Origin: Comamonas sp. lk
GTDB lineage: Bacteria > Pseudomonadota > Gammaproteobacteria > Burkholderiales > Burkholderiaceae_C
Assembly (NCBI RefSeq): GCF_900564145.1
Contig: NZ_UOOB01000002.1
Location: forward strand, 62,001 to 126,000
DNA: 64,000 bases
Direction: 5' to 3'
This document shows, in pieces, positions 1-64,000 of the stretch. Within the stretch, counting starts at the first letter, position 1. Every line of letters starts with the position of its first letter. A program made the translations under genes and the position numbers. The notes under the pieces are model-generated. The model was not told the origin of the DNA, did not search any database, and was given only the letters and a program-made list of their open reading frames with translations.

Positions 1-573
1 CTGCTCCCGCAGGCGCCGCAACTGAACCCATTGCGACCCCAGTTGCGTGGACATGGACAGGCGGGTGGACTCCACCAGATCGCCCATGCTCTCCGGTATT
101 TCATGGCCTGTCAGCCGGCTCCAGGCCGTGATGGCCACCGTGAACAGCAAGATGCCCAGACTGCTTTCCGTCAGGCCGGAATCCATAAAGGCCTGGCACC
201 AGTGCAAAAAGCGCTGGCGCATATTCTCGCGCGCGCCGGGCCAGGCCTCGGGCACCAGACTCTCGACCCGCAACTGCTCCAGCAGCTCGAACACCATGCG
301 CTCTACCGGGTCCTTGGGCAACTGCTGTTGGTGCAAGGCCTCGTCGCTCAAATGCAGGCGCAAGCCCATGCTGTCCAGCAAACCACGCTGATCCGTCTGA
401 AGCAGCGGCACATCGCTGTGGTGTGCCGCAAGCTGAGGCAAGGGATTGGTGCCGCGATAAAGCGTTTGCCCGCTCCATTGCAGCGAGTCGTCACCGGTCA
501 TGGCGCGCAGCATGGCTCCACCCCAGGCTTCCATCTGGGACTGCGAAGCAGAGATTGGCGTTTCAGTGCTCAT
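1..573 (-). CDS. CobT-like VWA-family protein, N-terminal part (runs off the window)
   Basis: The ATG at 573 begins MSTETPISASQ and the frame stays open for 191 codons to the window edge, so the C-terminal half, where a von Willebrand A metal-binding domain would lie, is not visible. The visible part has a helical segment around VERMVFELLEQLRVESL that resembles the N-terminal region of cobaltochelatase subunit CobT. The start overlaps the end of the CobS-like ATPase by 11 bases, as expected for a translationally coupled AAA/VWA pair. By family it would work with that ATPase as a chaperone-type metal insertion machine. No CobN is present here. The CobT label rests on weak similarity and on the partner gene. 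Confidence 0.62.
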   Translation of the reverse strand, partial: MSTETPISASQSQMEAWGGAMLRAMTGDDSLQWSGQTLYRGTNPLPQLAAHHSDVPLLQTDQRGLLDSMGLRLHLSDEALHQQQLPKDPVERMVFELLEQLRVESLVPEAWPGARENMRQRFLHWCQAFMDSGLTESSLGILLFTVAITAWSRLTGHEIPESMGDLVESTRLSMSTQLGSQWVQLRRLREQ

Positions 574-1552
574 GCAGGAACGCCAGAGCAGGCTCCTCGG
601 TCCGTGCCAGTTCCTGGCCAAAGCAACGCTGAAAATACTCGGTCACGATGGCGCGCTCGGCAGGCTCGCATTTGTTGAGGAAAGACAGCTCGAACGCCAG
701 TTTCAGATCATTGAAGATGGAAATGTTCTCGGCCCAGGTAATCACCGAACGTGGCGACATCAGCAAGGACAGATCTCCCACCGAGAAACCCCTGCGCGTC
801 AGGCCGGCCAGCGCCACCATGGCGTCCACCCGCTTGCACCCCTGTGGCGTATCCATCTCCGGCACACGGGCCAGCACAATGGCGGCCTCTTCGGCAGGCG
901 CCAGATAGTTCAAGCTGGTCACCAGATTCCAGCGATCGAGCTGTGCATGGTTGAGCAGTTGCGTGCCGTGATAGAGCCCGTTGAGATTGCCCTGGCCCAG
1001 GGTGTTCATTGTGGCAAACAGGCGGAAATACGGATGAGGCTGGATCACCCGCTTTTGATCGAGCATGGTGAAGCTGCCTTCGCGCTCCAGCACGCGCTGG
1101 ATGACGAACATCACGTCCGGTCGGCCCGCATCGTATTCATCAAACACAATGGCCACGGGCCGCTGCAAGGACCAGGGAAGAATGCCCTCCTGGAACTGCG
1201 TCACCTGCTTGCCCTCCTGCAGCACGATGGTGTCCTTGCCCACCAGATCCAGACGGCTGATATGGCCGTCCAGATTCACCCGTACGCAAGGCCAGTTCAG
1301 CCGGGCAGCCACCTGCTCTATATGCGTGGATTTTCCTGTGCCGTGCAGCCCCTGTATCACTACGCGCCGGTTATGCGCGAAGCCCGCCAAAATGGCTTGC
1401 GTCACTTGCGGGTTCAGGCGGTAGGCTGTGTCAATGGCCGGAACATGCTCGGTACGCTCTGCGAAAGCAGGCACGGTCATGTCCGTATCAATGCCAAAAA
1501 CATCACGCACGCTCACGGTACGGGTGGGCTGCAGCAAGCTCAGGTCAGTCAT
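563..1552 (-). CDS. CobS-like AAA+ ATPase (MoxR/CobS group)
   Basis: This is a 329-residue AAA+ ATPase. A Walker A loop (GLHGTGKST), a Walker B stretch (IVFDEYDAG) and the segment NGLYHGTQLLNHAQLDRWN, close to the sensor region of cobaltochelatase CobS, are all visible. CobS with CobT drives cobalt insertion in aerobic B12 synthesis; related MoxR/VWA pairs activate other metalloenzymes. I chose the ATG at 1552, where the protein begins MTDLSLLQPTR, because it overlaps the stop of the upstream iclR gene by 8 bases. That gives a likely operon iclR-cobS-cobT running away from xsc. Its target here is unknown, since no CobN or corrin pathway gene lies in the window. Confidence 0.8.
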   Translation of the reverse strand: MTDLSLLQPTRTVSVRDVFGIDTDMTVPAFAERTEHVPAIDTAYRLNPQVTQAILAGFAHNRRVVIQGLHGTGKSTHIEQVAARLNWPCVRVNLDGHISRLDLVGKDTIVLQEGKQVTQFQEGILPWSLQRPVAIVFDEYDAGRPDVMFVIQRVLEREGSFTMLDQKRVIQPHPYFRLFATMNTLGQGNLNGLYHGTQLLNHAQLDRWNLVTSLNYLAPAEEAAIVLARVPEMDTPQGCKRVDAMVALAGLTRRGFSVGDLSLLMSPRSVITWAENISIFNDLKLAFELSFLNKCEPAERAIVTEYFQRCFGQELARTEEPALAFLHEH

Positions 1553-2369
1553 CGTCGGCTTCCGGTGAAATTTCATCATTGATGCGGGCGATCGCCGCGA
1601 CGGCCGCCTGCAGCTTGGGGAGAAAGGACAGGGCTTTCTCCTTGGAAAAACGCATGATGGGAGCCTGCACGGCAAGGCCCATGTTGGAACTGCCATTGGG
1701 TGCCGGTACCAGCACGCCCAGGCACAGCAATCCCGGCAGAAACTCTTCGTTATCAAATGCATAGCCCTGTTCGCGCACCTGCTCGAGCTCCTGCTCCAAG
1801 GCCTCGAAAGTCGTCAAGGTGTTGCCGGTGAAGGCTTCCAGCGGCACGTTGGACAGCAGCCTGCGGCGCTGCGCCAGCGCCATCTGGCTCAGGAACAGCT
1901 TGCCCGTGGCCGAGCAGTGCGCCGGCACGCGCGAGCCCGGGTGCAGATAAAAACGCAGCGGGGCCGGCGTCTCCACACGGTCCAGATACAAGACCTCGCT
2001 GCCCGAGAAAGCGGTGATGTTGCAGCTCTCGCCCAGCTCGTGCACCAGCTGGGTCAGCACCGCATGCCGCGCGCCGTGCGTGGTGTTGTTGAGCAACACG
2101 CTTTCCGCCAGACGCATCAGGCGCTGACCCGTGCCGTAGTGACGTCCATTGCCGTCTCTCTGCAGGATGCCGGCGCTTTCCAACTGGGAAAGCATGCGGT
2201 GCATTGTCGGCTTGGGCAGACCCGTCTCTTCCACCATGGTTTGCAGGGTGAAAGGCACGTTTTTCTGGGCAACGGCTTCCAGCAACGCAAACAAACGCAG
2301 GTTGGGCGTGTCTCCGTCAAGGCGAGCCGAGTTGGTTTCTTCGCTGTTCTTCATATCTTCATCGATCAT
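1545..2369 (-). CDS. IclR-family transcriptional regulator of the xsc locus
   Basis: The N-terminal winged helix (about residues 20-80, LRLFALLEAVAQ then TMVEETGLPKPTMHRML) is followed by an IclR effector-binding domain (about 100-265). The gene is divergent from xsc with 135 bases between the starts, which points to control of sulfoacetaldehyde breakdown and probably autoregulation. I chose the ATG at 2369 (274 residues), which has GGAA six bases upstream. A longer frame from 2423 exists, but its extra codons run through an operator-like repeat, so it is less likely. IclR proteins bind AT-rich palindromes as dimers of dimers, and two inverted sites lie just upstream. The effector, perhaps a sulfonate intermediate, is inference. 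Confidence 0.87.
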   Translation of the reverse strand: MIDEDMKNSEETNSARLDGDTPNLRLFALLEAVAQKNVPFTLQTMVEETGLPKPTMHRMLSQLESAGILQRDGNGRHYGTGQRLMRLAESVLLNNTTHGARHAVLTQLVHELGESCNITAFSGSEVLYLDRVETPAPLRFYLHPGSRVPAHCSATGKLFLSQMALAQRRRLLSNVPLEAFTGNTLTTFEALEQELEQVREQGYAFDNEEFLPGLLCLGVLVPAPNGSSNMGLAVQAPIMRFSKEKALSFLPKLQAAVAAIARINDEISPEADDD

Positions 2370-2397
2370 AGTAATTTCCATTTTTCGAGTCAATTTA

Positions 2398-2413
2398 TTC
2401 CGAAAAAAGAAAT
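2398..2413. promoter_or_regulatory. Candidate IclR operator, distal copy
   Basis: The 16-mer TTCCGAAAAAAGAAAT here matches the reverse complement of positions 2457-2472 at 15 of 16 bases. Together with TTTTTCG at 2381-2387 it also forms a local inverted repeat (TTTTTCG / CGAAAAA, 13-base spacer). The location between divergent iclR and xsc genes fits a regulator site. Confidence 0.55.
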
Positions 2414-2417
2414 TTAT

Positions 2418-2447
2418 TTGCAACCAAGCAAAGAAATGCCCTAAACT
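2418..2447 (+). promoter_or_regulatory. xsc: Candidate sigma-70 promoter of xsc
   Basis: A TTGCAA hexamer at 2418-2423 and TAAACT at 2442-2447 are separated by 18 bases, an acceptable -35/-10 pair. Initiation would fall near 2454, so the proximal operator-like repeat at 2457-2472 would cover the start region and the distal one would lie just upstream of -35. This is a by-eye call. Confidence 0.4.
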
Positions 2448-2456
2448 GGCATTGCG

Positions 2457-2472
2457 ATTTCTTTTTTCGAAA
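2457..2472. promoter_or_regulatory. Candidate IclR operator, proximal copy
   Basis: ATTTCTTTTTTCGAAA is the inverted partner of 2398-2413, with 43 bases between the two copies. It lies between the predicted promoter and the xsc ribosome binding site (AAAGGAG at 2492-2498), a position suited to repression. Confidence 0.55.
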
Positions 2473-2504
2473 CGATAAGTTCCAAATTTTCAAAGGAGAC
2501 AAAG

Positions 2505-4316
2505 ATGGCTGCTACTGACAATCGTAAGGTGGTTGAAGGCGTTCAAAAGATGACCCCTTCTGAAGCATTCGTGGAGACCTGTGTCGCCAATGGCGTCAGC
2601 GAGATGTTCGGCATCATGGGCTCGGCCTTCATGGACGCCATGGACATCTTTGCTCCTGCAGGCATTCGCCTCATCCCCGTGGTGCACGAGCAAGGTGCAG
2701 CCCACATGGCTGACGGCTATGCCCGCGTCTCCGGTCGCCATGGCGTGGTGATCGGCCAGAACGGCCCCGGCATCAGCAACTGTGTTACCGGCATTGCCGC
2801 AGCGTTCTGGGCGCACAGCCCGGTCGTGATCGTGACTCCCGAAACCGGCACCATGGGCATGGGTCTGGGCGGCTTCCAGGAAGCCAATCAATTGCCCATG
2901 TTCCAGGAGTTCACCAAGTACCAGGGTCATGTCTGCAACCCCAAGCGCATGGCCGAGTTCACGGGCCGCGTGTTTGACCGCGCCATGTCCGAAATGGGCC
3001 CCACCCAGCTGAACATTCCCCGTGACTATTTCTACGGCGAAATCGAGTGCGAGATTCCCAAGCCCATGCGTGTGGACCGCGGCCATGGCGGCGAGCAAAG
3101 CCTGCAGGCTGCCGTGGAGCTGCTCAAGACCGCCAAGTTCCCCGTGATCCTGGCCGGTGGCGGCGTGGTGATGGGCGATGCCGTGCAGGAAGCACAGCAA
3201 CTGGCCGAACGTCTGGGCGCTCCCGTGGCAACCGGCTATCTGCGTAACGACGCCTTCCCCGCCAAGCATCCGCTGTGGGCCGGCCCTCTGGGCTACCAGG
3301 GCTCCAAGGCAGCCATGAAGCTGATCGCCCAGGCCGACGTGGTGATTGCACTGGGCTCGCGCATGGGTCCCTTCGGCACCCTGCCCCAGCACGGCATGGA
3401 CTACTGGCCCAAGACGGCCAAGATCATCCAGGTCGAAGCCGACCACACCAATCTGGGTCTGGTCAAGAAGATCTCCGTGGGCATCAATGGCGATGCCAAG
3501 GCCGTGGCGGCCGAGCTGACCAAGCGCCTGGCGAATGTGACGCTGAACTGCGACGCGACCAAGGCCGCACGTGCCGACACCATTGCATCCGAAAAGCATG
3601 CCTGGGAAAAGGAACTCGACGAGTGGACCCACGAGCGCGACCCCTACAGCCTGGACATGATTGAAGAGGCCAAGAACGAGCGCACACCTACCGGCGGTAC
3701 CTATCTGCACCCCCGCCAAGTGCTGCGTGAGCTGGAAAAAGCCATGCCGGCACGCGCCATGGTGTCTACCGACATCGGCAACATCAACTCGGTGGCCAAC
3801 AGCTATCTGCGCTTTGACGAGCCACGCAGCTTCTTCGCTCCCATGAGCTTTGGCAACTGCGGCTACGCCCTGCCCACCATCATCGGTGCCAAGTGCGCAG
3901 CCCCCGAGCGTCCAGCCATCGCCTACGCCGGTGACGGCGCCTGGGGCATGAGCATGATGGAAATCATGACCGCCGTGCGCCACGACATTCCCGTCACCGC
4001 CGTGGTGTTCCACAACCGCCAGTGGGGTGCGGAAAAGAAGAACCAGGTGGACTTCTACAACCGCCGCTTTGTGGCCGGCGAGCTGGAAAGCGAAAGCTTC
4101 TCCGACATCGCCAAGGCCATGGGTGCCGAAGGCATCGTGGTGGACAACATCGAGGACGTGGGCTCGGCTCTGCAAAAAGCCATCGACATGCAGATGAATG
4201 AAGGCAAGACCTGCGTGATCGAAATCATGTGCACCCGCGAACTGGGCGATCCGTTCCGCCGCGACGCTTTGGCCAAGCCCGTGCGCTTGCTGGAAAAGTA
4301 CAAAGACTACGTCTAA
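2505..4316 (+). CDS. xsc: Sulfoacetaldehyde acetyltransferase
   Basis: Xsc is a thiamine-diphosphate enzyme that converts sulfoacetaldehyde and phosphate into acetyl phosphate and sulfite, the desulfonation step for taurine, isethionate and related C2 sulfonates. The 603 residues show the ThDP-enzyme order: an N-terminal PYR domain with catalytic Glu62 (VVHEQGAAHMADGYAR), a central domain, and a C-terminal PP domain with the cofactor motif starting GDGAWGMSMME and ending in FHNRQWG. Length matches the family. The start has a strong AAAGGAG site. The pta gene follows directly, which is the diagnostic pairing. Expression is probably set by the divergent IclR regulator. Confidence 0.95.
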   Translation: MAATDNRKVVEGVQKMTPSEAFVETCVANGVSEMFGIMGSAFMDAMDIFAPAGIRLIPVVHEQGAAHMADGYARVSGRHGVVIGQNGPGISNCVTGIAAAFWAHSPVVIVTPETGTMGMGLGGFQEANQLPMFQEFTKYQGHVCNPKRMAEFTGRVFDRAMSEMGPTQLNIPRDYFYGEIECEIPKPMRVDRGHGGEQSLQAAVELLKTAKFPVILAGGGVVMGDAVQEAQQLAERLGAPVATGYLRNDAFPAKHPLWAGPLGYQGSKAAMKLIAQADVVIALGSRMGPFGTLPQHGMDYWPKTAKIIQVEADHTNLGLVKKISVGINGDAKAVAAELTKRLANVTLNCDATKAARADTIASEKHAWEKELDEWTHERDPYSLDMIEEAKNERTPTGGTYLHPRQVLRELEKAMPARAMVSTDIGNINSVANSYLRFDEPRSFFAPMSFGNCGYALPTIIGAKCAAPERPAIAYAGDGAWGMSMMEIMTAVRHDIPVTAVVFHNRQWGAEKKNQVDFYNRRFVAGELESESFSDIAKAMGAEGIVVDNIEDVGSALQKAIDMQMNEGKTCVIEIMCTRELGDPFRRDALAKPVRLLEKYKDYV

Positions 4317-4323
4317 ACCAGGC

Positions 4324-4357
4324 AACCCCACGGAGTCCGACTTCGTGGGGTTTTTTT
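4324..4357 (+). terminator. Rho-independent terminator between xsc and pta
   Basis: AACCCCACG (4324-4332) pairs with CGTGGGGTT (4344-4352) and a run of T follows to 4357. It lies inside the presumed xsc-pta operon, so pta would need read-through or its own promoter. Confidence 0.85.
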
Positions 4358-4379
4358 CTGACTTTCGACAGGAACCTCC

Positions 4380-5357
4380 ATGGCATCCATCACCTCCCTC
4401 GCCGTGGCAGCCGCCGAGACCACTGCCACGCCCCGTCCCCACCTTCAGCAACTGCAAGAGCGCGCACTAGCCAAAGGCCCCATCACCGTGGCCGTGGCCT
4501 ACCCCTGCGATGCTGGCTCTCTGCAAGCCGCCATGCAGGCCGCCGACACCGGTCTGATCAAGCCCCTGCTGGTCGGCCCGCAAGATCGCATTGAAGCCGC
4601 AGCCAAAGCCGCCAGACTGGATTTGTCCGGCGCAGAAATTCATGCCACCGCCGACGATGCGCGGGCAGCCGCCGCCCAGGCAGCCGCCCTGTGCCGCGAC
4701 GGTCTGGCCAGTGCCCTGATGAAAGGCAGTCTGCACAGCGACGATCTGCTGGGCGCTGCCGTGGCACGCGAAGCAGGCCTGCGCGGCAACTGCCGCGCCA
4801 GTCATGTCTTCGTCATGGATATCCCCGGCTACGACCGCCCTTTGCTGATGACGGACTGCGTGGTCAACATCTTCCCCAGTCTGATGGACAAGCGGGACAT
4901 CGCACAGAACGCGGTGAACCTGGCCCATGCCATAGGCATCGAGCGCCCCCGCGTGGCCGTGCTCTCGGCAGTGGAAACCGTCAACCCCGCCATTCCCGGC
5001 ACCATCGATGCCGCAGCCCTGTGCAAGATGGCAGACCGCGGCCAGATCACCGGAGGCATTTTTGACGGCCCGCTGGCCTACGACAACGCCATCTCCCTGC
5101 ATTCGGCTCACAACAAGGGCATAGTCTCGGACGTCGCAGGACGGCCCGACGTGCTGCTGGTTCCCAGCCTCGAAGCTGGCAACATGATTTACAAGCAGCT
5201 GGTCTACATGGCCAATGCCGAATGTGCAGGCCTGGTGCTGGGCATGCGCGTACCGATTGTGCTGACCAGCCGCTCCGACTCCGTGGCCAGCCGCATTGCC
5301 TCCTGTGCGCTGGCCGTGCTTGCCAGCCCTGCACCCCGGGCCGGCAAGGAGTCGTGA
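4380..5357 (+). CDS. pta: Phosphate acetyltransferase (Pta of the sulfonate pathway)
   Basis: The 325-residue protein belongs to the short phosphate acetyl/butyryltransferase family and lacks the N-terminal regulatory domains of long Pta enzymes. Recognisable stretches include ASALMKGSLHSDDLLG and the C-terminal segment with LVPSLEAGNMIYKQL and TSRSDSVASRIASC. It turns acetyl phosphate made by Xsc into acetyl-CoA, linking sulfonate carbon to central metabolism. It begins 63 bases after xsc, beyond a terminator, and its TGA overlaps the next start (TGATG). The start ATG at 4380 is preceded by an AGGAA element. The function follows from family plus the xsc context. Confidence 0.93.
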   Translation: MASITSLAVAAAETTATPRPHLQQLQERALAKGPITVAVAYPCDAGSLQAAMQAADTGLIKPLLVGPQDRIEAAAKAARLDLSGAEIHATADDARAAAAQAAALCRDGLASALMKGSLHSDDLLGAAVAREAGLRGNCRASHVFVMDIPGYDRPLLMTDCVVNIFPSLMDKRDIAQNAVNLAHAIGIERPRVAVLSAVETVNPAIPGTIDAAALCKMADRGQITGGIFDGPLAYDNAISLHSAHNKGIVSDVAGRPDVLLVPSLEAGNMIYKQLVYMANAECAGLVLGMRVPIVLTSRSDSVASRIASCALAVLASPAPRAGKES

Positions 5358-6412
5358 TGGGACAAGCCAACGCCCCTGCCAGCGCCCCACTGCCCCGGAT
5401 GGAGCCAGCGCCGCGCGCGCTGCAGCATCTGGGTCTGTTGCCAGGCATCGCGCTCTCCGGCGTGATTGCCCTGGCGGCGACCTTTGTCTCCACCTTGCAT
5501 GGCGGGCCGCAGCTGCTGTATGCGCTGTTCTTCGGCGTGGCTTTTCACTTTCTGAGCCAGGACGCCAAAACCAAGCCCGGCATCGAGTTTTGCGCGCGCG
5601 CCGTGCTGCGCCTGGGCGTGGGTCTGCTGGGCGCTCGCATCACGGCCACCCAGATTGCCGGCCTTGGCTGGAGCACGGCCCTGATCGTCATCGCCGCCGT
5701 GCTGACGACCATTTTTTGCGGCTACTTTCTCGGCAGGCGCCTGGGCATGACACGGCCGCAAGGCATTCTGTCCGGCGGCGCAGTGGCCATCTGCGGCGCC
5801 TCGGCAGCGCTGGCCATCTCGGCCGTTCTGCCCCGCGACAAGAACAGCGACCGCTTCACCCTCATGGTCGTAGTCACGGTGACGGTGCTCTCTACGGTCG
5901 CCATGGTCCTGTACCCGCTGATTGCCCGCGCCCTGGGGCTGCCGCCCGAAATGGCTGGTCTCTTCATCGGCGGCAGCATTCATGACGTGGCCCAGGTGGT
6001 GGGTGCCGGCTACACCATCGACCAGACCACGGGCGACTACGCCACCATCGTCAAGCTGTTTCGCGTATCCATGCTGGCTGTGGTTGTGGTCGTGGTCTCC
6101 GCTCTGTTCAAAAAGCAGCGCGAAGCCGCGCAAGAGCAGCACTCGGGAAAAAAGCCGCCACTCGTGCCCTGGTTTTTGTGGGTGTTCGTGGCGCTGGTCT
6201 GCGTCAACTCGCTGGGCTGGGTGCCGGCCATGCTGCAGCTGCAGCTGACCGATATGTCCAAAAACTGTCTGGTGCTGGCCATTGCGGCCCTGGGCATGAA
6301 GACCTCGTTCAAACAGCTGGCACAAGCGGGCTGGCGCCCGTTTCTGCTGCTGCTCGTGGAAACCGCCTGGATGGCCGCCTTTGTGCTGCTAGCTATCGCA
6401 CTCAAACCCTAG
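5357..6412 (+). CDS. yeiH: YeiH-family membrane protein, putative sulfate/sulfite exporter
   Basis: This is a 351-residue integral membrane protein of the conserved hypothetical 698 family (YeiH/YadS, often called putative sulfate exporters). About ten hydrophobic segments are visible, with the family motif region SGGAVAICGASAALA and GGSIHDVAQVVGAG. The start ATG at 5357 overlaps the pta stop by one base, so the protein is translationally coupled to Pta. In this operon it would most simply export the sulfite or sulfate released by Xsc. That role is inferred from context; transport has not been shown for most members. Confidence 0.85.
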   Translation: MGQANAPASAPLPRMEPAPRALQHLGLLPGIALSGVIALAATFVSTLHGGPQLLYALFFGVAFHFLSQDAKTKPGIEFCARAVLRLGVGLLGARITATQIAGLGWSTALIVIAAVLTTIFCGYFLGRRLGMTRPQGILSGGAVAICGASAALAISAVLPRDKNSDRFTLMVVVTVTVLSTVAMVLYPLIARALGLPPEMAGLFIGGSIHDVAQVVGAGYTIDQTTGDYATIVKLFRVSMLAVVVVVVSALFKKQREAAQEQHSGKKPPLVPWFLWVFVALVCVNSLGWVPAMLQLQLTDMSKNCLVLAIAALGMKTSFKQLAQAGWRPFLLLLVETAWMAAFVLLAIALKP

Positions 6413-6438
6413 GCTGCAGCGCAGGAGAGCGCAAAAGC

Positions 6439-6471
6439 AAAAGGCCCAAGCTGATGGTTTGGGCCTTTTTT
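6439..6471 (+). terminator. Rho-independent terminator after the xsc operon
   Basis: AAAAGGCCCAA (6439-6449) pairs with TTGGGCCTTTT (6459-6469) across a 9-base loop, and T residues continue to 6471. It closes the rightward transcript. Confidence 0.88.
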
Positions 6472-6491
6472 CATGACTTGAGAGCAGAAAC

Positions 6492-6515
6492 AAAAAAACC
6501 CGCGTGAGCGGGTTT
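6492..6515 (-). terminator. Terminator downstream of tRNA-Ser
   Basis: AAACCCGC (6496-6503) and GCGGGTTT (6508-6515) form an 8-bp stem with a GTGA loop. On the minus strand a run of T follows, so it stops leftward transcription from the tRNA gene. Confidence 0.8.
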
Positions 6516-6553
6516 CCTTGCTATAACCGAGAGCCTATGGCAAACGGCGTATA

Positions 6554-6643
<90 letters not shown>

Positions 6644-6674
6644 TGTGTCGAAGCTGAGATTATAGCCTAAAAAA

Positions 6675-8090
<1,416 letters not shown>

Positions 8091-8103
8091 CTATGAATAA
8101 CAA

Positions 8104-8179
8104 AGCGCCTTGCGCCAGCCTTTGCTCGGATCTGAATTGTTTTCAACTCAAAGTCCATGCAAGACCAGCGCAAGGCGCT
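8104..8179. repeat. Long-range 12-bp inverted repeat between ispH and serS
   Basis: AGCGCCTTGCGC (8104-8115) is perfectly inverted at 8168-8179 with 52 bases between. The 9-mer GCTATGAAT occurs directly at 8090-8098 and 8177-8185, around the structure. It lies downstream of the ispH stop and could fold in the leftward transcript. Its role is unknown; it may be a degenerate mobile or REP-like element. Confidence 0.6.
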
Positions 8180-8198
8180 ATGAATTTTTTCTGGCGTT

Positions 8199-9188
8199 TC
8201 AGTGACCGGTCTCGGGTGCCTTGCGCACCTCGATCTCCAGCCCTGTGGCCGCATCGATCTTCAAGCCCTTGGGCAGCGGGAACTTGATGGTTTCCTCAAT
8301 GCCGTCCATCTTGCGCACAGCCACCGCGCCCAGCTGCTTGATGCGGGCGATCACCTCGTTGACCAGCACCTCGGGAGCCGAAGCGCCGGCCGTCAGGCCC
8401 ACGCGGGCGGCGTCGACAAACCATTCTTCCTTGAGCTCGCCGGCGTTGTCCACCATATAGGCGGGCGTGCCCAGGCGGTCGGCCAGCTCGCGCAAGCGGT
8501 TGCTGTTGGAGCTGGTGGGGCTGCCCACCACGATCAGCACATCGGTCTGCGGCGCCAGCACCTTGACGGCGTCCTGCCGGTTTTGCGTGGCGTAGCAAAT
8601 ATCTTGCTGCTTGGGCTCGCGCACCTGCGGAAAGCGGGCACGGATGGCGGCCATGATGCCGGCGGCGTCGTCCACGCTCAAGGTGGTCTGCGTCACCACG
8701 GCCAGCTTTTCGGTCTGGCGCGGTGCCACGGTGGCCACATCGGCCTCGTCTTCCACCAGGTGAATGCCTTCGGACAGCTGACCCATGGTGCCTTCCACCT
8801 CGGGGTGACCTTTGTGGCCGATCATGAGGAACTCATAGCCCTCTTTGGCCAGCTTGGCCACCTCCACATGCACCTTGGTGACCAGGGGACAGGTGGCGTC
8901 AAAGATGGAAAAGCCACGCGCCTTGGCCTCTTCCTGCACGGCCTTGCTCACACCATGGGCGCTGAACACCAGGGTAGCGCCCGCTGGCACATCGTCCAGC
9001 TCTTCAATAAAGATGGCGCCCTTGGTCTTGAGATCGTTGACCACAAAGGTGTTGTGCACGATCTCATGGCGCACATAGATGGGGGCGCCGAACTTGGCCA
9101 GCGCCCGCTCCACGATCTCGATGGCCCGGTCCACGCCGGCGCAAAAGCCGCGCGGCTCGGCCAGCAGGATTTCCTTGGCGCCCACCAC
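8199..9188 (-). CDS. ispH: 4-hydroxy-3-methylbut-2-enyl diphosphate reductase
   Basis: IspH (LytB) carries out the last step of the MEP isoprenoid pathway, reducing HMBPP to IPP and DMAPP with a [4Fe-4S] cluster. The three cluster cysteines can be placed in [26 protein letters not shown] and [12 protein letters not shown], and [11 protein letters not shown] marks the substrate pocket. The first codon appears to be GTG at 9188, or the next GTG, one base past the stop of the upstream FKBP gene, so translation is probably coupled. The fkpB-ispH pair is a conserved arrangement in proteobacteria. Length of 329 residues is normal. Confidence 0.96.
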
Positions 9189-9189
9189 T

Positions 9190-9660
9190 TCAGAGCACTC
9201 CGATCAGCTTCACTTCAAACGTGACCGGCTGGCCTGCCAGCGGGTGGTTGAAGTCAAACAGCACGGCGCCGTCTTCGCGCACCTGCACCACGGCACCTGC
9301 GTAGCTGCCCAGGCCGTCGGGCGTGGGGAACTGCACCACATCGCCGGCGGTGTACTGCTCGTGCGGATCGCCCAGCTCATTCATCAGCTTGCGTGCCACC
9401 CACTGCATCATGTCGGCATTGCGCTCGCCAAAAGCCGCGCCAGCGGGCAGCTCGAAGGTGGTGTGCGCGCCTTCAACCAGGCCGATCAGCTGATCTTCCA
9501 TGGCGGGCGAGAGCTCGCCAGCACCCAGCGACAGCGTGGCAGGCTTGTCGTTGAAGGTATTGATCACATCACCGGCCGGGCCTGCCAGGCGGTAGTGCAG
9601 CGTGAGAAAAGAGCCAGCCTGAACGACGGGCAGATCCGAAGGGGTTGCGCTTGTGGTCAT
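9190..9660 (-). CDS. fkpB: FKBP-type peptidyl-prolyl isomerase, SlpA/FkpB-like
   Basis: This 156-residue protein has the SlyD/SlpA FKBP fold with an inserted flap: [10 protein letters not shown] at the start, [19 protein letters not shown] in the middle, and [16 protein letters not shown] near the end. Such enzymes isomerise prolyl bonds and can act as chaperones in the cytoplasm. I chose the ATG at 9660 with GGGAC nearby; an in-frame ATG at 9684 would add eight residues. It precedes ispH with a one-base gap, the order seen in many gammaproteobacteria as well. Confidence 0.88.
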
Positions 9661-9755
9661 GAAAGTCCCGATAAACTGGCCCATATTGTAAGAGCGAGCC
9701 TATAACCTCTGTGCCCCCGTGAGCTGTGCCAAGGATTGCCGCCCACCATTGCCCC

Positions 9756-10436
9756 ATGCCGATCAAAGACCTGCCCGCAGATTGCCAGCCGCGCGAAAAA
9801 CTCGCGCAGCGGGGCGCGGCTGCGCTGTCGGATGCCGAGCTGCTGGCCATTGTTTTGCGCACCGGCATGGCCGGCAAGACGGTGCTGCAGCTGGCCGATG
9901 AGCTGCTCAGGCTACCGGGCGCCGGGGGGCTGGCCGGACTGCTGGCCGCCAGCTACCAGGATTTGGGTGCCGTCAAAGGCCTGGGCCCTGCCAAGCGCGC
10001 CGAGCTGATGGCCGTGCTGGAGCTGGCCCGCCGCGCCACGGCCCAGCCGCTGCGCGAGCGCGACGTGTTTGCCTCGCCCGAGGCCGTCAAGCAGTTCCTG
10101 CAGCTGCATCTGGCCGCCAAGCCCCATGAAGTATTTGCCGTGTTGTTTCTTGATAGTCAAAACCGTTTGCTAGCCCTGGAAGAGATGTTTAGAGGAACGC
10201 TGACCCAGACCTCGGTCTACCCCCGGGAAGTGGTGCTGCGCGCCCTGCACCACCAGTCGGGCGCCGTCATCCTGGCCCATAACCATCCCAGCGGCAGCGT
10301 GCAGGCCAGCGCTGCCGACAAATCCCTGACCCAAACTCTGCAATCGGCTCTGGCCCTGGTGGACGTGCGCGTGCTTGACCATGTCATCGTGGCGCCGGGT
10401 GCGGCCCTGTCCATGGCCGAGGAGGGCTTGCTGTGA
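9756..10436 (+). CDS. radC: RadC family JAB/MPN-domain protein
   Basis: The 226-residue protein has an N-terminal UPF0758 segment ([22 protein letters not shown]), a helix-hairpin-helix-like region, and a JAB domain with the metal motif HNHPSG near residue 175 followed by [12 protein letters not shown]. RadC was once linked to DNA repair, but its biochemical role remains unsettled. The ATG at 9756 begins [16 protein letters not shown], the usual family start. Its stop overlaps the next gene by four bases (GTGA), which indicates coupled translation with the Smr-domain protein. Confidence 0.92.
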
Positions 10437-11089
10437 TCCACGCCCACCGCTCCCTGCAGGATCTGGCCGGAATCTCGCGCCAGCTCAAGCTCGCCCGCGA
10501 ACATGCCGAGGCCCGGGCGCTGGCACAGGCCCAGGCCCGCGCCGCCAAAGAGCGCGAGCGCAATCTGTTTGTGCTCAGCGTTGGCAAGGTCGAACAGCTG
10601 CGCGCCCGCAACGCCGTGAGCTTTCAGGTGCCGCCCCCGGCACCGCTGCCGCTGCAACTGGTGCTGGACGAGCAGAACGTGCTGCGCGAGGCCATGAGCG
10701 ACGAATTCGACGTCAGCACCTTGCTGGACGTGGATGACCAGCTGAGCTTTCGCCGCCCCGGTATAGGGCTGGAAGTCACGCGCAAGCTGCGCGGCGGGCA
10801 GTGGAGCATTCAGCGCCAGCTCGATCTGCACGGCCTGCGCTCCGACGAAGCCCGCGAGGCGCTGGGCCAGTTCATACGCCTGTCGCACCGCACCGGCATA
10901 CGCTGCGTGCGCATCGTCCACGGCAAAGGCCTGGGCTCGCCGGGCCGCATGCCGGTGCTCAAATCCAAGGTCCAGCGCTGGCTGGTGCAGAAAAAAGAAG
11001 TGCTGGCTTTTGTACAAGCCCGCCCGGCCGAAGGCGGAGCCGGCGCCCTGGTCGTGCTGCTGCAACCCGGCAAACGCCAGCTTTTCTAG
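10433..11089 (+). CDS. Smr domain protein (MutS2 C-terminal type)
   Basis: The protein has 218 residues. The first 60 are helical and rich in Ala, Arg and Gln. The C-terminal half holds a Smr domain: [15 protein letters not shown] near residue 133 and [19 protein letters not shown] near 165. Smr domains bind and often nick branched DNA or cleave RNA; SmrB-type proteins act on collided ribosomes. It starts with GTG inside the radC stop, so the two genes are probably one transcript. Whether it is DNA- or RNA-directed cannot be told from sequence. Confidence 0.86.
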
Positions 11090-11100
11090 GCATTACTCCG

Positions 11101-11122
11101 ATATTAATAGCTACTATCGCTT
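11101..11122 (-). repeat. Divergent copy of the GCGC-N4-AGCTAT repeat
   Basis: On the minus strand the sequence reads GCGA-TAGT-AGCTAT-TAATAT, which keeps the four-base spacing of the better copies elsewhere in the window but has GCGA in place of GCGC. It lies in the gap between the convergent smr and M48 peptidase genes. Confidence 0.45.
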
Positions 11123-11156
11123 ACAGCCATTGGGCTTGAGTCCAAAAACCTCTTAA

Positions 11157-12185
11157 CTATCGCCCCTGAGGCACGGTATTGACCGGCAAAGGCAGGGCCT
11201 GCATATCGCGCCCATAGATGCGGCGCACGCGCTCCTGCAGCGGAGGATGCGACTCCAACCAGTCCTCCAGGCGGCTGGCGTGCGGGGTTTCCGTCAGCAG
11301 CATGTGCTGCAGCGTGCGGTGATCCAGGCCCACATGGCTTCTGGCATCGGCCTGCCAACTGCCGAACTGCTGCCTGGCCAGCTGGCGCTGGGTCATGAGC
11401 TTGCGCAGCACGCCGCCCAGGCCGTCCTTGCTGCGCGTCCATTGCACGGCACGCGCATCGGCCAGATGTTCGCGCTGGCGCGAGACCGCAGCCTTCAGTA
11501 ACTGGCCGCTAAACCAACCCACAAAGCCGGCCGCCTGAATGAAGGCACCAAACCACTGGGTGAAAACGCTGTCGCGCTCACGCATGCTCTGGCCGAAGTT
11601 ATGAATCAGCTCCAGCCCGTAGACCATGCCGGCCAGCTGCATGTTGAGCCGGGTATCGCCCTCGCGCAGATGGGACAGCTCATGTGCCACCAGTCCCTGC
11701 ATTTCCTCGCGGCTCAGTTGTTCGAGTGCGCCCTGGGTCACGGCGATGATGGCATCTTCGGCATCCCAGCCCGCAGCAAAAGCGTTGATGGCCTGGGTGC
11801 GCGCCAGCACCGTGACCTGGGGCGGCGAAAGCCGGGCGGCAATACACATCTCGGCCACGATGTTGCACAGTTGCTGCTCGGCCAGCGAGCCGCCGGGCTG
11901 GGCCTGGCGCGCACCCACCCGTACCGCCAGCTTGCGCCCGCCGCTGCGCAGCTGATCGGTCTCCACCCACCAGCCGCCCAGAACCAGCAGCAAGGTCACC
12001 CCCACATTGACGGCCGCAAAACCGGCCGGATAGTCCCAGCCGCCCAGCAGCCGGGTGCCCAGCCACCAGGCCAGCATCAGACCGAAATGCACCGATGCCA
12101 CCACGGCCAGCACGCACAGGGCAAACGCCATCAGCAGCCAGCGCGTGCTGCGCCTGGCCTGGCGTTGTCGTTCCCAGAACTTCAC
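11157..12185 (-). CDS. M48 family membrane zinc metalloprotease
   Basis: The 342 residues begin with two transmembrane segments (about 15-40 and 53-72), followed by a cytoplasmic M48 peptidase domain with the zinc motif HELSH at 168-172 and a downstream Glu region (REHLADARAV) that supplies the third ligand. Two further hydrophobic stretches lie between them. It resembles HtpX/YggG-type membrane proteases of quality control. It starts five bases after lemA, a common partner, so the two form an operon. The C-terminal part with SHPPLQERVRRI is typical of the family. Confidence 0.88.
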   Translation of the reverse strand: MKFWERQRQARRSTRWLLMAFALCVLAVVASVHFGLMLAWWLGTRLLGGWDYPAGFAAVNVGVTLLLVLGGWWVETDQLRSGGRKLAVRVGARQAQPGGSLAEQQLCNIVAEMCIAARLSPPQVTVLARTQAINAFAAGWDAEDAIIAVTQGALEQLSREEMQGLVAHELSHLREGDTRLNMQLAGMVYGLELIHNFGQSMRERDSVFTQWFGAFIQAAGFVGWFSGQLLKAAVSRQREHLADARAVQWTRSKDGLGGVLRKLMTQRQLARQQFGSWQADARSHVGLDHRTLQHMLLTETPHASRLEDWLESHPPLQERVRRIYGRDMQALPLPVNTVPQGR

Positions 12186-12190
12186 GAGGT

Positions 12191-12784
12191 TTAGAACTTG
12201 ACCTGGGGCGCCAGACGCTCCTGCGCGCTCTGGGTGGAGGCCAGCATCTCCATATGCACAAAGCCCGCCAGACGGGCCACGATCAGATCGGGAAACTGAC
12301 CGCAGTGGTTGTTGAACTCCAGCACCTGATCGTTGAAAGCCTGGCGCGCAAAGCCGATGCGGTTTTCGGTGCTGGCAATCTCCTCGCTCAGCTGCTGCAT
12401 GCGCGCATCGGCCTTGAGGCTGGGGTAGGCCTCGGCCAGCGCCATCAGCCGGCCCATCTGCCCGCCCAGCGCCTGCTCGGCGGCCATCAACGCACCCATG
12501 GCCTGGGCCTGACCGGGCTGCTGGCGTGCCTTGTCTGCCGCACCCACGGCCTCGCCACGGGCGCGGGTCACGGCCTCCAGCGTCTGGGCCTCGTGCTGCA
12601 TATAGCCGCGCGCCACTTCCACCAGATTGGGAATCAGGTCATGGCGGCGCTTGAGCTGCACATCGATCTGGGCGAAAGCGTTCTCAACCTCGTTCTTGCT
12701 GGTGAGCAAGCGGTTGTAGACAGCAACCGCCCAGATCAGAACCAGCACCGCAATCGCCAACACCACCATGGTTGTTGAAGTCAT
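12191..12784 (-). CDS. lemA: LemA family protein
   Basis: LemA proteins have one N-terminal membrane anchor and a long helical domain exposed outside the membrane. Here the anchor is residues 5-22 (MVVLAIAVLVLIWAVAVY), followed by RLLTSKNEVENAFAQIDVQL and RRHDLIPNLVEVARGYM, the family signature, then coiled-coil-like helices. The 197-residue length is normal. Function is poorly defined; the close tie to an M48 protease suggests a shared membrane role. The ATG at 12784 is the only sensible start. Confidence 0.92.
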   Translation of the reverse strand: MTSTTMVVLAIAVLVLIWAVAVYNRLLTSKNEVENAFAQIDVQLKRRHDLIPNLVEVARGYMQHEAQTLEAVTRARGEAVGAADKARQQPGQAQAMGALMAAEQALGGQMGRLMALAEAYPSLKADARMQQLSEEIASTENRIGFARQAFNDQVLEFNNHCGQFPDLIVARLAGFVHMEMLASTQSAQERLAPQVKF

Positions 12785-12850
12785 CCCCGCCCCTCCCGTT
12801 GATCAATGTATGCGCATGATAGCCAGCGCCGGATGAGCGCGTCAGCGACT

Positions 12851-13255
12851 TCAGGCGCCGCGGTTGCGCATCCAGTCGGCGGTATTCATGAAGCTGGCTT
12901 TGAGTCTGGTGCGCAAGGCTTCTGGCACGCCGGTTTCACCCATGGCCTGATCCATGCAGGCCACCCATTGGTCGCGCTCCTGGATGCCGATGGAAAACGG
13001 CATATGGCGCATGCGCAGGCGCGGGTGGCCAAAGCGTTCCTGGTAATGGTCGGGGCCACCCAGCCAGCCGCTCAGAAACCAGCACAGCTTTTGCCGCGCA
13101 TCGTCTAGCGTGCTGCCATGGGCGGCGCGCAGCTCCTTGTAGGCTGGCTCCAGATCCATCAGGTCGTAAAAGCGCGCCACCAGGGCCTGGACTTTTTCTT
13201 CGCCGCCTATCCATTCATAGGGGGTGTCAAACGGGGGCTTTTCTTCAATCTGCAT
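12851..13255 (-). CDS. Group II truncated hemoglobin
   Basis: This 134-residue globin belongs to the trHbO group (YjbI/GlbO). The tract LSGWLGGPDHYQERFG followed by HPRLRMRHMPFSIG carries the proximal histidine, and a tryptophan in QWVACMDQAM matches the conserved G8 position. Such proteins bind oxygen and are tied to oxidative or nitrosative stress. I chose the ATG at 13255 (MQIEEKPPFD); a longer frame reaches 13375, but it runs into repeat DNA. It is a single gene, separate from lemA. Confidence 0.92.
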   Translation of the reverse strand: MQIEEKPPFDTPYEWIGGEEKVQALVARFYDLMDLEPAYKELRAAHGSTLDDARQKLCWFLSGWLGGPDHYQERFGHPRLRMRHMPFSIGIQERDQWVACMDQAMGETGVPEALRTRLKASFMNTADWMRNRGA

Positions 13256-13366
13256 GGGTAATCGAGGCAAAAAATACGGTTGCCAAGGATTGTGCGTTGC
13301 AGCACAACTCCTGCGCTGACGCAAGACAATTTTGAATAAAAACAGCCTCAACTGCTTATTAATAAA

Positions 13367-13392
13367 GCGCATCAAGCTATTTATTCAATAGC
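13367..13392 (+). repeat. GCGC-N4-AGCTAT dispersed repeat copy
   Basis: GCGC-ATCA-AGCTAT-TTATTC lies between the globin and the FtsX permease. GCTATT...AATAGC within 13376-13392 is a small hairpin whose 17 bases match the copy at 36373-36389 at 15 positions. Confidence 0.65.
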
Positions 13393-13397
13393 AAACC

Positions 13398-15935
13398 CTA
13401 TTCCGCAGCCTGGCGCAAGGTGCTCATCACCGGCCGCTGCAGCACCTCGCGCAGCGCCCACCAGCCGGCCAGCCAGGCCAGCAATGCCCCGGCCAGCGCC
13501 CCGACCAGCGGCACCCACCACAGCACGCTCCATTCAAAATCAAACACCCAACGGGCCAGCGCCCAGCCCACGGCCAGCGCCACACAGCTGGCCAGAAAGC
13601 CGGCCATCAGGCCCACGCCCGCCAGCTCGGCGCTTTGCACCTGCTGCAGCAGCGAAGCCCTTGCACCCACGGCACGCATGATGGCGTACTCGCGCGCCCT
13701 CTCCTCGCGCGTACCGGTGACGGAAGCAAACAGCACGACCAGGCCCGCCGCCAGCGTGAAGCCAAACAGAAATTCCACCGCGCGAATGACTTGATCCATC
13801 CCGCGCTGCACCTGGGCCAGCGTACTGGTCAGGTCCACATTGGTGACGTTAGGGAAACGGTTAACCAGCGCATTGTCAAAGCCAGGCGCATCGGGGGCGC
13901 GGTAGGCAGCCAGATAGGTGACGGCCACGTTCTCCAGCTGCTCCACCGGGTAGATCACAAAGAAATTGGCGCGCATGGAACTCCAGTCCACCTTGCGCAA
14001 GCTGGTGATGCGGGCCTCGTTCTGCTCGCCGCCGATATCGAAGCGCAGCATATCGCCCAGCTTCAGGCCCAAGGTCTTGGCAATGCCGTCTTCCACGCTG
14101 ACCGTGCCCTGCTCACCAGGCGTCCAGCGGCCCGCCACGATCTGGTTGTGCTCGGGCTGGGCAGGCGTGGTGGAGAGATTGAACTCCCGGTCCACCAGGC
14201 GCTTGGCACGGTCTTCGCTGAAGTCCTCGGGGCTGACTTCCTTGCCGTTGACGGCGATCAGCCGCCCGCGAATCATGGGAAACCAGTCATAGCTCTTCAC
14301 TCCGGCAGCGGCCAGGGCGGCCTTGAAATCCTTTGCCTGCTCGGGTTGCACATTGATCACAAAGCGGTTGGGTGCATTGGCCGGCGTGGCCTGGCGCCAG
14401 CTGGCAATCAGATCGGTGCGCAGCAGCACCAGCAGCACCAGGGCCAGCAGGCCCACGGCCAGGGAGCTGACCTGCACCACGGCATAGACCGGGCGCGCCG
14501 AGATCTGGCGCGTGGCCAGCACCAGCCAACGCGGGGCCGTGCTTTCGTTGACCACACGACGCAGCAGCTTCACGCCCAGCCAGGCCAGACCTGCAAACAC
14601 CAGGGCTGCGGCGGCAAAGCCGCCCACGGCGATCAGCCCCAAGGTGAGATCGCGGCTGACCACCATCAGCAAAGCCGCAAAGCCTGCCACGCCCACGGTC
14701 AATACCAGCAGCGATGCAGGCTTGAGCGCCCCCAGATCGCGGCGCATCACGCGCAGCGGCGGCACTTGCGCCAGCTGCAGCACGGGCGGCAGGCCAAAGG
14801 CCAGCAGCAGGGTCAGGCCCATGCCCATGCCGAACAGCACGGGCCAGATGCTGGCAGCAGGCAAGGCCGCCTCCACAAGCCCGGCCAGCAACCAGACAAA
14901 CACATGGTGCACCGCCCAGCCCAGCAGCACGCCGGCGGCGCTGGCGGCCAGGGCAACGAGCACAAATTCCACGGTATAGGCCCCGGCAATGCGCCGCTGG
15001 CTTTGGCCCAGCACGCGCAGCATGGCTGAAGCATCGAGATGGCTGTTGGCAAAAGAGCGCGCCGCCAGCGCCACGGCCACGGCCGACAGCAGTGCGGCAA
15101 GCAGGGCCACCAGACTCAGAAATTTCTCGGCCCGGTCCAGCGTCTGTCGCATCTCGGGGCGACCGCTCTCCAGCGACTCTATGCGCAGGCCGTGAAGGCT
15201 GCCGGTCTTGGCCTGCTCCTGCGCCCAGGCCAGATAGCGCTGCGCTGCAGCATCGCCGCTGCGACTGCCGTCGCCCGCCACCGCCAGGCGGTAGGTGATG
15301 CGGCTGGCCGGTTGCACCAGCCGGGTCGCCGGCAGGTCGGCGCTGTTGATCATCACGCGCGGCGCAAAGCTCATAAAGCCCGCGCCCTTGTCGGGCTCGA
15401 TGGCTATGGTGTGGCTGATGGTGAAGCTGCCGTCGCCCAGCAGCAGGGCGTCGCCCACTTTCAGGCCCAGGGCCTCCAGCAAGGGCGCATCCACCCAGAC
15501 CGTGCCGGCGGCAGGAATGCCTTGGGCCGGCTGCTCAGCCTGACCCGGACCTTGGCTCAAGCTCACCTGCCCGCGCAGCGGGTAACCCTGATCCACGCTT
15601 TTGAGCGCCACCAGCTTGATATTGCCGCCACGCTCCTGCGCGGCCCGCGCCATGGTGGGAAAGCTGCTGGTGGCCACGGTCTGCAAACCCTGGGCCTTGG
15701 CCTGCTCCACAAAGGCGGCTGGCGCCGGGTTGTCGCTGACCACCACCACATCGCCGCCCAGCAGCTGGCGCGCATCGCGCTGCAAACCGGCTTGCAGGCG
15801 GTCGGCAAAAAACCCGACCGAGGTCAGCGCCGCCACGGCCAGCAACACGGCCACGATGAGCAGGCGCAGCTCGCCCGCACGCATATCGCGCCAGAGATTG
15901 CGCAGCCCCAGAGTCCAGACAGATGATCCATGCAT
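13398..15935 (-). CDS. ABC transporter permease, FtsX/YbbP-like
   Basis: This large 845-residue permease starts with a single membrane helix (LLIVAVLLAVAALTSVGFF), a long periplasmic MacB-type domain, then a block of several membrane helices (about 270-500), a second periplasmic domain and a terminal block of three helices ending in STLRQAAE. This is the double-FtsX layout of YbbP, the partner of ATPase YbbA. No ATPase or TesA/YbbC-like gene lies beside it here, so its partner must be elsewhere or lost. YbbAP-type systems handle lipoproteins or lipids; the substrate here is unknown. Confidence 0.87.
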   Translation of the reverse strand: MHGSSVWTLGLRNLWRDMRAGELRLLIVAVLLAVAALTSVGFFADRLQAGLQRDARQLLGGDVVVVSDNPAPAAFVEQAKAQGLQTVATSSFPTMARAAQERGGNIKLVALKSVDQGYPLRGQVSLSQGPGQAEQPAQGIPAAGTVWVDAPLLEALGLKVGDALLLGDGSFTISHTIAIEPDKGAGFMSFAPRVMINSADLPATRLVQPASRITYRLAVAGDGSRSGDAAAQRYLAWAQEQAKTGSLHGLRIESLESGRPEMRQTLDRAEKFLSLVALLAALLSAVAVALAARSFANSHLDASAMLRVLGQSQRRIAGAYTVEFVLVALAASAAGVLLGWAVHHVFVWLLAGLVEAALPAASIWPVLFGMGMGLTLLLAFGLPPVLQLAQVPPLRVMRRDLGALKPASLLVLTVGVAGFAALLMVVSRDLTLGLIAVGGFAAAALVFAGLAWLGVKLLRRVVNESTAPRWLVLATRQISARPVYAVVQVSSLAVGLLALVLLVLLRTDLIASWRQATPANAPNRFVINVQPEQAKDFKAALAAAGVKSYDWFPMIRGRLIAVNGKEVSPEDFSEDRAKRLVDREFNLSTTPAQPEHNQIVAGRWTPGEQGTVSVEDGIAKTLGLKLGDMLRFDIGGEQNEARITSLRKVDWSSMRANFFVIYPVEQLENVAVTYLAAYRAPDAPGFDNALVNRFPNVTNVDLTSTLAQVQRGMDQVIRAVEFLFGFTLAAGLVVLFASVTGTREERAREYAIMRAVGARASLLQQVQSAELAGVGLMAGFLASCVALAVGWALARWVFDFEWSVLWWVPLVGALAGALLAWLAGWWALREVLQRPVMSTLRQAAE

Positions 15936-16024
15936 GGGTCAGACCATAGCGCAACACCCAAAACCGGATAAACAGCAGCCCAAGCGTTCACGGTGTGGCG
16001 CGGGCTTGCTGCCCCCTGCCCCTG

Positions 16025-16933
16025 CTACGCCCCGGCCAATAGCTGCTCACATAAAAACGAGCGGCACTGGGCCACCACCGCCCGCTGCTGGGCCGGCTCG
16101 CCATTGAGCATCAGCGCAAGGCGCCGGCCTATGACGGGAGCCGTCAGCGAGCGCACCTGCAGCGCCGGCGTGGCCACGCCCTGGGTGTACAGGCGCGAGA
16201 TCACGCCTACCGCATGGCCGGCCTGCACCAGGCTGTAAAGCGATTCGCTGTAACGCATGCGCATGGCGTCGTCCATGGCAATGCGCTGCTGGCGCAAGGT
16301 GGCCACGGCCAGCTCATAGGTGCTGCCGCGCGCAAACAGCACCAGGCGCTCGCCACGCAAAGCCTTCCAGCGCAGCGGGCCTTCGGTCTGCGCCAGGCGG
16401 TGGCCCGGGGGCAGCAACACCACCAGCTCGTCTTCGGCCAGCGCCGTGGTGTGCAGGCGCGCAGGCGTATCCAGCTCGGTGGTGATGCCCATATCCACGG
16501 CTCCGCTGCGCAGCTGGGCAATCAGCTCCTCGTGCAGCGGATCGGACACTTCCACCTTCACCTGCGGGTTTTGCGCCTGCCAGCGCGCCAGCACCGGCGC
16601 CAGCAAATGCATGGCCGAGGGCAGGCAGGCAATGCGCACCGTCTGCTGACCGCTGGCCAGCATCGCGTGCATCTGCCCCACGCCGCGATCAAAGCTGGCC
16701 ACCAGCCACTGCGCCTCGTGCAACAGCGTGCGCCCGGCCTCGGTCAGCGCCATATGGTGAGGGCCTCTATCCATGAGTCTGGCGCCCAGCAGAGACTCCA
16801 GCTCGCGAATGCTGGCCGACACCGCCGGCTGCGTCAGCGACAGGGCTTGCGCGGCCTGGCTGAAGCTACCGGTTTCCGCCACGGCCAGAAAGGCGCGCAG
16901 CTGGCGCAAACTGGGTGCATGCAGGTTTGCCAT
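16025..16933 (-). CDS. LysR-family regulator of the deaminase locus
   Basis: This 302-residue LysR-type protein has a winged helix at the N-terminus (LRQLRAFLAVAETGSF, TQPAVSASIRELE) and a periplasmic-binding-like effector domain. I chose the ATG at 16933 (MANLHAPSL) over an earlier one at 16957. It is divergent from the adenosine-deaminase-like gene with about 60 bases between, and a 12-bp palindrome (GATAG-AC-CTATC) lies in that gap. By the usual LysR arrangement it should control that operon. The inducer is unknown. Confidence 0.88.
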   Translation of the reverse strand: MANLHAPSLRQLRAFLAVAETGSFSQAAQALSLTQPAVSASIRELESLLGARLMDRGPHHMALTEAGRTLLHEAQWLVASFDRGVGQMHAMLASGQQTVRIACLPSAMHLLAPVLARWQAQNPQVKVEVSDPLHEELIAQLRSGAVDMGITTELDTPARLHTTALAEDELVVLLPPGHRLAQTEGPLRWKALRGERLVLFARGSTYELAVATLRQQRIAMDDAMRMRYSESLYSLVQAGHAVGVISRLYTQGVATPALQVRSLTAPVIGRRLALMLNGEPAQQRAVVAQCRSFLCEQLLAGA

Positions 16934-16943
16934 AAATCCAATC

Positions 16944-16955
16944 GATAGACCTATC
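16944..16955. promoter_or_regulatory. Candidate LysR operator
   Basis: GATAGACCTATC is a palindrome with 5-base arms and a 2-base centre, in the 61-base gap between the divergent lysR and deaminase genes. The position suits a regulator site; assignment is inference. Confidence 0.45.
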
Positions 16956-16994
16956 AAATGAAGTCATTTTATTTATAGCGCATCGCCGCCTACC

Positions 16995-18095
16995 ATGGCG
17001 AGCATGAATGCTGCCCCCACCTGCGCCACACCCGAGCTGACGGCTTTTGTCCACGCCATCCCCAAGATGGAGCTGCACTGCCATCTGCTGGGCACGGTGC
17101 GCAAGAACACTTTTATCGAACTGGTGCAACGCGCCAAGGCACCGCTGGCACTGGAGGAAATCGAGGCCTTTTATACCCGTGGCGAAAAGCCCGTGGGCGT
17201 GCTGCGCGTGCTGCGGGCGCTGGATGAATGGCTGCTGCAATCGCCCACCGATCTGCAGCGCATCACCTACGAATACCTGCAGGATGCCGCTGCCCACAAT
17301 GTGCGCTATGCCGAGTTTTTCTGGAACCCCACGGGCACCGTGCAATGCTCGGGCATGAGCTATGCCGCCGCGCAAGCCGCCATTCTGGCCGGCGTGGCCG
17401 ATGCGCAAAAAGACTGCGGCATTCGCGGCCGCCTCGTGCCCTCCATCGACCGCGAAGCACCGGCCGCTGCCGCCGTGCAAATGGTGGAATGGATGCTGGC
17501 CCACCGCCACGACGAAGTGCCGGGCATTGGCATCGACTACCGCGAAAACGAGCGCCCGCCCGAGATGTTTGTGGATGCCTATGCGCTGGCCAGAAACGGC
17601 GGCCTCAAGACCACGGCCCACGCCAGCGAATTCGGCCTGCCCTGGAACAATCTGCAGACCGCACTCGATGTGCTCAAGGTCGATCGCATAGACCACGGCT
17701 ATACCGTGGTGGACAACCCGGAACTGGCCCAGCGCTGCGCCGACATGGGCATGGTGTTTACCGTCGTGCCCAGCAACTCCTATTACCTGCGCACGCTCTC
17801 TCCAGAGCGCTGGGCGCTGGATCATCCGATACGCCGCATGCCGGCAATGGGCATTCGCGTGCACCCCAATACCGACGACCCTACGCTGCACCACATCGAC
17901 CCCACGGGGGCCTGGAGCAAGATGGTCTGCGACTTCGGCTTCTCCATTGACGATCTCAAGGACTTCATGCTCAACGGCATTGATGCGGCCTGGATCAGCG
18001 ACAGTGAAAAACACGCTTTGCGCAGCCAGTGGAGCGCAGAGTTCGATACCTTGCGCAGCACCCACCTTTCCCATCCCTCTACCGCACAGGCCTGA
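16995..18095 (+). CDS. Adenosine-deaminase-like amidohydrolase
   Basis: The 366-residue protein keeps the deaminase metal and catalytic motifs: MELHCHLLGT near residue 25 (the HxH pair), AHASEFG (His and Glu), DHGYTVVDNPELAQ, and NTDDP near residue 293. The changes from the classical motifs (HCHLLG for HxHLDG, HASE for HAGE) put it outside typical Add enzymes, so the substrate may not be adenosine. It is followed by a Bug-type receptor gene and controlled by a divergent LysR gene. An alternative start lies at 17004 with GGCGAG just upstream. Confidence 0.82.
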   Translation: MASMNAAPTCATPELTAFVHAIPKMELHCHLLGTVRKNTFIELVQRAKAPLALEEIEAFYTRGEKPVGVLRVLRALDEWLLQSPTDLQRITYEYLQDAAAHNVRYAEFFWNPTGTVQCSGMSYAAAQAAILAGVADAQKDCGIRGRLVPSIDREAPAAAAVQMVEWMLAHRHDEVPGIGIDYRENERPPEMFVDAYALARNGGLKTTAHASEFGLPWNNLQTALDVLKVDRIDHGYTVVDNPELAQRCADMGMVFTVVPSNSYYLRTLSPERWALDHPIRRMPAMGIRVHPNTDDPTLHHIDPTGAWSKMVCDFGFSIDDLKDFMLNGIDAAWISDSEKHALRSQWSAEFDTLRSTHLSHPSTAQA

Positions 18096-18097
18096 TC

Positions 18098-19108
18098 ATG
18101 CTTCCAACACGCTCCATGAAATTCACTCTTCGCCTCAGCGCGCTGCTCATGGCTGCAGGCCTGGGCACGAATCTCGTCCAGGCAGCCGAGCCTGCCTGGC
18201 CCGCCGCCCGCCCCATCATCCTCACCGTGCCCTTTAGCGCGGGCGGCAGCGTGGATGTGACGGCACGCCTGATCGCGCAAAAGCTGGGCGAGCGCCTGCA
18301 CCAGTCGGTGGTGATAGACAACGTGGCCGGCGCCGGCGGCGCCCTGGGCGTGAACAAGGGCGTGCATGCCGCAGCCGACGGCTACAACCTCATCATGGGC
18401 GCCGACAGCCCCATCGCCATTGCCAAGCTGGTCAACCCCGCCGCCGTGCGCTACGACGCGCTCAAGGACCTGGCACCCGTAGCCATGGTCAACACCGCGC
18501 CCATGATTCTGGTGGCGCGCGCCAATCTGCCGGCCAACAATCTGCAAGAGCTAACCGCGCTGGCGCAAAAGCAGCCCGACAAGATCAGCTATGCCACCTC
18601 GGGCATTGGCACCATCTTGCATCTGGCCATGGCCCGCATCAGCGATCGCGCCCAGATGAAGCTAGTACACGTGCCCTACCGCGGCGGCGGCCAGATCGTG
18701 ACCGATGTGGTCGGCGGCCAGGTGGATCTGGCCATGCTGATCAGCGTGACCGCCATTCCGCAAATTCAAAGCGGCAAGCTCAAGGCTCTGGCCGTCACCT
18801 CGGCCGCCCGCCTGCCAGAGCTGCCCAACGTTCCCACCGTAGCAGAGACTGCTTCACTCAAGGGCTACCAGATGGTTTCCTGGGCCGGCATATTTGCCCC
18901 GGCCCGCACGCCGGCACCCATCATCGGCAAGCTCAATCAGGAGCTCAATGCCGTGCTGGCTTCGCCTGAAGTCAAGGCCAAGCTGGCCGAGCAAGGCGCC
19001 ATCGCCGCCAGCGGCAAGGAAAGCGCAGCCGACTTCGGCCAGTTTGTGCGCAAGGAGCAGGCGCGCTACGCAGAGATCGTCAAAAGCGCACACATCACGG
19101 CCGAGTGA
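18098..19108 (+). CDS. Bug/TctC-family periplasmic binding protein
   Basis: This is an extracytoplasmic receptor of the tripartite tricarboxylate (Bug) family, about 336 residues. A signal peptide with hydrophobic core LSALLMAAGLGTNLVQA is followed by WPAARPIILTVPFSAGGSVD, ASGIGT-like ATSGIGTILHLAM and VPYRGGGQ, all family marks. Starts at 18098 (AGG upstream) and 18116 are both possible. No TctA/TctB transporter genes lie alongside, which is common for Bug proteins in Comamonadaceae. It probably binds the substrate or product of the deaminase encoded upstream. Confidence 0.9.
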   Translation: MLPTRSMKFTLRLSALLMAAGLGTNLVQAAEPAWPAARPIILTVPFSAGGSVDVTARLIAQKLGERLHQSVVIDNVAGAGGALGVNKGVHAAADGYNLIMGADSPIAIAKLVNPAAVRYDALKDLAPVAMVNTAPMILVARANLPANNLQELTALAQKQPDKISYATSGIGTILHLAMARISDRAQMKLVHVPYRGGGQIVTDVVGGQVDLAMLISVTAIPQIQSGKLKALAVTSAARLPELPNVPTVAETASLKGYQMVSWAGIFAPARTPAPIIGKLNQELNAVLASPEVKAKLAEQGAIAASGKESAADFGQFVRKEQARYAEIVKSAHITAE

Positions 19109-19290
19109 TTCCGGGAGTGATTGCGGGAGTGATCGCGGCAACGCGGTTGCGGCGTCCTGCGCTCTGCGCAGGCGGCTCCTGATTGATGAGCAGCTTGCGC
19201 AGTACCGACCTGTGTTTTGAATTGAATAAGCCCTGCAACGCAGGCTTTTCATGCGCAAGCCACTATCCAATTCGATAAGCGCCAAGTGAC

Positions 19291-19319
19291 AACCCTGAGA
19301 TGGAAATCTCAGGGTTTTG
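19291..19319 (+). terminator. Rho-independent terminator after the Bug gene
   Basis: AACCCTGAGAT (19291-19301) pairs perfectly with ATCTCAGGGTT (19306-19316) over a GGAA loop and T residues follow. It separates the deaminase-Bug unit from the phosphatase gene. Confidence 0.85.
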
Positions 19320-19334
19320 TGCTGGTTTGTGCTT

Positions 19335-19359
19335 GAATAGCCTACGCAACCAGCTATTC
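19335..19359. repeat. GAATAGC/GCTATTC inverted repeat before the phosphatase gene
   Basis: GAATAGC (19335-19341) and GCTATTC (19353-19359) form a 7-bp stem with an 11-base loop, ending four bases before the phosphatase start. It shares GCTATT with the dispersed AGCTAT repeats and could affect initiation. Confidence 0.45.
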
Positions 19360-19363
19360 AATC

Positions 19364-19906
19364 ATGAGCAAAAATCACCGCCAAGCACCTGACCTCAGCC
19401 ATCTGGCCCGCAAGAGCGGCAACGCTCCGCTGCGCGTGCTCATGGTCTGCATGGGCAACATCTGCAGAAGCCCCACCGCCCACGGCGTGCTGGAAAAAAT
19501 GGTGGCCGATGCCGGCCTTGCCGGGCGCGTGCAGGTCGATTCCGCCGGCACCCATGGCTATCACGCCAGCGAAGAACCCGACGCCCGCAGCCAGCTGCAC
19601 GCCATGCGCCGTGGCTACGACCTGAGCCAGCAGCGCGCACGCCAGCTCAGCAGCCAGGATTTTGAAGACTTCGATCTGGTGCTGGTCATGGACAGCAGCA
19701 ACGAGACTGCCGCCCGCAAGCTCTGCCCGCCGCAGCATCTGCCACGGCTGCACCGCCTGACCGACTTCTGCCAGAACTTTTCCGACACCCAGGTGCCTGA
19801 TCCTTATTACGGCGGCAACAAAGGCTTCGAGCATGTTCTGGACCTGGTCGAAGATGCCTGCACCGGCGTGCTGCAGGCGGTGAGGAGCGACGCCATTCGA
19901 AAATAA
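19364..19906 (+). CDS. Low-molecular-weight protein tyrosine phosphatase
   Basis: The 180 residues include the catalytic P-loop VCMGNICRS with Cys29 and Arg35 (CX5R) and the general acid loop VPDPYYGG near residue 145. About 20 extra residues (MSKNHRQAPDLSHLARKSGN) precede the usual core start. Such enzymes remove phosphate from tyrosine on kinases of polysaccharide export or act on arginine phosphate. No tyrosine kinase or capsule gene lies near, so this looks like a stand-alone housekeeping copy. Confidence 0.93.
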   Translation: MSKNHRQAPDLSHLARKSGNAPLRVLMVCMGNICRSPTAHGVLEKMVADAGLAGRVQVDSAGTHGYHASEEPDARSQLHAMRRGYDLSQQRARQLSSQDFEDFDLVLVMDSSNETAARKLCPPQHLPRLHRLTDFCQNFSDTQVPDPYYGGNKGFEHVLDLVEDACTGVLQAVRSDAIRK

Positions 19907-20177
19907 CGCCTGCTGATTGATGCGGAGGTGCGGTCTACTGACCCGATTCAGCTGCTCTGAACGCTTCTTCTCGGTTTGATGTGATTGGAAGTCATAGATT
20001 CATTGCAGGCGTTCGCGTGCTATCACTCTAGTACCGCTTTCCAGCGCTTGTGGTCTGTCATCCCATCATCACGTTGGTCCAGCTACTGCCATCGATTAGC
20101 CATACATAGCGCACAACAGTCCTTGAGACCTCCAGCAATCTTCGGTTGTCTGTTCGATCCAGAAGGCGCGGGATACG
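19907..20177. other. Gene-free stretch at the left edge of the mesD cassette
   Basis: This 271-base stretch shows no supported gene, RNA or clear repeat. Short frames exist on both strands but none looks like a protein family. It marks the junction between the phosphatase gene and the methionine cassette and may hold a scar of an insertion; nothing in it proves that. Confidence 0.4.
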
Positions 20178-21203
20178 TCACGCCGTGGTCAACCGCTCCT
20201 TTGCCAGCCTTGCGCCTTCTGCCAGCGCTTGCAGCTTGCGCCACGCCACATCCCGCGCCATCGGCGCCAGGCCGCAGTTCGTGCATGGGAACAGCCGTTC
20301 CTTCGGCACAAACTCCAGCGCCCTGCCGATAGTGTCAGCCACCTCCTCGGGAGTCTCGACCACATCGCTGGCAACGTCGATCACGCCAACCATCACGTCC
20401 TTGCCAGCCAGCAGTTTCATCAGGTCGGGCGGCACGTGGGAGTGGATGCATTCCAGGCTCACCTGGTCGATGCGGCTACGGGCGAGTGCGGGGAACACCG
20501 TCTCATACTGGCGCCATTCGTCGCCCAGGGAGCTCTTCCAGTCGGTATTGGCCTTGATGCCATAGCCGTAGCAGATGTGCACGGCCGTCGTACAGGTCAG
20601 GCCCTGGGCCGCACGCTCGAGCGCTTGCACGCCCCAGTCGGCGGCATCCTTCATGTAGACATTGAAGGCGGGCTCGTCGAACTGGATGATGTCTACACCG
20701 TCGGCCTGAAGCGCCAAGGCCTCTTGGTTGAGTAACTCGGCAAAGGCGTATGCCATTTTCACCTTGTCACCGTAGAAGCGGTCCGCCACGGTGTCGACGA
20801 TGGTCATAGGACCGGGCAGGGTGAACTTCAGCTTCTTCTTCGTGTGCGCACGCGCCAGCTGTGCTTCGAAGGCATGCACGCGGCCCTTCAGGCGCAGGGC
20901 TGACACCACCTGCGGCACCATCGCGTCGTAGCGGTTGTCGCGGATGCCCATCTTCACCTTGTGCTCGAAGTCAATGCCCTCAACCTGCTCAAGGAAGCCG
21001 TGCACGAAGTGCTGTCGCGATTGCTCGCCGTCGCACACGATGTCCAGGCCTGCGTCTTCCTGGGCTTTGATCCATAGCAGGGTTGCGTCGGCCTTGGCCT
21101 GGAGAAGGGCATCGCCTTCAGCCCGCCACTGAGGCCAGAGCTTGTTGGTTTCAGCCAGCCAGGCTGGCTTCGGCAGGCTGCCGGCGATGGAAGTTTCAAA
21201 CAT
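20178..21203 (-). CDS. mesD: Core methionine synthase MesD (MetE C-terminal-type, folate independent)
   Basis: At 341 residues this is a MetE catalytic half without the folate-binding N-terminal domain. It begins FETSIAGSLPKPAWL and carries zinc-ligand candidates in AVHICYGYG and FPCTNCGLAP. Published work (Price and colleagues, 2021) describes MesD as a core synthase of aerobic bacteria that makes methionine from homocysteine without methyl-folate or cobalamin, and needs the DUF1852 protein and oxygen. The DUF1852 gene lies directly upstream here. The start at 21203 has AAGGAA upstream. The methyl donor is unknown. Confidence 0.88.
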   Translation of the reverse strand: MFETSIAGSLPKPAWLAETNKLWPQWRAEGDALLQAKADATLLWIKAQEDAGLDIVCDGEQSRQHFVHGFLEQVEGIDFEHKVKMGIRDNRYDAMVPQVVSALRLKGRVHAFEAQLARAHTKKKLKFTLPGPMTIVDTVADRFYGDKVKMAYAFAELLNQEALALQADGVDIIQFDEPAFNVYMKDAADWGVQALERAAQGLTCTTAVHICYGYGIKANTDWKSSLGDEWRQYETVFPALARSRIDQVSLECIHSHVPPDLMKLLAGKDVMVGVIDVASDVVETPEEVADTIGRALEFVPKERLFPCTNCGLAPMARDVAWRKLQALAEGARLAKERLTTA

Positions 21204-21288
21204 CTTAGGATTCCTTTTAAACAATGAGAGGGCGTGGCGTGCATGCCTCGGGAGCGTTTGCCCCGATTTGCGGAGCGATACCGTGGCG

Positions 21289-22272
21289 TCAGAGCGTGTA
21301 ATTGGCAGCCCATTTTTCAAGCACGTTCTTGTACGGCTTGATGAAATGTTCCTGCGCAAACTTCCCCTGCTTCACAGCCAGCTGGCCGCGCTCTTCCCGG
21401 TCGTAAACAATTTGCGTCAGCGAGTAGTCCTGATTCTTCAGGCTCGGTCGATAGAGGTTTCCCGCCGCTGAATTTGCGTTGTAGATCTCGGGGCGATAAA
21501 TGCGCTGAAAGGTTTCCATCGTGCTGATGGTGCCGATCAACTCCAGGTTGCTGTAGTCGCCCAGCAGGTCGCCGCGAAAGTAGAAAGCCAATGGCGCAAC
21601 GCCATTCGGAGGCATAAAAAAGCGAACCTGCATCCCCATTTTTGCGAAGTATTGGTCGGTGGAGGACAGCTCATTCTGTTGGTACTCGACACCCAGCACA
21701 GGATGCTGGTTTCCCGTTCGCTGATAGGTCTTGCTTGTCGAGGCGCTGATGCAGATGACGGGAGACTTGTGGAAGTGCCCCTTGTAAGTGCTCGAGTTGA
21801 CAAATTGCTGGAACAGTTTCCCGTGCAAGTCACCAAAATCGGCCGGCGTGCTGAATTCCGCTCGATTGACGTTGTGCTCCGCAAGCAAGACGCTGAAGTC
21901 GTAGTCGCGCACGTAAGAGGAGAAATTATTTCCCGCGATGCCGTCGATGCGCTTATTCGTTTTCTTGTCGAGAATGCAGGTTTTCAGTATCTCGATTAAC
22001 GGAAATGCAGCATTGCTGATCTTGGCATCCATATTCATCTCGACGGAGATGATCTCCAGCTCGACGGAGTAGCGATCTCCCGTCGGGTTATCCCAATACG
22101 CCAGGTCATTGAAGCGGTTGTCAATCATCCTCAGCGTGCTGCGCAGGTTCAGTTGCCGACTTTTCCCCCGGGCCAAGTTGGCAAAGTTGGTGGTGATGCG
22201 TGTGCCGTCCGATGGCTGATAGTTCTCATCGAAACAAATGCTCTTGAGGTTGAAGGTAAGTTCGTTGTTCAT
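21289..22272 (-). CDS. mesX: DUF1852 protein, MesX partner of MesD
   Basis: This 327-residue protein matches DUF1852: it opens MNNELTFNLKSICFDENYQP and ends near KNVLEKWAANYTL. The family is known to be required for MesD activity in aerobic bacteria, perhaps by supplying an unusual methyl group through an oxygen-dependent reaction. It has more Asn, Tyr and Lys than its neighbours and its DNA looks richer in A and T, which suggests a different history. It sits between mesD (85 bases downstream) and an FMN reductase gene (43 bases upstream), in one transcript from the MetR-site region. Confidence 0.88.
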   Translation of the reverse strand: MNNELTFNLKSICFDENYQPSDGTRITTNFANLARGKSRQLNLRSTLRMIDNRFNDLAYWDNPTGDRYSVELEIISVEMNMDAKISNAAFPLIEILKTCILDKKTNKRIDGIAGNNFSSYVRDYDFSVLLAEHNVNRAEFSTPADFGDLHGKLFQQFVNSSTYKGHFHKSPVICISASTSKTYQRTGNQHPVLGVEYQQNELSSTDQYFAKMGMQVRFFMPPNGVAPLAFYFRGDLLGDYSNLELIGTISTMETFQRIYRPEIYNANSAAGNLYRPSLKNQDYSLTQIVYDREERGQLAVKQGKFAQEHFIKPYKNVLEKWAANYTL

Positions 22273-22315
22273 TGCGATCTAGTGACTTAATTTCTGAGAA
22301 AGAACGATTCTTGAT

Positions 22316-22897
22316 TCAGGCCAAAACCACTTCTTCGGCCAGAGAGCGCTTGACCCTGTATGCCAATTCAAGCAATGGCAGTGCCCGCTGAACCGCCAGC
22401 CTGGCCCGCTCAATCAGGGCTTCGTTTTGCGGACGGTAGCCACCGAAATCCTTGTCAGTCCCGTAGACGCCCAACGGCAATGTGCGTGCCTGGAAGAAGC
22501 TGAACAACGGCCGCAACTGGTGATCGATCACCAGGGCATGGCGCTCGCTACCGCCGGTGGCAGCCAGCAACACAGGCATGTCGATCAAGGCATCCTGATG
22601 AATGAAGTCGAAGAAGTGCTTGAACAACCCTGTGTAGGAGCCGCGAAAGACCGGAGTCACCACCACCAGGACGTCAGCTTGCTCAACCGCTGCAAGTTCT
22701 CGCTCCACGGTGCACGGCAGTTGGGAGCGCCAAACCACGCCGGCAAGTTGCGGTGCGAGTTGACCCAATTCAATCAGATGCTGTTCGCACGGGAGTTCGT
22801 CGGCGATCAGGTCCAGCAGGTGCTCTGCCAGGGCTGCGGACTTGGAGGGGCGCTGCAGTCCGCCGGAAACTGCGACTAAACGAAGTGGACGTGTCAT
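22316..22897 (-). CDS. NADPH-dependent FMN reductase (MsuE-like)
   Basis: The 193-residue flavodoxin-like protein has the FMN loop SGGLQRPSKSAALAE at residues 11-25 and VVVTPVFRGSYTGLFKHFFD, close to MsuE/SsuE reductases that feed reduced flavin to monooxygenases. It is the first gene of the mesX-mesD transcript. Since MesD/MesX needs oxygen, a reductase giving reduced flavin is a sensible partner, though this link is inference. The ATG at 22897 lies 81 bases from the MetR palindrome. Confidence 0.88.
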   Translation of the reverse strand: MTRPLRLVAVSGGLQRPSKSAALAEHLLDLIADELPCEQHLIELGQLAPQLAGVVWRSQLPCTVERELAAVEQADVLVVVTPVFRGSYTGLFKHFFDFIHQDALIDMPVLLAATGGSERHALVIDHQLRPLFSFFQARTLPLGVYGTDKDFGGYRPQNEALIERARLAVQRALPLLELAYRVKRSLAEEVVLA

Positions 22898-22977
22898 TTC
22901 TGTCTTTATTGGCTCAATGGGAACGAATGCTAGGGCAGAGAATCAATGACGTAAAATGGTTTTATTTCAACAATCCA

Positions 22978-22990
22978 TGAATATGGTTCA
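22978..22990. promoter_or_regulatory. MetR-type binding site
   Basis: TGAA-TATGG-TTCA fits the established MetR consensus TGAA-N5-TTCA exactly. TTCATATGAA at 22987-22996 overlaps it, giving a third TGAA half-site up to the metR-like start codon. It lies between the divergent regulator and the mes genes, so it could serve both. Confidence 0.8.
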
Positions 22991-22995
22991 TATGA

Positions 22996-23922
22996 ATGCT
23001 TGAGCGCATCCACCTCAACATCGTTCAGCAGGTTGATAAACAAGGATCGTTGACCGCCGCTGCGGGCGTACTGAACCTGACCCAGTCGGCCCTGAGCCAC
23101 AGCATGAAGAAGCTTGAGCTGCAACTGGGCACCGACATCTGGCTGCGTGAAGGTCGAAGCCTGCACCTCACACAAGCCGGGCAGTACCTGCTGGCGGTGG
23201 CAAACCGCGTGCTGCCGCAGCTGGACCTGGCCGAGGAACGCCTGGGCCAGTTCGCGCAGGGCGAGCGCGGCGCGTTGCGTATCGGCATGGAATGCCACCC
23301 TTGCTACCAGTGGCTACTCAAGGTGGTTTCTCCCTATCTGACGGCGTGGCCCGACGTGGATGTGGACGTCAAGCAGAAATTTCAGTTTGGCGGAATCGGC
23401 GCGCTCTTCGGGTACGAGATCGACCTGCTGGTTACGCCCGACCCGCTGTTCAAGCCCGGGCTGAAATTTGAGCCCGTGTTCGACTACGAGCAAGTGCTGG
23501 TCGTCGCAAAAAGTCATGCACTGGCTTCGGTGACCTATGTGAAGCCCCAGCAGCTGGCCCGGGAAGTGCTCATCAGCTACCCCGTGGACATCGAGCGCCT
23601 GGACATCTACAACCAGTTCTTGCTGCCGGCCGGTATCACGCCCAAGCGCCACAAGGCCATCGAAACCACCGACATCATGCTGCAGATGGTGGCCAGCGGT
23701 CGGGGCGTGGCCGCGCTACCGCGCTGGCTGGTCGAGGAGTACGCGGCCAAGATGGACATAGTGCCCGTACGGTTGGGCATGCGCGGCATCGCCAAGCAGA
23801 TTTTCCTGGGAGCACGCGAGGCAGACACAGCCATCGACTACGTACGAGCCTTCATCGAGTTGGCGCGCCAGCCTGTTCTCTCCATTGCACAAGAAAGCAT
23901 TCAGAAGACCATCCACCCATGA
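22996..23922 (+). CDS. MetR-like LysR-family regulator
   Basis: This is a 308-residue LysR regulator whose DNA-binding domain (TAAAGVLNLTQSALSHSMKKLE) is of the MetR type. MetR responds to homocysteine and activates methionine synthase genes in enterics. The gene is divergent from the FMN reductase-mesX-mesD unit and a perfect MetR-type palindrome ends just before its start codon, so it probably controls the cassette and itself. The ATG at 22996 overlaps the palindrome extension and no clear ribosome site is visible. Confidence 0.87.
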   Translation: MLERIHLNIVQQVDKQGSLTAAAGVLNLTQSALSHSMKKLELQLGTDIWLREGRSLHLTQAGQYLLAVANRVLPQLDLAEERLGQFAQGERGALRIGMECHPCYQWLLKVVSPYLTAWPDVDVDVKQKFQFGGIGALFGYEIDLLVTPDPLFKPGLKFEPVFDYEQVLVVAKSHALASVTYVKPQQLAREVLISYPVDIERLDIYNQFLLPAGITPKRHKAIETTDIMLQMVASGRGVAALPRWLVEEYAAKMDIVPVRLGMRGIAKQIFLGAREADTAIDYVRAFIELARQPVLSIAQESIQKTIHP

Positions 23923-24225
23923 TCATGGCGATCGATGGATCGTTACTTCTAACGTCAATCCCGCAAAGCGGGATGAAGACATCATTCTTGGGTCGTTGAA
24001 CACCTTGCGCGGGCGAGGCATTGAACATCCGAGAGTGAGAGCTGAAACCCCACAGGCTTGGAATTCGACTTTGCTGCGCTGCTACCGAATTCTGACGTTG
24101 AGGTCAGCAGGCATTGACATAGAAGAACTTAACGGCCACTGCCGGCATTCCCAACCTGCCCCAGCCATATGCAATGAGCCCAAACCGCCATTACCTAGCC
24201 TGCCAAGAGCGCCTACGTCACGGCT
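23923..24225. other. Gene-free stretch at the right edge of the mes cassette
   Basis: Across 303 bases I see no supported gene. ATCCCGC-AAA-GCGGGAT at 23958-23974 forms a 7-bp hairpin downstream of the regulator without a T tract, a weak terminator at best. The rest shows no family match and no repeat that I could pair. Confidence 0.4.
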
Positions 24226-24849
24226 TCAGGGCGTTCCATTTCTTCCGTACAGGCGGTAGCCAGGTCTGAGACTCAAACGCTCGTAGTAATCGCTCAGCGC
24301 AGGAAAGTATGGATGCGCCAGCGGCGTCTCAAACCACCGATTGACCGACAGACCTATCGGTATGTCGGCAAGAGAAAACACATCGCCGCCGATGTAAGCG
24401 CCGGTTGAATCAAGCTGTCGACTGAGCACTTCCATATGCCGCGTCCAGTCTCGGCACGCGTTTGCCAAAGCACGCCCGTCCTGATGCTCAGGCGAGTGCC
24501 TGACCAGGGACATGAAGGCATAGCTCCACGACCTGTTGAGGTCTGACGCCTGCCAATCCATCCATTGATCGACCCGCGCTCTGGCTTTCGCTTCAGCCGG
24601 ATACAGGCCGGCACCGTGGTAGCGATTCGCCAGATAGCGAAGAATAGAGTTTGACTCCCACAGCACGAAATCACCGTCCTGGATGACCGGCACCATGGCA
24701 TTGGGATTGAGCGCCAGAAATTCAGCCGTGTGGGGGGACCTGAAGCCGGAGCCCCAGTCTTCCCGTTCAAAGGCAATTTCCATTTCGGCACAGGCCCAGA
24801 GCACCTTGCGCACATTGATCGACGATGCCTTGCCCAATATGCGCAACAT
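24226..24849 (-). CDS. Glutathione S-transferase family protein
   Basis: The 207-residue protein has a thioredoxin-like N-terminal domain (residues 1-80) with [16 protein letters not shown], the cis-proline segment [20 protein letters not shown] and the helical C-terminal domain from about 90, including [11 protein letters not shown]. GSTs join glutathione to electrophiles or isomerise them. I chose the ATG at 24849 ([10 protein letters not shown]), which has AGGA/AGGGA upstream; an earlier in-frame start lacks family support. It lies 41 bases downstream of fdsD on the same strand, but with its own spacing, so membership in the fds operon is uncertain. Confidence 0.9.
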
Positions 24850-24890
24850 TCCCTGTCCTTGCCCTTGATTTCGTCTATGTTCGCAGCTGG

Positions 24891-25178
24891 TCAGCTCTGT
24901 GGGTTCGCGGTCTTTTCTGCATCCTGGCTGGCCGTGCAAGCAGTACCGGCAGCGGCAAACGCTGCAGCCAGAGGCAGCAGGGCTTCATAGACCAGTGGCT
25001 TGAAGGCTTGGACTGCCTGCGGGTCTTGCAGGGCCTGGGCCAGTTGCCGTCGCATGCGTGGCTCCCAGAACTTCTGGATGTGCTCAGCCACACCGTGCAG
25101 TGCCTCCTCCCTCTCGGGCATGGCCTCAAAAAATTCGCCAATGCGATTGGCCATGTGGATCAGATTATTGGCCTGCAT
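24891..25178 (-). CDS. fdsD: Formate dehydrogenase delta subunit
   Basis: FdsD is the small subunit of the soluble molybdenum NAD-dependent formate dehydrogenase. The 95 residues start [20 protein letters not shown] and contain [14 protein letters not shown], the family signature. It is needed for assembly or activity of the complex in related bacteria. The ATG overlaps the fdsA stop (TGATG), so it is translated in step with the catalytic subunit. The end of the protein carries an unusual Ala-rich stretch. Confidence 0.9.
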
Positions 25179-28087
25179 CACTTGGCTCCTGCCCATTCCG
25201 GCGCTTGCTGTGCCACCGCCAGATGGCCCAGCTGCTCGTCGTTAAAACGCGCATAGTCTTTTTGCCAGCTCGAGGGCTGAACCACCGGAAGTACCTGAAC
25301 GGCCGTCACCTTGTACTCGGGGCAGTTGGTGGCCCAGTCCGAGCTGTCGGTGGTGATCACATTGGCGCCCGATTCGGGGAAGTGGAAGGTGGTGTAGACC
25401 ACGCCGGGCTGGATGCGCTCGGTCACCGTGGCACGCAGCACGGTATGGCCGGCGCGGCTTTCGATACCCACCCAGTCGCCGTCGCGCACGCCGCGGTCTT
25501 CGGCATCCGCGGGGTGAATCTCCAGGCGGTCTTCGCTATGCCACTGGCTGTTGGGCGTGCGCCGGGTCTGGGCGCCCACGTTGTACTGCGACAGAATCCG
25601 GCCCGTGGTCAACAGCAGCGGAAAGCGCTGGGTGACTTTCTCGTCGGTCGCCACATACTGGGTGATGATGAAGCGGCCCTTGCCGCGCACAAATTGTTCC
25701 TTGTGCATGATGTCGGTGCCTGCCTCTTCAGTGGCTTCGTTGCACGGCCATTGCACGCTGCCCAGGCGCTCGATTTTTTCATAGCTCACACCGGCAAACG
25801 ATGGCGTGAGCGCGGCAATCTCGGCCATGATCTCGCGCGGATGCTGATAGTTCATCGGGTAGCCCAAGGCATTGGACAGCAGCTGCGTCACCTCCCAATC
25901 GGCGTAACCGGCCAGCGGCTGCATGACCTTGGTCACGCGCGAGATGCGGCGCTCTGCATTGGTGAAAGTGCCGTCCTTTTCCAGGAAGGATGCTCCCGGC
26001 AACAGCACATGGGCGTACTTGGCGGTTTCGTTAAGGAAGATGTCCTGCACCACCACGCATTCCATATTGGCCAGTGCCGCCGTCACGTGCTGGGTGTTGG
26101 GGTCGGACTGCACAATGTCCTCGCCCTCGCAGTACAGGCCCATGAAGCTGCCGGCCAGCGCCGCCTCGAACATATTGGGAATGCGAAGGCCGGGTTCCGG
26201 GCTCAAGGACACGCCCCAGGCGCCTTCGAACTGAGCGCGCGTGATGCTGTCCGAGATATGGCGGTAGCCGGGCAGCTCGTGCGGGAAGGAGCCCATATCG
26301 CAGGAGCCCTGCACATTGTTCTGGCCGCGCAGCGGGTTCACGCCCACGCCTTCACGGCCCACGTTGCCGGTGGCCATGGCCAGATTGGCAATGCCCATGA
26401 CCATGGTCGAGCCCTGGGCATGCTCGGTCACGCCCAGGCCGTAGTAGATGGCGGCATTGACAGGCTTGCCCTGAGGATGGTCCGCACTGCCCAGTGCATA
26501 CAGGCGCGCTGCACCGCGCACCAGCTCGGGCGCTACGCCGGTGACTTCGGCCATGGCTTCGGGCGAGTTCTCGGGCTTGGCCACAAAGGCTTTCCATTGC
26601 GCGAACGATTTGGCATCGCAGCGCTCGTCAATGTAGGGCTCGGCCAGCAAGCCTTCGGTGACGATCACATGGGCCAGCGCGGTGATCATGGCCACATTGG
26701 TGCCGGGCTTGAGCTGCAGGTGGTAATCGGCCTTGATGTGGGGCGAGTTGACCAGCTCGATCTCGCGCGGGTCAATGACGATGAGTTTTGCACCTTCGCG
26801 CAGGCGCTTTTTCATGCGCGAGCCAAACACCGGGTGCGCCGCCGTGGGGTTGGCGCCAATCACCATGATCACGTCGGAATGCTCTACCGACTTGAAGGTC
26901 TGCGTGCCCGCCGAAGTGCCATAGGTCTGGCCCAGGCCATAGCCCGTGGGCGAGTGGCAGACGCGGGCGCAGGTGTCCACATTGTTGTTGCCGAAAGCCG
27001 CACGGATCAGCTTTTGCACCAGATAGGTTTCCTCGTTGGTGCAGCGCGAGGAGGTGATGCCGCCAATCGCATCCTTGCCATGCTTGGCCTGTATGCGGCG
27101 GAACTCGCTGGCCGCGTGGCCTATCGCCTCCTCCCAGCTCACTTCACGCCAGGGGTCGGTGATCTTGGCGCGAATCATGGGTTGGGTGATGCGGTCCTTG
27201 TGCGTGGCATAGCCCCAGGAAAAGCGGCCCTTGACACAGGCATGGCCTTCGTTGGCCTTGCCGTCCTTCCACGGCACCATGCGCACCACCTGCTCGCCCT
27301 TCATCTCGGCCTTGAAGCCGCAGCCCACGCCGCAATAGGCACAGGTGGTGATCTCGCTGTGCTCGGACTGGCCCAGCTCCACCACGGTCTTTTCCTGCAA
27401 GGTGGCCGTGGGGCAAGCCTGCACGCAGGCACCGCAGCTCACGCAGTCGCTGGCCATGAAGTCATCGCCCTGGCCTGCCGTGATGCGCGATTCAAAGCCG
27501 CGCCCCGAAAGCGTCAGCGCAAACGTGCCTTGCGTCTCTTCACAGGCACGCACGCAGCGGTTGCAGACAATGCATTTGCTGGGGTCGTAATTGAAATAGG
27601 GGTTGGAGGTATCGACCTCGGCCTTGGCCTCGCCCTTGAAGTGGTTGGCGCCGTCCATGCCATAGCGCACTTCGCGCAGGCCCACCACGCCCGCCATGTC
27701 CTGCAGCTCGCAGTCGCCGTTCGATGAGCAGGTCAGGCAATCCAGCGGATGGTCGGAGATATACAGCTCCATCACGCCCTTGCGCAGCTCCTGCAGCTGC
27801 GGGCTTTGCGTTTTCACCTTCATGCCGGCCTCAGCCGGCGTGGTGCAGGACGCAGGATAGCCTTTGCGCCCCTCGATCTGCACCAGACACAGGCGGCAGG
27901 AGCCAAAGGGCTCCAGCGAATCGGTGGCGCAGAGCTTGGGCACCTTGATGCCGCCATCCACGGCAGCGCGCATCAGCGATGTGCCCTTGGGTACGGTGAC
28001 TTCACGCCCGTCAATCTGCAGCGTGACAAGTTCTTCAGCCAGACTGGCGGGAGTCCCAAAATCGGTGTGCTTCAAATGTTCCAACAT
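25178..28087 (-). CDS. fdsA: NAD-dependent formate dehydrogenase alpha (catalytic) subunit
   Basis: FdsA oxidises formate to CO2 at a molybdenum bis-MGD centre. In its 969 residues the order is: [2Fe-2S] domain with Cys53, 64, 67 and 81; a Cys/His-rich motif (HPLDCLTCSSNGDCELQ); two [4Fe-4S] ferredoxin motifs (CIVCNRCVRACEE and CVSCGACVQACP); a further cluster (CAYCGVGCGF); and the molybdopterin domain with VDTCARVCHSPTGYG, which holds the likely Mo-ligand Cys. It follows fdsGB by 12 bases and overlaps fdsD. The Fds complex is cytoplasmic and feeds NADH to the cell. Confidence 0.95.
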   Translation of the reverse strand: MLEHLKHTDFGTPASLAEELVTLQIDGREVTVPKGTSLMRAAVDGGIKVPKLCATDSLEPFGSCRLCLVQIEGRKGYPASCTTPAEAGMKVKTQSPQLQELRKGVMELYISDHPLDCLTCSSNGDCELQDMAGVVGLREVRYGMDGANHFKGEAKAEVDTSNPYFNYDPSKCIVCNRCVRACEETQGTFALTLSGRGFESRITAGQGDDFMASDCVSCGACVQACPTATLQEKTVVELGQSEHSEITTCAYCGVGCGFKAEMKGEQVVRMVPWKDGKANEGHACVKGRFSWGYATHKDRITQPMIRAKITDPWREVSWEEAIGHAASEFRRIQAKHGKDAIGGITSSRCTNEETYLVQKLIRAAFGNNNVDTCARVCHSPTGYGLGQTYGTSAGTQTFKSVEHSDVIMVIGANPTAAHPVFGSRMKKRLREGAKLIVIDPREIELVNSPHIKADYHLQLKPGTNVAMITALAHVIVTEGLLAEPYIDERCDAKSFAQWKAFVAKPENSPEAMAEVTGVAPELVRGAARLYALGSADHPQGKPVNAAIYYGLGVTEHAQGSTMVMGIANLAMATGNVGREGVGVNPLRGQNNVQGSCDMGSFPHELPGYRHISDSITRAQFEGAWGVSLSPEPGLRIPNMFEAALAGSFMGLYCEGEDIVQSDPNTQHVTAALANMECVVVQDIFLNETAKYAHVLLPGASFLEKDGTFTNAERRISRVTKVMQPLAGYADWEVTQLLSNALGYPMNYQHPREIMAEIAALTPSFAGVSYEKIERLGSVQWPCNEATEEAGTDIMHKEQFVRGKGRFIITQYVATDEKVTQRFPLLLTTGRILSQYNVGAQTRRTPNSQWHSEDRLEIHPADAEDRGVRDGDWVGIESRAGHTVLRATVTERIQPGVVYTTFHFPESGANVITTDSSDWATNCPEYKVTAVQVLPVVQPSSWQKDYARFNDEQLGHLAVAQQAPEWAGAK

Positions 28088-28099
28088 GGTGTTCTCTCC

Positions 28100-30241
28100 T
28101 CAGACGGGCATGGCGGCCGATGCGGACTCGATACCGAAGTCCTGCGGATAGTGGGTGAGCGCCGAGCGCACCGGATAAGGCGTCATCCCGCCCATGGCGC
28201 ACATGCTGCCATTGACCATGGTGTCGCACAGGCTCTCCAACAGCGCCACATTGGCGGCATGCACAGCGCCTGTATTCGTGATGATGCGATCGATCACCTC
28301 CACCCCGCGCGTGGAGCCTATGCGGCAAGGCGTGCACTTGCCGCACGACTCGATGGCACAGAACTCCATGGCATAGCGCGCCAGTTGAGCCATATTGGCC
28401 GCATCGTCATGCACCACCAGGCCGCCATGGCCGACCACATTGCCCTTGGCCGCATAGGTTTCGTAGTCCAGCGGATCGTCCCAGTCGGCAGATGCGACAT
28501 AGCTGCCCAGCGGCCCCCCCACCTGAATCGCCTTGATCGGCCGACCCGTGACCGTGCCACCGCCAAAGTCCTCGACCAGCGCGCGCAGGCTCAGGCCGAA
28601 GGCTTTTTCCACCAGCCCGCCGCGCGCAATATTGCCCGCGATCTGGAACGGCAAGGTGCCGCGCGAGCGGCCCATGCCATAGCCTTGGTAGAACGCTGCC
28701 CCCTTGGCCAGGATGAGGGGCACAGTGGCCAGCGTGATCACATTGTTGATCACCGTGGGCTTGCCGAACAGGCCTTCAATGGCCGGCAGCGGCGGCTTGG
28801 CGCGCACAATGCCGCGCCGGCCTTCTATGCTCTCCAGCATGGCGGTTTCCTCGCCACACACATAGCTGCCAGCACCCTTGCGCACCTGCAGCTCGAACGC
28901 CTTGCCGCTGCCCGCCACATTGCCGCCCAGCCAGCCCGCAGCACTGGCGCGGGCAATGGCTTCGTTCAGCGTGGCAATCGCATGAGGATACTCGCTGCGC
29001 ACATAGATATAGCCCTGGGTAGCGCCCACGGCCAGTGCCGCAATCGCCATGCCTTCAATCAGGCAATAGGGGTCGCCTTCCATCAGCAGGCGATCGGCAA
29101 ACGTGCCCGAATCGCCTTCGTCGGCATTGCAGGCAATGTATTTTTGTGAGCCTGCAGCTGCGGCCACCGTCTTCCATTTGATACCCGCCGGAAACGCCGC
29201 ACCGCCGCGGCCGCGCAGACCGGAATCCAGTACCTGCTGCACCACGGCTTCAGGTGCCATGGCTGCTGCGGCCTTCAAACCTTGCCAGCCGCCATGGGCG
29301 GCATAGTCAGCCAGGCTCAGCGGATCGATCACGCCCACGCGCGCAAAAGTCAGCCGCTCCTGTTGGGCCAGATACGGAATCTGCTCGGTCAGGCCATGGC
29401 AAAGCGCATGCGGCTGGCCTTGCAGCAGGCCGGCATCCAGCAAAGCCGGCACATCGGCGGCCGTAACCGGCCCGTAGGCCACGCGGCCGCTGGCGGTTTC
29501 TACCTCGACCAGCGTCTCTAGCCACAGCAGGCCGCGCGAGCCATTGCGCACCAGATCGATGGTCAGGCCGCGTGCCGCGCATTCGCGCTGCAAGGCCTGG
29601 GCCACGGCATCCGCGCCCACGGCCAGCGCTGCTGCGTCGCGCGGCACATAGACACGAATTGATCCTGAATTGATAGCTTCTTGCGCATGATTTGCCTGTG
29701 CTGCAGCCCTTTTTTCTTCAACACCCGGCTGCAACCACTGCGCCGCCAGTTGATCGAAGCTGGCCGCCGTCATATGGCCGTGCACCTGCTGCTCATTGAC
29801 CATGATGGCCGGCGACTGCGCGCACAGGCCCAGGCAGTACACGGGCTCCAGGGTCACAGCGCCATCGGCGCGGGTTTCATGGGACTTGCAGCCCAGCGCT
29901 TGCTCGGCATGGGCCAGCAAGGCATCGGCTCCGCGCGACTGGCAGGCTTCGGCACGGCAAACCTGCACCAGAGTCTTGCCCGTGGGCTGCTCGCGAAAAT
30001 GTGGGTAGTAACTGACCACGCCATGGACTTCGGCCCGCGAGAGATTCAGCGCCTGGGCGATGACAGGCACGGCGGCGTAGGGAATATGACCTAGCTCATG
30101 CTGCACGGCATGCAGCAGGGGTAGCAGACTGCCGGCTTCGCCGGCATGGCGTTCCAGAGCGCGGTTCAGAATGTCTGACTGCTGGGCAGTCAGCTTGTGC
30201 GACGCAAGCTGAGCCAGCGACACGGTTTTTTCATGGGGCAT
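28100..30241 (-). CDS. fdsGB: Fused FdsG-FdsB: gamma and beta subunits of formate dehydrogenase in one chain
   Basis: The 713 residues carry two proteins that are usually separate. Residues 1-175 are FdsG/NuoE-like, with a [2Fe-2S] thioredoxin fold (CRAEACQSRGA and YCLGLCAQSPA). From about 200 on is FdsB/NuoF: RGRGGAAFPAGIKWK for FMN and NAD, then a [4Fe-4S] site (ESCGKCTPCRIG). The linker has HAQEAINSGS, which is encoded by a copy of a dispersed repeat (29667-29686). The chain would pass electrons from FdsA to NAD. The frame is open throughout. No fdhD (fdsC) sulfurtransferase gene lies in this cluster. Confidence 0.92.
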   Translation of the reverse strand: MPHEKTVSLAQLASHKLTAQQSDILNRALERHAGEAGSLLPLLHAVQHELGHIPYAAVPVIAQALNLSRAEVHGVVSYYPHFREQPTGKTLVQVCRAEACQSRGADALLAHAEQALGCKSHETRADGAVTLEPVYCLGLCAQSPAIMVNEQQVHGHMTAASFDQLAAQWLQPGVEEKRAAAQANHAQEAINSGSIRVYVPRDAAALAVGADAVAQALQRECAARGLTIDLVRNGSRGLLWLETLVEVETASGRVAYGPVTAADVPALLDAGLLQGQPHALCHGLTEQIPYLAQQERLTFARVGVIDPLSLADYAAHGGWQGLKAAAAMAPEAVVQQVLDSGLRGRGGAAFPAGIKWKTVAAAAGSQKYIACNADEGDSGTFADRLLMEGDPYCLIEGMAIAALAVGATQGYIYVRSEYPHAIATLNEAIARASAAGWLGGNVAGSGKAFELQVRKGAGSYVCGEETAMLESIEGRRGIVRAKPPLPAIEGLFGKPTVINNVITLATVPLILAKGAAFYQGYGMGRSRGTLPFQIAGNIARGGLVEKAFGLSLRALVEDFGGGTVTGRPIKAIQVGGPLGSYVASADWDDPLDYETYAAKGNVVGHGGLVVHDDAANMAQLARYAMEFCAIESCGKCTPCRIGSTRGVEVIDRIITNTGAVHAANVALLESLCDTMVNGSMCAMGGMTPYPVRSALTHYPQDFGIESASAAMPV
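29667..29686 (-). repeat. GCGC-N4-AGCTAT repeat inside fdsGB
   Basis: On the minus strand the sequence reads GCGC-AAGA-AGCTAT-CAATTC and is in frame with the linker (HAQEAINS). The last 12 bases are identical to the intergenic copy at 62429-62440. Confidence 0.7.
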
Positions 30242-30260
30242 GGGGCGACCTTTTTATGCA

Positions 30261-30274
30261 GGCGCTGCAGCGCC
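30261..30274. promoter_or_regulatory. 14-bp palindrome in the fds promoter region
   Basis: GGCGCTGCAGCGCC is a perfect palindrome in the 112 bases between the LysR gene and fdsGB. A second inverted repeat, GATTC-N7-GAATC at 30339-30355, lies at the end of the LysR gene. Either could be a regulator site or an RNA hairpin. Confidence 0.35.
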
Positions 30275-30353
30275 TGTGTCTCTGACCCCATTTCAGCCCT
30301 GTACGCTTACCCCGTCAAATTCTTTAGCGCTATGGGCTGATTCAATTGGTGAA

Positions 30354-31292
30354 TCAAGTGCGGTCTCGCACCGCCCCGGCAAAGCGCGTGCATTGCTCAC
30401 GCCACTGTGCGGTTTCCATCAGGGCCATGGCCGCCAGCAAAGCGCGGGTGGCGGTGTCCCGGGGCTGCGTCAGAAAGGCAATCGCCGTCTGCACCTGGGG
30501 CGCTATCAGCGGGCGTACGCTCAGTGCAGCGGCCTCGGGCAAGGTGGCAACCAAGGCGCCTGGCAGCACGCTGTGCAGACCGCCGTCGCTGACAGCCATC
30601 ATCAGGCTGAGCACGGAATTGGTTTCCATGGCGGCGCTAACCTCGCAGCCCGCAGCCTTGAAGCTATCGTCCACGATCAGGCGGTTGTGCATGTCAGGTG
30701 TCAAAAGGCATAGCGGCAGCTTGGCCGCCTGCGACCACTTGACGGATTTTTGACTTGATTTTTCAGTCGCAGGACTGAGCAGAAAGTAATGCTCCAGGTA
30801 CTGCGGCCAGACGGTGATACGGGCGCTGTCCCGTGCGAGCAAGCGATCGCTGTAGCCCAGCGCCAGATCCAGCGACAGGTCTTCCAGCCCGGTTTCAATC
30901 TCCAGCGAACTCATGGACAGCACCATGGGCGTGATACCCGGATGCTGCGCGCGCAGCAGCGCGGCAAAGCGGGTCAGCATGGGCATGGCCGTAGGCACGG
31001 CGGCCATGCGCAAGCGGCCTTTGAGCTGACCGCCCCCCAGACTCAGGTCCTGGCGCAAAGCCTCTTCTGCCTTGAGCATGGACAGCGCCGTGGCCAGCAC
31101 CTGCTCGCCTTCGGGCGTCAGACCGCCAAACACGCGGCCACGCCGCACGATGACCGCGTCGAACTCTGCCTCCAGCGCTCTGAGCGCGTTGGACAGTGCA
31201 GGCTGCGTGATATGACAGGCCTGCGCCGCCCTTGCGAAATGGCGGTGCTCATTGAGCGCCACCAGATAACGCATGGAGGTCAGCAGGTTCAT
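30354..31292 (-). CDS. LysR-family regulator, likely FdsR
   Basis: This 312-residue LysR-type regulator starts MNLLTSMRYLVALNEHRHFAR, with a winged helix (ACHITQPALSNALRALE) and an effector domain. It precedes the formate dehydrogenase genes on the same strand with a 112-base gap, the position of the known fds regulator FdsR. Its ATG overlaps the stop of mrp (TGATG), which ties its translation to an Fe-S carrier gene. It may also autoregulate. The effector is presumably formate by analogy. Confidence 0.86.
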   Translation of the reverse strand: MNLLTSMRYLVALNEHRHFARAAQACHITQPALSNALRALEAEFDAVIVRRGRVFGGLTPEGEQVLATALSMLKAEEALRQDLSLGGGQLKGRLRMAAVPTAMPMLTRFAALLRAQHPGITPMVLSMSSLEIETGLEDLSLDLALGYSDRLLARDSARITVWPQYLEHYFLLSPATEKSSQKSVKWSQAAKLPLCLLTPDMHNRLIVDDSFKAAGCEVSAAMETNSVLSLMMAVSDGGLHSVLPGALVATLPEAAALSVRPLIAPQVQTAIAFLTQPRDTATRALLAAMALMETAQWREQCTRFAGAVRDRT

Positions 31293-32383
31293 CAGGTGTT
31301 GCTGCTCACCGTGATCGTGGGGAACTTGCTGGAGAAGTCCTTGGCCTTGAGCGCCACCTTCACCGCCAGATCGCGAGCCACCTTTTTGTAGATCTGGGCC
31401 GCTTCGCTCTCGGGCTCGGCCACCACGGTGGGCTTGCCGCTATCGGCCTGCAGACGGATCTGCAGCGACAAAGGCAAAGCGCCCAGATAGTCAATGCCTT
31501 GCTCGGTCGCCATCTTCTTGCCGCCATCGGCGCCGAAGATATGTTCCACATGGCCGCAGTTGGTGCAGACATGGGCCGCCATGTTTTCCACCAGGCCCAG
31601 GATGGGCACGCCCACCTTCTCGAACATCTGCACGCCTTTTTTGGCATCGATCAGCGCGATGTCCTGCGGCGTGGTCACCACCACGGCGCCGGTCATTGGC
31701 ACGCGCTGGGCCAGGGTCAGCTGGATGTCGCCCGTGCCCGGTGGCATGTCGACGAACAGATAGTCCAGATCCTTCCAGTTGGTCTGGCGCAGCATCTGCT
31801 CCAGCGCCTGGGTGGCCATGGGGCCGCGCCAGATCATGGCCTGGTCGTTGCTGACCAGCAGACCGATGGACATGACTTGCACGCCATAGTTCTCCAGCGG
31901 CTCCATGGTCTTGCCGTCGGTGCTCGGGGGCTTGCCGGAAACGCCCATCATCATGGGCTGGCTGGGGCCGTAGATATCGGCATCCAGAATGCCCACGCGC
32001 GCACCTTCGGCGGCCAGCGCCAGCGCCAGATTGGCCGTGGTCGTACTCTTGCCCACGCCGCCCTTGCCCGAGGAGATGGCAATGATGTTCTTCACGCCGG
32101 GCAACAGTTGCACGCCGCGTTGAACGGAGTGAGCAGCCACCCTGGTGTAGATATTGACGCTGACATTGCCCACGCCAGCCGCCGTCTTGGCGGCCGCGAT
32201 GAGCTGGCTGCGCAAAGCGGGCTGCAGGCTTTGGGCTGGATAGCCCATTTCCACGTCAAACGAGACGTCATCACCCACAATCTGCACATTGCGCACGGCT
32301 CGCGTGCTCACAAAGTCCTTAGCTGTATGCGGATCGAGCACGCTGGACAGCGCGGTCAGTAGAGCTTGTTCTGTAACGGCCAT
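31292..32383 (-). CDS. apbC: Mrp/ApbC iron-sulfur cluster carrier ATPase
   Basis: This 363-residue protein transfers [4Fe-4S] clusters to apo-proteins. An N-terminal DUF59-like domain (residues 1-85) is followed by a deviant P-loop ATPase with SSGKGGVGKSTTTANLALA near residue 100, ILDADIYGPSQPMMMG, VDMPPGTGDIQLTL, and the cluster cysteines in HVCTNCGHVEHIFG. I chose the ATG at 32383 (MAVTEQALL); a longer frame lacks support. It runs into a LysR gene and then the Fe-S-rich formate dehydrogenase genes, which fits a cluster supply role. Confidence 0.93.
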   Translation of the reverse strand: MAVTEQALLTALSSVLDPHTAKDFVSTRAVRNVQIVGDDVSFDVEMGYPAQSLQPALRSQLIAAAKTAAGVGNVSVNIYTRVAAHSVQRGVQLLPGVKNIIAISSGKGGVGKSTTTANLALALAAEGARVGILDADIYGPSQPMMMGVSGKPPSTDGKTMEPLENYGVQVMSIGLLVSNDQAMIWRGPMATQALEQMLRQTNWKDLDYLFVDMPPGTGDIQLTLAQRVPMTGAVVVTTPQDIALIDAKKGVQMFEKVGVPILGLVENMAAHVCTNCGHVEHIFGADGGKKMATEQGIDYLGALPLSLQIRLQADSGKPTVVAEPESEAAQIYKKVARDLAVKVALKAKDFSSKFPTITVSSNT

Positions 32384-32498
32384 TGCTTTTAGAGGTTCAT
32401 CGGATGGCAGATAGTCTATCCAAGCTGCCCTGCCCCCTGTGCACAGGTGACAATGCGGCCTTTTGCGTTCCCCCCACAGATATTTAGAGAGACAGCCC

Positions 32499-33071
32499 GT
32501 GAAATTGAAGATGGCCGAAAACTCCTTGTTCGCAATCCTGATGCGCTCGCGCTGGTGGATCAGCTTTGCGATCTGCGCCGCCGTGGCCCTGATCTCGTTT
32601 GCCGCATTCCCCAAGGACATCGCTCCGTTTGCAGCCCTGGGCGCTTTTCCGTTTTTCATCGTCGGCTGCATCGCCGTCTACAAGCAACTGCGCGCACCCA
32701 GTGCCGCCCAGGCCCAGCAATTGCTCGATGAATGCGCCGCCCTGCCCTGGAAACAGTTCTCCCAGCGTCTGGCCGCTGGCTGGCAAGCCGAAGGCTATGG
32801 TGTGGAATTTTTGAACCAGAACGGTGCCGACCTGCGCCTGACGCGCAAGGGCCAGACCACGGTGGTGCAGGCCAAGCGCTGGAAAGCTGCCAATCAAGGG
32901 CTGGAGCCTCTGCGCGAACTGCAGGCACAGCAGCAAAAGCTGGAAGCCAGCCACGCCGTGTACGTCACGTTGCAGCCGCTGACCGAAAACGCCGCCGCCT
33001 GGGCCAAGCAGCAACAGATCGCCGTGCTGGGCCCTGCGGAAATAGCCTTGCTGCTATCCAAAGCCAAGTAA
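32499..33071 (+). CDS. Membrane protein with Mrr-type restriction endonuclease domain
   Basis: This protein has two N-terminal membrane helices (WWISFAICAAVALISFAAF and FAALGAFPFFIVGCIAVY) and a C-terminal Mrr-like nuclease fold. The Asp of NGADLRLTRKG and the QAK of TTVVQAKRWK form a PD-(D/E)xK-type site, followed by a helical segment. The start is uncertain: GTG at 32499 gives 190 residues and ATG at 32511 gives 186. Family members are annotated as restriction endonucleases, but the membrane anchor and lack of a methylase suggest another role, perhaps in quality control of DNA at the membrane. Confidence 0.78.
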   Translation: MKLKMAENSLFAILMRSRWWISFAICAAVALISFAAFPKDIAPFAALGAFPFFIVGCIAVYKQLRAPSAAQAQQLLDECAALPWKQFSQRLAAGWQAEGYGVEFLNQNGADLRLTRKGQTTVVQAKRWKAANQGLEPLRELQAQQQKLEASHAVYVTLQPLTENAAAWAKQQQIAVLGPAEIALLLSKAK

Positions 33072-33197
33072 AGCCCGGCCGTTTCTCCCTCCCGGCGGCG
33101 GCAGCCGTCCGCCGGGCGCCGGCCCGCCGAGACCGGCCGGCAATCTAGGGGAAGATTGCCACACACAAACCGCAGCCAGCCGGGCACACTCAAGGCC

Positions 33198-34460
33198 ATG
33201 AGTGCCACGGCGTCCTTTACTCCCCCCGCTTCGCTCGCTCCCTCCCCCCTGCCCGCAGCGCGTACGGGCTTGCTGCTCAGCGGCGGCGGGGCGAGAGCGG
33301 CCTATCAGGTAGGCGTGCTGGAAGCCATAGCCGAGATACGCCGGGCCTGCGGCCAGCAACACGCGCCCAATCCCTTTCCCATCCTGGCGGGCACCTCGGC
33401 CGGTGCCGTCAATGCCGCAGCCCTGGCCTGCCATTGCGATCATTTTGACCATGCGGTGCGCCAGATGGTGCAGGTCTGGCGCAATCTGCATACCGAGCAG
33501 ATTTACAAGGCCGACTCGCTGAGCATGCTGCGCAGCGGCGCCCGCTGGATGACGCTGCTCTCCCTGGGCTGGGCCATGGCGCGCTGGGGCCGCATGCACC
33601 CGCGCTCCCTGCTCGATAACGCTCCGCTGCAAGCCCTGATGGCCAGCGAGCTGATGCCGTTCGAGCGCCTGCCCGCCATGATCACCGGCGGACATCTGCA
33701 TGCCCTGGCCATCACCACCTCCAGCTACAGCAGCGGGCAGCACATCACTTTCTTTCAAACCGGCAATGGGCTGGACCCCTGGGTGCGCGACCAGCGCAAG
33801 GCCGTTCAGACCCAGCTGACCCGCGCGCACCTGCTGGCGTCCTCGGCCCTGCCCTTCATCTTTCCAGCCGTAGCCCTGCCCCTGGACGGACGCCTGGAAT
33901 ACTTTGGCGACGGCTCCATGCGCCAGACGGCACCGCTGGCTCCGGCCATTCACCTGGGGGCCGAGAAAATCCTGGTCGTGGGTGCGGGGCGCAGGCGCGA
34001 ACCCGCGCCCCAAGGGCCTTTGCCGGACGCCAGCTATCCCTCGCTGGCCCAGGTGGCGGGCCACGCCCTGTCCAGTATTTTTCTGGACACGCTGGCCGTG
34101 GACATAGAACGTGCCGAGCGCATCAACCAGACGCTGGCCCTGATCTCGCCTGCCGAGCGCATACACAGCCGCCTGAAACCCGTGGAACTGCTGGCCATCA
34201 CGCCGACACAGCCCATTGACGATATTGCCGTGCGCCATATCGACAAGCTGCCCCGCTCCGTGCGCGTGCTGCTGAACACGCTGGGCGTGCGCGGCAACGG
34301 CAGCACGCAGCGCGATGGCGCCCTGGCCAGCTATCTGCTGTTCGAGCAAGGCTATACCCGCGAGCTGCTGGCCCTGGGCCGCAAAGATGCGCTGGCGCGG
34401 CGCGACGAAATTGCCGTCTTCATGGGCTGGGAGAAGCAGGCCGCGCATGCCGGGTTGTAA
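33198..34460 (+). CDS. Patatin-like phospholipase
   Basis: The 420-residue protein contains the patatin fold: oxyanion loop LSGGGARAAYQVGVL (about 25-40), nucleophile serine in the motif GTSAG near residue 66, and catalytic aspartate in DGSMRQT near residue 240. Such enzymes are lipid acyl hydrolases acting in the cytoplasm or at membranes. There is no signal peptide. I chose the ATG at 33198 (MSATASFTPP); an earlier TTG-initiated frame adds nothing family-like. The C-terminus has an extension of about 100 residues beyond the core. Confidence 0.88.
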   Translation: MSATASFTPPASLAPSPLPAARTGLLLSGGGARAAYQVGVLEAIAEIRRACGQQHAPNPFPILAGTSAGAVNAAALACHCDHFDHAVRQMVQVWRNLHTEQIYKADSLSMLRSGARWMTLLSLGWAMARWGRMHPRSLLDNAPLQALMASELMPFERLPAMITGGHLHALAITTSSYSSGQHITFFQTGNGLDPWVRDQRKAVQTQLTRAHLLASSALPFIFPAVALPLDGRLEYFGDGSMRQTAPLAPAIHLGAEKILVVGAGRRREPAPQGPLPDASYPSLAQVAGHALSSIFLDTLAVDIERAERINQTLALISPAERIHSRLKPVELLAITPTQPIDDIAVRHIDKLPRSVRVLLNTLGVRGNGSTQRDGALASYLLFEQGYTRELLALGRKDALARRDEIAVFMGWEKQAAHAGL

Positions 34461-34541
34461 AAAAACCCTTCCAGCAAGTAAGATATTCCCTGATTTCTCT
34501 CTTCCACGCGCCCCTCCAAGGGCCAGCCAAGCGCCCGCTCA

Positions 34542-36299
34542 GTGACCCCATCGCCCACACCTGCTCCCTCTAAAGCGCGCGGTTCGACCTCGCTCAAGCT
34601 CTCCCTGATCCTGCCCTTTGTGGTCCTGATCGCCCTGCTCACCGCGGCGCTGGGCATGCTCTGGTACTGGACCGGCAGCCAGACCGTGGCCACATTGTCC
34701 GAGCAGGTGATGGAGGAAAAAGCCGAGCGCATTGCCCAGGCCATTGACCGACATATGCATGGCTCTGCCGCCGTGCTGGAGGCGACCTTTCCCCAGAGCA
34801 TGCACGCCCCCCTCGATATTCGCGACGAGCTGCAGGCCTTGCAAACCCGGCTGTGGATTGCCACTTCGCTGCACAACCCGCCCAACAACTATGTGTACTA
34901 CGGTAACCAGGCCGGACAAGGCATGGGCCTCAAGCGCCTGGACAGCACACAGGCACAGCTGCGCCTGAAAACCTATGCCGAGGAAATGCGCAGCTACTAC
35001 CGCCTCGATGGCATCAACGCCCATCCGGTCTTTGAATCCACTGAAACCAAGCTGTTCGACCCACGCCAGCGCCCCTGGTATCAGCTGGCCCAGAAGACGC
35101 AGGCCCCTATCTGGACTCCGGTCTATATCGACTTTGGCATCAAGGATCTGGTCATCACCCGCGCGCGGCGCGTGCTGTCTGCCTCGGGCCAGTTCGAAGG
35201 CGTGGTGGCCACCGATATATCGCTGGCCGCACTCAATGGCTTTGTCAGCCAGTTGCAGCTCACACCCAACGGCCGCGCCTTCATCATGGAGCCCGGCGGG
35301 GAGCTGATTGCCGCATCGGGCCTGAGCAATACCCGGGCCACAGCCGACGGCAAGCTCGAGCGCATGACCGCCGCCAACAGCGGCGACGCCCTCACGCTGG
35401 CCGTCTATGAAGAAATCAAAACGCTGCCCCATAGCGCCGAAGCCGGAACGCAGCCGCGCACCGCCTTGCTCGACGATGGCCAGCACCACCAGATCCGCAT
35501 CGCCTATCGCCGCGTGACGGACGGCGCCGGCCTTGAATGGACGGCCGTGGTGGCCGTGCCGCATCAGGACATTCTGGCCGGCGTTTACCGCCATATGGCC
35601 ATGGTGTTCGGCCTGGGCCTGGTCGCGCTGATCGTGGCCACGCTGATAGGCACACGCATCTTTGGCACCGTGGCCAATGACATGCGCTCGCTGACCCGAG
35701 CCGTGCGCCGCGTGGGCCAGGGCGAAATCGACACCCCGATTGCGCTGCAACGCCGCGATGAAATTGGCGAACTGGCCGACAACTTCCAGCGCATGCGCAA
35801 CAGCCTGTTTACCGACCCGCTGACCGGCGCCAGCAACCGCAGCGCGCTGCAGCACATTCTGGCCACCCTCACCCGCCCCGGCGCAGGACAGACCAGCGCC
35901 GCCCCGTTTGCCCTGCTGTTTGTGGACCTGAACCGTTTCAAGCCCCTGAACGACCGCTGGGGCCACGACAACGGCGATCTGGCCCTGACCGAAGTCACGT
36001 TGCGCCTGCGCCAATTGCTGCGCGAGGATGATGTGATTGCCCGCCTGGGCGGCGACGAGTTCGTCATCATTTTGCGCGGCGTCAGCGACGAGGAGCGGGT
36101 GCAAGCCGTGCGAGCCAAGATGCAAGCCTCGCTGGAACAACCCCTGACCACGCTGCAGGGCATTCCCGAGGGCGAAAGCGTGACCGTTGGTATCTCCGTG
36201 GGCCAGGCCCTGTACCCGCGTGATGCGCAGGATGCGCAAAGCCTGCTCAAACTGGCCGATCAGGACATGTATCGCCACAAAGGCCCGTCAGAGCGATAA
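34542..36299 (+). CDS. Membrane diguanylate cyclase with dCache and HAMP domains
   Basis: This 585-residue enzyme makes cyclic di-GMP. One membrane helix (about 17-45) is followed by a large periplasmic Cache-type sensor (FDPRQRPWYQLAQ near 170), a second helix (about 350-370), a HAMP linker, and a C-terminal GGDEF domain. The catalytic motif RLGGDEF is intact near residue 503, and RxxD five residues upstream (REDD) forms an allosteric inhibition site. The start appears to be a GTG at 34542. It stands alone between patatin and metG; its ligand is unknown. Confidence 0.88.
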   Translation: MTPSPTPAPSKARGSTSLKLSLILPFVVLIALLTAALGMLWYWTGSQTVATLSEQVMEEKAERIAQAIDRHMHGSAAVLEATFPQSMHAPLDIRDELQALQTRLWIATSLHNPPNNYVYYGNQAGQGMGLKRLDSTQAQLRLKTYAEEMRSYYRLDGINAHPVFESTETKLFDPRQRPWYQLAQKTQAPIWTPVYIDFGIKDLVITRARRVLSASGQFEGVVATDISLAALNGFVSQLQLTPNGRAFIMEPGGELIAASGLSNTRATADGKLERMTAANSGDALTLAVYEEIKTLPHSAEAGTQPRTALLDDGQHHQIRIAYRRVTDGAGLEWTAVVAVPHQDILAGVYRHMAMVFGLGLVALIVATLIGTRIFGTVANDMRSLTRAVRRVGQGEIDTPIALQRRDEIGELADNFQRMRNSLFTDPLTGASNRSALQHILATLTRPGAGQTSAAPFALLFVDLNRFKPLNDRWGHDNGDLALTEVTLRLRQLLREDDVIARLGGDEFVIILRGVSDEERVQAVRAKMQASLEQPLTTLQGIPEGESVTVGISVGQALYPRDAQDAQSLLKLADQDMYRHKGPSER

Positions 36300-36340
36300 G
36301 ACTCTACGCCAACCGGATCTGAATGATTTCAGATAAATAA

Positions 36341-36389
36341 AGCTTCAAGCGCATATGTATCATGCGCTTGAAGCTATTAATTAAATAGC
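36341..36389 (+). repeat. GCGC-N4-AGCTAT dispersed repeat with long hairpin
   Basis: AGCTTCAAGCGCA (36341-36353) is perfectly inverted at 36363-36375 with a 9-base loop, and the second arm continues into GCTATT...AATAGC. This copy lies between the diguanylate cyclase and metG and looks like the most complete member of the family. Confidence 0.75.
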
Positions 36390-36485
36390 AACCAATCCAA
36401 CCAGCGAGTCACACCAAGACCCGCTGCCGCGCCCCGGTGCCAAGGCCTCCTAAAATGGCAGGCTCTCTGTGAAAGCTGTTCCCTC

Positions 36486-38636
36486 ATGACCGCACGCAAA
36501 CTCTTCGTTACCACCGCCCTGCCGTACGCCAACGGCAACTTCCACATCGGCCACATCATGGAATACATCCAGGCCGACACCTGGGTGCGTGCGCAGCGAA
36601 TGCAGGGCAATGCGGTCAACTTCGTCGGTGCCGACGATGCCCACGGCGCGCCCATCATGATTGCCGCCGAAAAAGCCGGCAAGACGCCCCAGCAGTTCGT
36701 GGCCGACATTGCCGCTGGCCGCAAGCAGTACCTCGACGGCTTTCATATCGCCTTCGACAACTGGAGCAACACCGACAGCCCGGAAAACCACGAGCTGTCT
36801 AAGCAGATTTACCGCGACCTCAAGGCCGCCGGTTTCATCGAAACCCGCACCATCGAACAGTTCTTCGACCCCGAGAAGAACATGTTCCTGCCCGACCGTT
36901 TCATCAAGGGCGAGTGCCCGCGCTGCCACGCCAAGGACCAGTACGGCGACAACTGCGAAGTCTGCAGCTCGGTCTATGCGCCCACCGATCTGATCAACCC
37001 TTTCTCGGCCCTGTCGGGAGCCAAGCCCGTGCTCAAGAGCTCGGAGCATTTCTTCTTCAAGCTCTCGGACCCGCGCTGCGTGGAGTTCCTGACCGAGTGG
37101 ACGCAGGACGGCAAGCATGTGCAGCCCGAAGTGGCCGCCAAGATCAAGGAATGGTTTGGCGTGCGCACCAACCCCGATGGCACGACCAGCGAAGGCCTGG
37201 GCGACTGGGACATCTCGCGCGATGCGCCTTACTTCGGTATCGAGATTCCCGACGCTCCGGGCAAGTACTTCTATGTCTGGCTGGATGCGCCCGTGGGCTA
37301 TCTGGCATCGCTCAAGGAATTGCTGACCCGCCGTGGCGAGAACTTTGACGCCTATATGGCCGACCCCGATCTGGAGCAGTACCACTTCATCGGCAAAGAC
37401 ATCATCACTTTCCACACGCTGTTCTGGCCGGCCATGCTCAAGTTCAGCGGCCGCAAGACGCCAACCAAGATCTGCGTGCACGGTTTCATGACCGTCAACA
37501 ACGGCGAGAAGATGAGCAAGAGCCGCGGCACGGGCCTGGATCCGCTCAAGTATCTGTCGCTGCAAATGAACCCCGAGTGGCTGCGCTACTACCTGGGCGC
37601 CAAGCTCAACGGCAAGAACGAAGATATCGACTTCAACCCCGAAGACTTCATGCTGCGCGTCAACTCCGATCTGATCGGCAAGTACGTCAACATCGCTTCG
37701 CGCGCCGCCGGTTTCCTCACCAAGCGTTTTGGCGGCAAGCTGGCCCAGGTCAGCGAAGACGGCCAGACCCTGCTGGCGGCGCTGCGCGAACAACAAGCTG
37801 CCATCGTTGCCGCCTACGAGGCCCGCGACACGGCCCGCGCCGCGCGCGAGATCATGTTGCTGTGCGATCGCGTCAACAGCTATGTGGATGCCAACAAGCC
37901 CTGGGAGCTGGCCAAGAAGGAAGGCATGGAAGCGCGCCTGCACGATGTGTGCACGACCTGCATCGAAGCCTTCCGCATTCTGACCATTTACCTGCAGCCC
38001 ATTTTGCCCAGCGTGGCCGCCGAAGTGTCCAACTTCCTGATCGTGCCGCCCGAAAGCTTTGGCGATGTGGCCAAGCCCCTGGGCGAAGGCCACCAGATCG
38101 GCGAGTACAAGCATTTGATGCAGCGCGTCGATCCCAAGCAGCTGGAAGCACTGTTTGAAGCTCCCACCGGTCAGGCCGCTCCTGCTGCTGCCGCTCCTGC
38201 CAAGGCCGAGAAAAAAGCGGCCAAGAAGGCCGAGCCCGTGATCGACCCCAACGCCCCGGGCGGCGAGCCGCTGGCCGAAACCATCAGCATCGACGACTTT
38301 GCCAAGGTCGATCTGCGCATTGCCAAGATTCTCGAATGCAAGAGCGTGGAAGGCTCGACCAAGCTGCTGCAGCTGACGCTGGATGTGGGCGAAAAGGACG
38401 AGAACGGCCAGCCCAAGACCCGCAATGTGTTCAGCGGCATCAGCAGCATGTACAGCCCCGAGCAGCTGCAAGGCAAGCTGACGGTAATGGTGGCCAATCT
38501 GGCCCCGCGCAAGATGAAGTTCGGCCTCTCCGAAGGCATGGTGCTGGCCGCCAGCCATGCCGACGAAAAGGCAAACCCCGGCATCTATGTGCTGGAACCC
38601 TTCCCCGGCGCCGCCCCCGGCATGCGGATTCACTGA
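36486..38636 (+). CDS. metG: Methionyl-tRNA synthetase
   Basis: MetRS charges initiator and elongator tRNA-Met. At 716 residues it has the class I signature HIGH at residues 20-23, a zinc knuckle region ([19 protein letters not shown]), KMSKS near residue 342, an anticodon-binding helical domain, and a C-terminal EMAP-type tRNA-binding domain ([16 protein letters not shown] from about 600). The linker before that domain is rich in Ala, Lys and Pro. The protein begins [17 protein letters not shown]. The stop overlaps the start of a putative lipoprotein frame. Confidence 0.97.
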
Positions 38637-38965
38637 TGCCATCCCCCCTGAGGCGCTTTGCGCCTTCCCCCAAGGGGGACGACACCTTCGCCGCGAGGCG
38701 GCGGGGCCGCCTTAGGCTCTGGCTCGGTGTCTCCTCGCTGGGGCATGCTTTGTCGAGCTCCTGCAGGCCATGGCTTGCAGGGGCTTTTTTATGCCTGCTG
38801 TCCCTGTCCGGCTGCGCCGTGGTGGCCGTGGCGGGCACGGCCGTCAGCATCACCGCAGGTGCCGTGGGTCTGGCCGCCGATGCAGCGATTGGCACGGTCA
38901 AGATCGTGGGCAAAGGCGTGGGCAAGGCTGCAGACGCCGCGCTGGGCGACGAACCTGCCGATTGA
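38636..38965 (+). CDS. Small lipoprotein, start uncertain
   Basis: The reading frame gives up to 109 residues. A hydrophobic tract and lipobox LLSLSGC sit near residue 60, followed by a repetitive Ala/Gly/Val stretch (AVVAVAGTAVSITAGAVGLAA), like small NF038104-type lipoproteins. The first 30 or so codons derive from a GC-rich dispersed repeat, and the hairpin of the metG terminator overlaps the signal sequence. A later start such as GTG near 38729 is possible. No other start has a better ribosome site. Function is unknown. Confidence 0.55.
   Translation: MPSPLRRFAPSPKGDDTFAARRRGRLRLWLGVSSLGHALSSSCRPWLAGAFLCLLSLSGCAVVAVAGTAVSITAGAVGLAADAAIGTVKIVGKGVGKAADAALGDEPAD
38643..38671 (+). repeat. 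GC-rich dispersed repeat, copy 1
   Basis: The 29-base core from CCCCCCTGAGGCGCTTTGCG to CCTTCCCCC matches the copy at 59468-59496 at 27 positions. More related sequence (GACGAC..CCTCGC-like) follows in both. It lies right after the metG stop. Confidence 0.7.
38757..38790 (+). terminator. Rho-independent terminator after metG
   Basis: GCTCCTGCA (38757-38765) pairs with TGCAGGGGC (38776-38784, one G-T pair) and is followed by TTTTTT. It overlaps the frame of the small lipoprotein. Confidence 0.75.
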
Positions 38966-39007
38966 ATGGCGGCGAGCGCAGCCGCGTCTCGCCACAGGCC
39001 AACACGT

Positions 39008-39013
39008 TATACT
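39008..39013 (+). promoter_or_regulatory. Candidate -10 box of the corrinoid operon
   Basis: TATACT at 39008-39013 sits about 60 bases upstream of the riboswitch. I find no good -35 hexamer at the right distance, so the promoter call is weak. Confidence 0.3.
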
Positions 39014-39076
39014 GCGCCCGTTTTGAAGCGGGTTGACCGGCTGGCCATGCATGGCCGCTGCCAGCCCCTTCATCGC

Positions 39077-39554
39077 GACAACAGGTGCCCAGGCTTAGAA
39101 CGTGTTTACGATCTCTACGCAGCCGCGTTGAGGCGCAATCGGGATGAGTTCGAAGCGATGTGGTGCCGCTTGCACCGGGGTGCAAGCCAGCCGCAGCGCG
39201 AAGAAATCGCCCGATTTCGCCCCAACCCTTTGGGCCAGTGCCTTTGCGGGCGCTCTGCGGTGTTGCGAATCCTCGCAATAGCACGGCTATTGCTGTGGTA
39301 TCGCGCCTAGCATCCCATCCCGCAAAGGTACTGGCGCGGCGCCGAGGAGATCGTAAACACGTTCTTAGGCCAAGGGTTCAACGGGAACAGGGTGCAAATC
39401 CCTGGCTGCCCCCGCAACGGTCAGCAGATAAACCATTTCCACGCCCCCAGGGGCAAACCACTGATGTCCTACGTGGCCTCCCAGCGAGGTGCGCGGCGAC
39501 ATTGGGAAGGTGAAATGGCAGGCATCACGCCATCTGCGAGCCCGGATACCGGCC
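39077..39554 (+). promoter_or_regulatory. Cobalamin riboswitch, interrupted by an inserted element
   Basis: The class AdoCbl elements appear in order: GACAACAGGTGCCC at the 5 prime end, GGGAACAGGGTGCAAATCCC at about 39383, CCCCGCAACGGTCAGCAGAT, CCACTGATGTCC, GGGAAGGTG and the B12 box AGCCCGGATACCGGCC at 39539-39554. The aptamer should control the TonB receptor and BtuFCD. An apical loop in the 5 prime part (GGC-TTAG-GCC) is split by a 267-bp element. The receptor gene has no obvious ribosome site, which would fit translational control. Confidence 0.9.
39098..39364. mobile_element. 267-bp MITE-like element in the cobalamin riboswitch
   Basis: GAACGTGTTTACGATCTC (39098-39115) is repeated as a perfect 18-bp inverted repeat at 39347-39364. 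Direct TTA repeats flank it (39095-39097 and 39365-39367), like a 3-bp target duplication. It has no credible coding frame, so it must have been moved by a transposase from elsewhere. TNA-type 3-bp duplications are known for some IS5-family groups; that origin is inference. Confidence 0.85.
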
Positions 39555-39717
39555 TGTTGAGCACCGTACCCCTGGGGAAGCCCCCGGCGTGCGGTATTTG
39601 CAACGACCGTCTGCGGGGAGCAGAAGTGGCTGCTTGCCTGCCCGGCGGTCAAAAAGCGCTGCAGCAAGGCCTGGGCATGTCACCTGCAGGCAGATGGTCA
39701 GCACTTTGTTGACCTCC

Positions 39718-41877
39718 ATGAACCACCCTGACTTTGCAGCCAGAGCCCCTTTTCTCCATCCCATCGCTGCTGCGGCATTCCTGACCTGCCTGAGCGCGCT
39801 GTCCGCCACACCGGCCCTGGCCAGCGATGCCAGCACGCCCGCGTCCGAAGCCGCCATCACCCTACCCGCCGTCCATGTCACGGCATCGCCCGAAGGCGGA
39901 CTGGGCCTGTCCCTGCCGTCCACCTCCGGCAGCCGCACCGGCATCACCACGCTCGACCTTCCCGCCAGCCTGGACCAGGTGAACAGCGAAACCTGGCAGG
40001 AGCGCGGCGACTCGCGCATGGCTGACATCATCGGCCGCACCGTGGGCATGACGCCGCTGTCGGCCACCAGCTACAACAGCCTGTCCTTCAGCACGCGCGG
40101 CTTCACCGGCACCAACTCCGTGGGTATCGCGGAAGACGGCGTGCGCCTGGGCGTTGCCTCCACCACCACGCCCTACCCCGCCAACAGCTGGGGCTATGAG
40201 CGCGTGGAAGTGCTGCGTGGCCCGGCCTCCATCGTCTATGGCTCAGGTACCGTGGGGGCCACGGCCAATGTGGTGCGCAAGCAGCCCACGCGCGAGACCG
40301 TGCGTGAGGTGCTGGTCGGCGCCGGCTCGCACGGTTCGGCCAAGCTGGGACTGGGCATGGGTGGCGCAATCAGCGAGACCCTGAGCTACCGGGTGGATGC
40401 CTACGGTCACTACACCAACGGCGAGCACGATATGAGCCGCGCCAGCGGCGGCAAGCTGATGAGCACCCTGCGCTGGCAACCCACGGCAGCGCTACGCGTG
40501 GAGCTGCTGGCCGATGTCAGTGACGAAAAGCCTGCCCGCTACTTCGGCACGCCCACTATCAACGGCTCCATCGTGCCCGAGCTGCTGGGCCGCAACTTCA
40601 ACGCCGACGACAGCGACATCCGCATCAAGGACAAGCGCGTGCGCGCCCGGGCGCAGTACCAGATCAACGAGCAGTGGAGTGTGAGCAACGAGCTCTATCA
40701 CTTCAAGGCCGACCGCTACTGGCGCAACATCGAGGCCTACCGCTACAACCCGGTGGCCCAGACCATTACCCGCAGCGACTATATCGAGCTGACACACGAT
40801 CTGGAGCAGACCGGCAACCGCCTGGAGTCCAAGCTCAAGGCCGGCGCCCACCAGCTGGTCGTGGGCTGGGAAGTGAGCCGAGCCAAATTTGGCTATGCCT
40901 CGTCCGGCTTTGATTACTCCACCACCATGCCCGTAGATGCCGTTTATCACGGCTGGGACAACAGCAGCGCCATGATCCCGCGCTTTACCACGGCAGCCAC
41001 CACGCACGACTTTTATGCCGAAGACGCCTGGACGCTCAGCGAGCGCTGGCTGCTGCTGGCCGGCATACGCCGCGATCTGACGGACTTCAACAGGAGCGAC
41101 CTGATAGGAACCGGCTCGTTTGGCAAGAACCTGGGCGGCACCGCCTGGCGCCTGGGCCTGACGCACAAGCTCAATGCGCAGACCAGCCTGTACGGCCAGG
41201 TCTCCCAGGGCCATGACCCGGTCACCAATGTGCTGACGCTGAATCTCGCCAATCGCGATTACAAGCTGACCACGGCACGCCAGATCGAAGTGGGGCTGAA
41301 GCAGCAGTTCGGCCAGGGTCTGGGCGAGTGGACGGCAGCGGCCTACCGCATCGAGAAGAAAGACATCATCACCCGCGACCCGAACAACAGCCTGCTGTCG
41401 GTGCAAGGCGGCAAGCAGCATTCGCAAGGCCTGGAGCTGAGCAGCGTGCTGCGCCTGTCGCCCAACTGGCGCCTGGAAGGCAATTACGCCTTTGTCGATG
41501 CCAAATACGACCAGCTGATCGAAGCCGGCGGTGCCGACCGCTCCGGCAATCGCCCCAGCAATGTAGCGCGCAACACCGCCAATCTGTGGGCCCACTACAC
41601 CACCCACAGCAGCATCGGCCGCTGGCAGGCCTCGCTGGGCGCGCGCGCCGTGGGCAGCCGTTTTGCCGACAACGCCAATACGGCCGTCAGCGGCGGTTAC
41701 ACCGTCTGGGATGCGGCTTTGAGCTGGCGCCCCCAGCCCGGCAGCACCTACCGCCTGACGGTGCGCAATCTGGGCGACAAGCTCTATACCTACTCGGCAG
41801 TGTCGAACGCCAGGGCCTCCCAGGCCTATCCGGGCGAGGGACGCCGTCTTGATCTGACGGCCGAATTCACGTTCTGA
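39718..41877 (+). CDS. btuB: TonB-dependent receptor, probable corrinoid transporter
   Basis: The 719-residue outer membrane receptor has a signal peptide (FLTCLSALSATPALAS), a TonB-box-like segment (LPAVHVTAS), a plug domain with TRGFTGTNS and ERVEVLRGPASIVYGSGT, and a 22-strand barrel ending in the phenylalanine of LTAEFTF. Sequence alone resembles siderophore receptors, but it lies directly downstream of a cobalamin riboswitch and upstream of btuF/C/D-type genes, so corrinoid uptake is the likely role. The ATG at 39718 begins the signal peptide. Confidence 0.85.
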   Translation: MNHPDFAARAPFLHPIAAAAFLTCLSALSATPALASDASTPASEAAITLPAVHVTASPEGGLGLSLPSTSGSRTGITTLDLPASLDQVNSETWQERGDSRMADIIGRTVGMTPLSATSYNSLSFSTRGFTGTNSVGIAEDGVRLGVASTTTPYPANSWGYERVEVLRGPASIVYGSGTVGATANVVRKQPTRETVREVLVGAGSHGSAKLGLGMGGAISETLSYRVDAYGHYTNGEHDMSRASGGKLMSTLRWQPTAALRVELLADVSDEKPARYFGTPTINGSIVPELLGRNFNADDSDIRIKDKRVRARAQYQINEQWSVSNELYHFKADRYWRNIEAYRYNPVAQTITRSDYIELTHDLEQTGNRLESKLKAGAHQLVVGWEVSRAKFGYASSGFDYSTTMPVDAVYHGWDNSSAMIPRFTTAATTHDFYAEDAWTLSERWLLLAGIRRDLTDFNRSDLIGTGSFGKNLGGTAWRLGLTHKLNAQTSLYGQVSQGHDPVTNVLTLNLANRDYKLTTARQIEVGLKQQFGQGLGEWTAAAYRIEKKDIITRDPNNSLLSVQGGKQHSQGLELSSVLRLSPNWRLEGNYAFVDAKYDQLIEAGGADRSGNRPSNVARNTANLWAHYTTHSSIGRWQASLGARAVGSRFADNANTAVSGGYTVWDAALSWRPQPGSTYRLTVRNLGDKLYTYSAVSNARASQAYPGEGRRLDLTAEFTF

Positions 41878-41958
41878 ACGCAACATCAAAAGCCATAGCG
41901 AGCAGCGCATGAAATTCCTCGACTTCATGCATCAAACCCATTGAAAACGAGAGAACAC

Positions 41959-43014
41959 ATGCGCTGTCAGCTTCCATTTTTGAAGAAGGTATTTCCCTCT
42001 CGCCTGACCCTGGCCACGGGCTTGGCCCTGGCCTGCGCTTTGCTTGCGGCCTGCTCGCAGCGGCAAGAGACGCCGCCGGACCAGGCGGCCGCCAGCGTGG
42101 CCCCGGTCACGGTGCCGATCTGCGGCCAGCCGGTGAGCTATGACCGCGTGCCGCAGCGCGCGGTCACCCACGGCATCAACATCACCGAGATGTTTCTGGC
42201 TCTCGGGCTGGCCGACCGTCTGGTGGGCTATGGCGGCCTGCGCGACATCCAGCGCCTGCCGCCGGCCATGCAGGCACAGCTGGCCCAGGTGCCCGATCTG
42301 TCCAACCAGAACATGAATCTGGAAACCCTGCTGAATGCCCAGCCGGACTTTGTCTTCAGCGGCTGGTCCTATGGCTTTCGCGATGGCCAGATCACTCCGC
42401 AGCAGTTGCAGGAGCTGGGCATTGCCAGCTATGTGCTGACCGAGTCCTGCATACGCAAGGTCGCGCGTGAGCGCGTATCGCTGCAAGACACTTTCGACGA
42501 CCTGCTCCATCTGGGCCGCATTTTCCGCATCGACGCCCAGGCGCAAGCCCTGGTGAACGGCCAGCGCGCCGAGCTGGAGCGCATCGCCCAGGCCTTGCAG
42601 GGCGCGGCCAGACAGCCCTCGGTTTTTCTCTACGACAGCGGCACCGACATCCCGGTCACCGCAGGCCGCTATGCCATGCCCCACGCCATGATCGAGGCCG
42701 CCGGCGGCCGCAACATCTTTGCGGACCTGCCCAGCAGCTGGACGCGGGGCAACTGGGAGGACGTGATCGAGCGCAATCCGGACTGGATCGTCATCGTGGA
42801 CAACGACAGACCCACACCCGATGGCAAAAAGCAGTTTTTGCTGAACAAGCCCGAGCTGGCCCACCTCACCGCCATACGCGAGCGCAACTTCGTGCTGCTG
42901 GACTTTGCCGCCGCCACGCCCGGCCCGCGCAATGTGGCCGGCGTGCGCACGCTGGCCCACAGTCTGCACCCCGAACGGGTGGCGGCTCCCGAGCCCGATA
43001 CAAGCCTGAAATGA
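41959..43014 (+). CDS. btuF: Periplasmic corrinoid-binding lipoprotein, BtuF-like
   Basis: The 351-residue protein has a lipoprotein signal with lipobox LLAAC (about residue 32) and the class III periplasmic-binding fold of FecB/BtuF proteins: two lobes joined by a long helix, with PQRAVTHGINITEMFLALGL and FLYDSGTDIPVTAGRYAMP. It would hand corrinoid from the outer membrane receptor to the BtuCD permease. The ATG at 41959 has a GAGA site; an upstream TTG is less likely. Its end overlaps the permease start by four bases (ATGA). Confidence 0.87.
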   Translation: MRCQLPFLKKVFPSRLTLATGLALACALLAACSQRQETPPDQAAASVAPVTVPICGQPVSYDRVPQRAVTHGINITEMFLALGLADRLVGYGGLRDIQRLPPAMQAQLAQVPDLSNQNMNLETLLNAQPDFVFSGWSYGFRDGQITPQQLQELGIASYVLTESCIRKVARERVSLQDTFDDLLHLGRIFRIDAQAQALVNGQRAELERIAQALQGAARQPSVFLYDSGTDIPVTAGRYAMPHAMIEAAGGRNIFADLPSSWTRGNWEDVIERNPDWIVIVDNDRPTPDGKKQFLLNKPELAHLTAIRERNFVLLDFAAATPGPRNVAGVRTLAHSLHPERVAAPEPDTSLK

Positions 43015-44102
43015 GCCACTATTCCTCCCACCATCTGGCATTTCAGCTGCAGCGCCGCCACTTGGCCTGGTGGCTGGCCGCCTTGCTGCTGCTGCTGGCC
43101 CTGAGCCTGACGCTGGCCATCACGCTGGGCCCGGTGCGCATCGCGCCGCTGCACGCCTGGCAGATCACGGCCCACGAAATCGGCCTGCAACTGGGGCTGG
43201 ACATGGCGCCCGGCACCTGGAGCCATTCCCAGCACCAGATCGTCTGGCGCATCCGCATGCCGCGCGTGCTGCTGGCGGCCCTGGCCGGGGCCGGCCTGGC
43301 GCTGGTGGGCGTGGCCATGCAGGCCATGGTGCGCAACCCCTTGGCCGACCCTTATCTGCTGGGCGTGTCCTCCGGTGCCACGGTAGGCGCGGTGACGGTG
43401 CTGGCCTCCGGCGCGCTGGCCTTCGCGGGCGAGCTGGCCCTGCCCATGGGCGCCTTCAGCGGCGCCCTGGCCGCCTGCGTAGCGGTATATGTGCTGGCCC
43501 ATGCCGGAGGGCGTTTGCTGGCCTCGCGGCTGATTCTGGGCGGTGTGGCCATTGCCTACTGCCTGGGCGGCGTGACCAGCCTCATGGTGCTGACCTCCGA
43601 CCAGCGCGAGCTGGCCAACTCGGTGCTGGCCTGGACGCTGGGCAGCCTGGCCGGCACCCGCTGGGATGAACTGGGCCTGCCTGCCGCCCTGCTGCTGCTG
43701 GGCATGGGCTTGCTGTTGGTACAGGCCCGTGCGCTCAATGCCTTGCTCGCCGGCGAGGAAACCTCGGCCACGTTGGGTGTGGACACCACGCGCATACGGC
43801 GCTGGCTGTTCGTGCTGGTCTCGCTGATCACCGGCGTGCTGGTGGCGCTCACCGGGCCCATAGGTTTTGTCGGCCTGATGGTGCCCCATATCACGCGCAT
43901 GCTGGTGGGCGCGGAGCACCGGCGCGTGCTGCCGGTCTCGGCCCTGGTGGGCGCGATTTTCCTGGTCTGGGTCGATGTGCTGTCGCGCATCAGCTTTGCA
44001 CCGGCGGAAGTGCCCGTGGGCGTCATCACCTCCCTGGTCGGCGGCCCCTTCTTCATCTGGATGCTGTGCCGCAAAAGCAGCATGCAAAGGCTGCTGCCAT
44101 GA
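43011..44102 (+). CDS. btuC: ABC transporter permease, BtuC/FecCD family
   Basis: This 363-residue permease has about ten membrane helices with the FecCD signatures RMPRVLLAALAGAGLALVG, QAMVRNPLADPYLLGVSSGA and GFVGLMVPHITRMLVG. It forms the membrane channel of the corrinoid importer. Both ends overlap neighbouring genes by four bases (ATGA), so the three ABC genes are one transcriptional and translational unit. An extra segment (QLGLDMAPGTWSHSQHQ) lies in the first periplasmic loop. Its specificity for B12 is inferred from the riboswitch. Confidence 0.89.
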   Translation: MSHYSSHHLAFQLQRRHLAWWLAALLLLLALSLTLAITLGPVRIAPLHAWQITAHEIGLQLGLDMAPGTWSHSQHQIVWRIRMPRVLLAALAGAGLALVGVAMQAMVRNPLADPYLLGVSSGATVGAVTVLASGALAFAGELALPMGAFSGALAACVAVYVLAHAGGRLLASRLILGGVAIAYCLGGVTSLMVLTSDQRELANSVLAWTLGSLAGTRWDELGLPAALLLLGMGLLLVQARALNALLAGEETSATLGVDTTRIRRWLFVLVSLITGVLVALTGPIGFVGLMVPHITRMLVGAEHRRVLPVSALVGAIFLVWVDVLSRISFAPAEVPVGVITSLVGGPFFIWMLCRKSSMQRLLP

Positions 44103-44875
44103 GCACACTGCACGCGAAAAATCTTCACTGGCAGGTTGCTGCCGCCCATATCGTGCAGGACATCAGCCTGCATGTGGCGCAGGGCGAGCTGGTGGGTCTG
44201 TTAGGCCCCAATGGCAGCGGAAAATCCACGCTGCTGCGCATGATCTACCGCACGCTGCGGCCCCACAGCGGCTGCGTGCTGCTGGACGAGCACAACGTCT
44301 GGCGCGGCAGTGCGCGCGACAACGCCAAAGTCATGGCCGTGCTGGCCCAGGAAAGCAGCAGCGAGTTCGACCTCAGCGTGCGCGACATGGTGCTGATGGG
44401 GCGCACGCCGCACCAGTCGCCGTTTGCACGCGATAGCGACGAAGACTTCCGCATCGTGACCCAGGCGCTGGAGCGCATGCAGGCCCATACGCTGTCCGAG
44501 CGCATGTTCAGCACCCTGTCCGGCGGCGAGAAGCAGCGCGTGCTCATGGCCCGCGCCCTGGCCCAGCAAGCGCCGTTTCTGGTGCTGGACGAGCCCACCA
44601 ACCACCTGGATGTGCGCCACCAGTTCGAGCTGATGAACCTGATCCGCGGTCTGGGCCTGACCACCTTGGCCGCCCTGCACGAGCTGCCGCTGGCCGCCCA
44701 TTATTGCGACCGGCTGTATCTGCTGAAAAACGGACGACTGGCGGCCCAGGGCACGCCCGCCGAAGTGCTGACCGCCGACACCATCGCCCAGGTCTACGGC
44801 GTGCGCGCCCTGGTGCATACCAACCCGCGCACCGGCAAGCCGCTGATCGAATACCTGCCCGACGAGCTTCTCTGA
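44099..44875 (+). CDS. btuD: ABC transporter ATP-binding protein, BtuD/FecE family
   Basis: The 258-residue ATPase carries Walker A GPNGSGKS (about 37-44), the ABC signature LSGGEKQRVLMARAL, Walker B LVLDEPTNHLD, and the H-loop region ALHELPLAAHYC. It energises corrinoid import with the permease encoded just upstream. The ATG overlaps the previous stop (ATGA). The family also includes iron-siderophore importers; the riboswitch supports a B12 role. It is the last gene of the operon. Confidence 0.9.
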   Translation: MSTLHAKNLHWQVAAAHIVQDISLHVAQGELVGLLGPNGSGKSTLLRMIYRTLRPHSGCVLLDEHNVWRGSARDNAKVMAVLAQESSSEFDLSVRDMVLMGRTPHQSPFARDSDEDFRIVTQALERMQAHTLSERMFSTLSGGEKQRVLMARALAQQAPFLVLDEPTNHLDVRHQFELMNLIRGLGLTTLAALHELPLAAHYCDRLYLLKNGRLAAQGTPAEVLTADTIAQVYGVRALVHTNPRTGKPLIEYLPDELL

Positions 44876-45247
44876 CGCCCACGCCTTATCTGCAGACAAA
44901 ACGCCTTCAAGCCCTTATTTCAAAAACGTCAAAAGCTATAAAATAAAGAGCATTCGACACATTGATAGGGGCAGCTTTCCGCTGTTTTTGGCAAAGCCAA
45001 GCACAGCGGGCGCGCATAACTAAATAACCAGGAACTTCCTGTTACATCACCTGGGTATTGGCGGGTGAGACGGCGCACGGCTTCCTAGAATCCCTTTCAC
45101 CACCAGCTTGGCTTGTGTCGGGTAGCGGTCCATCAAAGCACACATAACAAAGACCGCCAGCGCAAGCGATATAGCTTTTCATCACCCTGCGATGGATGAG
45201 CACGGCAGCGCGTTGCGCGTTCAGCCGTGGATTTAACGGGAGGCTCC
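44876..45247. other. Intergenic stretch between the btu and sulfur genes
   Basis: These 372 bases hold no supported gene. A related AGCTAT repeat (ACGT-CAAA-AGCTAT at about 44928-44941) and a hairpin (CCGCTGT...ACAGCGG, about 44980-45008) are visible. GGAACTT at 45031-45037 and TAGAAT at 45086-45091 look promoter-like but have no partner at proper spacing. A promoter for the sulfur cluster should lie here. Confidence 0.4.
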
Positions 45248-45604
45248 ATGCTCTTGAACCCCTTGAACCACCTTCTTGCCCCGGCAAGCCGCGCGCTCTG
45301 CTTGAGCGCTGCCATCACGGCCTGTGTTGCGACGACCAGCGTCGCTGCCGCACCGGCCGCGCTGCGCGCCCAAGATGTTGCCGTGCTGGCCTCCAGCTGT
45401 GCCAACTGCCACGGACCGGACGGCCGCTCCACCGGCGGCATTCCCAGCTTGCGCGGCGTGGGCGAAGCCCATCTGCTGCAACGCCTGCAGGCCTTCAAGG
45501 CCGGCACGGCCAAGGATGCGACCGTGATGACACGTCTGGCCAAGGGCTATGACGACGAACAAATCAAGGCGCTGGCCCAGTGGTTCAGCAAGGAAGCTCA
45601 ATGA
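45248..45604 (+). CDS. Periplasmic c-type cytochrome of the sulfide dehydrogenase type
   Basis: The 118-residue protein has a signal peptide (about residues 1-34) and one heme c motif, CANCH at residues 51-55 (GPDGRSTGG follows). Size and motif match the cytochrome subunit of flavocytochrome c sulfide dehydrogenase (FccA/SoxE-like). A strong GGGAGG site precedes the ATG at 45248, and the stop overlaps the flavoprotein start (ATGATG). It would take electrons from the flavoprotein encoded next and pass them to the respiratory chain. Confidence 0.87.
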   Translation: MLLNPLNHLLAPASRALCLSAAITACVATTSVAAAPAALRAQDVAVLASSCANCHGPDGRSTGGIPSLRGVGEAHLLQRLQAFKAGTAKDATVMTRLAKGYDDEQIKALAQWFSKEAQ

Positions 45605-46881
45605 TGCAGATCAATCGTCGACACATTCTGGGCGGCGCCGCCGCCGGTGCAGCGGCTCTGACCCTGCCCTCCATCGTGCGCGCCCAGGCCGCATCGGCCC
45701 ATGTGGTGGTGGTGGGCGGCGGCTTTGGCGGCGCCACGGCCGCACGCTATCTGCGCCAGTTTGCACCGCAGATCAAGGTGACCCTGGTCGAGCCTGCCGA
45801 GCGCTTTTATACCTGCCCCTTCTCCAACCTCTATCTGGCCGGTTTGCGCAGCTGGGACAGCATAGGCCACAGCTACGACGGCCTGCGCAAGGCTGGCGTG
45901 AACGTGGTGCAAGCCAGCGCCGAGGCCGTGGACGGCACAGCGCGCAAGGTCAAGCTCTCCAACGGCCAGACGCTGAGCTACGACAAGCTGGTGCTCTCGC
46001 CCGGTATTGATATGCGCTGGAATGCGCTGGAAGGCTATGACGAGGCTGCGGCCCAGCTGGCTCCCCATGCCTGGAAGGCCGGCGCGCAGACCCAGTTGCT
46101 CAAGAAGCAGCTGGAGGCCATGCCCGATGGCGGCAAGTTTGTGATGGTGATTCCCGCCAATCCCTTCCGCTGCCCGCCCGGCCCCTACGAGCGCGCCGCC
46201 ATGGTGGCCCATTACTTCAAGCAGCACAAACCCAAGAGCAAGATCCTGCTGCTGGACGACAAGGATGCGTTCTCCAAGCAAGCCCTGTTTCTTCAAGGCT
46301 ACAAGGCCCTGTATGGCGACATGATCGAGTGGGTCAAGCAGTCGGACGACGGCAAGGTGGGCCGCGTGGATGCCAAACAGCGGGAAGTGGAAACCACGTT
46401 CGGCACCCGGCACCGGGCCGATGTGCTGAACGTGATTCCGCCGCAGAAAGCCGGTTTCATTGCCGACCGCGCCGGCGTCACCGATGCCAGCGGCTGGGTT
46501 CCCGTCAAGGCCGAGAGCTTTGAATCCAGACAGGTGCCCAACATCTATGTGCTGGGCGATGCCACCATTGCAGCCCCCATGCCCAAGTCCGGCTTTGCGG
46601 CCAATACCCAGGGCAAGGTGGCAGCCGCCGCCATTGCTGCCGAACTGACGGGCCAGGCCCTGCCCACGGCCGCCTATGCCAACACCTGCTACAGCCTGAT
46701 CGGCAATGACTACGGCATCTCCGTGGCCGGCGTCTACAAGGCACAGGAAGGCAAGCTGATCGAAGTGGCCAACTCCGGCGGCGTCAGCCCCATCGACGGC
46801 AATGCGGCCTTCCGCAAGGCCGAAGCCGACTATGGCTCGGCCTGGTACCAGGCCATCAGCGCCGACATCTGGGACCGATGA
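45601..46881 (+). CDS. fccB: Flavocytochrome c sulfide dehydrogenase flavin subunit
   Basis: The 426-residue FAD protein has a Tat signal (NRRHILGGAAAGAAAL), a dinucleotide-binding motif VVVVGGGFGGATAARYL, and two cysteines that fit the redox disulfide of FccB, in FRCPPGPYERAAMV and NTCYSLIGND. It oxidises sulfide in the periplasm, passing electrons to the cytochrome subunit encoded upstream. The first ATG at 45601 overlaps the cytochrome stop. Similar proteins are also called SoxF. The exact sulfur substrate is not proven. Confidence 0.9.
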   Translation: MMQINRRHILGGAAAGAAALTLPSIVRAQAASAHVVVVGGGFGGATAARYLRQFAPQIKVTLVEPAERFYTCPFSNLYLAGLRSWDSIGHSYDGLRKAGVNVVQASAEAVDGTARKVKLSNGQTLSYDKLVLSPGIDMRWNALEGYDEAAAQLAPHAWKAGAQTQLLKKQLEAMPDGGKFVMVIPANPFRCPPGPYERAAMVAHYFKQHKPKSKILLLDDKDAFSKQALFLQGYKALYGDMIEWVKQSDDGKVGRVDAKQREVETTFGTRHRADVLNVIPPQKAGFIADRAGVTDASGWVPVKAESFESRQVPNIYVLGDATIAAPMPKSGFAANTQGKVAAAAIAAELTGQALPTAAYANTCYSLIGNDYGISVAGVYKAQEGKLIEVANSGGVSPIDGNAAFRKAEADYGSAWYQAISADIWDR

Positions 46882-46897
46882 TGCCCAAGGACTTGCC

Positions 46898-47941
46898 ATG
46901 ACGCTGCTCTGGGCCGGATTGCTGCTGGGTTGCGGCTTTGGTGTGGCAGCCCGCCTGGGGCGTTTCTGTCTGTTGCGCGGCCTGCGCCAGGCTGCCGGGC
47001 TGGACCGGGGCGAGCCGCGCGGCAGCGCACCGGCTCTGCAGGCTTTTGCCCTGGCGCTGGCGGTAGCTCTGCTGGCCTCGCAAGGGCTGCAACTGGCGGG
47101 CTGGGTGGATCTGGGCCAGGCCCAGGTCGCGCGCAGCCAGCTCTCCATCCCTGGCGTGCTGATAGGCGGCGCCTTGTTCGGCATGGGCATGGTGCTGGCC
47201 AATAGCTGCGGCGCCCGCGCCCTGGTGCTGCTGGCAGGCGGAAATTTGCGCAGCCTGGTGACCATCGTCTTTCTGGCACTGGGCGCGCAAGCCAGCATGA
47301 CCGGCGTTCTGGCGCCGGTACGCCAATGGCTGCAGAGCTGGCTGTCGCTGAGCCTGCCTCAAGCCACGGTACAGCAGTCATTGCAAGCCTCAGGTGTTGC
47401 CGCAGCCACCGCGTTTGCTCTGGCCGCCTTGCTGCCGGCCCTGGTTTTGCTTGTCTATGCGCTGCGTCGCCCCGCCCTGCGGCAAAGCCCGGTGCAATGG
47501 CTGTCGGCACTGGCAATCGGTGGACTGGTGGCACTGGGCTGGTGGATCACGGCCCATGTGCAGCCTGATCCTTTCGATCCGGCCAAGCTCAGCTCGCTGA
47601 GCTTTGTGGGTCCGCTGGCGGAAAGCCTGCTGTATCTGCAGCTGGCCGTGGGCCGGGATTTCAGCCTGGGCCCGGCTGTGACGCTGGGCGTTCTCATCGG
47701 TGCGGCAGCGACCGCACAGCTGACGCGCAGCGCGCGCTGGGAAGGGTTTGAGCAGCCGTCGCGCCTAGCCGCCTGTGCTTTAGGTGGTCTGCTGATGGGC
47801 TTTGGCGGGGCTCTGGCTGCAGGCTGCTCCATAGGCCAGGGTCTGAGCGGTTTGAGCACACTGGCTTATGCCAGCCTGCCCGCCACGGCGGGCATCTTGC
47901 TGGGCAGTTGGGCCGCCATCCAATTCAGCCCACGCGCCTGA
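46898..47941 (+). CDS. YeeE/YedE family sulfur transporter
   Basis: The protein has 347 residues and about nine hydrophobic segments in two similar halves. Each half holds a conserved cysteine motif: LANSCGARALVLLAGG and AAGCSIGQGLSGLS. Members such as TsuA take up thiosulfate through cysteine relay sites; others may move sulfane sulfur. I chose the ATG at 46898 with AAGG upstream. It lies 16 bases after fccB, so it belongs to the operon and could deliver reduced sulfur to or from the periplasm. Direction of transport is unknown. Confidence 0.85.
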   Translation: MTLLWAGLLLGCGFGVAARLGRFCLLRGLRQAAGLDRGEPRGSAPALQAFALALAVALLASQGLQLAGWVDLGQAQVARSQLSIPGVLIGGALFGMGMVLANSCGARALVLLAGGNLRSLVTIVFLALGAQASMTGVLAPVRQWLQSWLSLSLPQATVQQSLQASGVAAATAFALAALLPALVLLVYALRRPALRQSPVQWLSALAIGGLVALGWWITAHVQPDPFDPAKLSSLSFVGPLAESLLYLQLAVGRDFSLGPAVTLGVLIGAAATAQLTRSARWEGFEQPSRLAACALGGLLMGFGGALAAGCSIGQGLSGLSTLAYASLPATAGILLGSWAAIQFSPRA

Positions 47942-48172
47942 GCACAGTTTCTGTCAGTCACAACCTACATCGCAGCATGGCACTGGGGCAATAGGCGCAC
48001 TGTTTGTAACGACCTCTAGAATCGTCGGCACCACCGCTCTGCTCGTGCCGCGTGACGGCCACTTGGGATCTTCCGCAACCTGCCGGAACTGCCCCAGACC
48101 GCGCGTTCTGCGATCAGCTTGCCCTATTCATTGAACGCACCGGACGCGGCCTGCGCCGCGCCAGGAGATTCC

Positions 48173-49540
48173 ATGTCAGACACCAAGACTTCCAGCGCCA
48201 ACGCACAGCGCCGCCGCTTTCTGCTCACCCCTCCGGCCATGGCACTGGGTGCTGCGGCCGCCGCCAGCCTGCCGGCGCAGGCGGCGCCCACCATACTCAC
48301 GCCGCAATCGCGCATTCTGCCGCGCCAGGGCAAAGGCCCGCGCATCGTGATCTGCGGTGGCGGCTGGGGCGGCATGACGGCTGCCCGCTATCTGCGCGAG
48401 CTGATTCCCAACTCCGACGTGGTGCTGCTGGAGCGCAACCCCACGTTCTGGTCCGGCCCCATGAGCAACAAATGGTTGATCGACATCGTGAGCACCGATT
48501 TCGTCAATCACGACATGCTGCGCCCGGCCAACAAATACGGCTACCAGCTGCTGCAAACCGAAGTCATGGGTTTCGAGCGCGAGCAAAAGCTGGTGCGCAC
48601 TGCCCACGGCCTGATCGAGTACGACTTCCTGATTCTCTCGGGTGGCATACGCAACGATTACGAAGCTTGGTTTGGCAACGACCAGCGCGCGATTGACTAC
48701 ACGCGCAAGCATTTCCCCAACGCCTACATCCCGAATCAGGAGATGTTTGCACTCAAGCAAAAGGTCAAGGACTTCAAGGGCGGCACGCTGGTGATGACGC
48801 TTCCGCCGCCACCCCACCGCTGCCCGCCTTCGCCTTATGAGCGCGCCTGCCTGATTGCCTGGCACATCAAGAAAAACAAGATTCCCGGCAAGATTCTGAT
48901 TCTGGACCCCAAGCCCAAGATTGCGCCGATTGGCGTGGGCTACAAGCAGGCGTTTGAAGAGCTGTACCCGGACATCATCACCCACGTGCCCAATGCGCGC
49001 GTGCAGGAGGTTGACCCCTTCAACAAGCGCATCAAGACGGCAGCGGGCGAATTCAAATTCGACGATGCCATCCTCATGCCACCCCACCAGGCGGCCGATA
49101 TGGTCTGGCATGCCGGCCTGATCGGCAAGACCGCTGATGGCAAGCCCACGGGCTGGGCCGACATGAACCCGCGCCTGTTCACCGCCAACAGCGACGACCG
49201 CGTGTACTTTGTGGGCGACTTGATGGGCACCATCTCCGATCAGTTCGGCCACTACCCCAAGAGCGGCCACGTGGCCAATTTCATAGGCCAGATCGTCGCC
49301 AAGAATATTGCCCAGCGCGTCTCCGGCAAGGAAGTGACACCGCTGCTGCCGGACAACCTCTGCTACATGATGGTCAACGGCGACCCGCAGGAGGAAATCT
49401 CGGTCAAGTTCGAATACGAAGTCGATGCCACGGGCAAGGTCATACAGACCCAGATCGACATGGACGTGCGCACCTCGGATCTGGTCAAGGAAGACTTCGG
49501 CTGGATTCAATCCAAGTTCAGCGACTTCCTGGCCATCTAA
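48173..49540 (+). CDS. Second FccB/SoxF-like Tat flavoprotein
   Basis: The 455-residue protein has a Tat signal (AQRRRFLLTPPAMALGAAA), an FAD-binding motif (IVICGGGWGGMTAARYL) and cysteines in HRCPPSPYERACLIA and NLCYMMVNGD that match those of FccB. It is a clear paralogue of the flavoprotein at 45601, but has a longer N-terminus and distinct linker regions, so it may act on a different sulfur species. It is separated from the first set by a 231-base gap and leads soxY and soxZ. The start has AGGAG upstream. Confidence 0.87.
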   Translation: MSDTKTSSANAQRRRFLLTPPAMALGAAAAASLPAQAAPTILTPQSRILPRQGKGPRIVICGGGWGGMTAARYLRELIPNSDVVLLERNPTFWSGPMSNKWLIDIVSTDFVNHDMLRPANKYGYQLLQTEVMGFEREQKLVRTAHGLIEYDFLILSGGIRNDYEAWFGNDQRAIDYTRKHFPNAYIPNQEMFALKQKVKDFKGGTLVMTLPPPPHRCPPSPYERACLIAWHIKKNKIPGKILILDPKPKIAPIGVGYKQAFEELYPDIITHVPNARVQEVDPFNKRIKTAAGEFKFDDAILMPPHQAADMVWHAGLIGKTADGKPTGWADMNPRLFTANSDDRVYFVGDLMGTISDQFGHYPKSGHVANFIGQIVAKNIAQRVSGKEVTPLLPDNLCYMMVNGDPQEEISVKFEYEVDATGKVIQTQIDMDVRTSDLVKEDFGWIQSKFSDFLAI

Positions 49541-49544
49541 ACCC

Positions 49545-50051
49545 ATGAGCAAAGCTTTGAATCATTCATTGACCCGCCGCCATCTGATGGCCGGCGCTGC
49601 CGCCACCGGCGCGGTACTGGCCCTGCCTGCCACCGCCCTGGCACAGACCGCTGCCAAAACCCCTCTCGTGGGCCCGCTGGCCCCGAACCCTGCAGAGTTC
49701 AAAAAGACGGTGCAGCAATTTCTGGGCAGTGCCAAGCCGCTCTCGGAAGGGCTGCAACTGGACGTGGCTGTGCTGGCCGACAACCCCAGCGCCGTGCCGG
49801 TCAAGGCCAAAGTCACCCTGCCCATCACCAATGAGGAGTGGTGCGAGGAAATCATCGTGCTGGCCGAACTCAACCCCTCGCCGCTGACCTGCCGCCTGCG
49901 GTTCACAGCCGACACGGGCACGGCAGAGGCCGCCGTGCGCATACGCCTGAGCCAGACTCAGACCATTCACGCCATGGCCCGCATGAAAAGCGGCAAGGTG
50001 CTGGTGGCCAAGCAAGCCGTGACGGTCGCCGCCAGCGGCTGTGGCATGTAA
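49545..50051 (+). CDS. soxY: SoxY sulfur carrier protein with altered C-terminus
   Basis: SoxY carries sulfur intermediates on a cysteine in a mobile C-terminal tail. The 168 residues start with a Tat signal (LTRRHLMAGAAATGAVLALP), followed by an all-beta domain (residues 45-150), and end in VAASGCGM. The usual end is GGCGG, so the second Gly position is Met and the first is Ser here, though the carrier Cys is kept. It lies four bases after the second flavoprotein gene and 15 bases before soxZ. Confidence 0.9.
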   Translation: MSKALNHSLTRRHLMAGAAATGAVLALPATALAQTAAKTPLVGPLAPNPAEFKKTVQQFLGSAKPLSEGLQLDVAVLADNPSAVPVKAKVTLPITNEEWCEEIIVLAELNPSPLTCRLRFTADTGTAEAAVRIRLSQTQTIHAMARMKSGKVLVAKQAVTVAASGCGM

Positions 50052-50066
50052 ACCGGAGACAGCGAT

Positions 50067-50402
50067 ATGAGCACCACCAAACCGCCCCGCGTCTGGGTCA
50101 GCAACGCCAGCCCCAAGAAAGACGAGGTGCTGCGGGTTCGCGCCCAGATGGAACATGTGATGGAAAGCGGTCTGCGCACCGACCCGGCCACGGGCAAGAT
50201 ACGCCCGCGCAACATCGTCAACCACTTTGAAGCCAGACTGGGCAAGCGGCTGATCTTCAGCTGGGAGCCCGGCATCTCCATCTCCCAGAACCCCTATATC
50301 GAATTCACTTTCAAGGCACGCGAAAGCGGCGAGCTGCAAATGCTCTGGAAAGATGAAGACGGCCAGACCACCAGTGCGACCAAGACCATCACTCTGGTCT
50401 GA
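50067..50402 (+). CDS. soxZ: SoxZ sulfur carrier partner
   Basis: SoxZ binds SoxY and forms the scaffold on which Sox enzymes act. The 111-residue beta-sandwich protein begins STTKPPRVWVSNASPKKDE and includes VLRVRAQMEHVMESGLR and NHFEARLGKRLIFSWEPGIS. No signal peptide is present, as expected since SoxYZ is exported through SoxY. No SoxAX, SoxB or SoxCD genes follow, so the carrier must serve another enzyme or dispersed genes. A terminator comes right after. Confidence 0.93.
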   Translation: MSTTKPPRVWVSNASPKKDEVLRVRAQMEHVMESGLRTDPATGKIRPRNIVNHFEARLGKRLIFSWEPGISISQNPYIEFTFKARESGELQMLWKDEDGQTTSATKTITLV

Positions 50403-50426
50403 GGCAAACCTCTGTCAGCAGCCCAC

Positions 50427-50460
50427 CCCGCTTCGGCCATGGCCGGATGCGGGTTTTTTT
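50427..50460 (+). terminator. Rho-independent terminator after soxZ
   Basis: CCCGC (50427-50431) pairs with GCGGG (50449-50453), with an inner GGCC/GGCC hairpin, and seven T residues follow. It ends the sulfur transcript. Confidence 0.82.
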
Positions 50461-50878
50461 ATGCCTGGCCAAAGGCCAGAAGGCATATCCCAGCTTCACG
50501 CTCGGAATTAATCTGCGGTTTTCCGGGATTCCGAAAATATTTTCGGCCACCGCGCACAGTACAAACCCGTAGCTCCGCTGGCCAAAATCCAAATTCAACG
50601 CCTTCCATGCCACGAATATCGCTCTTCCTCGGCCAACTGCGCATATTCAGCACCACCAAATCCAACCAGTAGCGCGACATAAAGCCCGGAGTCGCCGAAG
50701 AAGACGACCATCTGCTCAAACTTGCAGCAAATCACAGCCAAATTACGCGCAACTTCGCTCAAAGTTAAAGCATCTCCAGGCAACGCCTAGGCATACCGTT
50801 ATTTGCAGGCTGAGGGCTTTCGCAGAATTTTTTTGTGCCGACAATGCAATGCATACACCGCTCAGGGAAATCATTGCC
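50461..50878. other. Intergenic stretch between soxZ and bioB
   Basis: No supported gene is visible in these 418 bases. It contains a perfect 16-bp palindrome at 50531-50546 (CCGAAAATATTTTCGG), amid AT-richer DNA. The bioB promoter should lie near its right end, where TTGCAGGCTG and TGCAATGCAT occur, but I cannot assign it. Small frames on the minus strand lack family features. Confidence 0.4.
50531..50546. promoter_or_regulatory. Perfect 16-bp palindrome
   Basis: CCGAAAATATTTTCGG is its own reverse complement. It lies about 350 bases upstream of bioB. A dimeric regulator could bind it; no regulator is assigned. Confidence 0.4.
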
Positions 50879-51928
50879 ATGAACAACGCCGCAACAGAGT
50901 GCGCACCCACATCCAGCAACACCCAGCCAGCAGCACAGGCCGTGCATTGGCACCAGCCCGTGGTCCGCGTCGACAGCACACCAACCGCCCGCTGGTCGGT
51001 TGATGCCATCCAGGAGCTGCTGGACATGCCGTTCATGGACCTGCTGCACCGCGCCCAGACTGCTCACCGCGAACACTGGCCTGCAGGCGAGATCGAGCTG
51101 GCCACGCTGCTATCCGTCAAAACCGGCGGCTGCCCTGAGAATTGCGGCTACTGCCCGCAGTCGGCCGAGTTCGATACCGGTGTGAAGGCTGAAAAGCTGA
51201 TGAGCGTTGAAGAAGTCACCAGCGCCGCCCAGGCCGCCAAGGACGCAGGCGCCACGCGCTTTTGCATGGGCGCTGCCTGGCGCGCCCCCAAGGACCGCGA
51301 CATCGAGAAGATGAACGAGCTAATCGGCGCCGTCAAAGGCCTGGGTATGCAGACCTGCGCCACGCTGGGCATGTTGCAGCCGCACCAGGCTCAATCCCTG
51401 CGCGAAGCGGGCCTGGACTACTACAACCACAACCTGGACACCGCTCCCGAGTACTACAAGGACGTGGTCAGCACCCGCCAATACCAGGACCGCCTGGACA
51501 CCTTGCAGGCCGTGCGCGGCGCAGGCATCAGCGTGTGCTGCGGCGGCATCATAGGCATGGGCGAAGAGGTGGTACACCGCGCCGGCCTGATCGCCCAGCT
51601 GGCCAATATGGAGCCCTACCCCGAGTCTGTGCCCATCAACAGCCTGGTGCCCGTGCCCGGCACGCCGCTGGCCGACAGCGACCCCGTGGACCCGCTGGAA
51701 TTTGTGCGCGTGATTGCCGTGGCCCGCATCACCATGCCCAAGGCCCGCGTGCGCCTGTCGGCCGGTCGCCAGCAACTGGGCGAAGCCGTACAGACCCTGT
51801 GCTTCATGGCCGGCGCCAACTCCATCTTCTACGGCGACAAGCTGCTGGTCACCGGCAACCCCGATGTGGAAGCCGACACCACACTGATGCGCAAGCTGGG
51901 CCTCAAGGCCTACGCCCCGGCCGCCTGA
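50879..51928 (+). CDS. bioB: Biotin synthase
   Basis: BioB is a radical SAM enzyme that inserts sulfur into dethiobiotin to make biotin. The 349-residue sequence contains the cluster motif [11 protein letters not shown] (about residue 85), [21 protein letters not shown] and [12 protein letters not shown], which line the active site and the second [2Fe-2S] site. I chose the ATG at 50879 with GGGA ten bases upstream. About 35 extra residues precede the usual core. A gap of 209 bases separates it from bioA, so the bio genes may form two transcripts. Confidence 0.96.
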
Positions 51929-52137
51929 GCCCGCCACGCAAAGCTGTGATCGCCACCGCTTTGCCCTCTGACACGCAGCGGCCACAGCTGTGGCTGCGTT
52001 TTTCCATTGCATTGCGCGCCATTCCAAGCTGATCACGCGGATGGCCGCGCAAAGGCATGGATGCATTTCAACCGTCTTGTGCCGTTCTGACCGTCCCCCT
52101 TGCGCTTGATGCCGGGGTCCGGCCTTTGGAGCCCTGT

Positions 52138-53481
52138 ATGACTCAGACCCTAGAAGCCCGCAGCCTGGCTGCCGTATGGCACCCCTGCACCCAGATGAAG
52201 CGCCACGAAAGCGCGCCGCCGATTGCCATTGAGCGCGCCAGCGGCCCCTGGCTTTACGGCACGGACGGCCGGCGCTATCTGGACAGCATCAGCTCCTGGT
52301 GGGTCAATCTGTTCGGCCACTCCCACCCCCATATCCGAGCCGCGCTGGCCGACCAGATGGAGCGGCTCGATCATGTGATGCTGGCCGGCTTTACCCACGC
52401 CCCGGTAGTGGAGCTGTCCGAACGCCTGTCCGCCCTCACCGGCCTGGGCCATGCTTTCTACGGCAGCGACGGCGCCTCGGCCACCGAAATCGCGCTGAAG
52501 ATGAGCGCCCATTACTGGCGCAATCAGGGCCGCAGCGGCAAGAACCGTTTTGTCGGCCTGGCCGGCGGCTACCACGGTGAAACCGTGGGCGCGCTGGCCG
52601 TCACCGATATCGCGCTGTTCCGCGAAGCCTATGCGCCGCTGGTGCGTCTGTCGGATACCGTGCCCAGCCCCGACGCCCGCCAGTCCCTACCCGGCGAAAC
52701 CGCGGCCGATGTGGCGCGCCGCGCGGCCAAGGGTCTGGAGCAATGGCTGCAAGCCCATCACAACCAGACCGCCGCGCTGATCGTGGAACCGCTGGTGCAG
52801 TGCGCAGCCGGCATGGCCATGCACGATGCCGAATACCTGCGCCTGGCCCGCCTGCTGTGCGACCGCTACGAGGTGCATCTGGTCGTCGATGAAATCGCCG
52901 TGGGCTTCGGCCGCACCGGCAGCCTGTTTGCCCACCAGCAAGCCGGCATACAGCCCGATTTCATCTGCCTGTCCAAAGGCCTAACCGGCGGCACGCTGCC
53001 GTTGTCGGCCGTGCTGACCACCGATACCGTCTACGCCGCTTTCTATGACGACGATGTGGCGCGCGGCTTTCTGCACTCGCACTCCTACACCGGCAACCCG
53101 CTGGCCTGCCGCGCCGCCGTGGCCACGCTGGAGCTGTTCGAGCAGCTAGACGCCTTAGCCGCCAACCGGCAGCTGGCACAGCGCATCAGCACCGCCTTTG
53201 CCCCCTTGAGCGCCCACCCCCGCGTGCGCCACGCCCGCCAGCAGGGAATGATCTGGGCCTGGGACATTGACAGCTCCCTGCCCGACTTTTCGCGCCGCTA
53301 CCACGCCGCCGCCATGGAGCGCGGCCTGCTGCTGCGCCCCATAGGTCGCACGCTGTACTGCATGCCGCCCTATGTGCTGGACGACGAGGCCGTTGCCCAT
53401 CTGGGTCGCATGGCGCTGGAGGCACTGGAAGCCACGTTGCTACAAGAATCAGAGCTACTGACGCAAGAGGTGACTGCATGA
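52138..53481 (+). CDS. bioA: Adenosylmethionine-8-amino-7-oxononanoate transaminase
   Basis: BioA makes 7,8-diaminopelargonic acid from KAPA using SAM as amino donor. The 447 residues begin TLEARSLAAVWHPCTQMKRH, a BioA signature, and include SISSWWVNLFGHSHP, YGSDGASATEIALKM, LVVDEIAVGFGRTG and the PLP-lysine region SKGLTGGTLPLSAVL. The ATG at 52138 has a TTGGAG site; an upstream ATG at 52057 lacks support. The stop overlaps bioD by four bases (ATGA). Confidence 0.96.
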   Translation: MTQTLEARSLAAVWHPCTQMKRHESAPPIAIERASGPWLYGTDGRRYLDSISSWWVNLFGHSHPHIRAALADQMERLDHVMLAGFTHAPVVELSERLSALTGLGHAFYGSDGASATEIALKMSAHYWRNQGRSGKNRFVGLAGGYHGETVGALAVTDIALFREAYAPLVRLSDTVPSPDARQSLPGETAADVARRAAKGLEQWLQAHHNQTAALIVEPLVQCAAGMAMHDAEYLRLARLLCDRYEVHLVVDEIAVGFGRTGSLFAHQQAGIQPDFICLSKGLTGGTLPLSAVLTTDTVYAAFYDDDVARGFLHSHSYTGNPLACRAAVATLELFEQLDALAANRQLAQRISTAFAPLSAHPRVRHARQQGMIWAWDIDSSLPDFSRRYHAAAMERGLLLRPIGRTLYCMPPYVLDDEAVAHLGRMALEALEATLLQESELLTQEVTA

Positions 53482-54152
53482 TTGGCTGTTTTGTAACCGG
53501 AACCGACACCGGCGCGGGCAAGACCCTGGCCTCTTGTGCTTTGCTGCAGGCCTTGGCCCAGCACCACCGCCGCGTGGTCGGCATGAAGGCCGTGGCCGCC
53601 GGTGCCGAGCCTGACGGTCAGGGCCGCTGGGCCAATGAGGACACGCTGGCCCTGCGCGCTGCATCGACCCTGGCCGTAGCGCCCGCACTGGACAACCCGG
53701 TGCTGCTACCCGACCCCATGTCGCCCCATATCGCCGCCCAGCGGGCCGGCGTTGAAGTGACGCTGGAACCTATCCTGGACGCTTACCGCCAGCTGGCTGC
53801 CCAGGCCGACGCCGTGGTGGTCGAAGGCGCGGGCGGCTGGCTGGTGCCGCTGTCGGAGACGCTGAGCATTGCCGACCTGGCCGTGGCGCTGCAACTGCCG
53901 GTGGTGCTGGTGGTGGGGCTGAAACTGGGCTGCCTGAACCACGCCATGCTGACGGCTAATGCCATCCGTGCCAGCGGCCTGCCACTGGCCGGCTGGATTG
54001 CCAGCCGCGTCGACCCCGACATGCTGGTGCCCGAAGAAAACATGGACTGGCTGCGCCGCAAGCTGGGCGCGCCGCTTCTGGCCGACCTGCCCTGGCAGAC
54101 CCAACCCGATCCGCGCCATGCGCAATTCACGCTGCCCAAGGAATGGCTATGA
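53478..54152 (+). CDS. bioD: ATP-dependent dethiobiotin synthetase
   Basis: BioD closes the ureido ring of dethiobiotin using CO2 and ATP. The 224-residue P-loop protein starts MIGCFVTGTDTGAGKTLASC, with Walker A GTDTGAGKT, and shows KAVAAGAEPD and VVEGAGGWLVPLSE. Its start overlaps the end of bioA and its stop overlaps bioF (ATGA in both), so bioA, bioD and bioF are translated as one unit. Length is normal for the family. Confidence 0.95.
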   Translation: MIGCFVTGTDTGAGKTLASCALLQALAQHHRRVVGMKAVAAGAEPDGQGRWANEDTLALRAASTLAVAPALDNPVLLPDPMSPHIAAQRAGVEVTLEPILDAYRQLAAQADAVVVEGAGGWLVPLSETLSIADLAVALQLPVVLVVGLKLGCLNHAMLTANAIRASGLPLAGWIASRVDPDMLVPEENMDWLRRKLGAPLLADLPWQTQPDPRHAQFTLPKEWL

Positions 54153-55429
54153 GCACCGTCACGTCCCCTACCGCAATCCATGGCGCGCCCGAAACGGCGC
54201 CCAACTTCTGGCTGCAGGACATTCCCAAGCAGCTGGCAGCGCTCGACGCGGGCCTGCTGCGCCGCAAGCGCCGCACCGTAGCCCCGCTGCACGGCGCCCA
54301 TATCAGCGTGGACGGCCAGACCATGCTGCAGTTTTGCAGCAATGACTATCTGGGCCTGGCCACCCATCCGGAGCTGGTGGCTGCCGCCTGCACCGGTGCG
54401 CAGGACTTTGGCGTGGGCTCGGGCGGCTCGCCCATGGTCAGCGGCCACAGCACGGCCAATGCGGAGCTGGAGCAGGACCTGGCCCGCTTTGTACAACTGC
54501 CCCGGGCGCTGTACTTCTACGCCGGCTTTGCCACCAATGCCAGCATCATTCCGGCGCTGGTGGGCGAAGGCGATGCACTGTTCTCCGATGCACTCAACCA
54601 TGCCAGCCTGATCGACGGCAGCCGCCTCTCGCGTGCGCAAATTCACCGCTTTGCCCATGGCGATCTGGCCGCCCTCGAGGCCCTGCTGGCCGCCAGCAGC
54701 GTGCAGCGCAAGCTGGTGGTCAGCGATGCTGTTTTCAGCATGGATGGCAATGTGGCCGATATCCCCGGCCTTCTGGCCCTGTGCGAGCGCTACGACGCCT
54801 TGCTGCTGCTGGACGACGCCCACGGCTTTGGCGTGCTCGGCCCCCAGGGCCGCGGCTGTCTGGCGGCCGCCGGACTGACGGGTGCCAATGCTTCGCCGCG
54901 CGTGCTCTATATGGCCACGCTCAGCAAGGCGGCCGGTGCAAGCGGCGCTTTTGTCGCCGGCAGCGAGCTGCTGGTGGAGTGGCTGCTGCAGAAAACCCGC
55001 AGCTATATTTTTGCCACCGCCGCACCCGCCCTGCTGGCGCGCGCGCTGCAGGCCAGCGTACGGCTGATGGAACACGAACCCGCCTTGCGCGACCGGCTGC
55101 AGCAGCGCATAGCCCAGCTGCGCGCCGGTCTTGAGCCACTGCTGGCGCGCACCAGCTGGCGCTTGCTGCCATCGCACACCGCCATACAGGCCCTGGTCAT
55201 CGGCAGCAACGACAAGGCCCTGGCCTTGATGGAAGGCCTGCGCCAGCGCGGCCTCTGGGTGCCGGCCATTCGCCCGCCCACCGTCCCCAAGGGCACGGCG
55301 CGGCTGCGCATCGCCTTGTCGGCCGCGCACACGCAAGAGGACGTGGCCCAGTTGCTGGTCGCGTTGAGCGAGCTGGCCGATCAGGCCGAGCTGACAGAGC
55401 CCGCTGCAGCCGCCTTAGAAGCGAACTGA
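54149..55429 (+). CDS. bioF: 8-amino-7-oxononanoate synthase
   Basis: BioF condenses pimeloyl-ACP or pimeloyl-CoA with alanine to form KAPA. The 426-residue PLP enzyme shows FCSNDYLGLATHPELV, GSGGSPMVSGHSTANAELE, LLDDAHGFGVLGPQGRG and the cofactor lysine in MATLSKAAGASGAF. I chose the ATG at 54149, which overlaps the bioD stop. The last 30 residues are an Ala- and Glu-rich tail. BioC and BioH, which make pimeloyl-ACP, are not in the window. Confidence 0.95.
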   Translation: MSTVTSPTAIHGAPETAPNFWLQDIPKQLAALDAGLLRRKRRTVAPLHGAHISVDGQTMLQFCSNDYLGLATHPELVAAACTGAQDFGVGSGGSPMVSGHSTANAELEQDLARFVQLPRALYFYAGFATNASIIPALVGEGDALFSDALNHASLIDGSRLSRAQIHRFAHGDLAALEALLAASSVQRKLVVSDAVFSMDGNVADIPGLLALCERYDALLLLDDAHGFGVLGPQGRGCLAAAGLTGANASPRVLYMATLSKAAGASGAFVAGSELLVEWLLQKTRSYIFATAAPALLARALQASVRLMEHEPALRDRLQQRIAQLRAGLEPLLARTSWRLLPSHTAIQALVIGSNDKALALMEGLRQRGLWVPAIRPPTVPKGTARLRIALSAAHTQEDVAQLLVALSELADQAELTEPAAAALEAN

Positions 55430-55440
55430 ACAGACCCAAA

Positions 55441-55475
55441 AAAAGCCCGCTCCGGCATCTACCGGGCGGGCTTTT
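55441..55475. terminator. Bidirectional terminator between bioF and yitT
   Basis: AAAAGCCCGC (55441-55450) pairs with GCGGGCTTTT (55466-55475), with an inner CCGG/CCGG pair. A and T runs on both sides let it serve both convergent genes. Confidence 0.85.
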
Positions 55476-55509
55476 CATATCAAACATGGCTGCAGCGCTT
55501 ATTCATCAA

Positions 55510-55529
55510 ACGCAAGCAGCTATGAAAGT
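55510..55529 (+). repeat. Divergent GCGC-N4-AGCTAT repeat copy
   Basis: ACGC-AAGC-AGCTAT-GAAAGT keeps the four-base spacing of the repeat family with a changed first block. It lies between the bio terminator and the yitT stop. Confidence 0.4.
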
Positions 55530-55543
55530 CAGAGTATCTGGCT

Positions 55544-56200
55544 TCAATTGCCGGTATAGCGCCCGGGCCGGTGGCTGATCCACAAAAACAGGCTCATCAC
55601 CACCGCGCCGAGAATGGAATAGGCCACGCGCTCGAACGGCACAATCCACAGCGCCAGCAGCACCACCGTGCAGTCAATCATCATCTGCACCTTGCCTGCG
55701 CGAATGCCGTAACGCTCTTGCAGATACAGCGAAACAATGGTGGCACCACCCAGGCTGGAGTGATGGCGCGCCAGAAACAGGCAGCCCGTACCCATGAGCA
55801 GGCCGCCCAGCACGGCCGCAAACAGCGGGTTCAGATAATCCACATGGATGAAACGCGGCCCCACATCGGCCATCAGCGCCAGCATGGCCACCGAGATAAA
55901 AGTCTTGATGGTGAACTCCGCCCCCATGCGCTTCCAGGCAAACCAGTAAAACGGAATATTGATGGCAAAGAAGATGACCCCAAACGGCCAGCCCGTGGCG
56001 TAGTGCAACAGAAAGGCCAGACCCGCCGTGCTGCCGGTCAGCAAGCCGGCCTGGGCGAAGAGCAGCATGGTGATGGAGACAAACAGCGAGCCCGTGAACA
56101 GGGCTTGCGCATCCTCAAAGCGGCCGTGGCGCAAGGCGGGCTGAGGAGAAGCCGGCGCTGAAGTCAGCGGGCTGGAGGAATTCGATAGCGGCGTGGACAT
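55544..56200 (-). CDS. YitT family membrane protein
   Basis: The protein has 218 residues and five or six membrane helices, for example AQALFTGSLFVSITMLLFAQ, and the YitT/DUF161 segments AGLAFLLHYATGWPFG and SLGGATIVSLYLQERYG. A polar N-terminal tail rich in Ser and Pro (residues 1-30) precedes the first helix. I chose the ATG at 56200; an earlier one at 56218 is possible. Function of the family is unknown. It faces the bioF gene across a shared terminator. Confidence 0.85.
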   Translation of the reverse strand: MSTPLSNSSSPLTSAPASPQPALRHGRFEDAQALFTGSLFVSITMLLFAQAGLLTGSTAGLAFLLHYATGWPFGVIFFAINIPFYWFAWKRMGAEFTIKTFISVAMLALMADVGPRFIHVDYLNPLFAAVLGGLLMGTGCLFLARHHSSLGGATIVSLYLQERYGIRAGKVQMMIDCTVVLLALWIVPFERVAYSILGAVVMSLFLWISHRPGRYTGN

Positions 56201-56369
56201 GTCGGGGTAGGACAGCAAGTTGCATGCCCGACACCTGGATGGAGGCCGGGCACACCAGGGCGGGTAGCACTGGTGTTAACCCGAATTTTACGAACATCAG
56301 CCTTGCGGCGATGTTGCTCTCATGCCTATAAGCCCATTATTTTTGTGCATTGCAGCATTTACCGCAGGC

Positions 56370-56879
56370 TCAGCGGGCTTCGTCCGGCAGGCGCTCCCGG
56401 TTCAAGGTACGCAACACCCGGCCGTCGGCGCCAAAGGTGACGGTGAACTGCATCTCACGCGTGGGCGGATCGATGTAGTTCCAGTCCCATTCGGTTTCCT
56501 GCTTGAGCTGGTAAGTCATCACCTTGGCGGGCTTGCCCAACATGCGGCGCACCTCGTTTTCCTCCATGCCCGGTACGATCTTGGCGAAATTGTGCGGGGC
56601 CAGCACCTGGCGCAGCGCGCTCATCTTGCCCTCGGCGTCGATGGTGATCATGTAGTTGCGCGCACCGGCAGGCTGGCGGTTGTACTCAAAGGTGCGCGCG
56701 CCATCGGGCTCGGGCCAGACCCGCTCGGGCTCGCCAAACTTGGCGCGCACATCGGCCTCGGTGGACAGGCCTTCCTCCAGCTCCTTGATTTTTTGCTCAT
56801 CGCAGCCCACCAGGGCCAAGGCCCCCAGGGCGACGGTGGCCACCGCAGCGGCCAGACGGGTCAGAAGATTCATGGACAT
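56370..56879 (-). CDS. BamE-like (SmpA/OmlA) lipoprotein
   Basis: The 169 residues start with a lipoprotein signal ending in LALVGC (Cys near residue 26). The C-terminal part, around VPGMEENEVRRMLGKPAKVM and WDWNYIDPPTREMQFTV, shows the SmpA/OmlA fold of BamE; an earlier similar segment (STEADVRAKFGEPERVW) suggests a duplicated fold. BamE helps assemble outer membrane proteins. Here the duplication makes a paralogue more likely than the true BamE. Starts at 56879 and 56873 are both possible. Confidence 0.8.
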   Translation of the reverse strand: MSMNLLTRLAAAVATVALGALALVGCDEQKIKELEEGLSTEADVRAKFGEPERVWPEPDGARTFEYNRQPAGARNYMITIDAEGKMSALRQVLAPHNFAKIVPGMEENEVRRMLGKPAKVMTYQLKQETEWDWNYIDPPTREMQFTVTFGADGRVLRTLNRERLPDEAR

Positions 56880-56993
56880 GCATCAGATGAGTGGCGGACA
56901 GACTGGGGATTCTGACAGTTTGCCGGCAGCTGTCCGTGCGAATATGCAAGCCGGCCTGCCCAAACCCTCTCCCCGTTTTTCTCCCCACCTGCC

Positions 56994-57455
56994 ATGAGCC
57001 ACTCTCTGGATTCCCTGTTCGCCCAGTTCCACCATGCCGCCCAAGCCGCCCAGCTGCAGCAAGACAAATGGCTGATCATCGACCCCGTGTATGAACATAT
57101 GGAGCTCTTGCAGGCCCAGCCTCTGGAGGCGCTGCTGCCCCGCATTCTGGCCCTGGTCGAGGCCTGGCCCGAACTCGACTACGGCGGCCCCGGACCGTTC
57201 GGCAGCCTGATCGAAGAGCACCCCATGGTCAGCTACACCCCGGCACTGGCCGCATCGCTGCTGCGCCAACCCAGCACCCAGGTCATTGGCTGGCTGGACC
57301 GCACCACCCGCGCGGACGCCGAGATGCTGGCGCGCGATCCCAATCCCGTGGGCCCTGCGCAGCTGAGCGCCTTGCTGGAGAAAGTGCTGCAGCACAGCGG
57401 CGCCTCCGCTGACTGCAAGGCCTTTGCCCAGATCTGCCTGAATGACCTGAAATAG
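56994..57455 (+). CDS. Conserved protein of unknown function
   Basis: This is a 153-residue soluble protein without a signal or membrane segment. It starts HSLDSLFAQFHHAAQAAQ and includes YGGPGPFGSLIEEHPMVSYT and helical ends. I do not recognise the family. It is the first gene of a short run with DUF3460, scpA and queE, all on the same strand, so shared transcription is plausible. Codon usage is like its neighbours, which supports a real gene. Confidence 0.75.
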   Translation: MSHSLDSLFAQFHHAAQAAQLQQDKWLIIDPVYEHMELLQAQPLEALLPRILALVEAWPELDYGGPGPFGSLIEEHPMVSYTPALAASLLRQPSTQVIGWLDRTTRADAEMLARDPNPVGPAQLSALLEKVLQHSGASADCKAFAQICLNDLK

Positions 57456-57517
57456 CCGCCATTCCGTCTTGTGCGGCCAAACGGCTAAAATCCTGCATCC
57501 AAAGAGGTTTTAAGCAC

Positions 57518-57724
57518 ATGTCCTTCTTCCGCCGCCCTGACTACCGTTCCGACACCACCAACTTCCTCAACGAACTCAAGAGCAAGAATCCCGCGCTGGC
57601 CGAACAGCAAGTGGAAGGCCGCTCCCTGCTGTGGGACAAGGACGTGAACCATGAAGTCTGGGAAGACCTGCGCGCCGGCCGCGTGGAGCAAAAGCCCTAC
57701 GTCTACCAGACCAACCACTCCTGA
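57518..57724 (+). CDS. DUF3460 family protein
   Basis: This small 68-residue protein begins SFFRRPDYRSDTTNFLNELK and continues with WDKDVNHEVWEDLRAGRVEQ, the marks of DUF3460, a short family of Burkholderiales. It has no membrane segment. Function is unknown. It lies 62 bases after the unknown gene and 89 bases before scpA, a neighbourhood that recurs in the order. Confidence 0.9.
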   Translation: MSFFRRPDYRSDTTNFLNELKSKNPALAEQQVEGRSLLWDKDVNHEVWEDLRAGRVEQKPYVYQTNHS

Positions 57725-57813
57725 GCCCGGCGCCCTGGCTTCAACATCTTGATGAAATCGGCCTCTTACGCTTATCCAGCAAGCGCAGAAAGCTCCTGCT
57801 TGCATAGCAAGCC

Positions 57814-58692
57814 ATGAGCCAGGCTGACGCAAGCCAGGTCTTGCCCGATCCCACCTCGCCTGCGGGCGATAGCGCAGACGCTCTTGCCGCCACCTATCCG
57901 GATGTTCTGGATCAGGTGGCTTTGGCGCGTCTGTACGGCGAGCCTTTGTTCGCCCTGCCGCAGGATTTGTACATCCCGCCCGATGCGCTGGAAGTCTTTC
58001 TCGAAGCCTTTGAAGGCCCGCTGGACTTGCTGCTCTACCTGATCCGCAAGCAGAACTTCAACATCCTCGACATCCCCATGCAGGATGTGACGCGCCAGTA
58101 CATGGCTTACGTCGATGAGATTCGCAGCACCAATCTGGAGCTGGCCGCCGAGTACCTGCTGATGGCGGCCATGCTGATCGAGATCAAGTCGCGCATGCTC
58201 TTGCCGCCCAAAAAGCCCGAAGGCGGCGAAGAGGCCGAAGACCCGCGTGCCGAGCTGGTGCGGCGCCTGCTCGAATACGAGCAGATGAAGCTGGCGGCCA
58301 TGCAGCTCAAGGAAATTCCCCAGTACGGCCGCGACTTTCTCAAGGCCACGGTGCATATTGAGCAAAGCCTGCAGCCGCGCTTTCCGGACGTGGAAATCGG
58401 CGAACTGCAAGCGGCCTGGCGCGACATCCTCAAACGCGCCAAGCTGGTGCAGACCCACAAGATCACCCGCGAAGAACTGTCCGTGCGCGAGTACATGAGC
58501 CAGATCTTGAAGCAGTTGCAAGGCCAGCGCTTTGTGGAGTTCGAGCGCATCTTCAACCCCGAAAAAGGCTCTACCGTGCTGGTCGTGACCTTTATCGCCA
58601 TGCTGGAGCTGGCCAAGGAAACGCTGATCGAGATCACCCAGGCCGAAGCTTTTGCACCGATTTACGTGCGCCTGGCCTATACGCCCGTCTGA
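57814..58692 (+). CDS. scpA: Segregation and condensation protein A
   Basis: ScpA is the kleisin subunit that joins SMC to form the condensin complex for chromosome segregation. The 292 residues have an N-terminal extension of about 50, then the kleisin N-domain (EAFEGPLDLLLYLIRKQNF), MQDVTRQYMAYVDEI, ELAAEYLLMAAMLIEIKSRM and a C-terminal winged helix. ScpB is not next to it. The ATG at 57814 is the first in frame. Length matches betaproteobacterial members. Confidence 0.94.
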   Translation: MSQADASQVLPDPTSPAGDSADALAATYPDVLDQVALARLYGEPLFALPQDLYIPPDALEVFLEAFEGPLDLLLYLIRKQNFNILDIPMQDVTRQYMAYVDEIRSTNLELAAEYLLMAAMLIEIKSRMLLPPKKPEGGEEAEDPRAELVRRLLEYEQMKLAAMQLKEIPQYGRDFLKATVHIEQSLQPRFPDVEIGELQAAWRDILKRAKLVQTHKITREELSVREYMSQILKQLQGQRFVEFERIFNPEKGSTVLVVTFIAMLELAKETLIEITQAEAFAPIYVRLAYTPV

Positions 58693-58825
58693 GCCAGAAC
58701 GCCTAGGACAGATACCCCAGCCCTTCATCCTGACTTTTTGCCTTTGCACAGCAGACTCTGGCAGTCAGGACTTACATTCGCCCACCTGCGGATGAAAAAT
58801 ACACACCCGCAGTGAAAGCACAGGC

Positions 58826-59464
58826 ATGACATACAGCGTCAAAGAAATTTTTTACACCTTGCAAGGAGAAGGCGGCCAGGCGGGCATGCCAGCCGTGTTC
58901 TGCCGCTTTGCCGGATGCAATCTGTGGACCGGCCGCGAGCAGGACCGCCCCAGCGCCATCTGCCAGTTCTGCGACACCGACTTTGTAGGTACCGACGGCA
59001 CGCTGGGCGGTAAGTTCAGCACCGCCGAGGCGCTGGCCGAACGCATTCTGGCCCAGTGGCCGGCCACGGACAGCCAGCACCGCCTGGTGGTACTGACCGG
59101 CGGCGAGCCCTTGCTGCAGGTGGACGAGGCACTGATTGCCGCCCTGCACGAGCGCGGTTTTCGCATTGCCGTGGAAAGCAATGGCACGATAGCCGCACCG
59201 CCAGGCATTGACTGGCTGTGCATCAGCCCCAAGGCCGGTGCCGACTGGATTCAGCGCAGCGGCCAGGAAATCAAGCTGGTCTGGCCCCAGCCCGGCTTCG
59301 ATCTGCAAGCCATTGAGGCCGGCACCCAGTTTGCCCACTATTTTCTGCAGCCCATGGACAATGCCAATCAGGCAGCCAACATCGAGGCTTGCATTGAACA
59401 ATGCCTGCAGCGTCCGACCTGGCGCCTCAGTCTGCAAACCCACAAGCTCACCGGGATTCGATGA
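58826..59464 (+). CDS. queE: 7-carboxy-7-deazaguanine synthase
   Basis: QueE is a radical SAM enzyme that rearranges carboxytetrahydropterin to CDG in queuosine synthesis. The 212-residue protein has a compact radical SAM core whose cluster cysteines follow the pattern CX14CX2C (C of GCNLW, then CQFCDTDF), as in the Burkholderia enzyme, instead of CX3CX2C. VLTGGEPLLQVDEALI and VESNGT are core motifs. The stop is followed at once by a GC-rich dispersed repeat, and queD comes after a 156-base gap. Confidence 0.94.
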   Translation: MTYSVKEIFYTLQGEGGQAGMPAVFCRFAGCNLWTGREQDRPSAICQFCDTDFVGTDGTLGGKFSTAEALAERILAQWPATDSQHRLVVLTGGEPLLQVDEALIAALHERGFRIAVESNGTIAAPPGIDWLCISPKAGADWIQRSGQEIKLVWPQPGFDLQAIEAGTQFAHYFLQPMDNANQAANIEACIEQCLQRPTWRLSLQTHKLTGIR

Positions 59465-59467
59465 AAC

Positions 59468-59496
59468 CCCCCCTGAGTCGCTTCGCGCCTTCCCCC
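59468..59496 (+). repeat. GC-rich dispersed repeat, copy 2
   Basis: The 29 bases match 38643-38671 at 27 positions. The copy begins four bases after the queE stop and fills much of the queE-queD gap together with related flanking sequence. Confidence 0.7.
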
Positions 59497-59620
59497 TTGG
59501 CCGGGCGCCCCTCTCTCGCTACGCGGGAGGGAGACGACAGCCTCGCTTCGGGGCGGCTCTTGCTCGCTGTCACTGACGTTGGTGCATGCCAATTTCCCGC
59601 GTCAGTCATAGATCACTAAT

Positions 59621-59986
59621 ATGCAGTTCACCGTTCACCAGCGCTTTTTCTTTGATGCGGCCCATACGCTGGAGCGCGCGATTGAAACCGAGGGCAGCCG
59701 CCGTATTCACGGCCACACTTATTACGCGGAAGTCAGCGTGACCGGCCCCCGCAATCCGGACAACGGCATGGTCATCGACCTGGGCTATCTGCGCGCGCGC
59801 CTGGAGCTACTGCGTGATCAGCTGGATCACCATTTTCTGGATGAAATCCCCGGCCTGGGCAAACCCACACTGGAAAATCTGAGCCTCTTCATCGCCAACG
59901 CCCTGGCCGATATGCAGCCCGCCCCCAGCCGCGTGCGCGTGTGGCGCGACAGCATTGGCGACGGTTGCGTGCTCGATCTGACCTGA
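59621..59986 (+). CDS. queD: QueD-like 6-pyruvoyl/6-carboxytetrahydropterin synthase with substituted catalytic residues
   Basis: The 121-residue protein has the T-fold of the PTPS/QueD family, with zinc-ligand histidines H15 (AAH), H30 and H32 (HGHTY). In QueD enzymes a catalytic Cys lies four residues before the HGH motif; here that residue is Ser26. The Glu near the C-terminus also appears to be Asp (RDSIGDGC). It follows queE and would make the QueE substrate, but its chemistry may differ. The ATG at 59621 is clear and the length is normal. Confidence 0.88.
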   Translation: MQFTVHQRFFFDAAHTLERAIETEGSRRIHGHTYYAEVSVTGPRNPDNGMVIDLGYLRARLELLRDQLDHHFLDEIPGLGKPTLENLSLFIANALADMQPAPSRVRVWRDSIGDGCVLDLT

Positions 59987-60001
59987 GAGCATTGCGCAGA
60001 T

Positions 60002-60025
60002 AAAAAAGCCCCGCAGATGCGGGGC
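60002..60025 (-). terminator. Terminator of the porin gene
   Basis: GCCCCGCA (60008-60015) pairs with TGCGGGGC (60018-60025); the A run before it is a T tract on the minus strand. It ends leftward transcription from the porin. Confidence 0.8.
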
Positions 60026-60130
60026 AAGCTTGCGAAGAGTCGGAAGGCTTCCCCACCCGGAGGCCTAACTCGGCAAGTTCATCAAACCCGAGAGCGCAGC
60101 TTTTGCCGCAGCCCCCTCAGGCCTGACGGC

Positions 60131-61159
60131 TTAGAAGCTGTGGCGCAGACCGATTTCGTAGCCGGTCAGGCTCTTGCCCACCACGGGAGTGGGGCTCAGC
60201 GAGGAACCCAGCTTGCGACTGGCCTTGCCGTCGTTGCTCATGCGTGCCACGGCGGCGTAAATTTCGGTGCGCTTGGACAGCTTGTAGCCATAGCCCAGAG
60301 CCAGACGCTGGGAGTCCGCATCGCTTTGTTTCTTGTCCTTGTACCAGGTGTAGGCCGCGCGCAGTTCGCCAACGCCCAGAGGCATCCTCATGCCCAGGCT
60401 GTACATATCAACTCGCTTGTCATTGCCGCGATCCGAGGCAATCAGCAGCATGGGGGTCACCACACCAAAGTTGTAGGACGCACCCAGGTTCATGGTCTTG
60501 TAGTCCACGCCCACAGCAGCCGTACCGCCACGTGCAACACCATAGGCTGCAGCCACATTCAGCGGACCGTTGGCATAACCCAGACGCAAGCCGGTGGAGC
60601 TGGCCAGGCTGTGGTCATCAGCCTTCTCGCCAAAGCTGTGGGTCAATTGGCCGTACACACCACCCAGCTTGGGCAGCAGATAGCTGATGGTGTTGGAGTT
60701 GCGCTTGGGGTTGGAGCCTTCGGAGGTGCCGGCAGCAGAGCTGCTGATCAGGTTGTGGCCGTTGATGGCGCCCATGCCGGTGTCGCCAAAAGCGTGGAAG
60801 TTTTCCAGGTTCTGGTAAGCAGGCGTCTTGTCGCGGCCCAGGCGCACTTCGCCAAAATTGCCCAGCAAGCTGACGGTGGAGCGGCGATCGAAGCTGAAGC
60901 CGGCGGCCGTGCCGTCATCCATGCTCAGGCTGCCTTCCAGCCAGAAGTCGGCCTTCAGGCCGCCGCCCAGATCTTCCACACCGCGAAAACCCAGGCGGCT
61001 GCTGGCGTTGCCGCCGGTGGCCAGACCGGAAACGCTCTTGGTCGAGGTGGAGATATGGGCCACCGACACGTCGGCCACGCCAAAAACGGTAACGCTGGAT
61101 TGGGCCATGGCACCGGCTGCGGCGCTCAGGGTGGCAAGGGCGAGAAAAGTACGTTTCAT
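60131..61159 (-). CDS. Gram-negative porin
   Basis: This 342-residue outer membrane trimeric porin of Burkholderiales type has a signal peptide (KRTFLALATLSAAAGAMA), SSVTVFGVADVSVAHIS, the family stretch SRLGFRGVEDLGGGLKADFWLE, the loop-3 region, and a C-terminal F in GLRHSF. It allows diffusion of small polar solutes. I chose the ATG at 61159, which begins the signal peptide. It is monocistronic, convergent with queD and divergent from panD. Confidence 0.92.
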   Translation of the reverse strand: MKRTFLALATLSAAAGAMAQSSVTVFGVADVSVAHISTSTKSVSGLATGGNASSRLGFRGVEDLGGGLKADFWLEGSLSMDDGTAAGFSFDRRSTVSLLGNFGEVRLGRDKTPAYQNLENFHAFGDTGMGAINGHNLISSSAAGTSEGSNPKRNSNTISYLLPKLGGVYGQLTHSFGEKADDHSLASSTGLRLGYANGPLNVAAAYGVARGGTAAVGVDYKTMNLGASYNFGVVTPMLLIASDRGNDKRVDMYSLGMRMPLGVGELRAAYTWYKDKKQSDADSQRLALGYGYKLSKRTEIYAAVARMSNDGKASRKLGSSLSPTPVVGKSLTGYEIGLRHSF

Positions 61160-61510
61160 GCTGTTCACTGGGTTTATAGAAATGAGAAAGCCCATGCAGA
61201 ACGGTATGACCGGCCCTAAGACTCGGCCCCGCCTGGGACTGACGTCATTAGACAAATCGAAAATGAAACATTAGTTACAACCCTTGGATTGACAAAAAAG
61301 CAACAACTGCATTGCAATCCGCCATTCAAGCCTTCGGCTACCGCTGCTACAGCTATCGGCAACGGGAATGCCATTGCGCTGCATTTCGCTGTCAATGCCC
61401 TTAATGAACTACATGGGTTTTCCCGATCGCATTTAGACTTGCGTGATTTTTTCGCAAGCACAGGCCTGCTCCATTCAAGCAACGCGCACAGCGCCCCAGA
61501 GAGACACCCC

Positions 61511-61891
61511 ATGTTCCGCACCCTGCTCAAGTCCAAGATCCACCGCGTCAAAACCACGCAATGCGAGCTGCATTACGAAGGCTCTTGCGCCATTGATGAA
61601 GACCTGCTGGACGCTGCCAATATTGCCGAGAACGAACAGGTTCATATCTGGAATATCGACAACGGCGAGCGCTTTGTGACCTATGCCATCAAGGGCCAGC
61701 GCGGCAGCGGCATGATTTCCGTCAACGGTTCAGCAGCGCGCCGCGCCTGCGTGGGCGATCTGCTCATCATTGCCAGCTTTGCCCAGGTGCACGAGAACGA
61801 TGTGGCAAGCCACCAGCCCCAGCTGGTCTTCGTCAACGATGAGAACAAACAGGTGGAACTGCGCCACAAGGTGCCTACGCAGCTGCTATAA
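61511..61891 (+). CDS. panD: Aspartate 1-decarboxylase precursor
   Basis: PanD makes beta-alanine for pantothenate and CoA from aspartate. It is a pyruvoyl enzyme that cleaves itself. The 126 residues begin [20 protein letters not shown], with the self-cleavage pair Gly24-Ser25 in HYEGSCAID, then [17 protein letters not shown] and [17 protein letters not shown]. The ATG at 61511 gives the standard start. An upstream extension in frame has no family support. A hydroxymuconate isomerase gene follows after 39 bases. Confidence 0.95.
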
Positions 61892-61930
61892 ACGGCTTTC
61901 CATCGCGAAAGCACAGAGCAAGACAAGACC

Positions 61931-62290
61931 ATGCCTCATCTGCATATTGAATACACCGACAACCTCACCGGCCTGAACGAGCGCGAGTTGATGCGCGAAC
62001 TCAATGCCGTGGTCTGCGCTCACCCCACGGTGACCGATGAAGCCGACGTCAAATCCCGCATTGCGCGCCTGACCAGCTTCTACATTGGCAGCTCGCCCGA
62101 GAACCGCGGTTTCGTGCACGTGCAGCTGCAGCTGATGTCCGGCCGCAGCGAACAGGCCAAAAAGGAAATGTCCGACGGCCTGGCCGCCGTGCTGCGCCGC
62201 CTCGTGCCCCAGCCCGGCGATATGCTGGTGCAGCTGAGCGTAGATGTGGCCGATATGGACAAGGCCACCTACTTCAAGGGCCGTCTGTAA
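61931..62290 (+). CDS. 5-carboxymethyl-2-hydroxymuconate isomerase family protein
   Basis: The 119-residue protein starts MPHLHIEYTDNL, so Pro becomes residue 1 after Met removal, the catalytic base of the tautomerase superfamily. The rest, with RGFVHVQLQLMSGRS and QLSVDVADMDKATYFK, fits CHM isomerase (HpcD/HpaF-like). In homoprotocatechuate breakdown this enzyme shifts a double bond. No other genes of that pathway are here, so the true substrate may differ. Confidence 0.85.
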   Translation: MPHLHIEYTDNLTGLNERELMRELNAVVCAHPTVTDEADVKSRIARLTSFYIGSSPENRGFVHVQLQLMSGRSEQAKKEMSDGLAAVLRRLVPQPGDMLVQLSVDVADMDKATYFKGRL

Positions 62291-62311
62291 ATCAGCACCG
62301 CCCTCGAGCCC

Positions 62312-62339
62312 ATGCCCGCACTGGCTGCGGGCATTTTTT
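62312..62339 (+). terminator. Rho-independent terminator after the isomerase gene
   Basis: ATGCCCGCA (62312-62320) pairs with TGCGGGCAT (62326-62334) and T residues follow. Outer bases GAGCCCA and TGGGCTC add a second nested stem. Confidence 0.85.
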
Positions 62340-62420
62340 ATGGGCTCGCTCACATAGCGCTTTATATGGTCCTCCGTAGAGGAATACAAGCCAAAACCTC
62401 ATCCAACCATTGATCATCAA

Positions 62421-62440
62421 GCGCTTATAGCTATCAATTC
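62421..62440 (+). repeat. GCGC-N4-AGCTAT dispersed repeat copy
   Basis: GCGC-TTAT-AGCTAT-CAATTC ends just before the DTW gene. Its last 12 bases equal those of the copy within fdsGB. Confidence 0.65.
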
Positions 62441-63124
62441 ATGAGTAAAACGTCCTGCCCCCCCGCGCCACGCACGCGCTGTCCGCAATGCCAGCGCGCA
62501 CAGCGCACCTGCATTTGCGCCTTGGCACAGCCCGTGGAGCACGGGGTACAGGTATTGATACTGCAGCACCCCATGGAAGTCCACGAAGCCAAGGGCACGG
62601 GACGTTTGCTCCAGCTGAGCCTGCCCCACAGCCGTCTGCTGGTGGGCGAGCAGTTTGATGCCGCCGAGCTGCAAGCGGCTTTGCACCAGCCCTGGGCTGC
62701 CAGCGTGGATATCGATACAGAGCCGCGCCAGGCCCTGCTGCTGTATCCAGAGACTACCGAACAGGACGCAGCCTTGCAGTTGCTGCCCGCGGCCCCCTTG
62801 CCCGCGCACTGGCCCTGCCCGCCCCGGCTGCTGCGACTGGTGGTGATTGACGGCACCTGGCGCAAAAGCCGCAAGATGCTGTATCTCAACCCCGCCCTGC
62901 AAGCGCTGCCGCGCCTGGCATTGAAAGACGTTCCGGCATCGGGCTATGCCATTCGCAAAGCCCATTTACCGGGGCAGCTGTCCAGCTTTGAAGCCACGGT
63001 CCAGGCCCTGGCACAGCTGGAAGACTGGACAGCGCAGACACCCGAGACCGAGCGCCTGGCCGCCGTCTTTTCCCGCTTCATCGCCCAGCAGCGCGCTCAG
63101 GCTGACGAACGCGCCCGCCCATGA
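62441..63124 (+). CDS. DTW-domain tRNA-uridine aminocarboxypropyltransferase
   Basis: This 227-residue protein belongs to the DTW family (TapT/TuaA), which adds an aminocarboxypropyl group from SAM to tRNA uridine (acp3U47). Four N-terminal cysteines (RCPQCQRAQRTCICAL) probably bind zinc. The core shows LQHPMEVHEAKGTGRLL, the motif DGTWRKSRKM (DTW variant with Gly) and a C-terminal helix. It starts right after a dispersed repeat, and a hairpin follows its stop. Confidence 0.88.
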   Translation: MSKTSCPPAPRTRCPQCQRAQRTCICALAQPVEHGVQVLILQHPMEVHEAKGTGRLLQLSLPHSRLLVGEQFDAAELQAALHQPWAASVDIDTEPRQALLLYPETTEQDAALQLLPAAPLPAHWPCPPRLLRLVVIDGTWRKSRKMLYLNPALQALPRLALKDVPASGYAIRKAHLPGQLSSFEATVQALAQLEDWTAQTPETERLAAVFSRFIAQQRAQADERARP

Positions 63125-63125
63125 A

Positions 63126-63156
63126 AAAGACCTGCGGGCCATGCCAGCAGGTCTTT
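63126..63156. terminator. Terminator between the DTW gene and the YiaA-like gene
   Basis: AAAGACCTGC (63126-63135) pairs with GCAGGTCTTT (63147-63156). T residues on the minus strand make it a terminator for the YiaA-like gene; it can also serve the DTW gene. Confidence 0.75.
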
Positions 63157-63188
63157 GAAGGGATCACAGGGCTTTGGGCCCCAGGCGC

Positions 63189-63695
63189 TCAGCGGGTGAA
63201 GCCTGAACCTGAGCCTTCGGTGGGCTTAGCCGCATCCGGGGCGGCTGCAGCCGCTGCTCTTTCACGCTTTTTCTCGCTGCGCTCTTCGCCGGCCTCGCCG
63301 CCCAGGTTGTCGCGGGTGTTCTTTTGCACCGCAATCGCGCCGAACAGGCCCAGTGCAAACGCCATACCGTAAAAGCCTTTTTCGCTGAGTTGCAAGGTGG
63401 CATTGAACAGGCCCGTGGCCAGCAGCAGCACGGCGATGATCAGCGCCACCCAGCTGATGCCAAAGTAAATGCCGGTGACGGGAATGCCTTCCAGCCGATC
63501 ACGCACGGATTTTTGCAAGGAAATGGCGGAATACAGACCCAGTACCAGCACGGCAAAGTAAAAGCCTTTTTCGTTGAGCTGCATGTCTGCGTTCCACAGC
63601 CCGGCCATGAAAGCCGCGATACCCAGCAGCAGCGCGGCCCAGGAGGCAGCGACAAAGGCGGATGAAGGCTTGCTGTGTGTTTGCTGTGTGTTCAC
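63189..63695 (-). CDS. YiaA/YiaB-domain inner membrane protein
   Basis: The 168-residue protein has four membrane helices arranged as two repeats of the YiaAB two-helix domain: [20 protein letters not shown] and [15 protein letters not shown], then [19 protein letters not shown] and [16 protein letters not shown]. Each repeat has an NEKGFY or SEKGFY linker. A charged, Ala-rich tail (residues 130-168) lies in the cytoplasm. Function is unknown. Confidence 0.88.
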
Positions 63696-63813
63696 GGACT
63701 TGCTCCAGAAGTGGTGGTGAAGCGATAGTAGAAATGTGCGGGCCGATTTTGAGATCTATATTTACCCGGTATCGCTAAACGATACCAACAGAGCATTCCC
63801 TACAGACGCCTTG

Positions 63814-64000
63814 CTAGACCGCAGCCGCAAAGCGCACCAGGGCAAAGGCCAGAGCCAACAGATAACCGTAGAAAAAGCGGTTGATGCGCAGGCGCTGCTC
63901 GCCACGCCGGCTGCGCCAGGCACCCATGAGCACCATCACGCCACCCACGGCCACGGGCGTCAGCAATAAATTGAGCCAGCGGCCAGGTCCGTCCTGCGGA
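63814..64000 (-). CDS. Partial membrane protein, C-terminal part
   Basis: The frame enters at the window edge and ends with TAG at 63814-63816. The visible 61 residues have two hydrophobic segments (LNLLLTPVAVGGVMVLMGAW and FFYGYLLALAFALVRFAA) joined by a basic loop (RSRRGEQRLRINR). It is a small membrane protein of unknown function; the family could not be decided from this part. Confidence 0.6.
   Translation of the reverse strand, partial: PQDGPGRWLNLLLTPVAVGGVMVLMGAWRSRRGEQRLRINRFFYGYLLALAFALVRFAAAV

Follow-up and report, generated by a model that had tools for sequence, protein, structure and literature searches.

A cobalamin riboswitch of Comamonas sp. lk carries a 267-bp MITE that almost certainly entered it by insertion into the loop of its P2 arm, judging from the arrangement of repeats, pairing strands and relatives. 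The riboswitch lies in a window of 64,000 nucleotides (the whole stretch of DNA that was analysed) and precedes a TonB-dependent receptor gene and the genes of a B12-type ABC transporter. Our overall reading, to which we assign a probability of roughly 0.7, is that the MITE was moved into the P2 loop by an IS5-family transposase and is transcribed through, and that its RNA folds on itself and leaves the binding core able to form. Part of the element is a covarying hairpin, not mentioned in the earlier note on this DNA, that extends well beyond Comamonas. The features are as follows (positions are those of the window).

39009–39014, + strand: TATACT, probable −10 box; P1 is preceded by TATACT or TATAAT in 15 of the 16 relatives
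39079–39086, + strand: 5' strand of P1; pairs possible with 39552–39559; among relatives, both sides are changed at 2 of the 8 pairs
39088–39094, + strand: 5' strand of P2; 3 + 3 pairs with 39369–39376 around an internal loop
39095–39097, + strand: left target duplication, TTA (from the sequence)
39098–39364, no strand assigned: MITE, 267 bp
39098–39115, + strand: left terminal inverted repeat, 18 bp
39245–39327, + strand: covarying hairpin core inside the element; it scores 94.6 bits with model R1, to whose construction it contributed
39347–39364, − strand: right terminal inverted repeat, 18 bp (from the sequence)
39365–39367, + strand: right target duplication, TTA (from the sequence)
39369–39376, + strand: 3' strand of P2; pairs with 39088–39094
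39377–39559, + strand: remainder of the cobalamin aptamer (RF00174), with the 3' strand of P1 at 39552–39559
39718–41877, + strand: TonB-dependent receptor (PF00593, PF07715)
41941–43014, + strand: periplasmic binding protein (PF01497), resembling BtuF in position and family
43011–44102, + strand: FecCD permease (PF01032), resembling BtuC in position and family
44102–44875, + strand: ABC ATPase (PF00005), resembling BtuD in position and family

The element and its place in the riboswitch

An earlier note on this DNA had described an element of 267 bp with perfect 18-bp terminal inverted repeats and TTA on both sides, and both the sequence and a repeat finder bear this out: the repeats are complementary at 18 of 18 positions. 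The element contains no transposase gene, for which it is too short, and the one overlapping open reading frame scanned (38966–39310) matched 0 Pfam families. In addition to the terminal repeats and target duplication, it has dispersed copies, as expected of a MITE. The search for further copies of the repeats that the earlier note had proposed returned six further near-full copies from this genome, making seven (84–100% identical) with the riboswitch copy, as well as two ends-only copies; the nearest of the others is 96% identical to the riboswitch copy. Across Comamonas, 41 of 53 genomes, including this one, match the element, in a survey that scored 14 candidates per genome and thus gives counts of genomes, not totals of copies. 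Identical 3-bp duplications flank 71 of the 111 distinct sites of the family, and TNA is duplicated at all 71; at these sites, to which the target analysis was confined, the preferred core is CTNAG, with C at −2 in 65% and G at +2 in 69%. One genome of 4.6 Mb (G008) contains 289 end sequences with at most two mismatches, perhaps a burst of the element's family to about 145 copies.

Another copy in the genome of Comamonas sp. lk (C1; L006, positions 1501–1772) has an SAH riboswitch (1805–1913) on its 3' side, some 30 bases away. This riboswitch and a tRNA standing apart from the copy in its locus (L175) were the two matches at Rfam gathering thresholds among 100 loci with other copies (L111–L190, L002–L009 and L011–L022, with L010 and L023–L039 left out), a scan in which an RNA split by an insertion could escape detection.

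Even with the insert in place, RF00174 matches 39342–39571 at 78.5 bits, far over its gathering score of 31.5. This match places the 5' strand of P1 on the right terminal repeat of the element, where the fitted helix includes non-standard pairs. A better 5' strand lies upstream of the element, at 39079–39086, and its position there indicates that the element occupies the P2 loop, between 39094 and 39369. When the flanks are joined across the insert, the aptamer aligns with relatives that match RF00174, most of those listed scoring 85–99 bits, and both P1 and P3 pair.

We compared this riboswitch with its 16 closest counterparts in other Comamonas genomes, picked by similarity to the 3' part of the aptamer. 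None of the 16 has the element at the corresponding place, and in the 5 on named contigs a receptor 80–87% identical to that of Comamonas sp. lk begins about 100–180 bases downstream of the riboswitch. The closest of these riboswitches (L056, from genome G036) has a different 57-nt hairpin, inserted elsewhere in the corresponding structure. The earlier note had held that the insertion would be called into question if relatives shared the sequence and no other copies existed; instead, all 16 sites are empty and other copies are present. That the element might be a native extension of P2 would fit the variable arm lengths of this riboswitch family, of which the 57-nt hairpin at another place could be an instance, but its absence from every one of the closest relatives, the six further near-full copies that this genome carries and the target duplication leave that idea next to no probability. 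The earlier note's claim of an insertion into a loop, not a stem, agrees with the empty relatives, the further copies, the P2-loop position and the capacity of the insert to pair with itself, and the perfect ends suggest that the event was recent. A contig scan for such ends joined to the aptamer, covering only insertions just 5' of ACGGGAAC, gave 0 matches; the scanned contigs possibly do not include this genome or very near ones.

The TATACT upstream of P1, conserved in the relatives, would place the start of transcription upstream and the insert inside the leader RNA. Alternatively, the element could bring its own promoter, in which case the operon would be transcribed from within it and the aptamer truncated, as the RF00174 fit from 39342 onward, with the 5' strand of P1 on the right terminal repeat, might suggest. 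Against this, that fitted P1 has non-standard pairs, the −10 box stands upstream in 15 of 16 relatives, and a promoter scan of 38900–39760 returned no sigma-70-like site, although the same scan also missed the conserved upstream TATACT. We regard an internal promoter as very improbable, and favor a transcript that starts upstream of P1 and would read through the element.

Predicted effect on the aptamer

The mechanism that we propose for this leader begins with the entry of a non-autonomous MITE at a CTTAG in the P2 apical loop and the duplication of TTA, a step shown by the copies, the ends, the duplication and the empty sites. The RNA of the insert is predicted to fold from its 18-bp ends inward and to stack on P2. 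Transcription would produce the P1 and P2 5' strands ahead of the insert and everything else after it, so that the binding core could form as it did before.

Folding calculations, made without pseudoknot, tertiary contacts or ligand, agree with this picture. The earlier note had supposed that the ends of the insert would pair and lengthen the hairpin, and in the predicted fold the terminal repeats pair with a probability of at least 0.99, the closing helix of the insert is 19 bp long, and the hairpin extends P2. The insert alone is more stable than shuffled versions of itself (z = −10.9). The comparison of folds with and without the insert, also proposed in the earlier note, found all 75 of 75 predicted pairs of the uninterrupted fold retained, with one extra pair beside the insert. 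The inner P2 pairs have a probability of 1.0 with the insert and 0.36 without it. Whether or not the insert is present, P1 and the outer pairs of P2 are improbable (at most 0.08) and fall outside the lowest-energy structure, and forcing P1 and P2 to form costs 2.4 kcal/mol in both cases. Because the insert folds on itself, its presence was probably tolerated.

As in other RF00174 riboswitches, P1, P2 and P3 covary among the relatives; the difference here is the 267-nt mobile insert in the P2 loop. Over 16 sequences (including the joined flanks of Comamonas sp. lk), 98.0% of the cells in these helices are paired and 25 cells are changed on both sides, and 0 of 500 shuffles reach either the paired fraction or the number of both-side changes. 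Neither the number of covarying pairs (5, against 3.7 in shuffles; 87 of 500) nor the number of pair types (273 of 500) rises above the shuffles. In the row of Comamonas sp. lk, 2 of 6 P2 pairs are broken, which we attribute to a shift of its own P2.

The earlier note had also stated that all the conserved blocks are preserved, and this holds for most but not all positions: of 120 columns invariant in 15 relatives, 115 are unchanged, while five differ (four substitutions, one of them a C for A at 39422, and one gap). This is the largest number of such departures among the 16 rows, and the aptamer is the most divergent of the 16, its nearest counterpart being 79.7% identical. These departures raise the question of whether the insertion harms or alters regulation, with the operon mis-expressed and the aptamer now drifting, either because RNase III cuts the long hairpin or because the closure of P1 is delayed. 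The 19-bp closing helix, the five departures and the two broken P2 pairs in the alignment are consistent with such damage, as is the report that RNase III binds the Correia elements of Neisseria and either cleaves or protects them (PMC2649163). Those elements are, by the same source, MITE-like hairpins that influence adjacent genes, a likeness of description. On the other hand, P1 and P3 can pair fully, the stretch downstream of the aptamer is still similar to that of relatives, and the next row, which is likewise isolated, has four departures, only one fewer. We therefore consider harm to regulation a somewhat unlikely outcome, though one to be taken seriously, and prefer the reading in which the insert is tolerated: by the predicted folds, the structure of the aptamer is probably preserved, function with the insert in place is plausible, and the odds lean slightly toward retention of B12 regulation.

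The nearest precedent found for a MITE in an aptamer comes from the trp operon of the pneumococcus, where a BOX element separates a pair of T-box riboswitches (PMC3049150). In that case too a small co-transcribed repeat lies in a riboswitch leader, and the riboswitches are said to appear functional still; there, however, the repeat separates two riboswitches, while the Comamonas element lies in a loop within one aptamer. A review calls the formation of riboswitches by MITEs conceivable (PMC10969869). In searches of open-licence papers, none of the titles and abstract openings listed describes a MITE inside an aptamer or the hairpin core treated below.

The presumed helper, target sites and a second riboswitch

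We take the element to be of the IS5-derived kind of MITE, and it was probably moved by an IS5-family transposase. Two insertion sequences bear on this assignment. The first is an 848-bp sequence from G008. One of its ends agrees with the left end of the element at 17 of 18 bases, while the other has four mismatches; the flanking triplets of this insertion sequence differ. The second, of 842 bp (in G036), is 82.5% identical to the first and has ends with four to five mismatches relative to those of the element; near-identical transposase matches number 13, and at the 7 of these loci that were inspected the ends were confirmed every time. Its second open reading frame (L304) matches both NF033580 (151 bits, cut-off 110) and PF01609, identifying an IS5-type DDE transposase, whereas the first matches PF13340 and reaches only 95.5 bits with NF033580, below the cut-off. 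In the genome of Comamonas sp. lk, seven PF01609 matches in six loci revealed no pair of such ends, so the element may have no helper there. The TNA duplication, the short length and the one end nearly identical to that of an IS5-family insertion sequence are shared with IS5-derived MITEs; the element differs in that its interior is unrelated to the 848-bp insertion sequence beyond the ends and holds a covarying hairpin common to elements with other ends.

A second riboswitch contains DNA of the family. Among 140 riboswitch loci, a partly overlapping selection (L040–L099 and L191–L270), two contain such DNA at E ≤ 1e-5: that of Comamonas sp. lk and one from genome G030. In the latter (L253, positions 558–611), a 54-bp ends-only copy occupies the distal P3 arm of another cobalamin riboswitch, which gives a full-length RF00174 match at 66.5 bits, and the sequence downstream reads like a BtuB-type receptor. 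The copy is missing from four close counterparts, and its flanking triplets mismatch, so no duplication is left. By folding, all 77 of 77 pairs of the copy-free structure are retained with the copy present.

Two such cases might suggest a preference of the element for targets that are palindromes or hairpins, in which case insertion into RNA loops could be predicted. The CTNAG core of the sites is in keeping with this, as is the placement of TNA in a predicted hairpin loop at 44 of 71 sites, compared with 816 of 1500 sampled TNA and 43 of 98 CTNAG sites in the window. Beyond the core, however, pairs at offsets 3–10 number 2.25, versus 2.17 with the arms shuffled (p = 0.29), and hairpins of −12 kcal/mol or lower occur at 9 of 71 sites where 5.8 and 5.2 were expected from two backgrounds, a slight excess. 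We judge such a preference quite unlikely and, with no significant complementarity beyond CTNAG, unsupported. With no significant palindrome beyond that core and strong hairpins near expectation, the two riboswitch cases are no proof of targeting; by a rough estimate, about one riboswitch insertion would be expected by chance.

A covarying hairpin core inside the element

In a wider sample, 47 of 200 genomes of the bacterial family match the element, many only across an internal 76–80 bases. At 20 such places that were fetched, this internal part lies inside elements with other terminal repeats. It corresponds to a hairpin core of 82 nt. An alignment of 29 cores contains 24 pairs, 18 of which are changed on both sides, with 76 such cells versus 20.9 in shuffled data. 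At E ≤ 1e-4 and with Comamonas sp. lk counted, model R1 finds the core in 98 of 250 genomes and 56 of 120 genera sampled from the order, and in 57 of 398 genomes and 37 of 212 genera sampled from the phylum. Its carriers include plasmids of Cupriavidus basilensis, Cupriavidus sp. P-10 and the alphaproteobacterium Martelella mediterranea. A search of phages returned no copy of the core. Among 4227 Rfam models, 20 sources of the core gave only overlaps far below threshold (e.g., 26.1 bits where 140 are needed).

At most loci the core lies between inverted repeats. From 73 core loci (within L331–L408), of which four lay too near an end, 69 were analysed; 55 have flanking inverted repeats (score ≥ 13), versus 2 of 98 control stretches, and 14 have none. 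No flanking repeats were recognised around the core of Mitsuaria sp. 7. The lengths of the core-bearing elements cluster near 160 and 265–275 bp, and their ends fall into 16 crude clusters, at least one of which (L347) is a boundary artefact, leaving about 15 kinds of ends. Of 27 loci picked for the long form, 20 have a second core on the opposite strand, 23–29 bases away; no second core was detected in the element of Comamonas sp. lk. R1 was also applied to the transposase loci, 28 out of 30 once L309 and L317 were set aside. It located the core at L326 and L329, within MITEs that adjoin the insertion sequence, and further matches were weak (E 0.12–0.19). Many of the ends are presumably IS5-type, by their look, and this resemblance allows for both the exchange of ends and their fast divergence together with a helper.

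We asked whether the pairing of the core is kept in DNA or in RNA. In 90 cores aligned to R1, 525 cells are changed on both sides versus 141 in shuffled data, and 21 of 24 pairs include both-side changes versus 18.0, figures from an alignment that is fitted to R1 and includes most of the rows from which R1 was built. Departures from pairing are divided almost equally between G-U and A-C: 51:49 in this model-fitted alignment, where one pair (28–96) supplies 21 of the 51 G-U, and 9:12 in a sequence-only alignment from which its own structure was predicted; pairs with a G-U consensus are excluded from these counts. The corresponding ratio in the cobalamin riboswitch alignment is 17:3 (Fisher p = 0.006 and 0.009 for the two comparisons, a guide only, as the cells are not independent). 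Near-equal G-U and A-C suggest that complementarity is kept in DNA, or in both strands, and not in one RNA strand, hinting at selection on the DNA structure of the core. Correction of quasi-palindromes during replication could yield covariation without selection; conserved unpaired bases (a T at column 21 and C and T at columns 107–108 of the model-fitted alignment) argue against a simple upkeep of palindromes.

We tentatively place the insert in an ancient group of MITEs, spread across the Pseudomonadota, that would share a single conserved hairpin (or an inverted pair of them) and would have had their ends replaced repeatedly to suit different transposases. The hairpin would be maintained as a DNA fold read by a protein, as a single strand or a cruciform, and its self-folding may be what lets copies sit in the arms of riboswitches and other structured RNAs without breaking them. 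For the riboswitch, the locus is a natural experiment on the tolerance of an aptamer: one arm has taken in 267 nt of mobile sequence, the uninterrupted relatives serve as controls, and the G030 riboswitch adds an independent second case. The covarying core, a widespread hairpin without an Rfam match that is common to small elements with different ends, raises the larger question, for which the equal counts of G-U and A-C offer a test of DNA-level versus RNA-level selection.
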